Shown here: positions 1 through 50,038 of the stretch, one piece after another
Layout of the letters: every line of letters starts with the position of its first letter
Position numbering within the stretch: position 1 is the stretch's first letter
NCBI GenBank assembly: GCA_022340465.1
Contig: JAJDNW010000060.1
Span: 1 to 50,038, forward strand
DNA: 50,038 nucleotides
Reading direction: 5' to 3'
Origin: Deltaproteobacteria bacterium
GTDB lineage: Bacteria > Desulfobacterota > Desulfobacteria > Desulfobacterales > B30-G6
Notes under the pieces: generated by a model
The model's input: the letters and a program-made list of their open reading frames with translations, nothing else
Databases searched by the model: none
What the model was told of the DNA's origin: nothing
Position numbers and translations under genes: made by a program

Positions 1-26
1 TACTTGAGTTGGAGAGCTGCTCAACA

Positions 27-252
27 AACTCAACGAACTCAATGAACTCAACAAACACAACAAACTCAATGAACACAATGAACTCAACAAACTCAATGAA
101 CACAACAAACACAACAAACTCAATGAACACAACAAACACAACAAACTCAATGAACTCAACAAACCCAACGAACTCAATGAACTCAACAAACACAACGAAC
201 TCAATGAACACAATGAACTCAACGAACTCAATCAACACAACAAACGCAACGA
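27..252. repeat. 9-bp tandem minisatellite, unit AACWCAAYR
   Basis: About 25 imperfect copies of a 9-bp unit, AAC(T/A)CAA(C/T)(G/A), run head to tail without interruption. Because the unit is a multiple of three, all three forward frames avoid stops for a long way, which creates a spurious 87-codon frame rich in Asn, Ser, Thr and Met. There is no ribosome binding site before it and no recognisable domain, so I read it as non-coding. The same unit reappears, degenerate and in both orientations, at about 22238-22375. Confidence 0.9.
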
Positions 253-257
253 GCAAC

Positions 258-310
258 ATCTTTCCAGGGTGAAACCAGAGACAGGCCTTGCAGCCCGGGT
301 ATTTACGCGT
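258..310 (+). repeat. dispersed repeat C, copy 1 (GGGTGAAACCAG type)
   Basis: About 52 bp, closely similar to 4761-4815 over its whole length. Both copies read atc-ttcc-ggtgaaaccag, then a GC-rich stretch, then ccgggtat-tacgc. More diverged copies lie at about 20028-20080 and 29930-29975 on the other strand. This copy overlaps the last codons of the UroD-type gene. Function unknown. Confidence 0.7.
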
Positions 311-1391
311 AGGTCCCGTAATCCATCACCGCCTGAACGGCTGCCTCTACGTTTTGCGGCGGCGTTGTCGCCCCCAGGTTGCACAGGTACAGGGCGAAAC
401 CGCCGTTCCTGCCTCCGACTTCCACGTAATGCCGCGTGCGTTTCCTGATCTCTGCAGGGCTGCCATGGGCCAGAAAAGCGGCGCCGATGCCCAACACCAG
501 CGGAACACGCTTGCGAGCAGCATACGCTTTGTAAAATGCCGGACCCAGCTTTTCGACATCCGGGTCCTGCCCCTCCACAAATTCGGGGCAGGCGGACAGC
601 TTCAAATCCAGCATCTCTCCGGGATTCTTCAGGCAAGACTCCCCGACCCAGTTGGGAACGTTAACGGTGAGTCCGCATGCGTCCCTGATCCTCACGATGT
701 ATGGCAGGATCCACTCCCTAAGAATTTCCAGATTTACAATCGGCAGAGAAGCCGACGCATCGCTGCCGCTGACATCGGCCGTCGGGCATTCGGCCTGCAG
801 ACGCTGAACCCATGGAATCAACACGTCGTCTGTCAAGCGTTCGAACAGTTCCCGGGCAAATGCCGGGTCCGTGTAGATGTCCATCAGCAGCCCTTCCAGC
901 CCCCGTATGTTGGCTGCCAGGCTGAAAGGCGCGCAAAAGCCCAGGGTACTCTCCATTCCACCCGTCACCTGCCGGAAGATCCGATGCATGGCCAACACGG
1001 CGGGAAACCGTCCGTCCTTTTCGAAATCGGGTTTCCTTATTCTGCACAGGTCGCCTTTATCCCGGATCAGGGGCCGGGTACGGTCCACGTCCGGCATGCC
1101 CTCGTCGGGATATATGATGCGCTGTCCCAGCGCTTCCGCCTCTATGTTGTAGACGTCGTAGTCCAGCACCGGCACGTCGATGCCGTATTCCGCCATCACT
1201 TGAAGCGACCCCTTTACGAGAAGTTCGGGGTCCGAGTAGAAAGATTTGGGCGGCACACGCAACCGTGTCAACGCGAATTCATGCATCTGGGCGTAAACGG
1301 GCACCCTGTCCGGAACCCCTTGCATGGCCGAAGAAAAACGCTGCAGTCCCTCCCGGAAAAAGGCTTCGATGTTATCACTCAACCTAGCCAA
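303..1391 (-). CDS. UroD-family (MtaA/CmuA-like) corrinoid methyltransferase
   Basis: A 362-residue member of the uroporphyrinogen decarboxylase superfamily. Relatives in this context move methyl groups from methyl-corrinoid proteins to a thiol or tetrahydrofolate rather than make haem. The C-terminal block with GQDPDVEKLGP and the LCNLGATTPPQNV motif fits the family. The zinc motif HxC of MtaA/MtbA is not visible: the corresponding stretch reads TVNVPNW, so the acceptor chemistry may differ. The gene starts with TTG two bases after the stop of the MttB-type gene, with AAAGG about 12 bases upstream, so the two are co-transcribed and probably act in one demethylation pathway. No corrinoid protein is seen in the window. 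Residues around SACPEFVEG are encoded by a small inverted repeat at 566-592. Exact substrate unknown. Confidence 0.8.
   Translation of the reverse strand: MARLSDNIEAFFREGLQRFSSAMQGVPDRVPVYAQMHEFALTRLRVPPKSFYSDPELLVKGSLQVMAEYGIDVPVLDYDVYNIEAEALGQRIIYPDEGMPDVDRTRPLIRDKGDLCRIRKPDFEKDGRFPAVLAMHRIFRQVTGGMESTLGFCAPFSLAANIRGLEGLLMDIYTDPAFARELFERLTDDVLIPWVQRLQAECPTADVSGSDASASLPIVNLEILREWILPYIVRIRDACGLTVNVPNWVGESCLKNPGEMLDLKLSACPEFVEGQDPDVEKLGPAFYKAYAARKRVPLVLGIGAAFLAHGSPAEIRKRTRHYVEVGGRNGGFALYLCNLGATTPPQNVEAAVQAVMDYGTYA
566..592. repeat. inverted repeat inside the UroD-type gene
   Basis: CCTGCCCC and GGGGCAGG form perfect 8-bp arms around an 11-nt loop within coding sequence. The codons give SACPEFVEG, a peptide I recall from dispersed palindromic repeats that translate in frame in many bacterial genomes. 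It may be an old in-frame insertion of such a repeat. Confidence 0.4.
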
Positions 1392-1393
1392 AA

Positions 1394-2836
1394 TCAGTCG
1401 AGCGCCTTTGCATCGCCGGTCACCAGATCTGCGAACCTTGCCCGAATTTCCCGGTCGACGTCATCGGAAAAAACGGCAGAATTGTCGGACACCAGGATGT
1501 TTCTTGCCAGGGCCAGTGCCTGATGAGCGGCATCGGGCCTGCCCTCCGCTTCCCAGGTGCTGCGCATGTCCCTGTTGGCCACGGTGGTTAAAAGACCGGT
1601 TTCCCGCATGTTGGCCATGGTGTGAGCGGATTCCATGAACGAGCCTCCCGGGCCGACGTCGGTGATGACGGAAAGTGCCAGGCTTTTCTCGTCGACCCCT
1701 GGAAAACCCGTCATGCGCTTGAGCATCAATGCGATTTCGTTGTCGATGACGGCCTTGCCGTAGTCGAAGGCCATGAGGCTGTCCAGCAGACCGCCCATGT
1801 TGAGCATGTCGGCTCCGGCCAGTACGGCGCCGGTTGTGTTCATACCGGTTTCGTATCCGGATTGGGCATCGTTCAGGTGCGCATTGGTCAAACCGATGTA
1901 GCCGCCTGACGGCACGCCGTAAAAGCGTGCCATCTGGCTGTGAGCCATCTGCATCAAACCGGTTTCGATGGCACCGGGTGTGTAGCTGCCGTTGCGCAGA
2001 TCGGCAACCGTCGAAAGGACGGCGTATATCAGCGGTGTTCCCGGTCGAATCATCTGCGTCAGTACACCCAGTCCCAGAAATTCGGCATTACCGAGAGTCA
2101 GGCTTCCCACCAGCGACATGGGGGCGGTCAAACCGGCATTGGGGACGATGGTGCCGTAGATGGGGAGTCCCTGTTCAACCAGGTATATGAGCGTTTCGGT
2201 TGAGGCCACGTCCATGGTCAACGGCGAAATCACCGGGCAGCAATGATGGGTGATAATCGGTCGCTCCCTATAGGCGTCTTCACCGCCGGCGACAATTTTA
2301 CCCAGATCCAGAACCTTCATCAGATCTTCCATGTCGGGCGTGTTTCCACGGATGGGCTTGGTGCAGTTTTTAAGGGCGGGATAAAACCGTGCCAGGCTGA
2401 ACTGGCCGGAGGGGGCGTCGTCGGCCAGGGTGGAGATGGAAAAAATATCGTAGCCGGAAAGTTCGTTGATCAGGTGGGCGATGTTGGCGATATCGTCCGA
2501 CGTTGCCCGTCGCTCCCTGCCGCTGGCGGGATCGATCACGTTGGGCGCCGAGGATGCCGTAACCACCACCGGGCGGTCATCGGGAATGGTGCGGTCATTG
2601 TCCGGGTCGCGTCCTTTGAAGGTAAACGTAGGCACGAACAGGCGGTAGTAGTTTTCCACCACCGATCGGGGAAATTTAATCAGACCTTCGGCACCCTCCG
2701 CCCGGCAGCCATGCTTTGTAAAGATGGATCGGGCCTTTTCGCTGTGGACGAGGATGCCCACCTTTTCAAGGATCTCGCAGGATGCGTCATGAATCTTATC
2801 GACATCCCCATCGCTGAGCAGTTTCGCAAAACGCAT
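1394..2836 (-). CDS. MttB-family (non-pyrrolysine) methyltransferase
   Basis: A 480-residue protein of the trimethylamine methyltransferase superfamily (MttB, COG5598). Members transfer a methyl group from a quaternary or tertiary amine to a cobalamin-binding corrinoid protein in the cytoplasm. The frame is open throughout with no in-frame TAG, so it is not a pyrrolysine enzyme; non-Pyl relatives such as MtgB act on betaines. The start chosen is the ATG at 2836 (MRFAKLLSDGD), because AAGGAG lies about 8 bases upstream and the family begins here; an upstream extension is open to 2923. It is followed directly by the UroD-type methyltransferase and is divergent from a LysR regulator, which suggests substrate-induced expression. 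The substrate cannot be read from sequence alone; glycine betaine, carnitine and proline betaine are candidates from the family. Confidence 0.85.
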   Translation of the reverse strand: MRFAKLLSDGDVDKIHDASCEILEKVGILVHSEKARSIFTKHGCRAEGAEGLIKFPRSVVENYYRLFVPTFTFKGRDPDNDRTIPDDRPVVVTASSAPNVIDPASGRERRATSDDIANIAHLINELSGYDIFSISTLADDAPSGQFSLARFYPALKNCTKPIRGNTPDMEDLMKVLDLGKIVAGGEDAYRERPIITHHCCPVISPLTMDVASTETLIYLVEQGLPIYGTIVPNAGLTAPMSLVGSLTLGNAEFLGLGVLTQMIRPGTPLIYAVLSTVADLRNGSYTPGAIETGLMQMAHSQMARFYGVPSGGYIGLTNAHLNDAQSGYETGMNTTGAVLAGADMLNMGGLLDSLMAFDYGKAVIDNEIALMLKRMTGFPGVDEKSLALSVITDVGPGGSFMESAHTMANMRETGLLTTVANRDMRSTWEAEGRPDAAHQALALARNILVSDNSAVFSDDVDREIRARFADLVTGDAKALD

Positions 2837-2918
2837 GTGACGGCTCCTTTTCTGTGCACGCTGACTGGATCGTGGGGTTATGGGCTTCCGAACACCTCTC
2901 TCGAAACTCGAATTTCGG

Positions 2919-2933
2919 ATCAATCATATTGAT
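2919..2933. promoter_or_regulatory. perfect dyad, candidate LysR operator
   Basis: ATCAAT-CAT-ATTGAT is a perfect 6-bp dyad with a 3-bp centre. It also satisfies the T-N11-A core typical of LysR-family sites. It lies in the divergent region between the LysR gene and the MttB-type gene and overlaps the proposed -10 box of the latter. Confidence 0.5.
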
Positions 2934-2953
2934 TCCTTGGCAAAACTTGTCAA
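2923..2953 (-). promoter_or_regulatory. candidate promoter of the methyltransferase pair
   Basis: On the minus strand TTGACA (2953-2948) is followed after 19 bases by TATGAT (2928-2923). The long spacer is typical of a promoter that needs an activator, which fits the overlapping LysR dyad. The assignment is by eye only. Confidence 0.4.
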
Positions 2954-3018
2954 GCATTTTCTACCTGATCCACCGGCAAAACACTTGCAAGGACTCTGCA
3001 GCCATTGTAAATGTGCGT

Positions 3019-3939
3019 ATGAATCTCAATCAGTTGAAAATCTTCTACCTGGCTGTCAAACACGGCAATCTCAGCGCGGCAGGGAAAACGCTGAACATCA
3101 CCCAACCGGCAGTCACCAAGGGAATTCAGCGCCTTCAGGATCATTACGACGTTCAGCTGTTGAACCGGCTCGGGAAAAAGCTGGTCCTGACCGATGCCGG
3201 TGAGGCCCTGTTCCAAATCGCGGAAAAAATATTCGAACTGGACAGGCTGGCCGAGGACTGTGTGCGCGATTTCCAACGCAATGAAAGAGGACACATACGC
3301 ATAGATGCCAGCGAGAGTTTCGGGGCCTACTACCTGCCCTCCAATGTCAACCCCTTCAGCCTCGCAAACCCGGGTCTGCGCATATCGGTCAACATCCTGC
3401 CGACCGAACAGGTTGCGGACAACACCGCCAATCTTAAAAACGATCTGGGCTTTATCTCTTTTTCCATTGTAAACGAGAAGCTTCGAATCTGCGAAATTCT
3501 TGCGGACCGCTTTGTCGTCATCGCCCCTGTGGACCATCCGTTTGCGAAAAAAAGGATCCTGGAACCGGCCGACCTGGAAGGTCAATCCATGGTGGTGCAT
3601 GAAATCGGCTCCGTGCCTCATCAGGCGGTCGAGCGACTGGTCAGGGAACACCGCATATCCGTTTCGATTCCCCTGGAGCTTTCCAGCAACCGTGCCATCA
3701 AGCGGGCGGTGGAAAACGGCGCGGGCATCGCCCTGGTGTCACGAAAGGTGGCCCACGAAGAGGTCAGGATGGGAACCCTCGTCGCCATCCCCATCTCCGA
3801 CAAGTCCTTCACGCGCAAGTTCTACATGGTTCACCACCGAAACAAGTACCTTTCCAAGAATCTGCAGGCTTTCATCAGGGATGTCCATCGATGGGCGGAT
3901 GCGTATCAGGGGCGCGCCGGGGGCGTTGAGTCGCAATGA
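3019..3939 (+). CDS. LysR-family transcriptional regulator
   Basis: A 306-residue regulator. Residues 1-60 form the LysR winged helix (MNLNQLKIFYLAVKHGN, then ITQPAVTKGIQRLQ), and residues ~90-295 form the periplasmic-binding-like effector domain. The ATG at 3019 is chosen because it opens the conserved HTH; the frame is open upstream to 2854 but that part has no family similarity. The gene is divergent from the MttB/UroD-type pair across a short region with a dyad operator, the classic arrangement for a LysR protein that controls its neighbours and itself. The effector is unknown; the methylated substrate of the neighbouring enzyme is the obvious candidate, by inference from position. Confidence 0.9.
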   Translation: MNLNQLKIFYLAVKHGNLSAAGKTLNITQPAVTKGIQRLQDHYDVQLLNRLGKKLVLTDAGEALFQIAEKIFELDRLAEDCVRDFQRNERGHIRIDASESFGAYYLPSNVNPFSLANPGLRISVNILPTEQVADNTANLKNDLGFISFSIVNEKLRICEILADRFVVIAPVDHPFAKKRILEPADLEGQSMVVHEIGSVPHQAVERLVREHRISVSIPLELSSNRAIKRAVENGAGIALVSRKVAHEEVRMGTLVAIPISDKSFTRKFYMVHHRNKYLSKNLQAFIRDVHRWADAYQGRAGGVESQ

Positions 3940-3942
3940 AAA

Positions 3943-4098
3943 CGGTGAAATGTGCGGTGTGAAACGTAAAACGTATGGCGCAAGACCCAAGGCCCAAGGC
4001 AATTTCAACCCATCATGCGTTGAGCGGTCTGCACCTTGAGCCCTTCGCCCTGAGCCGTATTCCGTGAACTGTGAAACCTCTGACGTCTGTTCCCCGGC
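3943..4098 (+). repeat. ~150-bp dispersed repeat B, left copy of inverted pair
   Basis: This stretch matches the reverse complement of 12472-12618 almost base for base, apart from an 8-nt insertion (cttcgccc). Shared landmarks are gtgaaacgtaaaacgtatgg, catcatgcgttgagcggtct and the stretch around ccgtattccgtgaactgtga. The two copies are inverted and bracket about 8.4 kb. A shorter relative lies at 18255-18300. No ORF is supported here. Confidence 0.8.
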
Positions 4099-4151
4099 CT
4101 CTGATCGCTACGGTCTTACCCTCGGCCCCTGGGATCCTTATAGACAACCGT

Positions 4152-4754
4152 TCAAAGACGGCTTTCGGGCGGGGATGGATGCAACCCTGCGCGTCCCCCG
4201 GAAGAACGAAAATTCACGGCGTGATAAATGGATACAATGGAAAGGGCGTCGATCACCTCGCCGGCGGCAATCATCGCCAGCACCTTTTCAAGGGGAAGCC
4301 TGTGCACTTCGATAATTTCGTCGCAGTCCAGGGCCTGTGAGGTTTTGGTGAGATCCCGCGCCAGATAAACGTGGGTCACTTCGTCCGAATAGGCCGGCAA
4401 CAAAAACGTCCTGCCCAGGCAAATCATCTCACCGGCTCTGTAGCCGGTCTCCTCTTCCAGTTCGCGGTGCGCACACACGAGCGGATCTTCACCGGGTTCC
4501 ATGGTTCCCGCCGGCGTCTCGTAGACATAGGCCCTCACGGCGTGCCGGTACTGCCTCAGCATGCCGATCGTCTCATCCCCGAAAAGCGGCACGATGACCG
4601 TCGATCCCGGATGGCGCACGATGCCCATCTCGGTGCGAACGCCGTTGGGGTGCGTTACCTGCTCGACGGTAAAGGCGAACTGCCGACCCCGGTAGACCTC
4701 GCGTTTCGCATGGGTGGTGGAAACGGTTTCCCCACTGTCTGTACGTTTATGCAT
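4152..4754 (-). CDS. Nudix hydrolase, ADP-ribose pyrophosphatase type
   Basis: A 200-residue Nudix protein. The Nudix box is complete: G-TMEPG-E, then seven residues, then RELEEETGY, with the glutamates that bind Mg2+. The flanking layout (VRHPGSTVIVPL, then MLRQYRHAVRAYVYETPAG) is that of NudF-like ADP-ribose or nucleotide-sugar pyrophosphatases, which clear ADP-ribose in the cytoplasm. The ATG at 4754 is preceded by GGAAGGA at about 7 bases. That leader lies inside copy 2 of repeat C, so the repeat supplies the ribosome binding site. The last ~20 residues (SSGGRAGLHPSPPESRL) look like an unconserved tail. Monocistronic as far as can be seen. Confidence 0.88.
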   Translation of the reverse strand: MHKRTDSGETVSTTHAKREVYRGRQFAFTVEQVTHPNGVRTEMGIVRHPGSTVIVPLFGDETIGMLRQYRHAVRAYVYETPAGTMEPGEDPLVCAHRELEEETGYRAGEMICLGRTFLLPAYSDEVTHVYLARDLTKTSQALDCDEIIEVHRLPLEKVLAMIAAGEVIDALSIVSIYHAVNFRSSGGRAGLHPSPPESRL

Positions 4755-4760
4755 TACAAC

Positions 4761-4815
4761 ATCCTTCCGGGGTGAAACCAGTGTGCCGGGTCCTACGGGT
4801 CCGGGTATCTACGCC
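4761..4815 (+). repeat. dispersed repeat C, copy 2
   Basis: About 55 bp, strongly similar to 258-310. On the minus strand it forms the 5' leader of the Nudix gene and contains its GGAAGGA ribosome binding site. The rest of 4755-5103 holds no supported gene, only a small hairpin at 4974-4989 (CCGCCT/AGGCGG). Confidence 0.7.
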
Positions 4816-5103
4816 AACACCTTTCCGGTCGGCGGCATATCACCTGTGAACCCGTCGTCCCGGAAAAGCGGTTTTGATCAATGCCGCCGCCTGTTAAAAA
4901 CGGCAACGCCCGAACGCGTCACTCGTACCCCAAAGGGCGATGAGATCGCTCCGTGGGCGGACTTCATTGCACCCCGCCTCAGCAGGCGGCACACCTCGCC
5001 GAGCCGTCCTTCACGATACCCATCCACGGCGTCACCTCGCAGCAAACACGTGCAGTCATGTCCATCGGCACTTGACATTTCCCCGCCGTTGCAACCATTG
5101 AGG

Positions 5104-6084
5104 TCACTCGGCCTGAGCCGGCTTCTGCTTCAACTCCCCCGGCTTTTTCATGATGCTGTCAGAACGCCACTTGGTGAGCAGAAAGGGGTAATCGTTTTCC
5201 GAAGAAACGCCCGGGACAAACGTTTCATCGCCTATCTTCACTTCCGCAAACAAATTCAGGGTGTAGGATTTAGCGCCTTTGATAACAAGGGTGTAAACGG
5301 GTTCGGTCAAGTCATCCTTGGTTTTGCCTTCCAGAAACGATTCGCATTTGAGGTCTGAAAGCGTCGAAATCAGGCTCGACATCTTGTCGGTTTCGGCCTG
5401 GATGCCGTCGGAACCGATCCACTTTTCCACGCCGCCTCCGCTTTTCCGGTCATCGTCCTGATCTTTGGCGGCATCTTTGCCGGCGGTCTTGGCTTGGACC
5501 TTTTTGAAGGTTTCGCTGAACCCGTCCGCACGGATTTCAATTTCTCCGACTGCCTGCTTGTCGAAGGCAAGCACTGTTTTTTCGCGGAATTCGCCCGCTT
5601 TTTGATCGAATTTGTCCCGGAAATTGCCTTCGGCATTGTACACGTCGTCGTCACCGGGCAGCTTTACAAAGGTGTGATGATAGGAACCAGCTGTTTTTCC
5701 AATGGTGAGTTGGAAGCAAGGTTCCTTTTTGCACCAGCACTTGAATACAATCCCCTCCTTTTCATCGAGGCCGTAGCGCTCGTAATTCTTGGATTCCGAA
5801 ATCAACTCGCTAAGCGTGAGATTTTCCGCTACGGCCAGCATCTCCTTGATCTTCTGGGGGTCTGCCGGATAGTTCTGCGGAAGTATCCGCCAATCGCTCC
5901 CGGCCTTTTCGAATTCGACGGTTTTGCCTCCCTTGGCCACTTCCAGGCGGGTTATTTGCTTGGTATCCACGGGCGCGATGTCAGGCAGTTCGTAGAGCTT
6001 TCTGTCCCGGCTGCGCAATGCCAGATAGGCACCCAGGGCAACGATGACAATGAGCAGAATGATGTACTCTTTCTTCACCTTCAT
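5104..6084 (-). CDS. DUF4340-type membrane-anchored protein of a Gld-like ABC set
   Basis: A 326-residue protein with one N-terminal membrane helix (residues ~7-24, IILLIVIVALGAYLAL) and a large extracytoplasmic part, with the general shape of DUF4340 proteins. In many Gram-negatives this family sits just downstream of GldA-, GldF- and GldG-like genes, which is the order seen here on the minus strand. AAAGGAA precedes the ATG at 6084. Residues ~205-225 are a charged low-complexity linker (GKDAAKDQDDDRKSGGG). A 330-bp spacer with a REP-like element separates it from the GldG-like gene, so it may be transcribed partly on its own. Biochemical role unknown; family membership is judged by context and overall pattern. 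Confidence 0.75.
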   Translation of the reverse strand: MKVKKEYIILLIVIVALGAYLALRSRDRKLYELPDIAPVDTKQITRLEVAKGGKTVEFEKAGSDWRILPQNYPADPQKIKEMLAVAENLTLSELISESKNYERYGLDEKEGIVFKCWCKKEPCFQLTIGKTAGSYHHTFVKLPGDDDVYNAEGNFRDKFDQKAGEFREKTVLAFDKQAVGEIEIRADGFSETFKKVQAKTAGKDAAKDQDDDRKSGGGVEKWIGSDGIQAETDKMSSLISTLSDLKCESFLEGKTKDDLTEPVYTLVIKGAKSYTLNLFAEVKIGDETFVPGVSSENDYPFLLTKWRSDSIMKKPGELKQKPAQAE

Positions 6085-6219
6085 ATATTCTTTTCCTTTA
6101 ATCTATTTCAGGAGCCGAGAAGTTATAGAGCTTAAAACCCTCGCCATTCCCGCGCAGGTGGGACACACAGCGAAGCTTTCGCGCTATCCATCCAGAAAGC
6201 GATTCGCTGAGTGCCCTGG

Positions 6220-6239
6220 ATCCCCGCCCGCGCGGGGAT
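6220..6239. repeat. REP-like palindrome in the 6085-6414 spacer
   Basis: ATCCCCGC and GCGGGGAT are perfect 8-bp arms with a 4-base loop, followed by GACGGG. This resembles the very common intergenic palindrome of the type ctggatccccgcc...gcggggatgacgg. The remainder of 6085-6414 holds a second palindrome at about 6292-6312 and no supported gene. Confidence 0.6.
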
Positions 6240-6291
6240 GACGGGAAAAACACCCCGATGGCTCAGTTATTTATGAAAGCAATCGTATTTA

Positions 6292-6330
6292 CTATTGCGG
6301 CGCAGCCGCGTTTCATAATTTTTCATACCC
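6292..6330. repeat. dispersed repeat H, copy 1 (GCGGCG-AGCCGC palindrome)
   Basis: The core reads tattgcggcgcagccgcgtt, with a GCGGC/GCCGC dyad, and resembles the stretch at 26263-26310 (tagcggcgaagccgcgttcc). It lies downstream of the GldG-like gene and upstream of the DUF4340 gene. Confidence 0.55.
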
Positions 6331-6414
6331 GTCGTTCAATGCATTGCGACAGCATGTCGCCATGCCGTCATTTTCAATACAAGCGTGTCATATAACAGGC
6401 ATGAAAAATTATTC

Positions 6415-8634
6415 TTATTTGAACATGGCCTGAATGCGGCGTTTACGGGCCTGGCGTCGAAAAAGAACAAGCAGGCCGAATACGACTACCAGTACAGGCA
6501 GTCCGACGATGCTGAACGATTTGACAAAGGTCCGCATCCAGACGGTCACGTCGTTCAGCGGGTTGAAGCGCTGCTCTTTGCTGCGCATGACGGCGACTCC
6601 CTCCCGGTCGTTCAGGTAGTCTATCAGGTTCATGACCAGCATATCGTTGGGGCTGCGGCCTTCTTTGTCCAGGATGTTGTCCTTGATCATTTCCGTGGAG
6701 CTGATCAGCAAAATTTTCCCGGGTTTGCCCTCGGCAATGAATTCCCGGCTGCCTTTTATCCTGGCGTCCGTGTGCGGAGCCTGCTCCTTTTCCGCCTTCC
6801 CCTGGGCTGCGTCTTGTTTCTGGCCCTTTTCATTTTTATCCGGTGCTTCCCCCTGTTTTTCCGGTATCGGCTTTCCGTCGAAATAGCTGCTGAAGCCCCC
6901 TTCGAGCAGGTAGGCGATGGAAAACTGCTGCAGGTCGTCATCCGATGGCGGCGGTTGGATGAACATGGGGTTCAGGTTGATGCGGCCCTTCATCTCCCAG
7001 GATTTTTCCGATGTCGCCAGCAGGCGGGTCGCCTTGACGCCGGTTTCCTTGAGCCGGTCGTCTACGAGCGTCAACGGGGAGGCTTTGAGGGCCACCAGGC
7101 CCTTGATGGACCGCATGAATTTCAGATCGCTGGAGATGTTCCTGTTTTTGATCATAGGGGCGAAGTATATCTCCTGCTCCCCGCCGCCGTACTGGGGCGG
7201 CAGCTTCTGCTTGAAGCAATTTTCGTCCATCACGTAGGAGGGGCTTATGCGCACGCCATAATGCGCCAACAGCTTCTCCAGGCCGCTGTCAACGGGCAGA
7301 AAAACGGGGCCCTGCTGATTCATCATGTTCAGCCCCTGCTGACTCCGGGGGTCCACCTCATTGAAGGCGTCCAGAAAAATAGCCAGATTCTTGCCCTTCA
7401 TCAGGAACTGGTCGATCTGAAAAAGGTCGTAATCGGTGATTTTCAGTTTGGGACCGGGAATGATCAGGCAGTTGAGGTTGTCCGGAATGGGACCGTCCTT
7501 GAGGTCGACATTCCGGACAGTGTAGTTCTGAGAAAGCAGGCTGTAAAAATTGGTGGCGCTGTCAGGATTCTGGGGCATGCCCATGTTCGGCGGCGGAGCG
7601 GGAGAAACGGGCACGCTGCCGAAATCGGCGAGGACGCCGACGTCCTCGTTAATGTCGATGAGGGCATCGATGTTGCCGTCTATGATCTCGCCGATACGCG
7701 CCATGTCCGTCAGCTCGTACTGTGTTCCGAGAATGGGAATGCGGATGACCTGCAAGAGCGGTATGGATACGGTTTTACCGCCGTACTGCATCAGCAGGCC
7801 TATGGATCCCGAACCGGCGCTTATGTTTTTATCGGCCATCGCGGGCCACCGCAGCGTCATGATCTTGTTTTCCTCGAGCATGGCGTCGCTTGCAGGATCG
7901 CGGGTAGGATCGATGAAGGTGTAGGAAAGCTTCCCGTAGGCCTTGTCGTTCAGGCTGTCCACCGCCGCCTTCACCTTTTCCGGGATTGTCTGCAGGTTTT
8001 CTATATTCATCAGGGGCGCCACTTTTTCCAAAGATGAAGAAAGAATGAGACGTATCTCGATCTTTTCCTTCAGGTTCAGCAGGGCGCTCACTTTGTTGTT
8101 CAGCTTCTGAATGGCGGTGGTCAGCTTGTATTCGAGGCCGTCTGTATCGGTGATGGTGGGAATGCGCTCGATCATGTCACCGTGAATCAGCACCAGCCCC
8201 ATGTATGCCTTTTGAAATTTGACCTCATCCTTTTCGACGGCCTGGATCTGCACCGGGAAAACCCCGTAATTCCTTGCAAGCTCTTGATTCTGCTTGGCAT
8301 CGGGGCTCGTGTCCCCCGATGCGGTGCTGACGTCGTAAAAGCGGTAGTTGAAATAGCGGTTGCCATAGTGGGCGTATTCCTCGAGCAGGTCGTGCAGGTA
8401 GCGCTCCGTATTGTTGTGGGGGGCCGGCAGGTTTTTGCTGAAGAATACATTGATGGTCAGCGGCTCGGAAAGGGTCGCGACCACATGGCGGCTGATGTCG
8501 GAAATGGAATACAGCTTGTTCCGGGTCAGGTCGATTCTGAAAAACAGGGTGATTCCGGCCATGTTGACCAGGACGACCACGACCAGATAGATGATGAATT
8601 TGATATAGCGATTCGATGAATGGGCACCATTCAT
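6415..8634 (-). CDS. GldG-family ABC transporter accessory protein
   Basis: A 739-residue protein with a membrane helix near each end (residues ~11-33 and ~705-727) and a large extracytoplasmic middle, the layout of GldG-like proteins with an ABC-type auxiliary (IFT52-like) domain. In Bacteroidota GldG joins GldA and GldF in a complex needed for gliding. In proteobacteria the same set occurs without gliding and its cargo is unknown. Residues ~600-640 are a Lys/Glu/Gln-rich low-complexity stretch. AAGGAG stands about 7 bases before the ATG at 8634, and the permease gene ends 10 bases upstream, so the genes are one operon: ATPase, permease, GldG-like. Confidence 0.85.
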   Translation of the reverse strand: MNGAHSSNRYIKFIIYLVVVVLVNMAGITLFFRIDLTRNKLYSISDISRHVVATLSEPLTINVFFSKNLPAPHNNTERYLHDLLEEYAHYGNRYFNYRFYDVSTASGDTSPDAKQNQELARNYGVFPVQIQAVEKDEVKFQKAYMGLVLIHGDMIERIPTITDTDGLEYKLTTAIQKLNNKVSALLNLKEKIEIRLILSSSLEKVAPLMNIENLQTIPEKVKAAVDSLNDKAYGKLSYTFIDPTRDPASDAMLEENKIMTLRWPAMADKNISAGSGSIGLLMQYGGKTVSIPLLQVIRIPILGTQYELTDMARIGEIIDGNIDALIDINEDVGVLADFGSVPVSPAPPPNMGMPQNPDSATNFYSLLSQNYTVRNVDLKDGPIPDNLNCLIIPGPKLKITDYDLFQIDQFLMKGKNLAIFLDAFNEVDPRSQQGLNMMNQQGPVFLPVDSGLEKLLAHYGVRISPSYVMDENCFKQKLPPQYGGGEQEIYFAPMIKNRNISSDLKFMRSIKGLVALKASPLTLVDDRLKETGVKATRLLATSEKSWEMKGRINLNPMFIQPPPSDDDLQQFSIAYLLEGGFSSYFDGKPIPEKQGEAPDKNEKGQKQDAAQGKAEKEQAPHTDARIKGSREFIAEGKPGKILLISSTEMIKDNILDKEGRSPNDMLVMNLIDYLNDREGVAVMRSKEQRFNPLNDVTVWMRTFVKSFSIVGLPVLVVVFGLLVLFRRQARKRRIQAMFK

Positions 8635-8644
8635 GGTTTTCTCC

Positions 8645-9349
8645 TTAATACTTCTCCTGCATGGATATGTTTGCCCCGTAAAGGCTCACGAAAACGACAC
8701 TGGCAAAATAAAGAATGTCTCTGGAGTCGATGATCCCTTTGGCAATATTCTGAAAATGATATCCGGCTCCCAGGTAGGCAAGAACGCCCAACAAATTTTT
8801 GGGAAGGAAAAAAAGCATTTTGTCTACCAACGTGAGGCTGAAGCAGATGGCGGTAGCCACAATGAACGCGATGATCTGATTGCGCGTCAGGGAAGAGGCG
8901 AACAGCCCCACGGCCGCAAAAGCGCCTCCGAGAAGAATGGCGCCGAGATAGCCCCCGACAACCGGCCCCCAGTCCAACTCACCCATGACGGACACCAGAA
9001 TGGGATAGGCCGCCGTCGGCACCAGCATGGCGGCGATAAAAGCGATGCACGCCAGGAATTTGCCCAGGATGACGTCCTGAAACGTCACCGGCATGGTGAG
9101 CAAAAGCTCGTAGGAGCCGACATTCAGCTCCTCCGAGAAAAGCCGCATGGTTACGGCGGGGATTATGAAGGAAAAGATGATCGGCAGCAGAGAAAAGAAA
9201 TTTCTCAAGCTGGCCTGGCTGTAAAGAAAAAAAGTGCTAAAGAAAAACCAACCGATCACCACCAGAAATATGGCGATGACGATGTAGGCGATCGGCGAAA
9301 TAAAGTAAGCGCCGAATTCCTTTCTAAATATATGCGCAGCCTGTTTCAT
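8645..9349 (-). CDS. ABC-2 type permease (GldF-like)
   Basis: A 234-residue integral membrane protein with about six hydrophobic helices (first at residues ~20-45, IAYIVIAIFLVVIGWFFF). It resembles ABC-2 permeases of the GldF/NosY/CcmB type. It would form the channel driven by the ATPase encoded just upstream; only one base separates the two frames. AGGAG lies about 7 bases before the ATG at 9349. Substrate unknown. Exporters of this class handle polysaccharides, lipids or lipoproteins, but nothing in the sequence picks one. Confidence 0.85.
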   Translation of the reverse strand: MKQAAHIFRKEFGAYFISPIAYIVIAIFLVVIGWFFFSTFFLYSQASLRNFFSLLPIIFSFIIPAVTMRLFSEELNVGSYELLLTMPVTFQDVILGKFLACIAFIAAMLVPTAAYPILVSVMGELDWGPVVGGYLGAILLGGAFAAVGLFASSLTRNQIIAFIVATAICFSLTLVDKMLFFLPKNLLGVLAYLGAGYHFQNIAKGIIDSRDILYFASVVFVSLYGANISMQEKY

Positions 9350-9350
9350 G

Positions 9351-10286
9351 TTATTTCTCCTGGGTTAGATTTCGGAAGATGTTTTCCAGGCTCTGCTTTT
9401 CCAGAACGAATTCGTTCAGCAGCCAATCCGTCTGTTTGATGTGGGCATACACCCTGTGGCGCGTTTCGAGACCTCCCGTACACACCAGCTTGACTTCGAC
9501 ATCTCCGTTGACGGCACTCACGACCTCCACCCGCCCGACCCCCTCGACGCCCCCTAACTGCTGCTCGACGGTGTCCTTTTGTGCGCCTTCCAGGGCAATC
9601 TTCAGAATGGTCTCGCGACCTTCTTCCTGTTTGAGACTTTCCGTGCTCCCGTCCGCCACGATCTTGCCGCGGTTGATAATGACGATGCGGTCGCAGGTCG
9701 CCTCGGCTTCGCTGAGAATATGGGTGGAAAGAATGATGGTTTTCTGCTTGCCGATCTGCCGGATGATTTCGCGAATTTCAACGATCTGATTGGGGTCGAG
9801 CCCCGATGTCGGTTCGTCGAGGACCAGAATTTCCGGATCGTTCATCATGGCATGGGCCAGACCGACGCGCTGTTTGTAGCCTTTGGAAAGCTCGTCGATG
9901 GGCTTGTGCATGACGCCGCTCAGACCGCACAGGCCGGCCAGTTCCCGAATGTGGGATATCCGATCATGCGGGTCGACCCCCCGGATGCCGGCGATGTACA
10001 CAAGGTAGTCGTACACGAGCATGTCCTTGTAAAGGGGTGCCGATTCCGGCAGGTAACCCATCAGTTTCTTGATGGCCAGGGCATCGCTTTCGATGTTCAA
10101 ATTCTTGACCCGTACGGTCCCGGAGGTGGGTTTTAAAAAACAGGTCAGCATTCTCAGTGTGGTGGTTTTGCCCGCCCCATTCGGTCCGAGAAGCCCCAGT
10201 ATCTCCCCCTTTTTAATGTCGAAACTGATCTGGTCGACAGCCTGCAGCTCCTTGTAATTTTTGGACAAGTTTTCTATATGGATCAT
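9351..10286 (-). CDS. ABC transporter ATPase (GldA/CcmA-like)
   Basis: A 311-residue ATPase. Walker A is GLLGPNGAGKTT, the ABC signature is LSKGYKQRVG (LSKGY in place of LSGGQ, common in this exporter class), and Walker B is ILVLDEPTSG. The C-terminal ~90 residues form the extra domain typical of GldA/CcmA/Nod-type exporter ATPases. I chose the ATG at 10286 (MIHIENLSKNY) because GGAG lies 6 bases before it; the upstream ATG at 10292 has no spacing, and the longer frame to 10334 is not conserved. It is the first gene of the minus-strand operon with permease and GldG-like protein. A TTGACA-N16-TAAAAT promoter candidate lies at 10478-10451. Confidence 0.92.
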   Translation of the reverse strand: MIHIENLSKNYKELQAVDQISFDIKKGEILGLLGPNGAGKTTTLRMLTCFLKPTSGTVRVKNLNIESDALAIKKLMGYLPESAPLYKDMLVYDYLVYIAGIRGVDPHDRISHIRELAGLCGLSGVMHKPIDELSKGYKQRVGLAHAMMNDPEILVLDEPTSGLDPNQIVEIREIIRQIGKQKTIILSTHILSEAEATCDRIVIINRGKIVADGSTESLKQEEGRETILKIALEGAQKDTVEQQLGGVEGVGRVEVVSAVNGDVEVKLVCTGGLETRHRVYAHIKQTDWLLNEFVLEKQSLENIFRNLTQEK

Positions 10287-10380
10287 ATCCATCTCCCGTT
10301 GATAGGTGTATCGATCCTCATCCGATAACGGCATGCATCAGCATGCCGGAACTCTGGTCAGTCCTTATTCTGGCAGCTTG

Positions 10381-10420
10381 AATTGAGCGATTTTCGGGTT
10401 TGCCGCCGGTGCAAGGAAAA
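10381..10420 (+). repeat. dispersed repeat F, copy 1
   Basis: Shares ttgaNcgattttcgggtttg and the following ccg-cggtg with 43174-43208. It lies in the divergent region between the ABC operon and the threonine aldolase gene. Confidence 0.6.
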
Positions 10421-10450
10421 TTTCTTTTCGCTATGGAAATAGAATCAAGC

Positions 10451-10478
10451 ATTTTAATGAAGGTGGCAAATCTGTCAA
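10451..10478 (-). promoter_or_regulatory. candidate sigma-70 promoter of the Gld-like ABC operon
   Basis: On the minus strand TTGACA (10478-10473) is followed after 16 bases by TAAAAT (10456-10451). It points to the ABC ATPase gene and leaves a leader of about 160 nt. Confidence 0.5.
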
Positions 10479-10553
10479 GGAAAAATTATTGACACGCATC
10501 TGTTTTCAAGCCAATCTTCGGTTTCCCTTTCTACAGCATAAGGAGAAACGCCG

Positions 10554-11588
10554 ATGACGAACAACGCCTTCAGGGGATTTGCCAGCGACAACAATTCAGG
10601 CGTGCACCCCGAAATCATGGAAGCCATTGCAAGGGCCAACCAGGGGCATGCCATCGCCTATGGAGACGACCCATATACCAAAACCGCCCTGCGGCGGTTC
10701 AAAGCGACATTCGGCCGGAATATCGAGGTATATTTCGTCTACAATGGGACCGCCGCCAACGTTCTCGGCCTGAAATCGGCAACGCGATCGTTCAACAGTG
10801 TCATATGCGCCGAAACGGCTCACATCAACGTGGACGAGTGCGCCGCGCCAGAAAAATTCTGTGGCTGCAAGCTGCTGCCCGTAGCGACACGTGATGGAAA
10901 ATTGCGCCCGCCCGACATCGAAAAACACCTGCACGGGTTCGATTTTGAACACCACGCCCAGCCCGGGGTGATTTCCATCACCCAACCCACGGAACTCGGC
11001 ACGCTTTACACCCCGGATGAAATCAGGGCCGTTGTCGATCTCGCCGGGAAACACGGTCTGATCGTGCACATGGACGGCGCCAGAATCGCAAATGCCGCCG
11101 TGGCGCTGAATGCCGATTTAAAAGCCGTGACCGGTGATTTAGGCATCGACGTGCTGTCGTTCGGCGGTACGAAAAACGGTATGATGTTCGGTGAGGCCAT
11201 TGTTTTTTTCAATCCCAAGCTCGCCGAAAACTTCAAATATATCCGCAAACAGGGCATGCAGCTGAATTCAAAAATGCGTTTTATTTCCGCGCAGTTCGAT
11301 GCTTATCTTTCCAACGGGCTCTGGGAACGCAACGCAGGACACGCCAACGCATTGGCGCAGCGTCTGAAGCGAGGGATCGATGGCATTCCCGTGGTAAGCG
11401 TAACCCAGAAAGTGGAAACAAACGGGGTTTTCGCCGTGGTTCCGGAAAAGCACATACCGGCATTGCAGGATGCATTTTTTTTCTATGTATGGGACGCAAG
11501 CACGTCAGAAGTGAGATGGATGACCTCCTTTGATACCCAGGCAGAAGACGTGGATGCTTTTGTGCAGTTGCTGAGGACAACTTTCTGA
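10554..11588 (+). CDS. ltaE: low-specificity L-threonine aldolase
   Basis: A 344-residue PLP enzyme of fold type I that splits L-threonine or L-allo-threonine into glycine and acetaldehyde in the cytoplasm. The PLP lysine is Lys207 in SFGGTKNG, and the upstream HMDGARIANA motif carries the aspartate and arginine that hold the cofactor. The N-terminal FASDNNSGVHPEI is typical of the family. Length is normal. AAGGAG stands 8 bases before the ATG. The gene is monocistronic, divergent from the ABC operon and convergent with the AbrB-like gene, only 13 bases away. Confidence 0.93.
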   Translation: MTNNAFRGFASDNNSGVHPEIMEAIARANQGHAIAYGDDPYTKTALRRFKATFGRNIEVYFVYNGTAANVLGLKSATRSFNSVICAETAHINVDECAAPEKFCGCKLLPVATRDGKLRPPDIEKHLHGFDFEHHAQPGVISITQPTELGTLYTPDEIRAVVDLAGKHGLIVHMDGARIANAAVALNADLKAVTGDLGIDVLSFGGTKNGMMFGEAIVFFNPKLAENFKYIRKQGMQLNSKMRFISAQFDAYLSNGLWERNAGHANALAQRLKRGIDGIPVVSVTQKVETNGVFAVVPEKHIPALQDAFFFYVWDASTSEVRWMTSFDTQAEDVDAFVQLLRTTF

Positions 11589-11601
11589 AAACGGCGGACG
11601 C

Positions 11602-11928
11602 TTACGCCTGCTGGCGATCGATTTTATTTAAAACGATCCTTTTTTTGTCAAAGGTGATTTCGAACTGATCGCCGGGGTGAAAAATTGAATCTTCGATACG
11701 CGTTTTCGGGATAATGATCGAATTTTGACTGAATCTGACGATCTTCGGGTGGGGTTTGTACAGTCCTTTGATTGCCGACGGGTTCTCGAGTCTGTTGGTA
11801 TACGTCAGCTTGGCGACCCGAGTCTGCAGCGTTTTCAGCGTGATGTCGGTCTTCTCGCAGATCCTGTCTGCGTTCATATACTCCTTGATTATCTTCAACA
11901 GTGCCTTATCTGAAATTTTAGTCGCCAT
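11602..11928 (-). CDS. small DNA-binding protein with AbrB/MazE-like C-terminus
   Basis: A 108-residue protein. Residues ~1-50 are helical and could be a helix-turn-helix (KISDKALLKIIKEYM, then CEKTDITLKTLQTRVAKL). Residues ~62-105 (RFSQNSIIIPKTRIEDS, then GDQFEITFDKKRIVLNKI) match the swapped-hairpin pattern of SpoVT/AbrB/MazE proteins. GGAGG stands about 5 bases before the ATG. It follows the 57-codon gene at 12013-12186 on the same strand with an 84-base gap, so the two may be a unit. Base composition is lower in GC than the neighbours. Probable transcription factor; target unknown. An antitoxin role is possible, but no toxin gene is seen. Confidence 0.65.
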   Translation of the reverse strand: MATKISDKALLKIIKEYMNADRICEKTDITLKTLQTRVAKLTYTNRLENPSAIKGLYKPHPKIVRFSQNSIIIPKTRIEDSIFHPGDQFEITFDKKRIVLNKIDRQQA

Positions 11929-12012
11929 TCACCCTCCACAGCAAAAAAAACGACCCTCCTCATAGAGCCTTGTGTCCAGCTCTGACGCCGAGCGACCGCC
12001 GATGAAAGTCAA

Positions 12013-12186
12013 CTAAGATATTGATTCAAATGTTCTGTCAATATCTTTCGCAATTTTATAAATAAATTTATTTCCATCAAAATCACGGCTTATGTACTCT
12101 ATATCAAATTCATCAAAACTGTCAAGTTCATCAATAAAGGATTTACAATCAACATCATAATTAAAGTTTTCATTTAATAGTTTCAT
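12013..12186 (-). CDS. hypothetical acidic 57-residue protein in an AT-rich island
   Basis: Reading the minus strand from the ATG at 12186 to the TAG at 12013 gives 57 codons: MKLLNENFNYDVD, an acidic middle (FIDELDSFDEFDIEYI), then ISRDFDGNKFIYKI and a C-terminus of RTFESIS. It has about 15 acidic and 7 basic residues and no membrane segment. AGGAG lies 8 bases before the start, strong for so AT-rich a stretch. A TTGACA (12245-12240) and a TATAAT (12253-12248) occur upstream on the same strand. The codons are AT-rich, unlike every large gene in the window, which suggests transfer. No family recognised. Its small size, charge and position before an AbrB-like gene would fit an antitoxin or phage-type modulator, but that is a guess. 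Confidence 0.55.
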   Translation of the reverse strand: MKLLNENFNYDVDCKSFIDELDSFDEFDIEYISRDFDGNKFIYKIAKDIDRTFESIS

Positions 12187-12350
12187 GATATATCTCCTAT
12201 ATTGATAGTTTGAATCCTTTAATCATATATTTTTATATATGTCAAGTATTATAAGTTTTTATTTAATATTTTTGATTTTAATATTAAATTTTAGCATTAA
12301 AATTTTTAATGATATATTAAAATTAACAATCTTTATTCGATCATTTAAAA
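12013..12350. other. AT-rich island
   Basis: This stretch is visibly far richer in A and T than its surroundings, with runs such as ttaatatttttgattttaat. It carries the 57-codon gene and its upstream region and ends abruptly at about 12350, where GC-rich repeat DNA begins. It looks like foreign DNA or a deeply AT-rich regulatory region. Confidence 0.6.
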
Positions 12351-12471
12351 GCTAACCAGTTGGGCAACGTCAGAGGCATTGGGCTTGGCCACAACCAACT
12401 ATTCCGGAATACTGGAATATTGGGGTGTTGGCGTATTCGGAGGTCGGAGGTCGGGACTTAGGGTGAAGGTC

Positions 12472-12618
12472 GGGGAACAGAAGTCGGAAGTCTCACAGTT
12501 CACGGAATACGGCTCAGGGCTCAAGGTGCAGACCGCTCAACGCATGATGCTTTGAAATCGCCTTGCGCCTTGGGCCTTGCGCCATACGTTTTACGTTTCA
12601 CATCTTACATTTCACGAT
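12472..12618 (-). repeat. ~150-bp dispersed repeat B, right copy of inverted pair
   Basis: Reverse complement of 3943-4098 with high identity. Left of it, 12400-12470 is a purine-rich run of gg(a/t)gtcgg-like words. Right of it, 12618-12665 is a degenerate array of ttcacgtct/tcacgttt words that runs into the 3' end of the next gene. The whole 12187-12628 gap holds no other feature. Confidence 0.8.
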
Positions 12619-12628
12619 TCACGGCGTT

Positions 12629-13447
12629 TCACGTCTCACGTTTCACGTCTAACGCCTCACATTTACACGCCGTGGTGTCCTGAGGGGGGAGGTCGTTGTA
12701 GTCGAGCCGCGGCACATCGCGGTGCTCATATTCGAGCCGCAGGCGGAATTTTTCCACCTCTACCCTGCTTTCGAGGCTTTTTTTTGCCAGCAGATAGCGC
12801 AGGAAAATGATCAAAAGAAGCATGCCGACCAGGGTCATGGCCAACCCGAGGGCCGCCCATTTGTATGTGACGATGATTCGCAAGCCGGCTTTCCCGGCTG
12901 AAAGAAAAGCGTTCGGCAGCACCCAGTATGCCGCAGCCGCCAACAGGATCAATGCGCCCAGAACAAATATGTTGAAGCGGCTTATCGCCGTGAGCATGCG
13001 CTCGAATCCAGACAAGGGTGCGGCGCCGTTTTCGGTTCCTCGCTCCACAGGCCGACGGGGTGCGGCGAAAAGCGCCGACCACGCCCTCACGATGAACGCA
13101 AAAAGCAGGACCAGTCCAATTGGCATGCCAAAGGCGGCTGCAAACCACGCCCGGAATGGAAAGGGCTTGCGGTCGTTGTACATTCGCACCCGATACTGCT
13201 CCAGAGGGCCAAAGGTTTTTTCGAAGGATTGCCTGTCGACCTGCGAAAGGGTGCCGCCCTCCAGAACCAACACCACCTTCCCCGACTGGTCCGCTATCTG
13301 CAAGACGGGTTTGCGGCCGGCACGCATGGCCGCGATGGCAAAAATTTCGAGTTCAATCAGGAACAAGGCCACCATCACGATGATAAAAAGGGTGCGATGT
13401 GCCTTGATGGTGCCGAGGATGTTTTGATCAGCGCTCATGGGTGTCAC
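12629..13447 (-). CDS. membrane protein of the ABC importer operon, unknown function
   Basis: A 272-residue protein with four hydrophobic segments (residues ~20-42, ~105-125, ~160-180, ~193-222). An extracytoplasmic stretch after the first helix (QIADQSGKVVLVLEGG) carries a small repeat-like beta pattern. GTG at 13447 overlaps the stop of the ATPase gene by 4 bases; an ATG three codons later (13438) is the alternative start. It ends the importer operon and probably serves that transporter, though it is not a standard importer subunit. The last ~12 residues (CKCEALDVKRET) are encoded by the ttcacgtct-type repeat array, so the C-terminus was probably altered by repeat insertion. I do not recognise the family. 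Confidence 0.7.
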   Translation of the reverse strand: MTPMSADQNILGTIKAHRTLFIIVMVALFLIELEIFAIAAMRAGRKPVLQIADQSGKVVLVLEGGTLSQVDRQSFEKTFGPLEQYRVRMYNDRKPFPFRAWFAAAFGMPIGLVLLFAFIVRAWSALFAAPRRPVERGTENGAAPLSGFERMLTAISRFNIFVLGALILLAAAAYWVLPNAFLSAGKAGLRIIVTYKWAALGLAMTLVGMLLLIIFLRYLLAKKSLESRVEVEKFRLRLEYEHRDVPRLDYNDLPPQDTTACKCEALDVKRET

Positions 13448-14223
13448 GCCAGGAGAGACTCATCTTTGAGGGTGGCACCGAAGCGCTGCACGGCTTCCTG
13501 AACGGTAAACGACTTTTTCTCCTCGCCTGAGATGTCAAGCTGAATTTTCCCCTCGTGCAGCATGATGAGCCGGTTGCCAAACCGGATGGCCTGCTCCATG
13601 TTGTGCGTAACCATCATGGCGGTGAGTTGATTTTCCGAAATGATTTTCTGCGTCAGATCCATAACCCGTCTGGCGGTCTTCGGGTCCAAAGCGGCCGTGT
13701 GTTCATCCAGAAGCAGCAGTTTCGGCAGCGTTAGGGTCACCATGATCAGGGTCAGCGATTGACGCTGTCCGCCGGAAAGAAGGCTGACCGATTGTCTGAG
13801 ACGCTTTTCCATGCCGAGTCCCATCTTCCCGAGGAGAACCCGGTAATGCTCGCGTCTCACTTTGGTCACCCCCCACCGCAGCGTTCTGGTCATCCCCCTC
13901 AGGTCAGCCATCCCCAGGTTTTCCTCGATGGTCATGGAAGCCGCCGTACCCATCAACGGATCCTGAAAAATTCTGCCGAGGTATTTGGCCCGTTTGTGCT
14001 CGGGAAGACGGGTCACATCGATGCCGTCGACGCGGATTCGTCCCTGATCCGATGCATAGGTGCCGGATATGAGGTTCAACAATGTCGTTTTGCCCGCACC
14101 GTTGCTGCCAATGACCGTCACGAAATCGCCCTTTTCAATCCGCAGGGTGATACCGTCTATGGCCACCTTCTGGTCCATGGTGCCCAGGTTGAATGTCTTT
14201 TTGAGGTTCTCGATTCTCAGCAT
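13444..14223 (-). CDS. ABC importer ATPase (TrpZ-like)
   Basis: A 259-residue ATPase with Walker A IGSNGAGKTT, signature LSGGQRQSLTL and Walker B LLLLDEHTAALDP. Walker B ends in DEH rather than DEP, which I recall as usual in ATPases that pair with the PF04392 binding proteins. It energises the permease encoded upstream (14405-15307) with the binding protein at 15571-16566. The gap to the permease gene is 181 bases and carries an AGGCCGAA/TTCGGCCT inverted repeat (14331-14338 and 14393-14400). Its stop overlaps the next gene by 4 bases. Likely substrates, from family knowledge, are aromatic amino acids or related small molecules. Confidence 0.88.
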   Translation of the reverse strand: MLRIENLKKTFNLGTMDQKVAIDGITLRIEKGDFVTVIGSNGAGKTTLLNLISGTYASDQGRIRVDGIDVTRLPEHKRAKYLGRIFQDPLMGTAASMTIEENLGMADLRGMTRTLRWGVTKVRREHYRVLLGKMGLGMEKRLRQSVSLLSGGQRQSLTLIMVTLTLPKLLLLDEHTAALDPKTARRVMDLTQKIISENQLTAMMVTHNMEQAIRFGNRLIMLHEGKIQLDISGEEKKSFTVQEAVQRFGATLKDESLLA

Positions 14224-14404
14224 GTCCGATACAGATAACCCGCATAAACGACAGGCGCTTCTCTTTTCTCCCGCGTTGGGCGTTTCGAAGTAAATGGTTC
14301 ACCCAACCGCTTTGGCGGCAACGTCTCTTAGGCCGAAAGTCGATGGCAGCAGTGGGCGGCGGGCGTGAGCATCGAACCCGCACCTTTCAGCCTTCGGCCT
14401 CGAC

Positions 14405-15307
14405 TCACACGCCTCTTAAATGCAGTTTCCCCTCTTTTTCCTTTTTCAGGGCCGGGATACCCAAAGCCAGGATCACCATGACACCGGTGGCCATCTTCAG
14501 GTCCGTGGGCGCCAGCCCCAGTCGCAGCCCTATGGATATGATCGCTTTGTAGAGAATCGAGCCGACAACGGCGGCGAGTGTCATGCGCTGGATGGTCCTG
14601 GTGCCGACAAGCGTCTCTCCGATGATAATGGCTGCAAGTCCGGCTACGATCATGCCGATGCCCATGCCCACATCCGCAAACCCCTGATCCTGTGCCACAA
14701 GCGCACCGGAAAGGGCCACAAGCGCATTGGAGAGGCCCAGTCCGAGGACGGTCATGCTGTCCGTGTTCACGCCCAGCGTTCTGATCATCTGTTCATTGTC
14801 GCCCGTTGCCCGCATGGCGAATCCGATCTGAGTGTGCAGGAAGAGATCGGCACCCAACTTGACCACGGCCGTAACCACCAGAAAAAACAGGATGATGGGA
14901 ATGAACCGGTTCATGTCCAGGTTCTCCAGCGGCGTCATCAGGGTGTCGACCGTCAGCAGTTGAATGTTGGACCGTCCCATGATCCTCAGATTGATCGAAT
15001 AGAGCATCGTCATGATCAAAATACCCGCCAGAAGGCTGTTTATCTTCAGCCTGGTGTTCAACAGTCCGGTCAGACACCCGGCGACAAATCCGCTGACGAC
15101 AGCCGTCAGCACGCTCAACCCCGGTGAAACCCCCTCGGTTATCAGGCGGGCCACCACGGCCCCGCCCAGTGCGAAGCTGCCGTCAACCGTGAGGTCCGGA
15201 AAAGACAGAATTCGGAAGCTGATGACGATACCTAAAGCCACCAACGCGTATGCCAGTCCCTGCTCAAGGGAACCCGGAACGATCCGCAACATACTCTCTA
15301 TAAACAT
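14405..15307 (-). CDS. ABC importer permease (TrpY-like, BPD_transp_2 type)
   Basis: A 300-residue permease with eight or nine hydrophobic helices, of the branched-chain amino acid/ribose permease superfamily. The N-terminal part (SLEQGLAYALVALGIVISFRI, then FPDLTVDGSFALGGAV) is the hallmark of permeases paired with PF04392 binding proteins. It sits 263 bases downstream of the binding protein gene, in the same direction. The spacing is long and filled with repeats, so expression relative to the binding protein may be reduced or separately controlled. Confidence 0.88.
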   Translation of the reverse strand: MFIESMLRIVPGSLEQGLAYALVALGIVISFRILSFPDLTVDGSFALGGAVVARLITEGVSPGLSVLTAVVSGFVAGCLTGLLNTRLKINSLLAGILIMTMLYSINLRIMGRSNIQLLTVDTLMTPLENLDMNRFIPIILFFLVVTAVVKLGADLFLHTQIGFAMRATGDNEQMIRTLGVNTDSMTVLGLGLSNALVALSGALVAQDQGFADVGMGIGMIVAGLAAIIIGETLVGTRTIQRMTLAAVVGSILYKAIISIGLRLGLAPTDLKMATGVMVILALGIPALKKEKEGKLHLRGV

Positions 15308-15396
15308 CTGACTATACTATCCCGTCATGTCCATGGCACAATCACAGGCATTGGGATGCCTGAATCAGTGCATGTCAAATTTCAACGATAAAAAAC

Positions 15397-15480
15397 AATC
15401 ACGAAAACACGAAATGTGAACGTCACGAAATCATGGCATCTTTTCGCGATTTCACCTTTTCGTGATTTCGTGATGAAAAT
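15397..15480. repeat. hairpin with 11-bp perfect arms in importer operon
   Basis: TCACGAAATCA (15423-15433) and TGATTTCGTGA (15463-15473) are perfect inverted arms with a 29-nt loop. The words cacgaaa and tttcgtg relate it to repeat D at 36668 and 41677. It lies between the binding-protein and permease genes and could stabilise or cut the transcript there. Confidence 0.55.
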
Positions 15481-15485
15481 ATTGT

Positions 15486-15540
15486 ACACGCCCAGCGGCA
15501 AGCCGTGGGGAATGCACTCCCTGTCGTAATTTAAATCTTC
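15486..15540 (+). repeat. dispersed repeat I, copy 1
   Basis: It shares gcggcaag, the word ggggaatgc and then cactccctgtc with 20213-20262 (gcggcaagctgcagggaatg). It lies in the same spacer as the 11-bp hairpin. Confidence 0.5.
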
Positions 15541-15570
15541 GTTGGCCTGTTCCGGCGTTGCAAGGTGGGG

Positions 15571-16566
15571 TTATCTGCCTTTAATGACATTCCCCTGCTC
15601 ATCCCACAGCTTGTCGGCCGCTTTTTCGACCAGCGTCGTGGGAAGCGCGAGGCCCTGCGCCTTGGCATGCTGGAGGCTCACCCACAAGCTGTAGCCTTCG
15701 GCGAGCCCGGCCTCGACCTCACCCGGGTCTTCCCCTTTCAGGATTCTGGCGGCCTTCTTGCCGGCTGTGTATCCAATCTTGAAGTAGTCCAGCCCATAGG
15801 CGGCCACGGCCCCTCTGGGGCAGCTGTCCCTGTCGCCTGCAAACAAGGGGATCTTGTTTTCGTTACAGACCTTGACGATGGATTCGAAGGCCGAAACAGC
15901 GGTATTGTCCGAGGTTATGTGGATAGCGTCCACACGCCCGACCAGACTCTGGGCAGCCTGCATCACCTCCGAACTGCCGGATACATGCGCCTCGATGAGC
16001 GTGTCGCCCATCGCCTCCACCGCCTTCTTCATCTCTTTGATATGGAAAGTCACATTCACGTCACCGGGGTTGTAGATGGTGCCCCAGCGTTTGGCGTGGG
16101 GTACCAGATCCTGGTACATGCGGCACTGAAGCTCGATGGGCCATCTGTCGCTCACACCGGTAACGTGGGTTCCGGTCTTGCCCATTTTGGGTACGATGCC
16201 GGTGTCCACGGGGGCCGTTACCGAGGAAAAGACAATGGGAATGGTCTTGGAAATCTTAACGGACGCCTGGGCGTTCGGCGTACTGATAGCATGAATCAGA
16301 TCGACCCGGTCATCCTCGAACTTGCGCGCGATAATGGCGCAGTTGGACTGGTCCCCCTGGGCGTTCTGCCGGTCGAAAACCACGTTTTTTCCTTCGACAA
16401 AGCCCTCTTCCTCCAAAGCTACCTTGAACCCTTTGGAGTCGTTGTCCAGGGCCGGATGAGAAACAATCTGCGCCTCGCCGATGCGTATCATTTCGGCCCA
16501 GGCGCCAGAACAGAAGAGCAACCCTGCAAGCAACAAACAGATTCCCACCAAAGTTGTTTTTTTCAT
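15571..16566 (-). CDS. ABC importer substrate-binding protein (TrpX-like, PF04392)
   Basis: A 331-residue exported protein. Signal peptide residues 1-25 (MKKTTLVGICLLLAG, cleavage likely after AWA). The mature part follows the ABC_sub_bind pattern (IGEAQIVSHPALDNDSKGF, then PIVFSSVTAPVDTGIV, then GTIYNPGDVN). AGGAGG lies 7 bases before the ATG. Relatives bind tryptophan, tyrosine or other small organic ligands in the periplasm. It heads the importer genes on the minus strand. The 124-base gap to the upstream homocysteine methyltransferase gene holds a TTGACA-like element, so an own promoter is likely. Confidence 0.9.
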   Translation of the reverse strand: MKKTTLVGICLLLAGLLFCSGAWAEMIRIGEAQIVSHPALDNDSKGFKVALEEEGFVEGKNVVFDRQNAQGDQSNCAIIARKFEDDRVDLIHAISTPNAQASVKISKTIPIVFSSVTAPVDTGIVPKMGKTGTHVTGVSDRWPIELQCRMYQDLVPHAKRWGTIYNPGDVNVTFHIKEMKKAVEAMGDTLIEAHVSGSSEVMQAAQSLVGRVDAIHITSDNTAVSAFESIVKVCNENKIPLFAGDRDSCPRGAVAAYGLDYFKIGYTAGKKAARILKGEDPGEVEAGLAEGYSLWVSLQHAKAQGLALPTTLVEKAADKLWDEQGNVIKGR

Positions 16567-16689
16567 CCTTCTACCTCCTAGCTAATTTAAGTCAACCACG
16601 AACTTTTTTTCAACACATTGTCAAACGGAAATCTTCGCCGTTAGAATAGGAATTTTCCCGCATTCCCCGTATGAAACATCAATAGCCGT

Positions 16690-17586
16690 TCAAGACCTGA
16701 TTTGCCTGACCATTTCCCGAATGAAGCTGGCATTGGTTCCGCAACACCCGCCGACCATGTCCGCCCCGGCATCCACCAGTCGCCTGACATCCTCCGCGAA
16801 CTCCTGGGCGGTCTGTTCGTAGCGCGTCGGTCCACCATCGTCGGCTATCGGTTTGCCGGCATTGGGTTGTATCAGTATCGGTTTTTCAGTGGTGCTCTTC
16901 ATTTCCACGACCAGTTCCAACATGTCCCGGCTTCCCAATGTGCAATTGCTGGCAATGACGTCGGCGCCGCTATCCTCGAAAGCCTGTACACACTGCCCGA
17001 CACCTTCGCCCATCATGGTGAAATAGCCGTTTGGTGTTTTGTTGTAGGTAACCGCGGCAATGACGGGGCAGCTGCCTGCCCGTTTTGCCGCCCTTACGGC
17101 GGCCAGGGACTCTTCCAGTGAAAACATGGTCTCTATGCTGATGAGGTCGGCGCCGTTTTTCAGCAGCACGGCTGCCTGATGGAAAAAGGTTTCTTCCAGT
17201 TCCTCCACAGTAGCAGTTCCGACAGGTGGCAGCATCCTGCCGGTAGGTCCGATGTCACCGGCGACGAAGCACCCTTCAGGGCAGGCCCTTTTAGCAATTT
17301 TTACGGCGGCCGCATTCACGGCTTCGGCTTTGTCCCCCGATCCCTTGTCTGCCAGTTTCAACGCGGTTCCGCCAAAGGTGTTGGTTTGAACGACATCCGA
17401 TCCGGCTGCAAAGTATCGGCGGTGAATGTCTTCGACGATATCCGGTCGCTCCAGATTCCACAACTCCGGTGTGCCGCCGGCGGGCAGCCCCGATTCCAGC
17501 AGCATGGTTCCCATGGCCCCGTCGAAAATGACGACCCGCTCGGCAACCAGGCTTAATAGACTCTTTTTCCTCATATGGCCGTCCAT
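16690..17586 (-). CDS. homocysteine S-methyltransferase domain protein (MetH N-terminal type)
   Basis: A 298-residue single-domain protein of the Hcy methyltransferase (BHMT/MetH) family. The zinc cysteines are in SNCTLGS and GGCCGT, and the N-terminal IFDGAMGTML is conserved. Full MetH also needs folate, cobalamin and activation domains, which are absent here, so it must work with separate partners or use another donor such as a methyl-corrinoid protein. A second ATG four codons in (17574) is an equally good start; neither has a clear ribosome binding site. In anaerobes such stand-alone domains occur in methyl-transfer pathways, which fits the MttB/UroD genes of this window, 14 kb away. Confidence 0.88.
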   Translation of the reverse strand: MDGHMRKKSLLSLVAERVVIFDGAMGTMLLESGLPAGGTPELWNLERPDIVEDIHRRYFAAGSDVVQTNTFGGTALKLADKGSGDKAEAVNAAAVKIAKRACPEGCFVAGDIGPTGRMLPPVGTATVEELEETFFHQAAVLLKNGADLISIETMFSLEESLAAVRAAKRAGSCPVIAAVTYNKTPNGYFTMMGEGVGQCVQAFEDSGADVIASNCTLGSRDMLELVVEMKSTTEKPILIQPNAGKPIADDGGPTRYEQTAQEFAEDVRRLVDAGADMVGGCCGTNASFIREMVRQIRS

Positions 17587-17620
17587 CAGAATTGGATTGT
17601 TAATAAATGAAAAGAAACAG

Positions 17621-17659
17621 AGAAAATCAGAAGGTTAGAAGGTAAGCGGCTGATTTTCT
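17621..17659 (-). terminator. possible terminator after the universal stress protein gene
   Basis: AGAAAATCAG and CTGATTTTCT are perfect 10-bp arms with a 19-nt loop. On the minus strand they are followed by ctgtttctttt. The stem is AT-rich and the loop long, so termination is uncertain. Confidence 0.35.
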
Positions 17660-17671
17660 CACCTTTCGGAC

Positions 17672-18064
17672 TTACTTCACCGTAACCACGGGGCAGTGTG
17701 CCTTTAAAATCACGTACTGCGCCGTGGAACCGAAAACAATCTTTTCGACCTTGGACCGCCGCTTGATACCGATGATGATTTCATCCACCATCTCCTCTTC
17801 GGCAAAATTGACCAGGTCTTCCCCTGAAGAAAGCCCGCGGATCAGCAGATGGGTATCGCAGTCCAGGCCATCGTCTACGCATGCCTTTTTCTCAAACTCC
17901 AGGTCCAATTCCGCCCTCTCGATATCCTCCTTCTCGGATTCGGTCCCCTTGATCATCGAGGTTACGAGAATGAGGCTTCCGTTAAAGGACTTGGCATGTT
18001 CCCTTCCCAGTCGGATCGCCTCACGCGAGGATCTCGATCCATCATAGCACACCATTATTTTCAT
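17672..18064 (-). CDS. universal stress protein (UspA family)
   Basis: A 130-residue Usp domain, the normal length. It starts MKIMVCYDGSRSSREAI, as in the family, and ends with a GIKRRSKVEKIVFGSTAQYVI motif. That is the place of the ATP-binding G-x2-G-x9-G-S/T loop, but the second glycine is arginine here, so nucleotide binding may be altered. The gene stands alone, 86 bases upstream of the homocysteine methyltransferase gene, with a hairpin between them. Role in stress survival is known only for the family. Confidence 0.88.
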   Translation of the reverse strand: MKIMVCYDGSRSSREAIRLGREHAKSFNGSLILVTSMIKGTESEKEDIERAELDLEFEKKACVDDGLDCDTHLLIRGLSSGEDLVNFAEEEMVDEIIIGIKRRSKVEKIVFGSTAQYVILKAHCPVVTVK

Positions 18065-18566
18065 CGGTTACTCCTTTCAAGTTAACAACATTATCTCCAC
18101 GTTCACGCCCCTAAGTCGAGCGTTTCAAATTTCAGGGCAGGACTCCCTAATGCCTGTATCGCCGCACTTACAGAAACCATATTCATGTAATCAAACTGAT
18201 TGTTTAACACACATTTATCCGGAATTCCACCCAAAACAGGCGGTTAAAACATAAAATGTGAAACGCGCAACACGGTTAACGTCTTACGTCTCACGGTTTT
18301 CGACCGGTTGCCGAATAACGAAAAGACAGGCAGAAAATGGCCCTATACCAGGCCGCCCATCGAAGCGGGCGGCTCAGGAAAAATATCGAGGCCGCAAGGC
18401 AGGCGCTTGATAAATACCGATGCATACGGTCATAAAAGGCTTGCACAACAGGCTTGGCAGTGGCATGCTGCCCGTCAGTCCAGGAAATCTCGTCAACTGT
18501 CTCGCCTGTAGGCGGGGGATCTTCTCCCATTCTTCGAGTGGGACGTGGGAGCGTGAGGATATCGAT
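18065..18566. other. intergenic stretch with repeat fragments
   Basis: At 18118-18130 lies the repeat G word (gagcgtttcaaat; other copies at 30007 and 35739), and at 18255-18300 a fragment of repeat B (gtgaaacgcgcaac, then cgtcttacgtctcacgg). The rest (18300-18560) has open frames on both strands but no ribosome binding site or recognisable domain, so I report no gene. Confidence 0.5.
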
Positions 18567-19148
18567 ATGAAATGCCGATGGTTCATCATTTTGTTTGTCG
18601 TTATGCTGTTGTGCGCCGGCAACCTCTCCGCCGGAACCGTCAACCCCAGGGTCAGTATGCAGACCAGTCTGGGCCCGATCATCATCGAGCTCGATCGTCA
18701 GGCCGCCCCAAAAACCGTTGAGAATTTTATAAATTACGCCGAAACAGGCTTTTATGACGAAACCATCTTCCACCGTGTCATCAAGGGGTTTATGATTCAA
18801 GGCGGCGGTTTGACAAAGGATATGCAGCGAAAAAAGACCGGTCAGCCCATCGAAAACGAGGCCGACAACGGGTTGAAAAACACCCGCGGATCCATCGCCA
18901 TGGCGAGAACCATGAACCCCCACTCGGCCACCGCCCAATTTTTCATCAACACGGCCGACAACAAAAACCTGGATTTCACATCGAAAACGACTCAGGGCTG
19001 GGGGTATTGCGTGTTCGGCCGGGTCGTCTCGGGGATGGAAATCGTAGACAAGATCGAGAGTACCCCCACGACCCTGCGCGCCGGAAGGCGGGACGTGCCC
19101 GTGGAAACGGTGACGATAGAATCGGTTGCGGTGATTGCTGCCCAGTAG
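18567..19148 (+). CDS. exported cyclophilin-type peptidyl-prolyl isomerase
   Basis: A 193-residue protein with a signal peptide (residues 1-22, MKCRWFIILFVVMLLCAG, cleavage likely after LSA) and a single cyclophilin domain. FHRVIKGFMIQGG holds the catalytic arginine, and ARTMNPHSATAQFFIN is the bacterial PpiA/PpiB signature. It would catalyse cis-trans isomerisation of prolyl bonds in the periplasm. The ATG at 18567 is chosen because GAGG lies about 8 bases before it and the signal peptide starts here; the frame is open further upstream to 18420. Monocistronic. Confidence 0.92.
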   Translation: MKCRWFIILFVVMLLCAGNLSAGTVNPRVSMQTSLGPIIIELDRQAAPKTVENFINYAETGFYDETIFHRVIKGFMIQGGGLTKDMQRKKTGQPIENEADNGLKNTRGSIAMARTMNPHSATAQFFINTADNKNLDFTSKTTQGWGYCVFGRVVSGMEIVDKIESTPTTLRAGRRDVPVETVTIESVAVIAAQ

Positions 19149-19237
19149 ATCAAAGAGGATTCAAGGGGTCCAGGGGCCGAAGGGCCTTATGGAAACCAAG
19201 AAATCAGAATATAGAAGAAGTGAAAGGCCGGCGTTCG

Positions 19238-19260
19238 GCAGGGTTGAAACCCGCGCTACA
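19238..19260. repeat. short palindromic motif (gggttgaaaccc)
   Basis: The word gcagggttgaaacccgcgct contains GGGTT-GAAACCC-type complementarity. It resembles the common intergenic motif with gggtttgaaaccc at its centre. It lies in the 19149-19569 gap, which otherwise holds only the promoter candidate at 19334-19362. Confidence 0.4.
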
Positions 19261-19333
19261 TAATCGTGGGCTTTATGCAATAGGCTAGTAAACGCGTTTC
19301 CGCTTTCCGATCGTCCGCAAGCGGTTTAAGCGC

Positions 19334-19362
19334 TTGACACCACCCCTTTAAATGCTTATTTT
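19334..19362 (+). promoter_or_regulatory. candidate sigma-70 promoter of the PilZ gene
   Basis: TTGACA (19334-19339), a 17-base spacer and TATTTT (19357-19362). It lies about 205 bases upstream of the PilZ start in the same direction, with no other gene between. Confidence 0.5.
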
Positions 19363-19569
19363 AGAACACCTGAGTTGAGCGATTGTCGAGAGCCTGTCCC
19401 GCCACAGGCGGGGTTGCCGCTCATCTTAGGTCGTGTGTAATCGGTTGGCGTTCTGCCATCTGAACATTCTGGCTCCCCGACTGACGCTGTGCTGAATTCC
19501 CCGCCGCATGCCACCGCCGACCATAAAATCCATTTTCCTTTTCTCCATCGATCCGGGGAGGGAAACACC

Positions 19570-20031
19570 ATGCATGCCGACAGAAAAAAGATCGAGCGTA
19601 GAATGCACAAACGCTTTGCCGCCAGGGAAAAAACATTCGCCGTGCTGCGGTCGAGCCGGTCCCGCATCGACCACATCAACACGATGAGCATGGGGGAGAT
19701 AGCATGCGCCGTCTACAATACCAAACCCGCTATGGTTGGGGAGATTGTCGATATAAGCCAGGGCGGCCTCTCGTTTGACTGTATCGAATGTGACGATGCG
19801 TGCCAGACACAGCTGATGCTGGATATTCTCTCGGCGGGTGAAAAGTTTTACCTTGACAGAATCAGATTCAAACCGGTGCGTGATGAAAAAACCGACGAAG
19901 ACGCGTCGTTCAGCCCCATCCCCCGAAAAAAGCAGGGCATCCAGTTCGTGGGGCTCACATTCGAGCAGCTGTCCAGGCTTGAAAATTTTTTGCGCAACCA
20001 CGGGATGGGAACATACCCTCCTGACGAGTAG
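19570..20031 (+). CDS. PilZ-domain protein (c-di-GMP effector candidate)
   Basis: A 153-residue protein. An arginine-rich start (KKIERRMHKRFAAR) carries the R-x3-R-like part, and VDISQGGLSFDC is the (D/N)xSxxG part of the PilZ site for cyclic di-GMP. The C-terminal IQFVGLTFEQLSRLENFL is usual for stand-alone PilZ proteins of this phylum. GGAGGG lies 8 bases before the ATG at 19570. It likely alters motility, secretion or polysaccharide output when the second messenger is bound. The partner cannot be told from the neighbours. Confidence 0.82.
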   Translation: MHADRKKIERRMHKRFAAREKTFAVLRSSRSRIDHINTMSMGEIACAVYNTKPAMVGEIVDISQGGLSFDCIECDDACQTQLMLDILSAGEKFYLDRIRFKPVRDEKTDEDASFSPIPRKKQGIQFVGLTFEQLSRLENFLRNHGMGTYPPDE

Positions 20032-20080
20032 ATGACCGGGCTCGCAGGACCCGGTGCTGGTTTCACTCTGGAAGGGGGTT
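20028..20080 (-). repeat. dispersed repeat C, copy 3
   Basis: The reverse complement reads ttccagagtgaaaccagcac and then cgggtcctgcgagcccggt, matching the copies at 258-310 and 4761-4815. It starts at the stop codon of the PilZ gene. Confidence 0.6.
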
Positions 20081-20212
20081 GTCTGGATACCGTTGAAACA
20101 GGTAAATCCTAAATTCCAATATCGAAATTCTAAACAAATTGAACACGCCCCGCAGCAAGCCTAAGGAAAATCTTCACCGCAGGGAATTCTGTCAATTATG
20201 ATTCGCTCGCTT

Positions 20213-20262
20213 ACCCTGCGGCAAGCTGCAGGGAATGCGCTCGCTATCTCGGTTCAAATATC
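20213..20262 (+). repeat. dispersed repeat I, copy 2
   Basis: Similar to 15486-15540. A further partial unit (acacgccccgcagcaagc) lies at about 20142-20160, after an AT-rich word group (ctaaattccaatatcgaaat). Together these fill the gap between the PilZ gene and the helicase. Confidence 0.5.
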
Positions 20263-20298
20263 AAAACGTCATTAAAAGGGGCGCAAGCGAGCGTTTTT

Positions 20299-21672
20299 TC
20301 ACAGGTCTCGGACCGCTGCATCCGAATACACCCGTTGGCGCTGGACCGCCGCCTTCTTCAAAATATCCACCCGGGCGTCCACATAATCGAACACCCTGGC
20401 TTTTTCCTTGCCGTGTCCGGGTCTTAGAACCCTGCCAAGGTATTGAATAAGCCTTCCACTGAAACGAATGGGGGTCGCCAGAAAAAGGGTCGACAGGGCT
20501 TTGCAGTCGAACCCCTCGCCCACCAGCTGCCCCGTGGCGATCAGCACCCGGATCTCCCCTCTGTTCAGCCGCTGCAGCACCCCCTTGCGTTCTTCATTGC
20601 TCAAGTCGCCGGTCAACAGCTCGGCATCCAGCTTATGGTTGAATTTCAGCAGCGCCTGCAGGGTTTCACAGTGTTTCTTGCGGTCCGACAAAACCAGGCT
20701 GACGCCCCGCCCCTTTTCCGCCTCTGCGGCCACATCGGCGGCGATCATCCGGTTCCGTTCGTCATCCATGGCGAGTTCCATGAGCATCTTGCTGTAATGC
20801 TGAACGGGGTCGTGATAGGGCTCGAAACGGGTTTCCCTGATCATCACCTCGGCCCCTAAGATATGGCCTTCATCGACGAGACGCGACTTGTCGATTTCCC
20901 AGTGGACATCCCCCAGGTGCCAGAATATCAACTTGGACAACTTGTCCCTTCTCCACGGTGTAGCGGAGAGACCGAGCATGTAGCGCGAATCGAACTCCGT
21001 CACTGCCTCCGTGAACGTTCGGCTGGGCGCCCGGTGGCACTCGTCGACAACGAGGTGCCCGATGCTTTGAAAAACCTCGTCCGCACGCCGGTACAGCGAC
21101 TGAACCAGAGCCACCGTGATCCTGTCGCCCACCGTCATCTTCCCGGAACCGATGAGCCCCACTTCGTTTTCCCCGATATCCAAAAATCGGGCGATGGCTT
21201 CGATCCACTGAAAGGCCAGTTCCTTGGTGTGAACGACGACGAGGGTGGGCTGCTTTCGGCGGGCTATCATGTAGAGCGCCATGACGGTTTTGCCGCTGCC
21301 GGTGGGCGCGCTGAGCGTCCCGAAATCCCTGCTCAGCATCCGGTTTACCGCATCCTCCTGGAAATCCTTCAAGGTGCCCTTGAAACCAAACTCGGTGTCA
21401 GGCAGCTCCCGGCGGCGGTCTTCGATGTCGGGGACGGTGCCTTTTTTTCTACACATCAGCATCAATTGGCGCATGTAACCGCGCGGGATCCACAGGCAGT
21501 CCTTCCACTTGCTGTAAAGCCTCAACATCTTCGGTGTGTTGCGGTTCCAACGGCCCATGCGTTCGTTTTCGAGCCATTTGGGGTTGATCATGGTGAGCTG
21601 TTCGACGAGCTCGTCACGCATGTCGGGTGGCAGCTGGCTGAGCTTCAGCTGTTTGCCGATTTCGATTTTCAA
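20299..21672 (-). CDS. superfamily 2 DNA helicase, XPB/RadD-like
   Basis: A 457-residue SF2 helicase. Walker A is APTGSGKT, the Walker B/DEAD box is VVDECHR (DECH), motif III is LSATPWR, and motif VI is QYLGRVLRP. Residues ~1-95 are an N-terminal domain of unknown type; the two RecA-like domains cover ~98-440. The protein is shorter than RadD (about 586 residues) and lacks its zinc finger. The start is TTG at 21672, whose last bases overlap the TGA of the small membrane protein gene upstream (TTGA), so translation is coupled. Probably an ATP-dependent DNA translocase in repair or mobile-element control; function not established. Confidence 0.85.
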   Translation of the reverse strand: MKIEIGKQLKLSQLPPDMRDELVEQLTMINPKWLENERMGRWNRNTPKMLRLYSKWKDCLWIPRGYMRQLMLMCRKKGTVPDIEDRRRELPDTEFGFKGTLKDFQEDAVNRMLSRDFGTLSAPTGSGKTVMALYMIARRKQPTLVVVHTKELAFQWIEAIARFLDIGENEVGLIGSGKMTVGDRITVALVQSLYRRADEVFQSIGHLVVDECHRAPSRTFTEAVTEFDSRYMLGLSATPWRRDKLSKLIFWHLGDVHWEIDKSRLVDEGHILGAEVMIRETRFEPYHDPVQHYSKMLMELAMDDERNRMIAADVAAEAEKGRGVSLVLSDRKKHCETLQALLKFNHKLDAELLTGDLSNEERKGVLQRLNRGEIRVLIATGQLVGEGFDCKALSTLFLATPIRFSGRLIQYLGRVLRPGHGKEKARVFDYVDARVDILKKAAVQRQRVYSDAAVRDL

Positions 21673-21866
21673 AAGACAAAGATCCTAACGGCAATCAGGG
21701 CGGCGAGAATGATCACGATCAGAATGGCGGGCGTTGTAAGGTAGGGGGCATACCATGGTTTTTGCATGGCACGCGCCTTTTGCAGTTCTTTAAAAAACCA
21801 GTGCCCCAGAATCAGGGCGGCGATAAACGGCGGTACGAACTTGATAAGTTTGACGACGATGTCCAT
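21669..21866 (-). CDS. small two-helix membrane protein coupled to the helicase
   Basis: A 65-residue protein with two hydrophobic helices (FVPPFIAALILGHWFF and the C-terminal PAILIVIILAALIAVRIFVF) and a short basic linker. ATG at 21866 is used; TTG at 21881 is an alternative right after AGGA. Its stop overlaps the start of the helicase, so they are expressed together. I do not recognise the family. The pairing of a tiny membrane protein with a DNA helicase is unusual and may point to a membrane-linked function. Confidence 0.6.
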   Translation of the reverse strand: MDIVVKLIKFVPPFIAALILGHWFFKELQKARAMQKPWYAPYLTTPAILIVIILAALIAVRIFVF

Positions 21867-21889
21867 TAGAAAAGCGTCCAATCCTGAGA

Positions 21890-21909
21890 GGGGGCGGCCC
21901 CACGCCCCC
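21890..21909. other. GC hairpin downstream of tRNA-Leu
   Basis: GGGGGCG and CGCCCCC form perfect 7-bp arms with a 6-nt loop. On the minus strand it follows tRNA-Leu and precedes the small membrane protein gene, so it may define the 3' end of the tRNA transcript, although no T-run follows. Confidence 0.4.
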
Positions 21910-21950
21910 CCTTATTAGCTGGATCCTGAGCCGGCTTAGGTGGATAAAAA

Positions 21951-22039
21951 TGGTGCCCGGGACGAGAATTGAACTCGTACAGCCTCTTAGGACCGAGGGA
22001 TTTTAAGTCCCTTGCGTCTACCAGTTCCGCCACCCGGGC
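21951..22039 (-). tRNA. tRNA-Leu (UAA)
   Basis: On the minus strand an 89-nt gene folds with acceptor GCCCGGG/CCCGGGC, anticodon stem AGGGA/TCCCT around the loop CTTAAAA (anticodon TAA), a long variable arm typical of leucine tRNAs, T-loop TTCAATTC and an encoded CCA end. Confidence 0.97.
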
Positions 22040-22237
22040 AATATTGTTATATCAGCAGGTTATTCTTTATTTTTATGTCTTAAGTTGAGCCGGTGGCTCA
22101 TGAAGAGAGTCAACGTCAGCCTCAACCAAGGTTCGGCTTTCATGTATCCACAATCACTCTGATTGTCAAGTCCGGCAAAAAACTGTCTGCCGGCAAAGAC
22201 GCTGCATGCGGGGGGCTCCCTAACAGGGCAGGCGGTA

Positions 22238-22375
22238 TTTTGTTCATTGTGTTGATGTGTATGTTGAGTTGGCGTGCTCATTGAGTTTATTGTGTCTATT
22301 GAGTTGCTCGCTGACCCAACAAAGCTGCTAACCCAGTCAACGCAAAAAACCCTCTAACCCAATGAACGCAAGTAA
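22238..22375. repeat. inverted 9-bp minisatellite between tRNA-Leu and maf
   Basis: The left half (22238-22310) holds minus-strand copies of the AACWCAAYR unit seen at 27-252 (cattgtgtt, cattgagtt, tattgtgtc, tattgagtt). The right half (22313-22375) holds degenerate plus-strand copies (aacccaatgaacgcaagtaa). The two halves are therefore complementary in style and form a loose large palindrome. The remaining part of 22040-22437 holds nothing else that I can identify. Confidence 0.65.
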
Positions 22376-22437
22376 CCCGCCTTGAAACCAACCCGGCTGT
22401 TGCGCTTGCCCCGGCCATCTGTTACACCGTTATTCCC

Positions 22438-23112
22438 ATGATGCATAATGAAAACACCCCGTACCTCATTCTGGCCTCGCGGTCGCCGCGACGAAAAAGC
22501 CTGCTCGAACAGGCGGGCCTCTCTTTTGCCGTCGTCCAGTCCGATTTCGATGAAGACAGCGTGCCCCCGTGCAGACCGGAAAGATATGTGCGGACGCTTG
22601 CACGCGCAAAAGCCGAAGCCATAGCGGCCCTGCATCCTGACGCCTGGATCATCGGCGCCGACACCATCGTGTGTGTCGATGGCGTTATTCTGGGCAAACC
22701 CCGTTCCAGAGAGGACGCCCGCGGCATGCTGCGACGGCTGAGCGGGCGAACGCACCAGGTGATAACGGGGTATGCCCTGGTCCACCGGGCCTCGGAAAAC
22801 TGCATTACCGACGCCGTTAAAACCGAGGTGCGCTTCAAACCTTTGAAAACTGAGGAAATCGAGTGGTATCTCGATACCGGCGAACCTTTTGACAAGGCCG
22901 GCGCATATGCGATACAAGGGTTGGGTACCTTTCTGGTGAAAGCGATCGAGGGATCCTACACCAACGTGGTGGGGTTACCGGTTTGCGAAATTATCGACCG
23001 GTTGGAGCGCGAAGGGATTATCCGACCGGGGTCGGACGGACGGTGGACGCCGGCAATGCTATCAGAAACGCTCCACCTGGCAGAAAACGATAAAAACAGG
23101 AGACGGCAATGA
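22438..23112 (+). CDS. maf: Maf-family nucleotide pyrophosphatase
   Basis: A 224-residue Maf protein. The N-terminal LASRSPRRKSLLEQAG is the family signature, followed by IIGADTIVCVDG, GKPRS and DKAGAYAIQG, which form the active site. Family members hydrolyse non-standard or canonical nucleoside triphosphates (dTTP/UTP type) to monophosphates in the cytoplasm and were first named for septum inhibition. About 20 extra residues at the C-terminus are not conserved. Its stop overlaps the next gene by 4 bases (ATGA), so it starts the maf-yggS-queH operon. No strong ribosome binding site is seen before ATG 22438. Confidence 0.93.
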   Translation: MMHNENTPYLILASRSPRRKSLLEQAGLSFAVVQSDFDEDSVPPCRPERYVRTLARAKAEAIAALHPDAWIIGADTIVCVDGVILGKPRSREDARGMLRRLSGRTHQVITGYALVHRASENCITDAVKTEVRFKPLKTEEIEWYLDTGEPFDKAGAYAIQGLGTFLVKAIEGSYTNVVGLPVCEIIDRLEREGIIRPGSDGRWTPAMLSETLHLAENDKNRRRQ

Positions 23113-23795
23113 TAAAAGATCGCCTGGAAATGGTTCGAAAGAGAATACAGCGCGCCGCGGAGGCGTGCGGACGAAACACGAATGACGTGCACCTCGTGGC
23201 CGTCAGCAAAACCATGCCCAGGGAAAAACTGGTGCAGGCGGTCGAAGCGGGGGTAACGGTCCTGGGCGAAAACTATGTTCAGGAGGCCAGGGAAAAATTC
23301 AATGATCTCTATACCCTGCCCGTATCCTGGCATTTCATCGGGCATCTGCAGAGCAACAAGGCCAAATACGTCGTCAACATCTTCGATCTGATCCATTCGG
23401 TGGATTCGGTGAAACTCGCCCGGGAAATCGACAAACAGGCAAAAAAAATAAATAAAATTCAAGATATTCTCATTCAAGTCAATATTGCCGGAGAAGCCAG
23501 CAAGTCCGGCATACGGGCCGATGACGCCTTGAGCGTGATCCGTGATATCAGCGGACTTGAACACATTGCCGTCAAGGGTCTTATGACCATGCCGCCCTAT
23601 TTCAACGCCCCGGAAAAAGTCAGGCCCTATTTCAAGGCCCTGCGCGAACTTCGCGACCGGATCGACGCGGAACATATCGAAAACGTCTCTCTCGATGATC
23701 TCTCCATGGGCATGACCGGGGACTTTGAAGCCGCTATCCGTGAAGGAGCAACCCTAGTACGCATCGGAACAGCCATTTTCGGAGAAAGAAATTGA
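23109..23795 (+). CDS. yggS: YggS-family PLP-binding protein
   Basis: A 228-residue PLP-binding protein of the YggS/PROSC family, which buffers free pyridoxal phosphate and keeps amino-acid pools in balance; it has no known catalytic turnover. The PLP lysine is Lys34 in LVAVSKTMP. WHFIGHLQSNK and SMGMTGDFEAAI are conserved family blocks. AGGAG stands before the ATG, which overlaps the stop of maf. Length is normal. The end overlaps the start of queH. Confidence 0.95.
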   Translation: MIKDRLEMVRKRIQRAAEACGRNTNDVHLVAVSKTMPREKLVQAVEAGVTVLGENYVQEAREKFNDLYTLPVSWHFIGHLQSNKAKYVVNIFDLIHSVDSVKLAREIDKQAKKINKIQDILIQVNIAGEASKSGIRADDALSVIRDISGLEHIAVKGLMTMPPYFNAPEKVRPYFKALRELRDRIDAEHIENVSLDDLSMGMTGDFEAAIREGATLVRIGTAIFGERN

Positions 23796-24319
23796 AGGTG
23801 CTGCTGCACATCTGCTGCGCGCCTTGCGCTATTTATCCGCTGAAAACCCTGCGGAACAACGGTTTTGAGGTCATGGGCTTTTTCTACCGGCACAACATCC
23901 ACCCCTATACGGAGTGTATGCGCAGGGAAACGACCCTCAAGGACTTTGCCGCCTTTGAAGACCTGCGGGTGGTTTATCAACAGGACTATGACATGGAGGG
24001 ATTCATTCGCAGCGTCGTTTTTCGTGAAAAGGACCGCTGCAGCTACTGTTATCACGATCGTCTCAAAGCCGCGGCCCACATCGCCCGCAAGGGGAAATTC
24101 GACACCTTCACGAGCACGCTTCTGTACAGCAAATTCCAAAAACACGCCGCCATAAAAGAAATGGGTGAATCGGTGGGCAGGGAAGTCGGCGTCCCCTTTT
24201 TCTACCACGATTTTCGGGAGGGATGGAAGGAAGGGATAGCCGTCTCCAAAGAGCGCAACATGTACCGCCAGCCATACTGCGGGTGCATCTACAGCGAAAA
24301 GGAACGCTACTATAAATAA
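23792..24319 (+). CDS. queH: epoxyqueuosine reductase QueH
   Basis: A 175-residue QueH (DUF208) protein, the non-orthologous replacement for QueG. It reduces epoxyqueuosine to queuosine in tRNA, the last step of the modification. The iron-sulfur and metal cysteines are visible: HICCAPC at residues 6-12, RCSYC at ~82-86 and QPYCGC at ~163-168. The start is TTG at 23792, which overlaps the stop of yggS by 4 bases, so the three genes form one transcript. QueH is common in anaerobes, which fits the inferred lifestyle. Confidence 0.93.
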   Translation: MKVLLHICCAPCAIYPLKTLRNNGFEVMGFFYRHNIHPYTECMRRETTLKDFAAFEDLRVVYQQDYDMEGFIRSVVFREKDRCSYCYHDRLKAAAHIARKGKFDTFTSTLLYSKFQKHAAIKEMGESVGREVGVPFFYHDFREGWKEGIAVSKERNMYRQPYCGCIYSEKERYYK

Positions 24320-24416
24320 ATTTTCATTTCTTGATGACGGACGCGTTCCCCAATGATTTACAGCAAGCCTGTTTTGTGTCGAGCAGTGCCGCATCAGACA
24401 TGAAAATTTATTTATT

Positions 24417-26249
24417 ATGTACGGAAATTTCATTTATTTCATTGTCGTTCTGCTGATTTACACGACCTACCGCCCCGGGGATGAAGCCAATTTCCCCCTC
24501 CTGCAAACCCTCATCTATTTTGCATGCCTGACCTTGGGTTTCGCCCTGATCACGGGCGCACAGTTTCGCAGACTCGAGAGTGTTTCCGTAAGGATGCCTC
24601 CCGACCGGGTCGGTCACAAATTCGACGCCTTGCTGCGACGCCAGACCATCATGGCTATCGTTGTCTTCGCCGTGGATGTCTACGGCCTGAACCTTTCCTA
24701 CTACACGTCCATAGTCAAGCCGCTTAAAATGGTGCCGACGCTCGAAGCGGTTGTTTTCCTCCTGTTGTTCATGGGACACATGGCGCTGGTGTGGGCCATG
24801 GCCCACCGGCTTTACCGCAGGCTCTACCGGTCGAGTATCTCTTGCAGGGCTTACGTGATGTCAAACCTCATGTTCGCGGTTCCTATCCTGCTGCCCTGGT
24901 TTTTGCTTTCACTGGTCAGCGACCTGATCTACGCCCTGCCCTTTGACGCCCCCAAACAGATGCTTGCAACCCCCCAGGGAGAAATCGCCTATTTTCTGTT
25001 GTTCCTGCTGGCGGCCGCCCTTTTTGGTCCGGCGATCATCCAACAATTCTGGCAGTGCAGGCCCCTTCAGCCCGGCATCCACCGCACACGAATCGAAACG
25101 CTGTGCCGCAACGCACGCCTGGGATATAAAAACATTCTGATGTGGCCCATATTCGAAGGCAGGATAATCACGGCCGGCGTCATGGGGCTGGTCAAACGGT
25201 TTCGCTACATCCTCGTCACCGACGCCCTCCTGGCGCATCTTTCCCCCGAAGAGATAGATGCCGTCGTCGCCCACGAAATCGGACACGTGAAAAGGAAGCA
25301 CCTCCTGCTCTACCTCCTGTTTTTTGCAGGCTATATGTTTATATCTTATACGCTGTTCGACCTCGTCATCTATGCGTCGATCTATGCGAAGCCATTCATC
25401 GTTTGGCTACAGCGGGCTGGAATGGATCAAACCGTCGTCATGCCGGCCACCTTCAGCATCTTCATCATCCTGGCCTTTCTGCTCTATTTCCGCTATGTCT
25501 TCGGTTACTTCATGCGCAATTTTGAACGGCAGGCGGATATTTACGTGTTCGACCTTCTCGGCACGGCGGTCCCTCTCGTTACGACGCTCCAAAAAATCGC
25601 CGCTGCCAGTGGACAACCGTCCGACAAGCCCAACTGGCATCATTTCAGCATAAAGGAGCGCACGGACTACCTGAAGCGCTGCATTCTGGATCGCTCGTGG
25701 ATTGCCCGCCACAACCTGAAAGTCCGGCGGTCCCTCCTTGTCTATGCGGTGGGAATTTTTATCCTGGGGATCATGGGGTATCAGATCAGTTTCGGCGAGG
25801 CAGGCAAACGGTTGGACAGCCATTTTTACGAAAAAATAATCCTGCAGGAACTGGAAAAAGCGCCCGGCAATGCCGACCTTTACACCATGTTGGGCGATCT
25901 GTATTACCACAAAGGAAATCTTTCCCGGGCCGGGAGAGCCTATGAACACGCCCTGACCATCTCGCCCGGCAATGTACGCGCCCTCAACAATCTTGCCTGG
26001 CTGTATGCAACCGCCGAGGATGTCGGCATGCGTAATCCCGGCCGTTCCCTGCAGCTGGCTGAAAAAGCGGCGACACTGGAGCAGGCGCCCTACATATTGG
26101 ACACGCTGGCGGAAAGCTATTTTGTCAACGGATTTGTCCGGAAAGCGATCCTTAGCGAACGCAAGGCCCTTTCCTTGGCTACCGGCGACAAGCGCTACTA
26201 CGAGGGACAACTGCGCAAGTTTGAGGCTGTAGAAAAAACCTTATATTAG
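24417..26249 (+). CDS. M48-family membrane metallopeptidase with C-terminal TPRs
   Basis: A 610-residue protein. Residues ~1-200 hold five or so membrane helices. The zinc site is His286-Glu-Ile-Gly-His290 (AHEIGH), with the third ligand Glu370 in ERQAD, as in HtpX/Ste24-like M48 peptidases. More helices follow to ~470. Residues ~485-600 contain TPR units (ADLYTMLGDLYYHKGNLSRA, then NVRALNNLAWLYA). It probably degrades or senses damaged inner-membrane proteins, with the TPRs recruiting partners. TPRs are more often seen on periplasmic M48 proteins such as BepA, so this polytopic version is less common. No clear ribosome binding site; monocistronic. Confidence 0.85.
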   Translation: MYGNFIYFIVVLLIYTTYRPGDEANFPLLQTLIYFACLTLGFALITGAQFRRLESVSVRMPPDRVGHKFDALLRRQTIMAIVVFAVDVYGLNLSYYTSIVKPLKMVPTLEAVVFLLLFMGHMALVWAMAHRLYRRLYRSSISCRAYVMSNLMFAVPILLPWFLLSLVSDLIYALPFDAPKQMLATPQGEIAYFLLFLLAAALFGPAIIQQFWQCRPLQPGIHRTRIETLCRNARLGYKNILMWPIFEGRIITAGVMGLVKRFRYILVTDALLAHLSPEEIDAVVAHEIGHVKRKHLLLYLLFFAGYMFISYTLFDLVIYASIYAKPFIVWLQRAGMDQTVVMPATFSIFIILAFLLYFRYVFGYFMRNFERQADIYVFDLLGTAVPLVTTLQKIAAASGQPSDKPNWHHFSIKERTDYLKRCILDRSWIARHNLKVRRSLLVYAVGIFILGIMGYQISFGEAGKRLDSHFYEKIILQELEKAPGNADLYTMLGDLYYHKGNLSRAGRAYEHALTISPGNVRALNNLAWLYATAEDVGMRNPGRSLQLAEKAATLEQAPYILDTLAESYFVNGFVRKAILSERKALSLATGDKRYYEGQLRKFEAVEKTLY

Positions 26250-26262
26250 CTACAATCAATTA

Positions 26263-26310
26263 ATAATAGCGGCGAAGCCGCGTTCCGTAAAAGCGCGCAG
26301 CGGTTTTACT
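26263..26310. terminator. repeat H copy 2 and hairpin between convergent genes
   Basis: It begins with the palindrome GCGGCGAAGCCGC (compare 6292-6312), then gtaaaagcgcgcagcggtttt, whose arms GTAAAA and TTTTAC are complementary. It lies exactly between the convergent M48 and PilB-like genes, so a two-way terminator is plausible. Confidence 0.45.
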
Positions 26311-28606
26311 ATTTGATGCAGACCTTCCTGACTTGCAGGAGGTCGCAATGGCCCTTAAATATTTTTTCGATACCGTCCTGCTTCAAGGTGGTCATGCCTT
26401 CTAAAATGGCCTGGTCCCGCAGTTCCTCCATGGGCGCCTGATTCTGAATCAGTTTTTTCATTTCATCGGTGCCGGTCAAAAGCTCATGGATGGCCATTCG
26501 GCCGCGATACCCCGTGTTGTTGCAGATCTCACACCCTTTCGGTTTGTAAAGCGTCAGATCCTCCGCATAGGGAATGGCGACATTCTTCTCAAACGCTTCC
26601 TTACCGTATTCGCGCACGAGCTCGTTGTATTCATCTTTCGTCGGGCTGTAAGACTGCTTACACTCCTTGCAGAGCGTACGCACCAGACGTTGTGCCATAA
26701 TACCCAGGATGGCGTCCGCAAAATTGAAGGGATCCATCCCCATGTCCAGCAGCCGGGTAATACTTTCCGGCGCGCTGTTGGTGTGCAGGGTCGAAAAGAC
26801 AAGGTGGCCGGTCAGGGATGCCTCGATGCCGATGGAGGTCGTTTCCTTGTCGCGCATTTCACCGACCATGATCACGTCCGGGTCAGCCCTGAGAAAGGAA
26901 CGCATGGCCGCCGCAAAATCGAACCCGATTTTGGGTTTGACCTGAACCTGCCGCAGTCCGCGCTGGGTGATTTCAACCGGGTCCTCGGCCGTCCATATTT
27001 TTGTCTCGGTCTTGTTGATGTAACCAAGCGCCGAGTGCAGCGTGGTGGTTTTACCGGATCCGGTGGGCCCACAGACAAAGATAATGCCGTAAGGTTTCGT
27101 TACCATATCGATGAAGTTGGCAAAGTTCCTGTCGGAAAACCCCATCTTGTTCAGCGGTATCGGCTCGCCGGCGGCCAGAATACGCATGACGATATCTTCC
27201 ACCCCTCCCTGCGTGGGGACGGTGGCAACACGCAGTTCAATATCTTTGCCGCCGTATTTCTTGAAATTGATCTTACCGTCCTGCGGTTTTCTACGCTCGG
27301 CGATGTCCAGATCCGACATGATCTTGATGCGTGAAACCACGGCGTTTTTATAACTAAAGGGAATCGTGGAATAGATGGTACAGGCACCGTCGATGCGCAC
27401 ACGAACCTCGGTGTTCTGCTTCCCGGGATAGGGTTCAATGTGAATGTCGGACGCCCCTCGCTGGTACGCGTCCATGATAATTTTGTTTACCAGCTGCACG
27501 ACGGCGCTGTCTTCCTCTCCGAGGGCCTGCTCGGCCTCCTCGATCTCCTCGGCCTCATCCTGAAGCTGGGAAAGAATCTCGTCGATCTCTCCCATCTGTT
27601 TTTCATCGGTTGTAAACAGTTTGATAAATTCCAGGATGTCGTCCTTCAGTACCACACAAAACTGGATGCCGCGCCCCGGGAAAAGCACCTTGATCTGGTC
27701 GATGCGTTGCAGATCGTTGGGGTTGTCGATGGCGATCAGAATTTTGTCGCCTTCCATGCGCAGGGGGACGAACAGATTGTTGCGCATGAACGGCACCTTG
27801 AGTCCGGTTATGAGATCGACGGGAATCGGCCAGCTGGAATTGTACTCGATGAAGGGAAGCTTGTAAAATTTCCCCAAGGATTTGCCGATCTCCTTTTTTG
27901 AAATCTTGAGCTCCTTCATCAGGATGTCGGTAACCGGCTTTTTCTGTTTTCTGGCGTCGATCGCCGCCTTGTTCAGCTCCTTCTGGGTAACCAGGTGATT
28001 TTCCAGCAGGTGGTCGAATTTAGTAGCCTTTCCCGTGGCAATCCTTTTCTGGTTGTAAAGGGCAATGCCGAATATCTTGGCCAGCTCCGCCAGCGAACGT
28101 TCGTCCATTTCATTGAACGGGGCATCCTGCTTGTTGTTGATGAGCTGAATCACGCCTAAAAGATATTTCTGAAAAATGATGGGGTGCGCCATAACCTGCT
28201 TCGTTTTGAAGCCGGTTTTCAAATCCCAGCTGCTGTCGAACTGCAGGACCTTGTCGACGGCCGACACCTCATCCTCGTCGTATACATTCCTGATGTTGAT
28301 CGGCTTCTGCTTGAAGGCCGAATAACCCGCAATGCTGGCCGGAGACACGGGGATGCGTATCTCCCCCACTTCATTGCCGGATTTGAAACGGGATACCAGC
28401 TCGCGTCTAACCCCGTCGACCACGTAAACGGTCATCCGTTCGGCATTGAACAAAGAGATGATCTCATCGTGGAGATCGATAAGCATCTCGTCGAGATTGG
28501 TTGCGGAATTCAGTTTATTGCCGATTTTCTGGAGATTGGTCCGGTATTCAACCTCGGTTTTCAGGTTCTGGACATCGTTGCCGGATGTATCAGATTCGTT
28601 AAGCAT
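26309..28606 (-). CDS. type II/IV secretion ATPase (PilB/GspE) with N-terminal GAF domain
   Basis: A 765-residue ATPase. Residues ~20-190 form a GAF sensor domain (MLIDLHDEIISLFNAERMTV, then VMAHPIIFQKYLLGVIQLIN). Residues ~200-360 are GspE/PilB N-terminal (MshEN) domains, and ~390-760 the motor. Walker A is GPTGSGKTT (~512-520), the Asp box is DIHIEP, and Walker B is DPDVIMVGEMRD. A four-cysteine zinc site (CKEC and CEIC, ~646 and ~690) marks the GspE/PilB group. The GAF domain suggests control by a small ligand. No pilin, platform or secretin gene is near, so its machine is encoded elsewhere. It stands alone with a weak ribosome binding site. Confidence 0.92.
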   Translation of the reverse strand: MLNESDTSGNDVQNLKTEVEYRTNLQKIGNKLNSATNLDEMLIDLHDEIISLFNAERMTVYVVDGVRRELVSRFKSGNEVGEIRIPVSPASIAGYSAFKQKPINIRNVYDEDEVSAVDKVLQFDSSWDLKTGFKTKQVMAHPIIFQKYLLGVIQLINNKQDAPFNEMDERSLAELAKIFGIALYNQKRIATGKATKFDHLLENHLVTQKELNKAAIDARKQKKPVTDILMKELKISKKEIGKSLGKFYKLPFIEYNSSWPIPVDLITGLKVPFMRNNLFVPLRMEGDKILIAIDNPNDLQRIDQIKVLFPGRGIQFCVVLKDDILEFIKLFTTDEKQMGEIDEILSQLQDEAEEIEEAEQALGEEDSAVVQLVNKIIMDAYQRGASDIHIEPYPGKQNTEVRVRIDGACTIYSTIPFSYKNAVVSRIKIMSDLDIAERRKPQDGKINFKKYGGKDIELRVATVPTQGGVEDIVMRILAAGEPIPLNKMGFSDRNFANFIDMVTKPYGIIFVCGPTGSGKTTTLHSALGYINKTETKIWTAEDPVEITQRGLRQVQVKPKIGFDFAAAMRSFLRADPDVIMVGEMRDKETTSIGIEASLTGHLVFSTLHTNSAPESITRLLDMGMDPFNFADAILGIMAQRLVRTLCKECKQSYSPTKDEYNELVREYGKEAFEKNVAIPYAEDLTLYKPKGCEICNNTGYRGRMAIHELLTGTDEMKKLIQNQAPMEELRDQAILEGMTTLKQDGIEKIFKGHCDLLQVRKVCIK

Positions 28607-28651
28607 GAATTATACCCGTCGCCTTTACCCTGGCGTCGCTCCAAGGTTCGA

Positions 28652-28885
28652 TCACGGTTGTCTTTTTTGGCTTTTAAGGTGGGTGTACACTTTTTTACAT
28701 CCCCCCCCAATGAGAAGGACACCGATCAGATAGAAACAGAATCGGATGTATACGGTCATGGATGAGAATTGCTCGATCTTTTCTATATCGGGCATCACTT
28801 GGGGAATCCTGTAAAACACACCGATTCCCATCAACAGCAGCAACACCCCCCATACCAGCTGTATGGTTCGCTTGTTATCAGGCAT
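28652..28885 (-). CDS. small membrane protein, unknown function
   Basis: A 77-residue protein with two hydrophobic helices (TIQLVWGVLLLLMGIGVFY and FCFYLIGVLLIGGGCKK), likely inner membrane. The ATG at 28885 (MPDNKR) is preferred over the longer frame to 28957 because the extra N-terminus is not membrane-like and has no start signal. It sits just upstream of the PilB-like gene on the same strand with a 45-base gap, so the two may be co-transcribed. I do not recognise the family. Confidence 0.6.
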   Translation of the reverse strand: MPDNKRTIQLVWGVLLLLMGIGVFYRIPQVMPDIEKIEQFSSMTVYIRFCFYLIGVLLIGGGCKKVYTHLKSQKRQP

Positions 28886-28996
28886 AGCGTTTACAAAAGG
28901 GTTTAAAAAAGATGCACAACTTCCAGTTTTATACTGCAAATATACAAGTTGTGTCAATGCATTATAGTGGGATCCTGGAGCCGAGGGGTCGCGTGG

Positions 28997-29064
28997 GGAA
29001 AAGCGTATGGCCCATAGCTGATAGCGAGCAATGAGCTGTTACCTGTCAGCTATGAGCGCATCTC
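28997..29064. repeat. dispersed repeat E, copy 1 (AGCTGATAGC/GTCAGCTATGAGC)
   Basis: Contains catagctgatagcgag, the word gagctgtt and cagctatgag, which also occur at 37985-38050 together with a trailing gccccc...gaccct word. The outer arms (catagctgat and gtcagctatg) are complementary, so each copy can fold back. Confidence 0.55.
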
Positions 29065-29112
29065 TGTCTCACTTGCCCCCTGAACCCTGAAAAACCTCGA
29101 CCCCTTTTCCCG

Positions 29113-29904
29113 TTATTCGGTCAGCGTTCCCTTGAACGCGGCCTTTCTTTTTTCCAGAAACGCCGTCGTGCCTTCCTTGGCATCCGGGCTGGTCATGCAC
29201 AGGGCGAACGCGTCCACCTCTATCTGGCACCCCCTGACGATGTCGACGTTCAGGCCGCGGTTGACAGCCTGTTTGGCGGCGCGCAGAGAGACACTACCCT
29301 TGGCTGCAATGGTTTTAGCCGTTTCCATGACCTGACTTTTTAATTCTTCCGGAGGGCAGACCCGGTTGACGAGTCCCATCGCTTGCGCTTCCACCGCCGA
29401 TATCATCTTTCCGGTAAAAATGATTTCCTTGGCGGCGTTCCGCCCGACAAGCCTGGGCATTCTCTGGGTTCCTCCGAAACCGGGGATGATGCCCAGCGTG
29501 ATTTCCGGAAAGCCGAACTTGGCGTTCTCCGATGCGTAAATGAAGTCGCACGCCAGCGCCACCTCACTGCCGCCGCCGAGGGCAAACCCGTTAACCGCCG
29601 CGATGACCGGTATGGAAAGAGACTCCAGCTTGAAAATGGCTTGCTGGCCTTTTTCCGCGAACAGCTTTCCCGTCAGCGCATTGCATTTGGCAATTTCGTT
29701 GATATCGGCGCCGGCTACGAAAGCCCTGTCCCCGGCCCCGGTAAGAATGAGCACCTTGAGGGAATCATCGGCGGCCACCTTGTCCAAGGCATCCGACAAT
29801 TCGCCAATCAGGGCACTGTTCAGGGCGTTCAAGGCCTTAGGGCGGTTGAAAGTGATGAAGGCAATGTTCTCCTCAGTTTCAAAAATGATGTTTTCATAAG
29901 CCAT
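29113..29904 (-). CDS. enoyl-CoA hydratase / crotonase-family protein
   Basis: A 263-residue crotonase. The oxyanion-hole stretch is GAGDRAFVAGADINE, and both catalytic glutamates are present: in GGGSEVALACD and in GFPEITLGIIPGFGGTQ. It most likely hydrates short-chain 2-enoyl-CoA (crotonyl-CoA) to the 3-hydroxy form in beta-oxidation or butyrate-type metabolism. The ATG at 29904 is chosen because GAGGAG lies about 9 bases before it; the frame extends to 29979 through repeat C. It stands alone: no thiolase, dehydrogenase or acyl-CoA dehydrogenase is near. Confidence 0.93.
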   Translation of the reverse strand: MAYENIIFETEENIAFITFNRPKALNALNSALIGELSDALDKVAADDSLKVLILTGAGDRAFVAGADINEIAKCNALTGKLFAEKGQQAIFKLESLSIPVIAAVNGFALGGGSEVALACDFIYASENAKFGFPEITLGIIPGFGGTQRMPRLVGRNAAKEIIFTGKMISAVEAQAMGLVNRVCPPEELKSQVMETAKTIAAKGSVSLRAAKQAVNRGLNVDIVRGCQIEVDAFALCMTSPDAKEGTTAFLEKRKAAFKGTLTE

Positions 29905-29929
29905 TGTTTTTTCTCCTCTCTGAATAGGT

Positions 29930-29975
29930 GCCCGGCCCCCGAGGGCCCAGGCACTGATTTCACCCTGCAGGGGCT
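29930..29975 (-). repeat. dispersed repeat C, copy 4
   Basis: The minus strand reads ctgcagggtgaaatcagtgc, then cctgggccctcgggggccgg. This matches the other copies in the gggtgaaa-cag part and forms a strong GTGCC.../...GGGCAC hairpin here. It is the leader region of the crotonase gene. Confidence 0.55.
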
Positions 29976-30029
29976 GCATGTTCTAAAGGCCGATATCTGT
30001 CACCTGATTTGAAACGCTCAACGTACGTA

Positions 30030-32123
30030 TCATCCACTGCTCCCAGTCCGCGCATCCTGCCAGTACCGTGCGGTCGGATTGATGTCTTCGATATATTTTC
30101 GTATGCCCTTGATAATGGCGTCGCACAGATGGTCCTGATACTGGTCCGTTGTCAGTCGCTTGCACTCTCTGGCGTTGCTGATAAACGACGTTTCCACCAG
30201 AATGGCCGGCATCTGCGCACCCAAAAGAACATAGAACGGCGCCTGCTTGACGCCTTTGTTATTAATCCGCTTGTAGGATTTTCGCATGTGGGCGTTGAGT
30301 GAAGACTGCACATTGCTTGCCAGCCGGCTGGACTCATGAATCTTAGCGTTCTGCATGAGGTCGTTGAGAATCGTTTCGAGGTCGCTGATGTTTTTCGTCG
30401 AGGTCTGGTTTTCATAGGCGGCCACGCGTATGGATTCATCATCGGTGGCGAGATTGAGGAAATAGGTCTCGATACCGTGCGCCCTGCGGTCCCTGGCGGA
30501 ATTGGTGTGAATGGAAATGAAAAGATCGGCATTTTTGGTATTGGCAATGGCGGTTCTTTCTTCCAGGGTTAAATAGCGGTCGGTGTTGCGCGTCAGAAAA
30601 ACTTCGCAATTGAGTTCGCGCTCAATCTTTTTCTTCAGCTTTTTGGCTATCGACAGGACGATGTATTTTTCGTGTACCCCCTTGTAATATCCCGGGGCAC
30701 CGTAGTCTTTGCCGCCGTGCCCCGGATCGATGACGATCCGCTTCACTCCCAGGGACAGCTGCCTGGCCAACTCACCGGGACCGATTTTCCCCCCGCCGGA
30801 TTCGCGGACCACAGCCTTGCCCTCATCACCACCGGTGGGCGTATCCTCTCCACGAACATCCACTACGATCCTAAAAGGGTTGGAAAGTTTGAATATTTTA
30901 TAATATTTATAAGATTTTATGTCGATGACCACCCGTACTGCGTCCGGCCGGTACTGACCCGCCCGCACCCTGCTCAACAGGTGATCGTTGATGGGAACGG
31001 ATGTTTCGAAACCCTTTTTGAGCACGCTGTTCATCAGATCCACATACAGGCGCGGCGGCTTTTTCAGGGAGGGGTCGGGTTTTAAAACGTGGTGGTTGAA
31101 GCTGGTTTCCCGATCCGCATCGATGACGATGCGGGTGTACCCCGGATTCGACCACGAACGCAGTCCTTCCACCACGGTTACCCTGCCGTCATTGGCAGGA
31201 GATGCCGCAACCGGCGTCTTCAGGTCCGCTGCGCCGTCATCGATCATGGCGGCAATGGCATCCGATCGGCCGGCATTTGGAGCCGTTTGCGACCCACCGC
31301 TTTCAGCGTGAAGGGATTTTAATCTGGATTCCGCTTTCCCGGCATAGACGCTTTGGGGATACCACCGTATCGTGTTCTGGAAATGTTCGACGGCCTTCTG
31401 ACTATCTGCCCGAAGATGGGACCATCGGTGGAGCCCGCGGTACAGTTCGCCGATGTAATAGAGGCAGGCGTCTGCATAGGCGCCCTCGCTGTCGGCCCGA
31501 AAGGCGGCATCGAACGTTTCGATGCACGCCATCCACTGGTCCCTGTACCGCTGTTTCTTCGGCGAATCCATCAGCTTGTTGTAGCAGGCCTCCGCCTTCC
31601 CGTAGCGTGTTCCCTGCAGGGAGGTCGTCTTTTTGACGGTCGCGGTTTTTTTGTCGGTGCCGATGGCGGTAATCTTTGCCTCTGATTTCGGACGATACCG
31701 GCTATCGGGGTAGCGTTTGGTGATGCGCTCGAACCGGTCTAACGCCTCGTTGCGATAGGCCTTTCTTCCCGATCGCCTGTACAGTTCGTAGTACAGCTCA
31801 GCCGACTTGAACATGCCGGCCGCCGCCCACGGCCCATTGGGGTCCATCCGGTAGACCTTTTCAAAACTGTCGATGCATGCCAGCCATTTGTCCCTTCTTT
31901 TCTGATGAGCGGCATTTTTCAAAAGGTGGGCATACCGGTCCTTGGCTTTGTAATATTGCTCCTTGGGCGTCAAGGCGTTGGCCTCCCCTGGCGCAAAGCA
32001 GAGGTAAGCAAAAACAGCCAGCACCCAGACGATCGTCTGTACCCGTCGCAATCGGACAGCCAAAGACAGGGGCGAACGGGCTTTCGACAGCTGCGATATG
32101 TTTTCAGACACTTTTGCCATCAT
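30030..32123 (-). CDS. N-acetylmuramoyl-L-alanine amidase (AmiC-like) with TPR and AMIN domains
   Basis: A 697-residue exported enzyme. Residues ~28-50 are a long signal sequence ending at GEANA. Residues ~55-275 are TPR-like repeats, ~313-420 an AMIN domain, and ~460-680 the Amidase_3 catalytic domain. The zinc ligands are His in DPGHGGKD, Glu in VHEKYIV, His in SIHTNS and Glu in VETSF. It cuts the amide between muramic acid and the peptide stem, mainly at division sites. The ATG at 32123 overlaps the stop of mutS by 4 bases, so mismatch repair and wall hydrolysis are coupled on one transcript. Confidence 0.92.
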   Translation of the reverse strand: MMAKVSENISQLSKARSPLSLAVRLRRVQTIVWVLAVFAYLCFAPGEANALTPKEQYYKAKDRYAHLLKNAAHQKRRDKWLACIDSFEKVYRMDPNGPWAAAGMFKSAELYYELYRRSGRKAYRNEALDRFERITKRYPDSRYRPKSEAKITAIGTDKKTATVKKTTSLQGTRYGKAEACYNKLMDSPKKQRYRDQWMACIETFDAAFRADSEGAYADACLYYIGELYRGLHRWSHLRADSQKAVEHFQNTIRWYPQSVYAGKAESRLKSLHAESGGSQTAPNAGRSDAIAAMIDDGAADLKTPVAASPANDGRVTVVEGLRSWSNPGYTRIVIDADRETSFNHHVLKPDPSLKKPPRLYVDLMNSVLKKGFETSVPINDHLLSRVRAGQYRPDAVRVVIDIKSYKYYKIFKLSNPFRIVVDVRGEDTPTGGDEGKAVVRESGGGKIGPGELARQLSLGVKRIVIDPGHGGKDYGAPGYYKGVHEKYIVLSIAKKLKKKIERELNCEVFLTRNTDRYLTLEERTAIANTKNADLFISIHTNSARDRRAHGIETYFLNLATDDESIRVAAYENQTSTKNISDLETILNDLMQNAKIHESSRLASNVQSSLNAHMRKSYKRINNKGVKQAPFYVLLGAQMPAILVETSFISNARECKRLTTDQYQDHLCDAIIKGIRKYIEDINPTARYWQDARTGSSG

Positions 32124-34741
32124 ACAGAGGAACCCGCCTCTTCTTTCAAGGCGTGCAAGAGGTTCAGCGCCTCGATCGGTGTCATGGTGCTGATGTCGAG
32201 CCGCTTGATTTTTTTTATGATCTCCGCTTCAGGCGGTGCGAACAGGCTGAGCTGCTCCTGCAGTTGCTCACCGACGCCGCTCTTGCCGTCCCGGCTGCGT
32301 TTTCCGGCCGGTTGACCATCCTGATTTTCAATGCGGTTCAATATTTCCTTGGCCCTGGCAATCACTTTGGAAGGAACCCCTGCCAACCGGGCCACCTGAA
32401 TGCCGTAACTGCGATTGGTCCCCCCCTCTACGAGTTTACGAAGAAAGATTATTTCGTCGTTCCATTCCTTGACGGCGATGTTGAAATTCCGCACGCGCGC
32501 CTTCACGTCCGCCAATTCGGTCAGTTCATGATAATGCGTGGCAAACAGGGTTTTGACGCCTTTGTCGTGCAGGTCATGCAGGTATTCGGCCACGGCCCAG
32601 GCAATACTCAAACCGTCATAGGTGCTGGTTCCCCGGCCGATCTCATCCATGATGACCAGGCTGTTGCCCGTGGCATTGTTGAGGATGTTGGCCGTTTCCT
32701 GCATTTCCACCAAAAAAGTGCTGTGTCCCTGGGAAAGGTTGTCCAGCGCTCCCACGCGCGTGAATATACGGTCCGTTATTCCCAGCGAAGCAAACCGCGC
32801 CGGCACGAAGGAGCCGGCCTGCGCCATCAGGACGGTAAGGGCCACCTGTCTCAAAATAGTCGATTTGCCGGCCATATTCGGTCCGGTGATGATCAGCACC
32901 TGCTGTTCATCGTCCAAAAGGACGCCGTTGGGAACAAACCGTTCCCCGGTAATCATCTTCTCCACCACGGGATGCCGACCGTCATCGATACGGATGACGC
33001 CGCGGGTATTCATTTCGGGCCGTGAATAGTCGTTTTCGCCGGCAACCGTCGCCAGGGCGGTGCAACAGTCTATGCGTGCCAGAAACCGGGCTGCGGCCTG
33101 GATGGCATCCTTTTGCCGCACGATGCGTTGCCGCACGTCCTGAAACAGCCGGTACTCCAAGGCAGCCCGCCGCTCCTCGGCCCCCAGCACCTTGGACTCG
33201 AAGTCTTTCAATTCATCCGTGATGTAACGTTCTGCATTGACCAGCGTCTGCTTGCGAACATAATGGCCGGGCACCTGCTCCAGACGTGCTTTAGGCACCT
33301 CCAGAAAATACCCGAAAACCTTGTTGTACCTGACTTTCAGGGCAGTGATGCCCGTCTTCTCCCGCTCGCGCACCTCGAGCTTCACCAGCCACCCCTTGCC
33401 GTCACGGCTGATTTGAATCAACTCATCCAACTCGGGGTTGTATCCGGGCTTGATGATCCCGCCTTCCTGTATGGTCGGCGGCGCGTCATCGCGGATGGAT
33501 GCTTCGATCAGATCCGCCAGGCCACCCAGAGCGTGCATGTCGATATCGGGGGAAAAAACCTCGCTGGTCATGCCGCCCAGCAGCGCCGTTATCTCCGGAA
33601 GGGCCTGCAGGGATCTCTTCAGGGCGGTCAAATCGCGTGCGTTGGCGTGGCCCAGAGTAATTTTTCCCTGCAGCCGCTCCAAATCCTGTACGGTTTTCAG
33701 ACGATCTCTGAGGGCATGCAGGGTTTGGGGATTGTCCAAGGACTCCTGGACCGCATCGTGGCGCAAGCCGATTTTTGCCGGATCGACAAGCGGATAGCGC
33801 ACCCATTCTCTCAGTTGGCGTCCCCCCATGGCCGTCAGGGTCTTATCCATCACGCCCAGCAGGGTGCCGCGGGACCCGTTGTCCCTGAGATTGCGCTCTA
33901 TCTCCAGGTTCTGATAGGAGCGCTCGTCGAAAAGCAGGTATTGCCCCAGCACATAGGTTTCCAGATTCTGTATGTGCGCCAGGGTTTGTTTCTGTGTTTC
34001 CCGCACATAGGCAATCAGAGCGCCGGCAGCGCACACACCGGCCTTCATCCTGTCGCACCCGAACCCCTCCAGGGAAAGCGTCTTGAACAGGTCCAGCAGC
34101 CGCTGCCGCGCACCGGAAAACGCAAAATCCCCGGCATCGAGAAAGGTAAGGTAGGTCCTCTCCAATTTCGCCTGCATGCCGGGAAAAAGCGAATGGGATT
34201 TCATGTCTCCTGACAGCAAAATTTCACTGGGTGAAATCCGTAGCGCCTCTTCCAGCGCATCGGAAAAGCGCATCGTTTCGGTAACCCTGAATTTTCCGGT
34301 GGTTATGTCCAGGCAGGCGAGTCCGGTCAGGCTGCTGCGGATCTCCATGGCCATGAGGTAGTTGGGCGATTTCGCGTCCAGCAATTCATCTTCGAGGACG
34401 GTGCCCGGTGTCACCACACGGGTGACCTCCCGCTTCACCAGTCCTTTAGCCTGGGCGGGGTCCTCCACCTGGTCGCAGATGGCCACCTTGTGACCGCCGG
34501 CAATGAGCTTGGATATGTAGGTTTTGGCGGCTTTGAAAGGCACCCCGCACATGGGGACCGGTGCGTCGTCGTTTTTGTTTCTCGACGTCAGGGTGATGTT
34601 GAGGAGGCGGGCGGCTTTTTCCGCATCCTCGAAAAACATTTCATAGAAGTCCCCCATCCGGTAGAATAGAAGCGCATCAGGGTATTCCTCCTTGACGGAG
34701 AGATACTGCTGAATCATGGGGGTGGGCTTGACGGGAGTCAT
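32120..34741 (-). CDS. mutS: DNA mismatch repair protein MutS
   Basis: An 873-residue MutS1. The mismatch-probing Phe32-Tyr-Glu34 sits in MGDFYEMF. Walker A is GPNMAGKST (~616-624), Walker B is SLVIMDEIGRGTST, and the C-terminal tail includes the dimer/tetramer region (EQLQEQLSLFAPPE, a likely beta-clamp-binding QLSLF). All domains are present at full length. It recognises mispaired bases and starts repair with MutL, which is not in this window. Start and stop each overlap a neighbour by 4 bases (LapA-domain gene before, amidase gene after). Confidence 0.98.
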   Translation of the reverse strand: MTPVKPTPMIQQYLSVKEEYPDALLFYRMGDFYEMFFEDAEKAARLLNITLTSRNKNDDAPVPMCGVPFKAAKTYISKLIAGGHKVAICDQVEDPAQAKGLVKREVTRVVTPGTVLEDELLDAKSPNYLMAMEIRSSLTGLACLDITTGKFRVTETMRFSDALEEALRISPSEILLSGDMKSHSLFPGMQAKLERTYLTFLDAGDFAFSGARQRLLDLFKTLSLEGFGCDRMKAGVCAAGALIAYVRETQKQTLAHIQNLETYVLGQYLLFDERSYQNLEIERNLRDNGSRGTLLGVMDKTLTAMGGRQLREWVRYPLVDPAKIGLRHDAVQESLDNPQTLHALRDRLKTVQDLERLQGKITLGHANARDLTALKRSLQALPEITALLGGMTSEVFSPDIDMHALGGLADLIEASIRDDAPPTIQEGGIIKPGYNPELDELIQISRDGKGWLVKLEVREREKTGITALKVRYNKVFGYFLEVPKARLEQVPGHYVRKQTLVNAERYITDELKDFESKVLGAEERRAALEYRLFQDVRQRIVRQKDAIQAAARFLARIDCCTALATVAGENDYSRPEMNTRGVIRIDDGRHPVVEKMITGERFVPNGVLLDDEQQVLIITGPNMAGKSTILRQVALTVLMAQAGSFVPARFASLGITDRIFTRVGALDNLSQGHSTFLVEMQETANILNNATGNSLVIMDEIGRGTSTYDGLSIAWAVAEYLHDLHDKGVKTLFATHYHELTELADVKARVRNFNIAVKEWNDEIIFLRKLVEGGTNRSYGIQVARLAGVPSKVIARAKEILNRIENQDGQPAGKRSRDGKSGVGEQLQEQLSLFAPPEAEIIKKIKRLDISTMTPIEALNLLHALKEEAGSSV

Positions 34742-35154
34742 GAAGCATCTGATTCTTTCTGCTTCGCGTCCGCTTCGTCGACCGGCCGCTCATCGGAAGC
34801 CTTAACGGTTTCCGGTGGTGCCTGAGTCGCCGTGTCGGCGTTTTTCAATGCCTCGTTTTCCATCTTGAGTGCATCCAGCATTTTCTCGGCGGCACGCAGG
34901 CTATCGTTCAGGCCTTTTATGGTTTTGCGGGAATTGAACCGTTCGACCAGACTGAAAAAATAGGCGATAAGCAACCCCACAAAGAAAAATCCCATAAAAA
35001 CAATGGCATTGGGAATTTCAGGGGTACGGTATTGGAAGAACATGAGATCTATGCCAAGGCTTTGCGGTGACAGATAGAACTCCCTGTTCTGGAAAAGAAT
35101 GAGTCCGATGAAAGCGAAAAGGATTACCCAGAAAGCAATCTTGGCATTTTTCAT
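34738..35154 (-). CDS. LapA/DUF1049-domain inner-membrane protein
   Basis: A 138-residue protein with two membrane helices (residues ~4-22 IAFWVILFAFIGLILFQN and ~52-74 AIVFMGFFFVGLLIAYFFS) and a C-terminal coiled coil (~80-110, TIKGLNDSLRAAEKMLDALK), then an acidic disordered tail. This fits LapA-like (DUF1049) proteins, which in E. coli take part in lipopolysaccharide assembly with LapB. No LapB is seen here. GAGGA lies 8 bases before the ATG at 35154. It sits between the HIT gene (67-base gap) and mutS (4-base overlap). Confidence 0.75.
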   Translation of the reverse strand: MKNAKIAFWVILFAFIGLILFQNREFYLSPQSLGIDLMFFQYRTPEIPNAIVFMGFFFVGLLIAYFFSLVERFNSRKTIKGLNDSLRAAEKMLDALKMENEALKNADTATQAPPETVKASDERPVDEADAKQKESDAS

Positions 35155-35221
35155 GTAATGTTCCTCCCCAATTCCTTTCAAAAAGTACTTTTATTCGAAG
35201 CAAGCGTTCCAACGGCAACAC

Positions 35222-35719
35222 TTATCTGGATAACGCTATTTCAGCCTCCAACTCGCCGAAAAACGGTTTCAAGTTGTTGTACGTCTGCTGCAAATGTTCG
35301 GGTATGACCCGCACATCGGCAAAAACAGTGAGGGCATTCACGTCGCCCGACCACCGCGGAACAATGTGAAAATGCAGGTGCTCCTCGACGCCGGCGCCCG
35401 CCACCCGGCCCAGATTCAGCCCGACATTGAACCCTTCGGGTTTCATTTTCTGTTTCAGGATGGCGACCGAAAGTTCGACGGTCAGCAGCAGGTCTCTGCA
35501 TTCATCGATGCTCAGCTGGTCCAGGGCGGACACATGGCGGACAGGGGCAGCCAAGAGATGTGCATTGATGTAAGGAAATTTGTTCATGACGACCAAGGTC
35601 GTCTTCCCCTTGTAAAGCGTCAGTTCATCATGCTTGTCAAGCGCATCGCAGAATACACATCCGCCGTCCTTTTCAGAAAGGATGTATTCCATCCTCCAGG
35701 GAGCCCACATGGTATGCAT
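35222..35719 (-). CDS. HIT-family nucleotide hydrolase or phosphorylase
   Basis: A 165-residue HIT protein. The histidine triad reads HLHFHIVPRW, close to the Ap4A phosphorylase/FHIT branch. A CVFC pair near residue 22 together with later residues suggests a zinc site, as in HinT-like bacterial relatives. It would cleave dinucleoside polyphosphates or AMP conjugates in the cytoplasm. GGAG lies 8 bases before ATG 35719, which decides against the second ATG at 35710. It is the first gene of the HIT, LapA-domain, mutS, amidase run. Confidence 0.9.
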   Translation of the reverse strand: MHTMWAPWRMEYILSEKDGGCVFCDALDKHDELTLYKGKTTLVVMNKFPYINAHLLAAPVRHVSALDQLSIDECRDLLLTVELSVAILKQKMKPEGFNVGLNLGRVAGAGVEEHLHFHIVPRWSGDVNALTVFADVRVIPEHLQQTYNNLKPFFGELEAEIALSR

Positions 35720-35907
35720 GTTTTTTTCTCCGCCTTGAAATTGAAACGCTCAGCTCAGCTCCGGTTTTAACCCCCGCAAGCGGTCTATTTTGTTTTGCCG
35801 CTCTGTTGTACGTGTGGAGGATATGCCTCCCATACCAGGTGCCTTCGACCCACGTGTCCGGAAAGGCCTTTGTGAAATCGGTTTTTTACCCTTTTAGCGT
35901 CTAAAAC

Positions 35908-36663
35908 TCAACCCTTTTTTTCCTGCAGCGGCACGATTTCGATGTTACCCCACATACCGATTTTATCGGCGACGATAACAACTAATCCTTCTACTCCCTT
36001 GATATTGCTACCTATTTCGATCCCGGCCCCTATATCTCCCGCTTTTTGGATCCGGTTCCCCACCGACGTTGCGACGGCATCCGCCAGCGAACAGGAGGAG
36101 GAAACGACGCAGACGGCGTCCGCCCTGCCAAGGCTCAGGGAGTGCCCCACGGTGCCTGACGACGTGCAGACCGCAACCGGGTTGCTGCCGGCCTCGATAC
36201 GCAGGCCGGTGCGCAGGCTCAGCGGGGACTGATTGGCGAAAATGCCCACGGTCACCGGTTGGCTCGCTTTGATAAACAGATCGCCGCCATTCTCCACGAT
36301 GACCTCGCTCGTGTGAGACAAAAGGTCGCGCCCCACATGTTCGGCTATCGCCCCGGCAACGGCAGCCATGGGCCCCACACCTGCCGCCTGCCCCGCCCGG
36401 GCCATCTCTCTGACGATCCCTGGAGCGGGCCCCTGGACGGTCCACGGCGACAGGGTGGTACTGAAAAGCCGATGCTGCCGTATGTACGCCTCCAGGTATC
36501 CCCGATGCTGCAGTACGAGTTCACGGGTTATGTCCGCAAGGTTCGCTTCGGCCCGCACGAAGAGATCGGTTTCCTTGACCACGACGCGAAAGGCGGCGGG
36601 CATCCTTCCGCCATGCACCTGGTTCCGGTAGTTTCTTTCCTGATATGTGCCGTTTCTCTTCAT
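35908..36663 (-). CDS. UPF0280 family protein (ApbE-like fold)
   Basis: A 251-residue protein that matches the UPF0280 pattern: TYQERNYRNQVHG, then FRVVVKETDLFV, then GPMAAVAGAIAEHVG, then EVIVENGGDLF, then TSSGTVGHSLS and CSLADAVATSVGN. The family is related to FAD:protein FMN transferases (ApbE) and is frequent in methanogens and sulfate reducers; its reaction is not established. The ATG at 36663 has no clear ribosome binding site. The upstream spacer (36664-36763) is filled by repeat D, so the gene is probably expressed separately from dgt. Confidence 0.85.
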   Translation of the reverse strand: MKRNGTYQERNYRNQVHGGRMPAAFRVVVKETDLFVRAEANLADITRELVLQHRGYLEAYIRQHRLFSTTLSPWTVQGPAPGIVREMARAGQAAGVGPMAAVAGAIAEHVGRDLLSHTSEVIVENGGDLFIKASQPVTVGIFANQSPLSLRTGLRIEAGSNPVAVCTSSGTVGHSLSLGRADAVCVVSSSCSLADAVATSVGNRIQKAGDIGAGIEIGSNIKGVEGLVVIVADKIGMWGNIEIVPLQEKKG

Positions 36664-36667
36664 GACA

Positions 36668-36746
36668 GCGCACGAAAATTTTCAGGGTCTTTTTCGTGTT
36701 TTTGCACTATCGTGTTTTCGTGATAAATGATCTTTATCCTTTCCAG
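36668..36746 (+). repeat. dispersed repeat D, copy 1
   Basis: About 78 bp, nearly the same as 41677-41755. Shared words are gcacgaaaattttca, ggtctttttcgtg and tcgtgttttcg, with the end ctttatc-ttt. Internal complementarity (cacgaaaa with ttttcgtg) allows hairpins. A more distant relative lies at 15397-15480. Confidence 0.85.
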
Positions 36747-36763
36747 TTTATCCGGGTTGGGGG

Positions 36764-37924
36764 TTAATGGTAGTCGACGAGATGCGGTCGCATGTGTGCA
36801 GGCGCCTGACGCAGGAAAAACCGGTCGGTCATGCCGGCAATGAAATCCCTTACAATCTCCTCCCGCTTGTGACCGTTAAGATAATCATCACTTTTTCCAT
36901 TTAGAAATCCCTGAAATATAACGGAATTTATGTTTTGGCGTTCAAGGTCCTTTAAAAACCGTTCGAAAAGGTATTCGAAGAGGGCTTTAATTTTTTTCGA
37001 TTCTTTTTTCGTTTTCGGATTCAGATAAATCTGCTCGAGATTGAACTGTTTCAGCAATTGCAGCGCATCGGATACGTCGGTGCTGAAGGATATGCGGTTG
37101 CGGCCGATGCTGTGCTGGATGACGTCAGTCACCAGATTGAAAACGATGGTGCCGTTGGTGTCGCCCAGCCGCTCGACACTGGTTCCCGGCAGATCCCCGC
37201 GCCTGATGATGTTCAGGCGAATGGCATCTTCGATATCCCTGCCGATGTAGCTGATGGTATCGGCTATCCGTACGACACAGCCCTCCAGGGTCATGGGAAT
37301 GAGTTTCAAGACGGAATTTCGCTTCATTTTCAATATATCTTTATCAAGTTTTTCAAAGTTCTTATCTTTTATTGGTTCAAGTGATTGATTATGTATTTCG
37401 CCGTCATGGCAGAGGATGCCGTCCAGGGTTTGCAAGCACAGATTCCATCCCTCGCCGCCGCGTTCGACCCGGTCGAGAAACTGCACGCTCTGCACGTTGT
37501 GATGAAAGTGACCGATGCCATGCTCATGACAGATGTCGGTCAGGAAACGTTCCCCGTCGTGACCGAAGGGGGTGTGCCCGATATCGTGTCCGAGGGCGAT
37601 CGCCTCGATCAGGTCTTCGTTCAACCTCAGGAATCGGCCGATGGTTCTGGCAATCTTGGAGACCAGTTGCACATGCAGCACCCGGTGGGTGATGTGATCG
37701 TTTTTTATCAGGGAAAACACCTGGGTTTTGTCGATGTAACGGGTGTAAGCCTGGGAATGCAGGATGCGATCCACATCCAGGCTGAACGACTGCCGATAGT
37801 CGTCTTCGCCGGCTGTTTTCTGCGGTTTTCGACGGATGCCCTGCCCGCTGGGCGTGGCAAAGCGGGAGAGCCGCTGTCGTTCCAACCCATCCAATTCCTT
37901 GATAATATCTTGAATTTCCATCAT
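36764..37924 (-). CDS. dgt: dGTP triphosphohydrolase-like HD protein
   Basis: A 386-residue HD-domain protein of the dGTPase family. The metal site is visible as THRVLHVQLV (first His), then ALGHDIGHTPFGHDGE (HD pair). QAYTRYIDKTQVF near the start is the conserved N-terminal block. Family members hydrolyse dGTP or other dNTPs to deoxynucleosides and triphosphate, which regulates dNTP pools and can restrict phages. The C-terminal ~90 residues are charged and variable. ATG at 37924 or 37921. It stands alone, flanked by repeats E and D. Confidence 0.9.
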   Translation of the reverse strand: MMEIQDIIKELDGLERQRLSRFATPSGQGIRRKPQKTAGEDDYRQSFSLDVDRILHSQAYTRYIDKTQVFSLIKNDHITHRVLHVQLVSKIARTIGRFLRLNEDLIEAIALGHDIGHTPFGHDGERFLTDICHEHGIGHFHHNVQSVQFLDRVERGGEGWNLCLQTLDGILCHDGEIHNQSLEPIKDKNFEKLDKDILKMKRNSVLKLIPMTLEGCVVRIADTISYIGRDIEDAIRLNIIRRGDLPGTSVERLGDTNGTIVFNLVTDVIQHSIGRNRISFSTDVSDALQLLKQFNLEQIYLNPKTKKESKKIKALFEYLFERFLKDLERQNINSVIFQGFLNGKSDDYLNGHKREEIVRDFIAGMTDRFFLRQAPAHMRPHLVDYH

Positions 37925-37984
37925 ATGAAAGGCGCTTCCGGTAGACGCGTAGGTATGAATCCACCCCCGCTCAGGATCCCGGGA

Positions 37985-38050
37985 ATGAGTTCATAGCTGA
38001 TATCATAGCTCATGGCATGCTATCAGCTATGACCTATGAGCTGTTGGCCC
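37985..38050. repeat. dispersed repeat E, copy 2
   Basis: Contains catagctgatatcatagctc, then ctatcagctatgacctatga. The copy is dense in agctat/atagct words that can pair with each other, and resembles 28997-29064. The spacer 37925-38135 holds no supported gene. Confidence 0.55.
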
Positions 38051-38135
38051 CCTTGGACCCTATCCAAATGGACAGGTTGATCGCCCCTTATTACCCACCA
38101 ATACGGATTACGCTTAACCCTGCGAATCTGAATTT

Positions 38136-38912
38136 TTATATGTCGCCATTTTCGATCATCCGGTCCATGATGTCATAAAAATCCATACCGGCAGCGCGGA
38201 ATCCCTCCTTGCCGTATTTCATGTTCCCTTCGAGCACGTAATAGGTCCCCTCACACAGGCAAATGTCGAGGCCGACATCGTTCCAGCCGCATGCCGCGGC
38301 GGTTCGAAGCGCCAAATCGAGAGCCTCCTGCGGGACGGGATCGAACGCCACCCTTGCCCCTTGCGCCACATTGCTGCGGAACTCCCCCTCGGCGGCCACC
38401 CGCCAGTATGCATGGACAATGCCGCGGCCGATAACGACGACGCGTATGTCCCGGTCGACCGGCAGGTAATCCTGGATATACGCCGGCGAGTGCGTTTCCA
38501 GATACCCTTCGAGCTCTACGGCGGTACGGATCAGGAAGACATCACGCCCCATGGCCGACCCCCTGGCCTTTTTGGCCACAAAGGGATAGCTGAAGTGGTC
38601 CAGGATTTTCTCTTTTTGGCGCCGGCCGTAAAATACCCTTGTCTTCGGATGGGGAATGTCCAACAAGGCAAACAGAGCCGATTGTTTAATTTTATCTTGA
38701 GAAAACAAATAATTATAAATGCTTGGAAAAATTGCTTTGCCGGCGGCGGCCAGAAGCTCGGCGTAAAGCCGTGTCGGGTAATACACCTTTTCCGCATCGC
38801 GAATCAGCGCTTTTTCCTGCTCGGAATAATCGCTGAAGTTAGGCCGCACCCCCAACGTGGCCACCCGCCTGCATTTTTTCAGCCGTGACTCCAGGGCAAT
38901 TACCTTTCTCAA
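38136..38912 (-). CDS. RimK-like ATP-grasp ligase
   Basis: A 258-residue ATP-grasp protein. IKQSALFALLDIPHPKT opens the fold, PFVAKKARGSAMGRDV carries the ATP-binding lysine, and YIQDYLPVDRDIRVVVIG, GEFRSNVAQGA and the Asp/Asn of VGLDICL and VLEGNMKYG give the metal and nucleotide sites. It likely joins an amino acid or similar acid to an amine or peptide; the substrate is unknown. Start is TTG at 38912 (MRKVIALESRL), where the family begins. AGGAGG lies 13 bases before it, a long spacing. A 15-bp inverted repeat covers this start region (see findings). Confidence 0.82.
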   Translation of the reverse strand: MRKVIALESRLKKCRRVATLGVRPNFSDYSEQEKALIRDAEKVYYPTRLYAELLAAAGKAIFPSIYNYLFSQDKIKQSALFALLDIPHPKTRVFYGRRQKEKILDHFSYPFVAKKARGSAMGRDVFLIRTAVELEGYLETHSPAYIQDYLPVDRDIRVVVIGRGIVHAYWRVAAEGEFRSNVAQGARVAFDPVPQEALDLALRTAAACGWNDVGLDICLCEGTYYVLEGNMKYGKEGFRAAGMDFYDIMDRMIENGDI

Positions 38913-39010
38913 AATAAAATTTCATCCTCCTACCTGATTGTTTTCAGTTAACATATTCTCTAACAACCAATAACATCTCGTTATACCAATCGAATTGAAA
39001 TTTTATTTTG
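38910..39010 (-). promoter_or_regulatory. 15-bp inverted repeat over the ATP-grasp start
   Basis: CAAAATAAAATTTCA (38910-38924) and TGAAATTTTATTTTG (38996-39010) are perfect complements separated by 71 bases. In the minus-strand RNA the second arm lies between AGGAGG and the TTG start of the ATP-grasp gene. The first arm covers the 3' end of the upstream lipoprotein gene. Pairing would hide the start region. Confidence 0.5.
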
Positions 39011-39809
39011 GTTTCTTCAGCACAAACAAACGGTCGGCCACCGGCGCGTTCGGCCAGACCTTCTTGACCGTGATCTGCATACACGCGGCTTCTCCGTTGC
39101 AGAACGACAGTTCCTCCGGAATCAGAAAACCGGAAATCCGGCGCACGGCGGTACATTCAACCCGGTATTCGAGGCGCCCGTCGGCGTCGAAGGATTCAAA
39201 TGTACTTATGGCGTCGGATTCGACCTCGACACAGACCCTGTCATACCCCTTTCCCCTGTCACGCCTTTTTAAAACAAGGCATCTCTGCCCCTGCCGGTCT
39301 TCATTTCCGAAAGTCGAAACGCTGTACCTCTCTTTAGGCAGTCTGCCGGCCAACAGATCGAGGGCTGTGCTCACCTTGACGGGTATGGACGTCAATTTTT
39401 CGAGGCTGGCATTCTTCTGCGCCTTTGTGTAAAAGCGGTTTTCCGCATGTGAAATCAAATAGATCCGTTCACCGTCATATGAAAAGCTCAGGGAGGGTCG
39501 CCCGGCGGGCCCGATGAGCTCGATGCGTATTTTTTCATTCCCGGAAGCGGCCCAGAGGATCCTTGCCGTTTGCTCGCCTTTTTCGTCGCTCAAGTGCATG
39601 CGGCCGCTGCCTTTGAATGACAGCAGCGTGGCGTTTTTCCGCTGCAGTTTATCGAGAAGGGCGGCCGCCTCCGGTGCCCCCTGCACGACACCCGGCCTTT
39701 GCTTCACCGCAGCGCATCCGTTGATAAAAAGCGATAAAACAATCAGAAACAGGGCCGGCTGCAGCGCTAGCGGGATGTTGAAACGGCGAGGTATAGGGGT
39801 TGACATCAT
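39003..39809 (-). CDS. outer-membrane-type lipoprotein, LolB/DUF4292-like
   Basis: A 268-residue lipoprotein. A signal segment (residues ~11-31, LALQPALFLIVLSLFINGC) ends at a cysteine after ING, a passable lipobox. The mature part (LLSFKGSGRMHLSDEKGE, IRIELIGPAGRPSLSFSYD, YLISHAENRFY) has the beta-rich pattern of LolB or DUF4292 proteins, which accept or carry lipoproteins in the periplasm. The ATG at 39809 is chosen over the longer frame (TTG at 39866) because the signal starts here. It lies 68 bases downstream of the TPR lipoprotein gene in the same direction, a pairing I recall from related genomes. Confidence 0.75.
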   Translation of the reverse strand: MMSTPIPRRFNIPLALQPALFLIVLSLFINGCAAVKQRPGVVQGAPEAAALLDKLQRKNATLLSFKGSGRMHLSDEKGEQTARILWAASGNEKIRIELIGPAGRPSLSFSYDGERIYLISHAENRFYTKAQKNASLEKLTSIPVKVSTALDLLAGRLPKERYSVSTFGNEDRQGQRCLVLKRRDRGKGYDRVCVEVESDAISTFESFDADGRLEYRVECTAVRRISGFLIPEELSFCNGEAACMQITVKKVWPNAPVADRLFVLKKPK

Positions 39810-39877
39810 GATGTTCCGGTTCGGCTCAGTGGGAAGGGCATCCCTCTTTTCCCGGCATTGCGGCAACCGGTCGCCGA

Positions 39878-41599
39878 TTAGCGGCCGCTGTCTTTAAGGA
39901 GCGTCTCGATCTTTTTTTCCACGTTTTCGCGCTCGCTGTTGCCTTTGTCGATGGAAAGCCTGTAATATTTCAGGGCATTGTCCGTATCGCCCATCTGCCG
40001 GTAGGCGTCTCCCACGTGCTCCAGGATGATGGGATCGTCCTGCGTAAGCTCCACCGCCCGCTGAAGATACGTCAGGGCGTCTTCGAAGCGTCCCATTTTA
40101 AAATAGACCCACCCCAGGCTGTCGGTGATGTACCCGTCTTCGGGTTTTTGTTTCAGGGCTTCTTTTATCAGCCGTTCCGCCTCCTCCAAATGGATGCCGA
40201 GGTCCGCGTAGGTGTAGCCGAGATAATTGAGCGCACTGGCGTTTTCAGGATCCAGTTCGATTACCCGTTTCATTTCCCGAATGGAATCCTCTTTGCGCTG
40301 CCATTTGTCGTACACCACCCCGAGGCGAAACCGCATGCGGACGCTGTCGGGGTCTTTGGCAAGCCCCTGGCGCAGGATCGCTTCCGCCTTGTCGTACGCT
40401 TCCTTCTCTTCGTACAGGGAGCCGAGATACAGCAGGTATTCGATGTTTTCCGGGTGCTGCCGCGTGATCGGCTCCAAGAATCCGATGGCCTGGTCTATTC
40501 GGCCCTCTTCCTGGTAGATGGCGGTGATGTGAACCACGGCGTTTTCATAAAACCGGGAGTCCTCTTTCACGTTTGCCAGGTGGCGGAGGGCCTGATCCGC
40601 CTTTCCCTGACCGTCATAGGCCACACCGGCCAGATAGCTGAGGTCACTGCTTCCCTCAGCGCCCTTCAGCATTCCCTCCAAAATCACCACGGCGTCGTCA
40701 TATTTTTTAGGATCCAGGTACCCGCGAACAACTTCTCTCAGAATTTCAGGTGACCGGAGGCTTTTCTCCCCCAAAAGGCTTAGAATCCGTTCGCTTTCCT
40801 GCGAGTCACCGTCGGCATGATAAAACAACGCCATCTCCATGGCGGCTTCGACGTTGTCCGGATTTTGGGCCACTATTTCCCGATACATCCGGAGCACTTT
40901 CTGCCGGTCCCCATGTTGCTGATATATTTTCAGCAATTCCATGCGGGCTTCCTCGAGTTTCGGTTCCAGCGCCAGGGCTTTTTCGAATTGCGTCTCGGCT
41001 TCCGGCAGGTTGCCTTCCAGTACGTTGATTTTACCCAGAAAAAACCTGCCCGCATAGGATCGCGGGAAATATTCCATCAGTTTTGAATAGACCCTTCGGG
41101 CCGCAGCGTAATCGCCGGCGTCCATGTATATGCCGCCCAGCATCAGGTACACCCTTTCCTCCTGCGGGTCGATCGCGAGCGTCTTTTCATATGCATCGGC
41201 GGCTTTCTCATGCTGCGCCAGTTCTTGGTGGATATCGCCCTTGAGAATTAGAGCCGGAACATTTTCAGGGTGTTCCTTCAAGACCCCTTCCAAGAGCGAC
41301 AGTGCCTTTTGGTCCTTTTTCTGCCGGAGATAAAGGCGGGAAAGTTCGACCCGCAGAAAGGGCGTCTCCGGATCGAGCGCCACGGCCTGCTCCAGGTTCA
41401 CGATTGCCTTGTCAAGGGCCCCTTTTATCAAAAACAATTGAGATTGGGTGTAAAAATAATAGCTGTTCGGAGGGGGTTCATATACGGATGCCGGTGGGGG
41501 CGCGCTCTCTTCTGGAGAGATGTCCCTGCTAGGCATGCACCCGGCCAGGCAGGCAAGCAGGAGAATTGAGATTGTCAACCTTCCGATGGTAAGCACCAT
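39878..41599 (-). CDS. TPR-repeat lipoprotein
   Basis: A 573-residue protein. A signal peptide (MVLTIGRLTISILLLACLAGC) ends in the lipobox LAGC. The rest is about 14 tetratricopeptide repeats (for example ALILKGDIHQELAQHEKAAD and ALNYLGYTYADLGIHLEEAE). It is probably an outer- or inner-membrane-anchored scaffold in the periplasm. The ATG at 41599 is chosen because it opens the signal peptide and GGGGTGA lies 3-9 bases before it; the frame is open to 41644. Co-transcribed with the LolB-like gene. Role in envelope assembly is inferred from that pairing only. Confidence 0.88.
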   Translation of the reverse strand: MVLTIGRLTISILLLACLAGCMPSRDISPEESAPPPASVYEPPPNSYYFYTQSQLFLIKGALDKAIVNLEQAVALDPETPFLRVELSRLYLRQKKDQKALSLLEGVLKEHPENVPALILKGDIHQELAQHEKAADAYEKTLAIDPQEERVYLMLGGIYMDAGDYAAARRVYSKLMEYFPRSYAGRFFLGKINVLEGNLPEAETQFEKALALEPKLEEARMELLKIYQQHGDRQKVLRMYREIVAQNPDNVEAAMEMALFYHADGDSQESERILSLLGEKSLRSPEILREVVRGYLDPKKYDDAVVILEGMLKGAEGSSDLSYLAGVAYDGQGKADQALRHLANVKEDSRFYENAVVHITAIYQEEGRIDQAIGFLEPITRQHPENIEYLLYLGSLYEEKEAYDKAEAILRQGLAKDPDSVRMRFRLGVVYDKWQRKEDSIREMKRVIELDPENASALNYLGYTYADLGIHLEEAERLIKEALKQKPEDGYITDSLGWVYFKMGRFEDALTYLQRAVELTQDDPIILEHVGDAYRQMGDTDNALKYYRLSIDKGNSERENVEKKIETLLKDSGR

Positions 41600-41676
41600 A
41601 TTCACCCCGAATATCGCATAAACAACATGGTAATTGCGAGTCAATTAAGACCTGAGTTCAATTCGCGAAAGCGTGA

Positions 41677-41755
41677 AAGCACGAAAATTTTCATGGTCTT
41701 TTTCGTGCTTTTGGACTTTCGTGTTTTCGCGATAACTGCTCTTTATCTTTTGCAA
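41677..41755 (+). repeat. dispersed repeat D, copy 2
   Basis: Nearly identical to 36668-36746, in the same orientation, 5 kb apart. It fills the gap between the TPR lipoprotein gene and rpoH. Confidence 0.85.
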
Positions 41756-41796
41756 TCGGACCTATGCGTCACCGTGTTGTCTACCCACAGGCTTGG

Positions 41797-42789
41797 TCAG
41801 TCTTCCCTGTCTTCAAGCGCATAGGCTTCGAAGTCGGGAATTTCCCGTTTGAAAAACTCCCTCATCTTTTTAATGACATTCTTCTCGATCTGACGCACCC
41901 GTTCCCTGGAAATGTCGTAGCGGTCACCGATTTCCTGAAGCGTCACCGGTGTGTCGGAAAAGATCCGCTGCTCGAAAATGACCAGTTCCCGTTCGGTCAT
42001 CTTCTCTTTGAACTCGGAAATCTTGTTGTGCAGCAGGGTTTCCATCTCCTTTTTGGCGACATGGTCCTCGATGGATTCCGTCTGCGTGCTTAAAAACTCG
42101 ATTCTTTCCGTGTCCGAGTCGTCCTTCAGGGGGGCGTCCAGGGAAACATCCCAGCCGTCCAGGCGTTGATCCATGTCCACGATCTCGCGCTCGGACACCC
42201 CCAGCCGCTCTGACAAAAGCTTCGGCTTGGGGTCGAAGCCGTCGTCGATCAGTTTCTGCTTCTCTTTTTTCAGTTTGAAAAACAGCTTGCGCTGGCCCTG
42301 GGTGGTGCCGATTTTCACCAGGCGCCAGTTGTCCATGATGAATTTGAGGATATAGGCCTTGATCCAGAACGAAGCGTAATAGGAAAACTTAACGTTCTTA
42401 TAAGGGTCGAACTTCTTAACGGCCTGCATGAGCCCGATGTTGCCTTCTTGAATCAAGTCCAGGAGGTTTTGCATCCAAACCCGTTGAAATTCAAGGGCGA
42501 TCTTCACCACCAGACGCAGGTTGGCGGTAACCAACCGGTAGGCGGCTTCCGTATCGCCCTCTTCCTGAACCTTCCTGCCGAGTTCCCGCTCCTCTTCCCT
42601 GGTGAGCAGCTTGTAGTGGCTGATTTCGTTGAGGTAACGCTGCAGCGGATCGAACTTTACCAGAGACTTGTTCGCCGACGAATCTTTTGTAAGGCCCGCC
42701 TTGGCCTTTACGCTCTTATTGGAAGCCGTATTCCTGGAAACCGCAGGCTTCTTTTTCTTCGTTCTCTTTTTGCTGGTCTTTTTGGGCAT
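41797..42789 (-). CDS. rpoH: RNA polymerase sigma factor, RpoH (sigma-32) type
   Basis: A 330-residue group 3-like sigma factor. Residues 1-40 are a Lys/Ser-rich extension (MPKKTSKKRTKKKKPAVSR) not found in E. coli RpoH. Region 1.2 follows (DPLQRYLNEISHYKLLTREE), then region 2 (NLRLVVKIALEFQR, DLIQEGNIGLMQAVKKFD, FSYYASFWIKAYI). The QRKLFFKLKKEK box is the RpoH hallmark. Region 4.2 is VTLQEIGDRYDISRERVRQIE. It directs RNA polymerase to heat-shock type promoters, or to another regulon in this phylum. It stands alone on the minus strand, preceded by a 243-bp spacer with no other feature. Confidence 0.88.
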   Translation of the reverse strand: MPKKTSKKRTKKKKPAVSRNTASNKSVKAKAGLTKDSSANKSLVKFDPLQRYLNEISHYKLLTREEERELGRKVQEEGDTEAAYRLVTANLRLVVKIALEFQRVWMQNLLDLIQEGNIGLMQAVKKFDPYKNVKFSYYASFWIKAYILKFIMDNWRLVKIGTTQGQRKLFFKLKKEKQKLIDDGFDPKPKLLSERLGVSEREIVDMDQRLDGWDVSLDAPLKDDSDTERIEFLSTQTESIEDHVAKKEMETLLHNKISEFKEKMTERELVIFEQRIFSDTPVTLQEIGDRYDISRERVRQIEKNVIKKMREFFKREIPDFEAYALEDRED

Positions 42790-43032
42790 CGATCATTCCA
42801 TGAAATCAGCGACCTCCGGCAGAGCCGAAGGTATGAAAAAGACCCCCCCGAAGGAACCTGGGCTGCCGTCGCCGCTGATCTGTTTTGGCCTGAGAACGAG
42901 GGCTTTTCTCCCATCCTCCAAGCAGGACATTATTGGTTGCCGACGGGTAAAGGATGTTGCCGGTGTGGCGCCTTTTTTATGGACTTTGTCGAGGACATAT
43001 GGTAGACGCCTGTCATTCTGAGTTAATCATAT

Positions 43033-43110
<78 letters not shown>

Positions 43111-43173
43111 CAAAACCAATCGGTTGCCTCGACGGTGACCGATCCTTTTGCCGTCCCTAACATCTTTACCTAT

Positions 43174-43208
43174 ATTGAACGATTTTCGGGTTTGCCGTCC
43201 CGGTGAAA
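43174..43208 (+). repeat. dispersed repeat F, copy 2
   Basis: Shares attgaacgattttcgggttt and the following gccg-cggtg with 10381-10420. It lies in the 43111-43463 gap, which also holds the promoter and dyad at 43400-43447. Confidence 0.6.
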
Positions 43209-43399
43209 TCCTTCGGGTCTGCTTCGCAGATTTTCACAGGACAGGCATATGCAGGGAGAATGTCACCTTTTTCCATCTGTTCAACCTAGTTACACAAGCA
43301 TTTCAGTGTATACAAGCAACGATCGATTGTCAACGCATGACCGCAAGATTATCAAATTGTCATGTTGGGGAGCAGGATTTCAATGCGTGATTAAACAAC

Positions 43400-43426
43400 T
43401 TGACAACCTTGCCCTAAAAATATTAT
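43400..43426 (+). promoter_or_regulatory. candidate promoter of the polysaccharide cluster
   Basis: TTGACA (43400-43405) and TATTAT (43421-43426) with a 15-base spacer, about 40 bases before the regulator gene. The spacer is slightly short; TATATG two bases further on is an alternative -10. Confidence 0.5.
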
Positions 43427-43447
43427 ATGAGTAAATATTTTGCTCAT
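43427..43447. promoter_or_regulatory. dyad between promoter and regulator start
   Basis: ATGAG and CTCAT are arms around taaatattttg. The dyad lies at the expected transcript start and just before the AAAGGAG site, a suitable place for autoregulation by the winged-helix protein encoded next. Confidence 0.4.
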
Positions 43448-43463
43448 AAAGGAGTAATTTTTA

Positions 43464-44039
43464 TTGAACGATCTTTTCACGGGACTGATCACATCCAAAA
43501 CCCGAATCAAGCTGTTGGTCCGTTTTTTTTTCAATCCGACGGTCAAGTCCTATCTACGCGAATTGGCAAATGAATTCGATGTCTCCACCAATGCCGTTCG
43601 CGGGGAGCTTAGCCAACTGACAAAAACGGAACTGTTGATTTCGAAAAAAAGTGGAAGATTGGTGTATTACAAAGCAAACGTTGACCATCCGCTTTTTGCC
43701 GACCTCAAATCCATGGTGAGCAAGGCTATCGGTGTTGATACCATTATCGACAGCATCGTCCGCCGGCTGGGGGAGTTGGATCGAGCCTATCTGCTGGACG
43801 ATTACGCGGAGGGCAAAGATACCGGCATTATCGATTTGCTGCTTGTCGGCAATATCGACCCCTATCACCTGAATGACTTGAGTAGAAAAACTGAACGATA
43901 TATCAACCGAAAAATCCGTTCGCTCGTCATAACCAAAGACGAATACCGTACCATTCGACCAACAATCGAAAAAAAACCGCATTTGCTTATCTGGGAAAAA
44001 AATTATCAAAGGAATTCCAGTGGAAACAGTGAATTATAG
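43464..44039 (+). CDS. winged-helix regulator with degenerate nucleotidyltransferase domain
   Basis: A 191-residue protein. Residues ~5-70 are a winged helix ([20 protein letters not shown], then [15 protein letters not shown], then [13 protein letters not shown]), and ~85-185 resemble an MNT-type nucleotidyltransferase. Where active enzymes have an Asp-x-Asp metal pair (SDIDLL), it reads GIIDLLLVG, so one acidic residue is lost and catalysis is unlikely. TTG at 43464 is the start, with AAAGGAG about 8 bases before it. It overlaps the next gene by 20 bases. Position at the head of a sugar cluster suggests it controls that cluster. Confidence 0.72.
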
Positions 44040-45612
44040 AAATCTTCGGGTAGCCGTTGCCGGTTCGGGTTATTGGGGAAAAAATTTAGTCAGGAACTTT
44101 TACGAACTGGGTGTCCTTAAGCTGATTTGCGACAAAAACGAAGCCCTGCTGGACGAATACAATGATCGCCTTCAAGGTGTCGATACCTGTATCGCCTTTC
44201 ACGATGTCATCACCCGGCATGACATAGACGGAATCGTCATTGCCACCCCTGCGGAAACGCACTACCGGCTGGCAAGGGAAGCGCTGCTATCGAAAAAACA
44301 CGTATATGTAGAAAAACCGCTTGTATTGGCCGAAGAACAGGCTGAAGAACTGATCCATCTCGCCGAACAGTACGATCTCACCCTGATGGTCGGACACCTG
44401 CTGCAATACCACCCTGCCTTCATTTATCTCAAGGAAATCATTGCAAAGGGTGAGCTTGGAAGAATCAACTACATCTATTCCCACCGGCTGAACCTTGGAA
44501 AAATACGGAAAGAGGAAAACATCCTATGGTCATTTGCCCCTCACGATATATCCATGATTCTAGGCATCGCCGGCGAGGAGCCCGAAATGGTGATCGCCAC
44601 GGGCGGCAATTACCTGCATAACAAGATAGCGGATGTCACTACCACGCACCTCGCTTTCCCGTCCGGGCTCAAGGCCCATATTTTTGTCTCCTGGCTGCAC
44701 CCTTTTAAAGAACAGAAGCTCGTAGTCGTCGGAGACAAAAAAATGGCCGTTTTCGACGACACACGCGAGTGGGAAGAGAAGCTCCTGCTCTATCCCCACA
44801 GCATCCGGTGGCAAAACAACATTCCCGTACCGGACAAGAAAGAACCGGAACGAGCGCCCATCAACCCGCTGGAACCGTTACAGGAAGCGTGCAAACAGTT
44901 TTTAGAGAGCATTTCCGGCGGGAAGGCACCGGTAACCGATGGCCACGAAGGTTTGCGGGTACTGCGGGTCCTCGAAAGAAGCCAGCAATCGTTGGACGAC
45001 AATTATCGGAAAGTCGATGAAAAGAGAAACGCTTTCGACTCCGGCACAGTTGATTATTATGCACATCAAACGGCCGTAATCGATCCCGGCTGCCACATCG
45101 GCAGCGGCACAAAAATCTGGCATTTTTCGCATGTTCTGAGCAATTCAACCATCGGCAGAAATGTCACTATCGGCCAGAACGTCATGATCGGACCGGATGT
45201 GTCCGTCGGGCACAACTGCAAGATCCAGAACAACGTTTCCATTTACAAGGGGGTGACGCTTGAAGAGGGTGTTTTCTGCGGCCCCAGTATGGTTTTCACG
45301 AATATCTACAACCCCCGTGCGGAATTAAGCAAAATGGACCAGGTCAGGCCCACCCTGGTGAGGAGAGGCGCGACGCTGGGTGCCAATGCCACCATCGTGT
45401 GCGGCACCACCCTGGGTGCCTACTGTTTTGTGGGGGCCGGTGCCCTGGTCAATCGCAACCTTCCGGACCACGCGCTGGCCGTCGGCAACCCGGCCAAGCA
45501 GATTGGGTGGGTGTGCCGGTGCGGCGAACGCCTGACCGACCAGCTTGATTGCATGGTCTGCGGGACGCAATACGAAGCATGCAGGTCAGGAATTTCCCCC
45601 AAAGGCGTTTAG
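44020..45612 (+). CDS. fused sugar dehydrogenase (Gfo/Idh/MocA) and LbH acetyltransferase
   Basis: A 530-residue two-enzyme fusion. Residues ~8-335 are a Gfo/Idh/MocA NAD-dependent dehydrogenase ([17 protein letters not shown], and EKP with Lys99). Residues ~345-495 are a left-handed beta-helix acyltransferase with hexapeptide repeats ([20 protein letters not shown]). This corresponds to WbpB joined to WbpD, which oxidise and N-acetylate UDP-sugar acids on the way to diacetamido-uronic acids. The C-terminal CRCGERL and CMVCGT are a putative zinc ribbon absent from plain WbpD. GTG at 44020 follows AGGA. The aminotransferase that links both steps is the next gene. Confidence 0.88.
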
Positions 45613-45625
45613 TGAGGATCACACC

Positions 45626-46825
45626 ATGACAGAACTTCCGGCAATTGCAGGAGGGACACCGGTAAGAAAGCAGTATCTCATTTTCGGCAACCCGTTGATC
45701 GAACAGCCGGAAATTGAAGACGTTATCGATTCTCTCGAATCGGGGTGGCTGGGAACGGGCCCCAAGGTTAAGCGTTTCGAAGATGCATTTAGAGACTATA
45801 TCGGAACGACCCAAGCGATAGCTGTAAACTCATGCACGGCGGCCCTCCACTTGTCGCTGCTGACGATCGGCGTCCTTCCCGGCGACGAGGTCATCACCAC
45901 ACCAATGACCTTCACCGCCACGGCGGCCTCTATTATTCATGCGGGCGCAACGCCTGTATTTGTCGACGTCGACTTGAAAAGCATGAATATGTCTCCGGAT
46001 ATGATTGAATCCGCAATAACGGAGAGAACCAAAGCCATACTGCCGGTTCATTTTGCAGGTTTTCCGTGCGATATGGACAGGATACTGGCGTTGTCCCGAC
46101 GATTCGGCTTGAAAATTGTAGAAGACGCCGCCCACGCCGTAGAATCAGTCGCCCATGGCAGAAAAGTTGGCAACATCGGTGACTTAACATGTTTCAGTTT
46201 TTATTCGACCAAAAATATTGTTACCGGTGAAGGCGGCATGATTACAACCAACGACAAGGACTATATGAAAAACATAAAGATGCTGGCATTGCATGGAATG
46301 ACAACGGATGCCTGGCACCGCTTCAAAGACAAAGGGTTTAAGCACTATCAGGTGGTACATCCCGGATTCAAATACAACATGATGGACTTGCAAGCAGCCA
46401 TCGGGTATCACCAACTGCAGCGAATCGAAAAATACGCTGCCCGGCGCAAAGAGATATGGAACCGATACAACGATGTCTTTAAAGAATATCCATTTATCAC
46501 TCCGTCCGACCCGCCAATGGAGGGCGACCGGCATGCCAGGCACCTGTATACCCTGCTCTTGAAATCGGAAGAGCTGAAAATCGACCGGGATCGATTCATG
46601 GAAGCGTTGCATAAGGAAAATATCGGCACCGGTGTTCATTACGTTGCGCTTCATCTTCACCCTTTTTACGGCGAAAAATACCAGTTGACCCGCGGCGCCT
46701 TCCCAAATGCGGAATATATTTCCGACAGAACGCTATCGCTGCCGCTGTCTCCCAAGCTAAGCGATGCGGACGTCGAGGATGTCATAACGGCCGTGTGCCG
46801 CATTGCCGACTATTATGCCCAATAA
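45626..46825 (+). CDS. DegT/DnrJ/EryC1-family sugar aminotransferase (WbpE-like)
   Basis: A 399-residue PLP aminotransferase. The PLP lysine is Lys196 in FYSTKN, with EGGM following; ESGWLGTGPKVKRFE, VNSCTAALHLSL and EDAAHAVES are family blocks. It would aminate a 3-keto UDP-sugar acid made by the dehydrogenase half of the previous protein and hand the product to the acetyltransferase half. GAGGA stands about 8 bases before ATG 45626; an upstream in-frame extension to 45545 overlaps the previous gene and is not conserved. The gene ends 1 base before the next start. Confidence 0.93.
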   Translation: MTELPAIAGGTPVRKQYLIFGNPLIEQPEIEDVIDSLESGWLGTGPKVKRFEDAFRDYIGTTQAIAVNSCTAALHLSLLTIGVLPGDEVITTPMTFTATAASIIHAGATPVFVDVDLKSMNMSPDMIESAITERTKAILPVHFAGFPCDMDRILALSRRFGLKIVEDAAHAVESVAHGRKVGNIGDLTCFSFYSTKNIVTGEGGMITTNDKDYMKNIKMLALHGMTTDAWHRFKDKGFKHYQVVHPGFKYNMMDLQAAIGYHQLQRIEKYAARRKEIWNRYNDVFKEYPFITPSDPPMEGDRHARHLYTLLLKSEELKIDRDRFMEALHKENIGTGVHYVALHLHPFYGEKYQLTRGAFPNAEYISDRTLSLPLSPKLSDADVEDVITAVCRIADYYAQ

Positions 46826-46826
46826 A

Positions 46827-48008
46827 ATGAATTTGTTATTGATTACCAGTTCCTATCCTGACCCTCAAGCGACGACACACAGCGGCGGCGGCGTGTTTGT
46901 CGAGCATTTCGCCCGCGAGTTGGCCAAAGGTGAGCATGTGGTCGTATTAACCCAACAGGTCGGCAGGAAAAATGTGGCCGGTGCCGGCCGGTCCGGCCTG
47001 GAAATCATCAGGTTCCCGTGGAACGGCCGGGGCAAGCCGCTGTCAAACCTCAAGCTGCCTCGAGACTTTCGCTTGATCGCATCTGTCATGTGCAACGGCT
47101 TTCTCGCATCTCTGAAAGCGGCAAAAAAGCATGAAATCGATCATACCCTGGCCATTTGGGCCCTCCCCTCGGGCATATGGGCGCTTGGCCTCAAATTGAT
47201 TATGGGGATTCCTTACGCCACCTGGTCCCTGGGTTCCGACATTTGGAATTATAAAGGCAACTTTTTTTCGAGAATGCTGCTTCGAATCATTCTTCATGAA
47301 GCGGACAAATGCTATGCCGATGGCTATCAACTGAAATCAGATGTCGAATCGATCGCCCGGAAAAGATGCAAATTCCTATCGACTTCCCGGTACCTCCCCG
47401 ACAAAATCGAAAAAAAGGCCTGCGTCAAACCCGACAGAAAAAACTACCTGTTTATCGGGAGATACCATCCGAACAAGGGGCCGGATGTTCTGTTGAAGGC
47501 GATTGCGAAACTTTCACCGGTGCATGACAACGATGTTCACTTTCATCTTTTCGGCGAGGGGTATCTGAAACCCGAATTGGAAGATTTCATAGAAAAGAAT
47601 CAACTCGAGGATATCGTTTCCCTGAACGGCTATATCGAGGAGCGCCTGGCCGTCGCTTACCTGACCGCTTGCGACGCCCTGATCATTCCTTCACGGATAG
47701 AATCTATTCCGGTCGTGCTTTCCGATGCCCTCAAAACCGGTTCAAAAATCATTGCCACGGATGTCGGCGACATGGGGTACCTCTTGAAAAAATTCCGCGC
47801 CGGCGTTGTCGTCCCCCCTCAATCCCCTGAGAAACTGGCCGACGTTATCGAAAACGAGCTAGCCCATGAGACAGATCCTTTCGCCGAAGGCAGAAAGGCA
47901 TTGCTGGACCTGTTCGACATAAGCAATACGGTCCGGGCCTTTGTATCGGATCTCGATTCCACAAGCGATCCAGCAGATAGCGGGGGTGGATTTGAACAGT
48001 CCCATTAA
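46827..48008 (+). CDS. GT4-family glycosyltransferase
   Basis: A 393-residue glycosyltransferase of the GT-B fold. The N-terminal domain starts NLLLITSSYPDPQATTHSGG, a typical nucleotide-free acceptor side. The C-terminal domain has the conserved NYLFIGRYHPNKGPDVLLKA, FHLFGEGYLK and the E-x7-E-like IPSRIESIPVVLSDAL. It should add one sugar to the growing surface glycan at the cytoplasmic membrane. ATG 46827 follows the aminotransferase stop by one base; ATG 46815 (four codons earlier) overlaps that stop and is an alternative, and coupling makes either workable. Confidence 0.88.
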   Translation: MNLLLITSSYPDPQATTHSGGGVFVEHFARELAKGEHVVVLTQQVGRKNVAGAGRSGLEIIRFPWNGRGKPLSNLKLPRDFRLIASVMCNGFLASLKAAKKHEIDHTLAIWALPSGIWALGLKLIMGIPYATWSLGSDIWNYKGNFFSRMLLRIILHEADKCYADGYQLKSDVESIARKRCKFLSTSRYLPDKIEKKACVKPDRKNYLFIGRYHPNKGPDVLLKAIAKLSPVHDNDVHFHLFGEGYLKPELEDFIEKNQLEDIVSLNGYIEERLAVAYLTACDALIIPSRIESIPVVLSDALKTGSKIIATDVGDMGYLLKKFRAGVVVPPQSPEKLADVIENELAHETDPFAEGRKALLDLFDISNTVRAFVSDLDSTSDPADSGGGFEQSH

Positions 48009-48912
48009 GAAAACAACCGCTCTCATTCTGCTTGTAATCTTTGCCTGGTGGACCGTCCGATACGTGAACCATCACCTTCATGAATTTTCGGTTATCACGC
48101 AGGTACCGCTGTCAATCTTGTGTATACTTTTCCTGTTGTTTATCGGAATAATCGCATCAAACGGAATCACCATAAAATATATCCTGTCGGCTTTTGGAAT
48201 CCACATCGGACTGAAAGAATTTTTTTCACTGTCCGCCGTTTCCTCTTTGACGAACTATGTAACCATCTTCCGGGGGGGAGCAGGCGTCCGGGCGCTATAC
48301 CTCAAATCCGCATATAAGCTGGCTTTCTCCGATTTCCTGAGCACGCTCAGTGTAATGTATCTCATCCATTTCCTGGTCAACAGTATATTCGGACTGATCG
48401 GCATGTGCCTCCTCAACCTGGCGGAGGTGCCCTTCAACCGCCCGTTGGCCGCCTTATTCGCTTTGCTGTTAATCTTTTCTGCGATCGGGGTTTTCATCAA
48501 TGTACGCTTGCCTGAATTCAGAATATTTCCACTCAGCGTCATAAGCCGCATCATCAACAATTGGAGCCTGGTACGAAAAGACAGAAGCCTTTTGCTTAAA
48601 TTGATTGCCAACAACACGGCTTACGCCATACTCGTCGTTCTGCAAACCAAAGTCGCTTTTGTAAATTACGACGTAAACATCTCCTGGGGCTCGGCCATGA
48701 TCTTTTCAGCAGCCAAATGTCTGGCCCTTCTGCTCACCATAACACCGGGTTCCATCGGTATTGTCGAATGGCTGAGTGTCTATTTGGGAGAATTCCTGGG
48801 TTATTCCGGCAGTGGGGCGCTTATGGCGCAGACGTTGATGCGGGTCGTATCGATCGCAACGCTGGCATTAATATTTCCCTTTGCCAGCCGCCACCTCAGC
48901 AGGAAAGTCTGA
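47992..48912 (+). CDS. UPF0104/AglD-like polytopic membrane protein
   Basis: About 306 residues with roughly eight hydrophobic helices (TTALILLVIFAWWTVRYV, VPLSILCILFLLFIGIIASN, and so on) and the glycine-proline-rich LLLTITPGSIGIVEWLSVYLGE, a mark of UPF0104/lysylphosphatidylglycerol-synthase transmembrane regions. Such proteins sit in polysaccharide clusters and may move or hold a lipid-linked substrate. The start is uncertain: TTG at 47992 follows GGGGGTGGA, but the frame is open to 47941. It overlaps the glycosyltransferase gene by 17 bases if TTG is used. Function not established. Confidence 0.78.
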   Translation: MNSPIKKTTALILLVIFAWWTVRYVNHHLHEFSVITQVPLSILCILFLLFIGIIASNGITIKYILSAFGIHIGLKEFFSLSAVSSLTNYVTIFRGGAGVRALYLKSAYKLAFSDFLSTLSVMYLIHFLVNSIFGLIGMCLLNLAEVPFNRPLAALFALLLIFSAIGVFINVRLPEFRIFPLSVISRIINNWSLVRKDRSLLLKLIANNTAYAILVVLQTKVAFVNYDVNISWGSAMIFSAAKCLALLLTITPGSIGIVEWLSVYLGEFLGYSGSGALMAQTLMRVVSIATLALIFPFASRHLSRKV

Positions 48913-48918
48913 AGCAAT

Positions 48919-49932
48919 ATGAATGAATGGAAAATCAAGAGGATAAACGCAGATGTACATACATGGAAAAAACTTATCGCCGGACATCCCCACCTAACCT
49001 TTCACAAACCACTGTGGGCGCGGGTAACGCAGGACGGTCTGGGCAGCGAGAACTGCTGCCTCATTTTCGAAAAAAACGGCAAGGTCATGGGGGGAATGCT
49101 CGGCTTTGTCAAACAGGTATTATGGGCTAAATTTCTTTATTTCAATCTTCCTTACGGCGGGGTGATCGGCGAAACACCGGATGGTGCAGAATTCGATCGG
49201 CTCTTATGTGCATTTGCACTCGAAGAACATATCACCCGGATTCGGATTGTGGACAGCCCCCTGTTGCCGCCGACCCCAGAGGGCGGCTTTCACCTTATCA
49301 GGACGCAGACGCATATTCTCGGCATAAAAGGGAAAACATCCGATCGAATTTTGAGCGATTTTCATCCTGGCATCCGGCGCAACATAAAAAAGGCCGTCAA
49401 AAGCGGAATCGTCGTGGAAGCGGCTGAAAAAAGGCAAGATGCAAACGCCTTTTACGCCCTTTATCTGGAATCGATGCAACGCAACGAAGCGGTCCCCAAA
49501 TACGGGCGCAGCTTCGTCGACGCAGTGTTCGAACACATAATTAAGGCCGGTCAGGGGACCCTGCTGCTCGCCAAAATGAAAGAGAAACCCATAGCGGGGG
49601 TGCTGCTTGTCGATTCTGAAAACATGACCCATTACCTGATGGGCGGCTCCAGAACAAGCTGTCTGCGGTATAGGCCGAATGACCTCCTTTTTTTTGAAGC
49701 TATAAAAAGAGCCGCAAACGGGGGAAGTGACTATTTCGATTTTTTGCCGTCAGGCGTAAACGATCATAACTTGATGCGTTTTAAAACGAAATGGGGTGCC
49801 GCGCCCTATCCCGTCCACACATTGGAAAGGATTGTTCAGCCCACCCGGATGAAATTCTGGGATTGCGCTTATCGCCTGGGCCAAACCAAGGCGGCCCGTC
49901 GCCTAATACAACGGTATCGAAACCGAAAATAA
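48919..49932 (+). CDS. FemAB/GNAT-like acyltransferase
   Basis: A 337-residue protein of the FemAB-related GNAT type. Two GNAT-like halves are visible: the first around residues 20-130, and the second with FHPGIRRNIKKAVKSGI, FYALYLESMQRNEAVPKYGR and ENMTHYLMGGS, ending in a PNDLLFFEAIKRA block. In exopolysaccharide clusters relatives transfer an aminoacyl or acyl group to a glycan or lipid carrier; the donor here is not known. ATG 48919 lies 6 bases after the previous stop. It is the last complete gene of the cluster in this window. Confidence 0.85.
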   Translation: MNEWKIKRINADVHTWKKLIAGHPHLTFHKPLWARVTQDGLGSENCCLIFEKNGKVMGGMLGFVKQVLWAKFLYFNLPYGGVIGETPDGAEFDRLLCAFALEEHITRIRIVDSPLLPPTPEGGFHLIRTQTHILGIKGKTSDRILSDFHPGIRRNIKKAVKSGIVVEAAEKRQDANAFYALYLESMQRNEAVPKYGRSFVDAVFEHIIKAGQGTLLLAKMKEKPIAGVLLVDSENMTHYLMGGSRTSCLRYRPNDLLFFEAIKRAANGGSDYFDFLPSGVNDHNLMRFKTKWGAAPYPVHTLERIVQPTRMKFWDCAYRLGQTKAARRLIQRYRNRK

Positions 49933-49965
49933 ATGTGGGTAAACATCTTGTAACGTCTTTTGACT

Positions 49966-50038
49966 ATGGATATTTTAAACTCAGAAACATTACCGGGGAA
50001 AATGCTGTCGATAAGCATTGGCTCTTTTTCGCACTTCA
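49966..50038 (+). CDS. possible partial gene running off the window
   Basis: From the ATG at 49966 a frame (MDILNSETLPGKMLSIS, ending GSFSHF) stays open to the end. A second frame from GTG 49936 is also open. Neither has a ribosome binding site, and 73 bases are too few to decide. The cluster clearly continues to the right. Confidence 0.25.
   Translation, partial: MDILNSETLPGKMLSISIGSFSHF

Follow-up and report, generated by a model that had tools for sequence, protein, structure and literature searches.

A Conserved Gene for a Small Acidic Protein Beside an HTH-AbrB Regulator Gene in the Desulfobacterales, and Its Possible Role as a Modulator of the Regulator

A 57-Codon Gene in an AT-Rich Island

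The DNA analyzed here, referred to as the window, is a stretch of 50,038 nucleotides from a Deltaproteobacteria bacterium of the order Desulfobacterales (contig JAJDNW010000060.1). The original prediction of a complete 57-codon frame at positions 12013 to 12186 was borne out: the frame runs from ATG to TAG on the minus strand (read 12186→12013), a strand that the prediction had not given. The product is a 57-residue acidic protein, MKLLNENFNYDVDCKSFIDELDSFDEFDIEYISRDFDGNKFIYKIAKDIDRTFESIS, with a pI of 4.15. It has 15 D/E versus 7 K/R residues, in line with the predicted charge counts. The ribosome-binding site AGGAG was also found as claimed (12194 to 12198, minus strand), although its distance from the ATG is 7 nt instead of 8. 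Farther upstream, on the same strand, there is a sigma-70-type promoter (12217 to 12245) that consists of TTGACA (12240-12245), a 17-nt spacer with a TGA end, and TTAAAG (12217-12222). TTGACA, the 17-nt spacer with its TGA end, a TTWWWW hexamer, and a GGAG-containing ribosome-binding site are common to all four loci described below, with the promoter at a nearly equal distance from the ATG in each.

The composition of the locus was said to differ strongly from its neighbors, and indeed the 400-bp bin at 12001-12400 has a GC content of 24%, whereas all other 400-bp bins of the window have values of 41 to 65% and the surroundings of the island are about 54% GC. Within 200 bp 5′ of the small-gene ATG, the GC content is 15 to 28%, including the non-coding DNA upstream of the promoter (12246 to 12354), which is part of the island at 12003-12354. 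The same type of AT-rich trough is present at all four loci, where it covers the small gene and about 100 to 200 bp upstream. The GC3 value of the small gene is 0.16 to 0.19 in all four copies, compared to 0.42 to 0.71 in neighboring genes. Because this low GC3 has been kept despite a synonymous divergence of at least 1.5, or saturated, in the neighboring genes of the congeners, the AT-richness of the locus is retained and not recent.

In dinucleotide shuffles of the island, an ATG-initiated ORF of at least 57 codons was obtained in 61 of 2000 cases. Therefore, the length of the small ORF is weak evidence by itself, and the decisive evidence for the gene is its conservation in three other genomes.

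Near-palindromic AT-rich repeats located 5′ of the promoter (12283-12323) are candidate binding sites, and ATTAAAAAT-like text is found at a comparable distance in two congeners. Elsewhere in the window, a degenerate intergenic repeat at 12593-12654 (and about 12400-12660) contains ACGTTTCACGTCTC-like units next to the text gccttgcgccttgggccttgcgcc. The genome contains 11 occurrences of the string CACGTTTCACG, versus 2 of the reversed control. A tandem array at 20-252 has a 9/27-base unit, CTCAACGAA, in 25.9 copies of 9, and the AT and GC skew is strong at this array, which is at the edge of the window.

Homologs and Purifying Selection

When the genome that the window comes from was searched, a single copy of the small ORF was found. 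Orthologs that are 63 and 58% identical were found in two congeners, at the identical position and with the same flanking genes, and when 389 genomes from the order were searched with a profile, a 47% identical homolog was obtained in G204, a genome of another family. The carriers are thus four genomes (81 to 99% complete), all of the Desulfobacterales, and a phylum-wide sample of 345 genomes contained no additional member. These searches covered samples of each group, and the small ORF is known from these four loci. Weak single matches in other genomes of the order (E-values of 0.008 to 0.1) were rejected, as they were mostly within long unrelated frames or contained stop codons.

The congener sequences align over 57 codons with zero indels, the first 51 codons of the G204 sequence align gap-free, and none of the sequences contains a stop. 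The original prediction had named the lack of a conserved frame, or equal synonymous and nonsynonymous change, as evidence against a gene; instead, the homologs keep the frame, and the maximum-likelihood dN/dS values for the three congener pairs are about 0.07, 0.24, and 0.13. When the observed substitutions were placed at random, an amino acid identity at least as high as that seen was obtained in 0 to 2 of 5000 trials for the pairs W-G1, W-G204, and G2-G204, and in 4 to 22% of trials for the remaining pairs; a stop-free outcome was obtained in just 2 to 21% of trials. The small gene is under purifying selection, and the 57-codon frame is a real bacterial gene that was previously unnamed. Codon selection was considered as the reason for the lower dS of the small gene and set aside because the extreme AT bias alone limits synonymous difference.

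Searches of the small protein against sequences of solved structures (PDB) gave zero matches at a meaningful E-value, and nothing scored meaningfully in Pfam, NCBIfam, or PADLOC. A weak likeness to DUF3970 (PF13113) over residues 16-49 (E = 0.092) was attributed to chance: the score of 13.4 bits did not reach the gathering score of 21.1, and the match was seen in one of three members tested, being absent in the two congeners. PHROG matches were at chance level, and there were no credible relatives in viral contigs and phages or in plasmids. The protein is probably helical, with the core motif FIDELDxFDEFD. An AlphaFold model was of low confidence (pLDDT of 54.5) and therefore was not used for a fold search.

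The Adjacent HTH-AbrB Regulator

As had been claimed, the next gene on the same strand encodes an AbrB-like protein. This gene (11602 to 11928, minus strand) begins 84 nt downstream of the small gene and encodes a basic protein of 108 residues (pI 9.85), with an N-terminal helix-turn-helix followed by a putative C-terminal AbrB/SpoVT/MazE-like domain. Over the four loci, the regulators are 103 to 108 residues long with a pI of 9.7 to 10, the four small proteins have a pI of 4.0 to 4.2, and the two genes are separated by 84 to 184 nt. In the AlphaFold model of the regulator, the N-terminal helix-turn-helix is confident and the C-terminal part is of low confidence. The best Foldseek matches of the C-terminal part were 5itj, SpoVT, AbrB, and MazE, all weak, with E-values of 0.7 to 3, and the MazE_antitoxin profile gave an E-value of 0.0095, below the cut-off. 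Sequence profiles agree weakly with an AbrB-like fold. On the basis of these models, the C-terminus appears to be an AbrB/SpoVT/MazE (swapped-hairpin) domain. This would be the likeness to AbrB/SpoVT/MazE proteins, whereas the position of the domain after a helix-turn-helix is a difference. No Pfam model covers this combined architecture, and all matches were below curated thresholds.

The expectation that the small gene should always be found next to the AbrB-like gene held in all four genomes. Close copies of the regulator (E < 1e-57) are present in precisely the four genomes, among 389 of the order, that carry the small ORF, and a scan of the genome collection found the regulator only in small-ORF species, plus one spurious match (L035, Bacteroidales, 27% identity), which is a sensor kinase. 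In G204, the outer neighbors are different (one encodes a NUDIX protein, the other a putative membrane protein), and because both genes are nevertheless kept, the pair is a conserved unit. These observations establish that the small ORF is a gene and that it is linked to the regulator gene.

A terminator-like hairpin with a T run is located between the two genes of the window (11944 to 11969, minus strand). One such intergenic hairpin was found versus 0.6 expected from shuffles, and the other three loci have no terminator-like hairpin on that strand between the small gene and the regulator gene. With this hairpin in between, the two genes of the window may be transcribed either together or separately.

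Relatives of the Regulator with Acidic Arms or Transporter Genes

A family found elsewhere in the phylum (f121; four genomes), which represents a sister branch, has the same regulator body, 32 to 38% identical, preceded by an acidic N-terminal arm and a linker. The arms have a pI of 4.05 to 4.18 on bodies with a pI of 9.0 to 9.6. We considered the small protein as a homolog of this arm because of an eye-catching ELDRF/WD motif, but the idea failed in most tests: 5 of 200 shuffles were equally good using hhalign, as were 86 and 117 of 1000 using Smith-Waterman, and HMM searches in both directions yielded no match. The resemblance was therefore kept as an analogy only. Downstream of the arm-bearing regulator, all four genomes (L037-L040) have a conserved lipoprotein-like gene, the product of which ends in GPWGPWGP.

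The genes of a second, more distant HTH-AbrB branch (L030, L031/L049, L050, L051, and L053) are directly upstream of a putative BCCT-family transporter gene, a designation read from the sequence. These transporter-linked regulators have neither an acidic partner nor an arm, and their pI is 5.9 to 8.8. In a tree, a branch with 94/96 support has both the small-ORF and the arm groups on the same side, and the small-ORF group itself was not resolved. One genome (G086) has two tandem copies of the transporter-linked regulator, and in another (G191; L031/L049) the DNA before the regulator gene is also AT-rich, 17 to 21% GC in part.

Discussion

The reading that we favor, with a probability of roughly 45%, is that the small protein acts as an acidic antirepressor or modulator of the adjacent basic HTH-AbrB regulator, in the manner of Bacillus AbbA. 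The small protein, acidic and probably helical with its FIDELDxFDEFD core, would bind to the DNA-binding surface of the regulator and, as an antirepressor or DNA mimic, lift or tune the binding of the regulator to DNA. The regulator would bind AT-rich DNA, probably including the island 5′ of the small gene, and the action of the regulator on the island together with that of the small protein on the regulator would create a feedback loop. We infer the binding, the release from DNA, and the autoregulation; the gene, its promoter, the linkage, and the opposite charges are shown. The upstream AT-rich DNA (12246-12354) is a possible binding region for the neighboring regulator, and the AT-richness may be maintained by something that acts on the DNA itself, for example the binding of the regulator. 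In the f121 branch, the comparable acidic segment fused to the regulator N-terminus would have the same function inside a single polypeptide.

The B. subtilis protein AbbA is an antirepressor of AbrB and binds it as a DNA mimic (PMC4238804). The small protein is similar in its functional pairing with an AbrB-type regulator, which is putative here. It is also small and acidic (pI 4.0 to 4.2 at all four loci), and the AbrB-type partner is encoded in the same genome, adjacent in 4/4 cases. A difference is that a search of PDB sequences detected no sequence relation between the small protein and AbbA. To our knowledge, AbbA is not an obligate neighbor of abrB, and its partner AbrB has no N-terminal helix-turn-helix.

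The opposite charges (a pI of about 4.1 for the small protein versus 9.7 to 10 for the regulator) count in favor of the antirepressor, although acidic proteins are commonly encoded beside basic ones. Further points in its favor are the conserved frame and low dN/dS, the co-occurrence of the pair in the four genomes and its retention in G204, the acidic arms of f121, the grouping in the tree, the weak AbrB-like fold matches, and the AbbA precedent. Also counting against it are the failed tests of homology to the arm, the pLDDT of 54.5, the number of loci (four), and the hairpin in the window. A broader proposal, that the same acidic inhibitor exists either free (in this genus and in G204) or as a fused arm (in f121), with inhibition between or within chains and the AT-rich gene kept as a target of the regulator, is distinctly doubtful.

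It is possible, although on balance unlikely, that the small protein is instead the effector of the locus, a peptide with a role in stress or physiology, for which the AbrB-like protein would simply be the local transcriptional regulator at the AT-rich promoter region, with no binding between the two proteins. This would fit with a small gene that has its own conserved promoter and AT-rich upstream region, and regulation of a neighbor is plausible for the regulator family because the neighbor in the distant branch is a BCCT-like transporter gene, a potential target of the regulator. However, none of the known effector domains match the small protein, and this model would explain neither the complementary charges of the two proteins nor the acidic arms in f121. 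A small frame on the same strand 5′ of the regulator gene, with a short 5′ UTR, could also be a leader peptide or regulatory RNA, translated or transcribed only for control of the downstream gene. We consider this improbable, because purifying selection acts on the amino acid sequence, the folding of the gap does not exceed that of shuffled sequences (z of −0.1 to −1.3), and neither an Rfam family at the cut-off nor an attenuator-like codon run was found. The same Rfam and folding comparisons led us to reject a riboswitch or other structured RNA between the two genes.

Two adjacent small genes, one with a MazE/AbrB-like domain, are reminiscent of a type II toxin-antitoxin system in which the AbrB-like protein would be the DNA-binding antitoxin and the small protein the toxin, or the reverse. 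This assignment is very improbable given the extra helix-turn-helix of the regulator, the existence of regulator relatives without any small partner gene, the long intergenic gap (84 to 184 nt), the lack of a match to toxin or defense models in Pfam, NCBIfam, or PADLOC or to a recognizable toxin family, and a locus that is syntenic within the genus with no credible phage or plasmid relatives. Of the roles that had been suggested originally, the regulatory one is thus retained as the best reading, and the antitoxin and anti-phage roles are unsupported, there being no family match at a meaningful score, no toxin-like partner, no viral or phage relatives, and no credible plasmid relatives. Recent acquisition of AT-rich foreign or phage DNA containing a chance frame would account for an island of 24% GC within DNA of about 54% GC, but it is extremely improbable: the position is orthologous in three congeners in which synonymous change of the neighbors is at least 1.5 or saturated, the GC3 of 0.16 to 0.19 persists in all copies, indicating that the composition is kept, and no viral or phage relatives were found. 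A chance frame was ruled out by the dN/dS values, the homologs from profile searches, and the random-substitution trials.

The gene described here is short enough, at 57 codons, to be easily overlooked in annotation, and yet it is under selection. It adds a small-protein family without a named relative to the HTH-AbrB regulator architecture. Because the AT-richness was kept over saturated synonymous divergence, the maintenance of local AT content by a regulator-binding region becomes testable. If the antirepressor reading is true, the pair would provide a compact system, open to experiment, in which an AbrB-like regulator outside of the Firmicutes is controlled by a small acidic protein.
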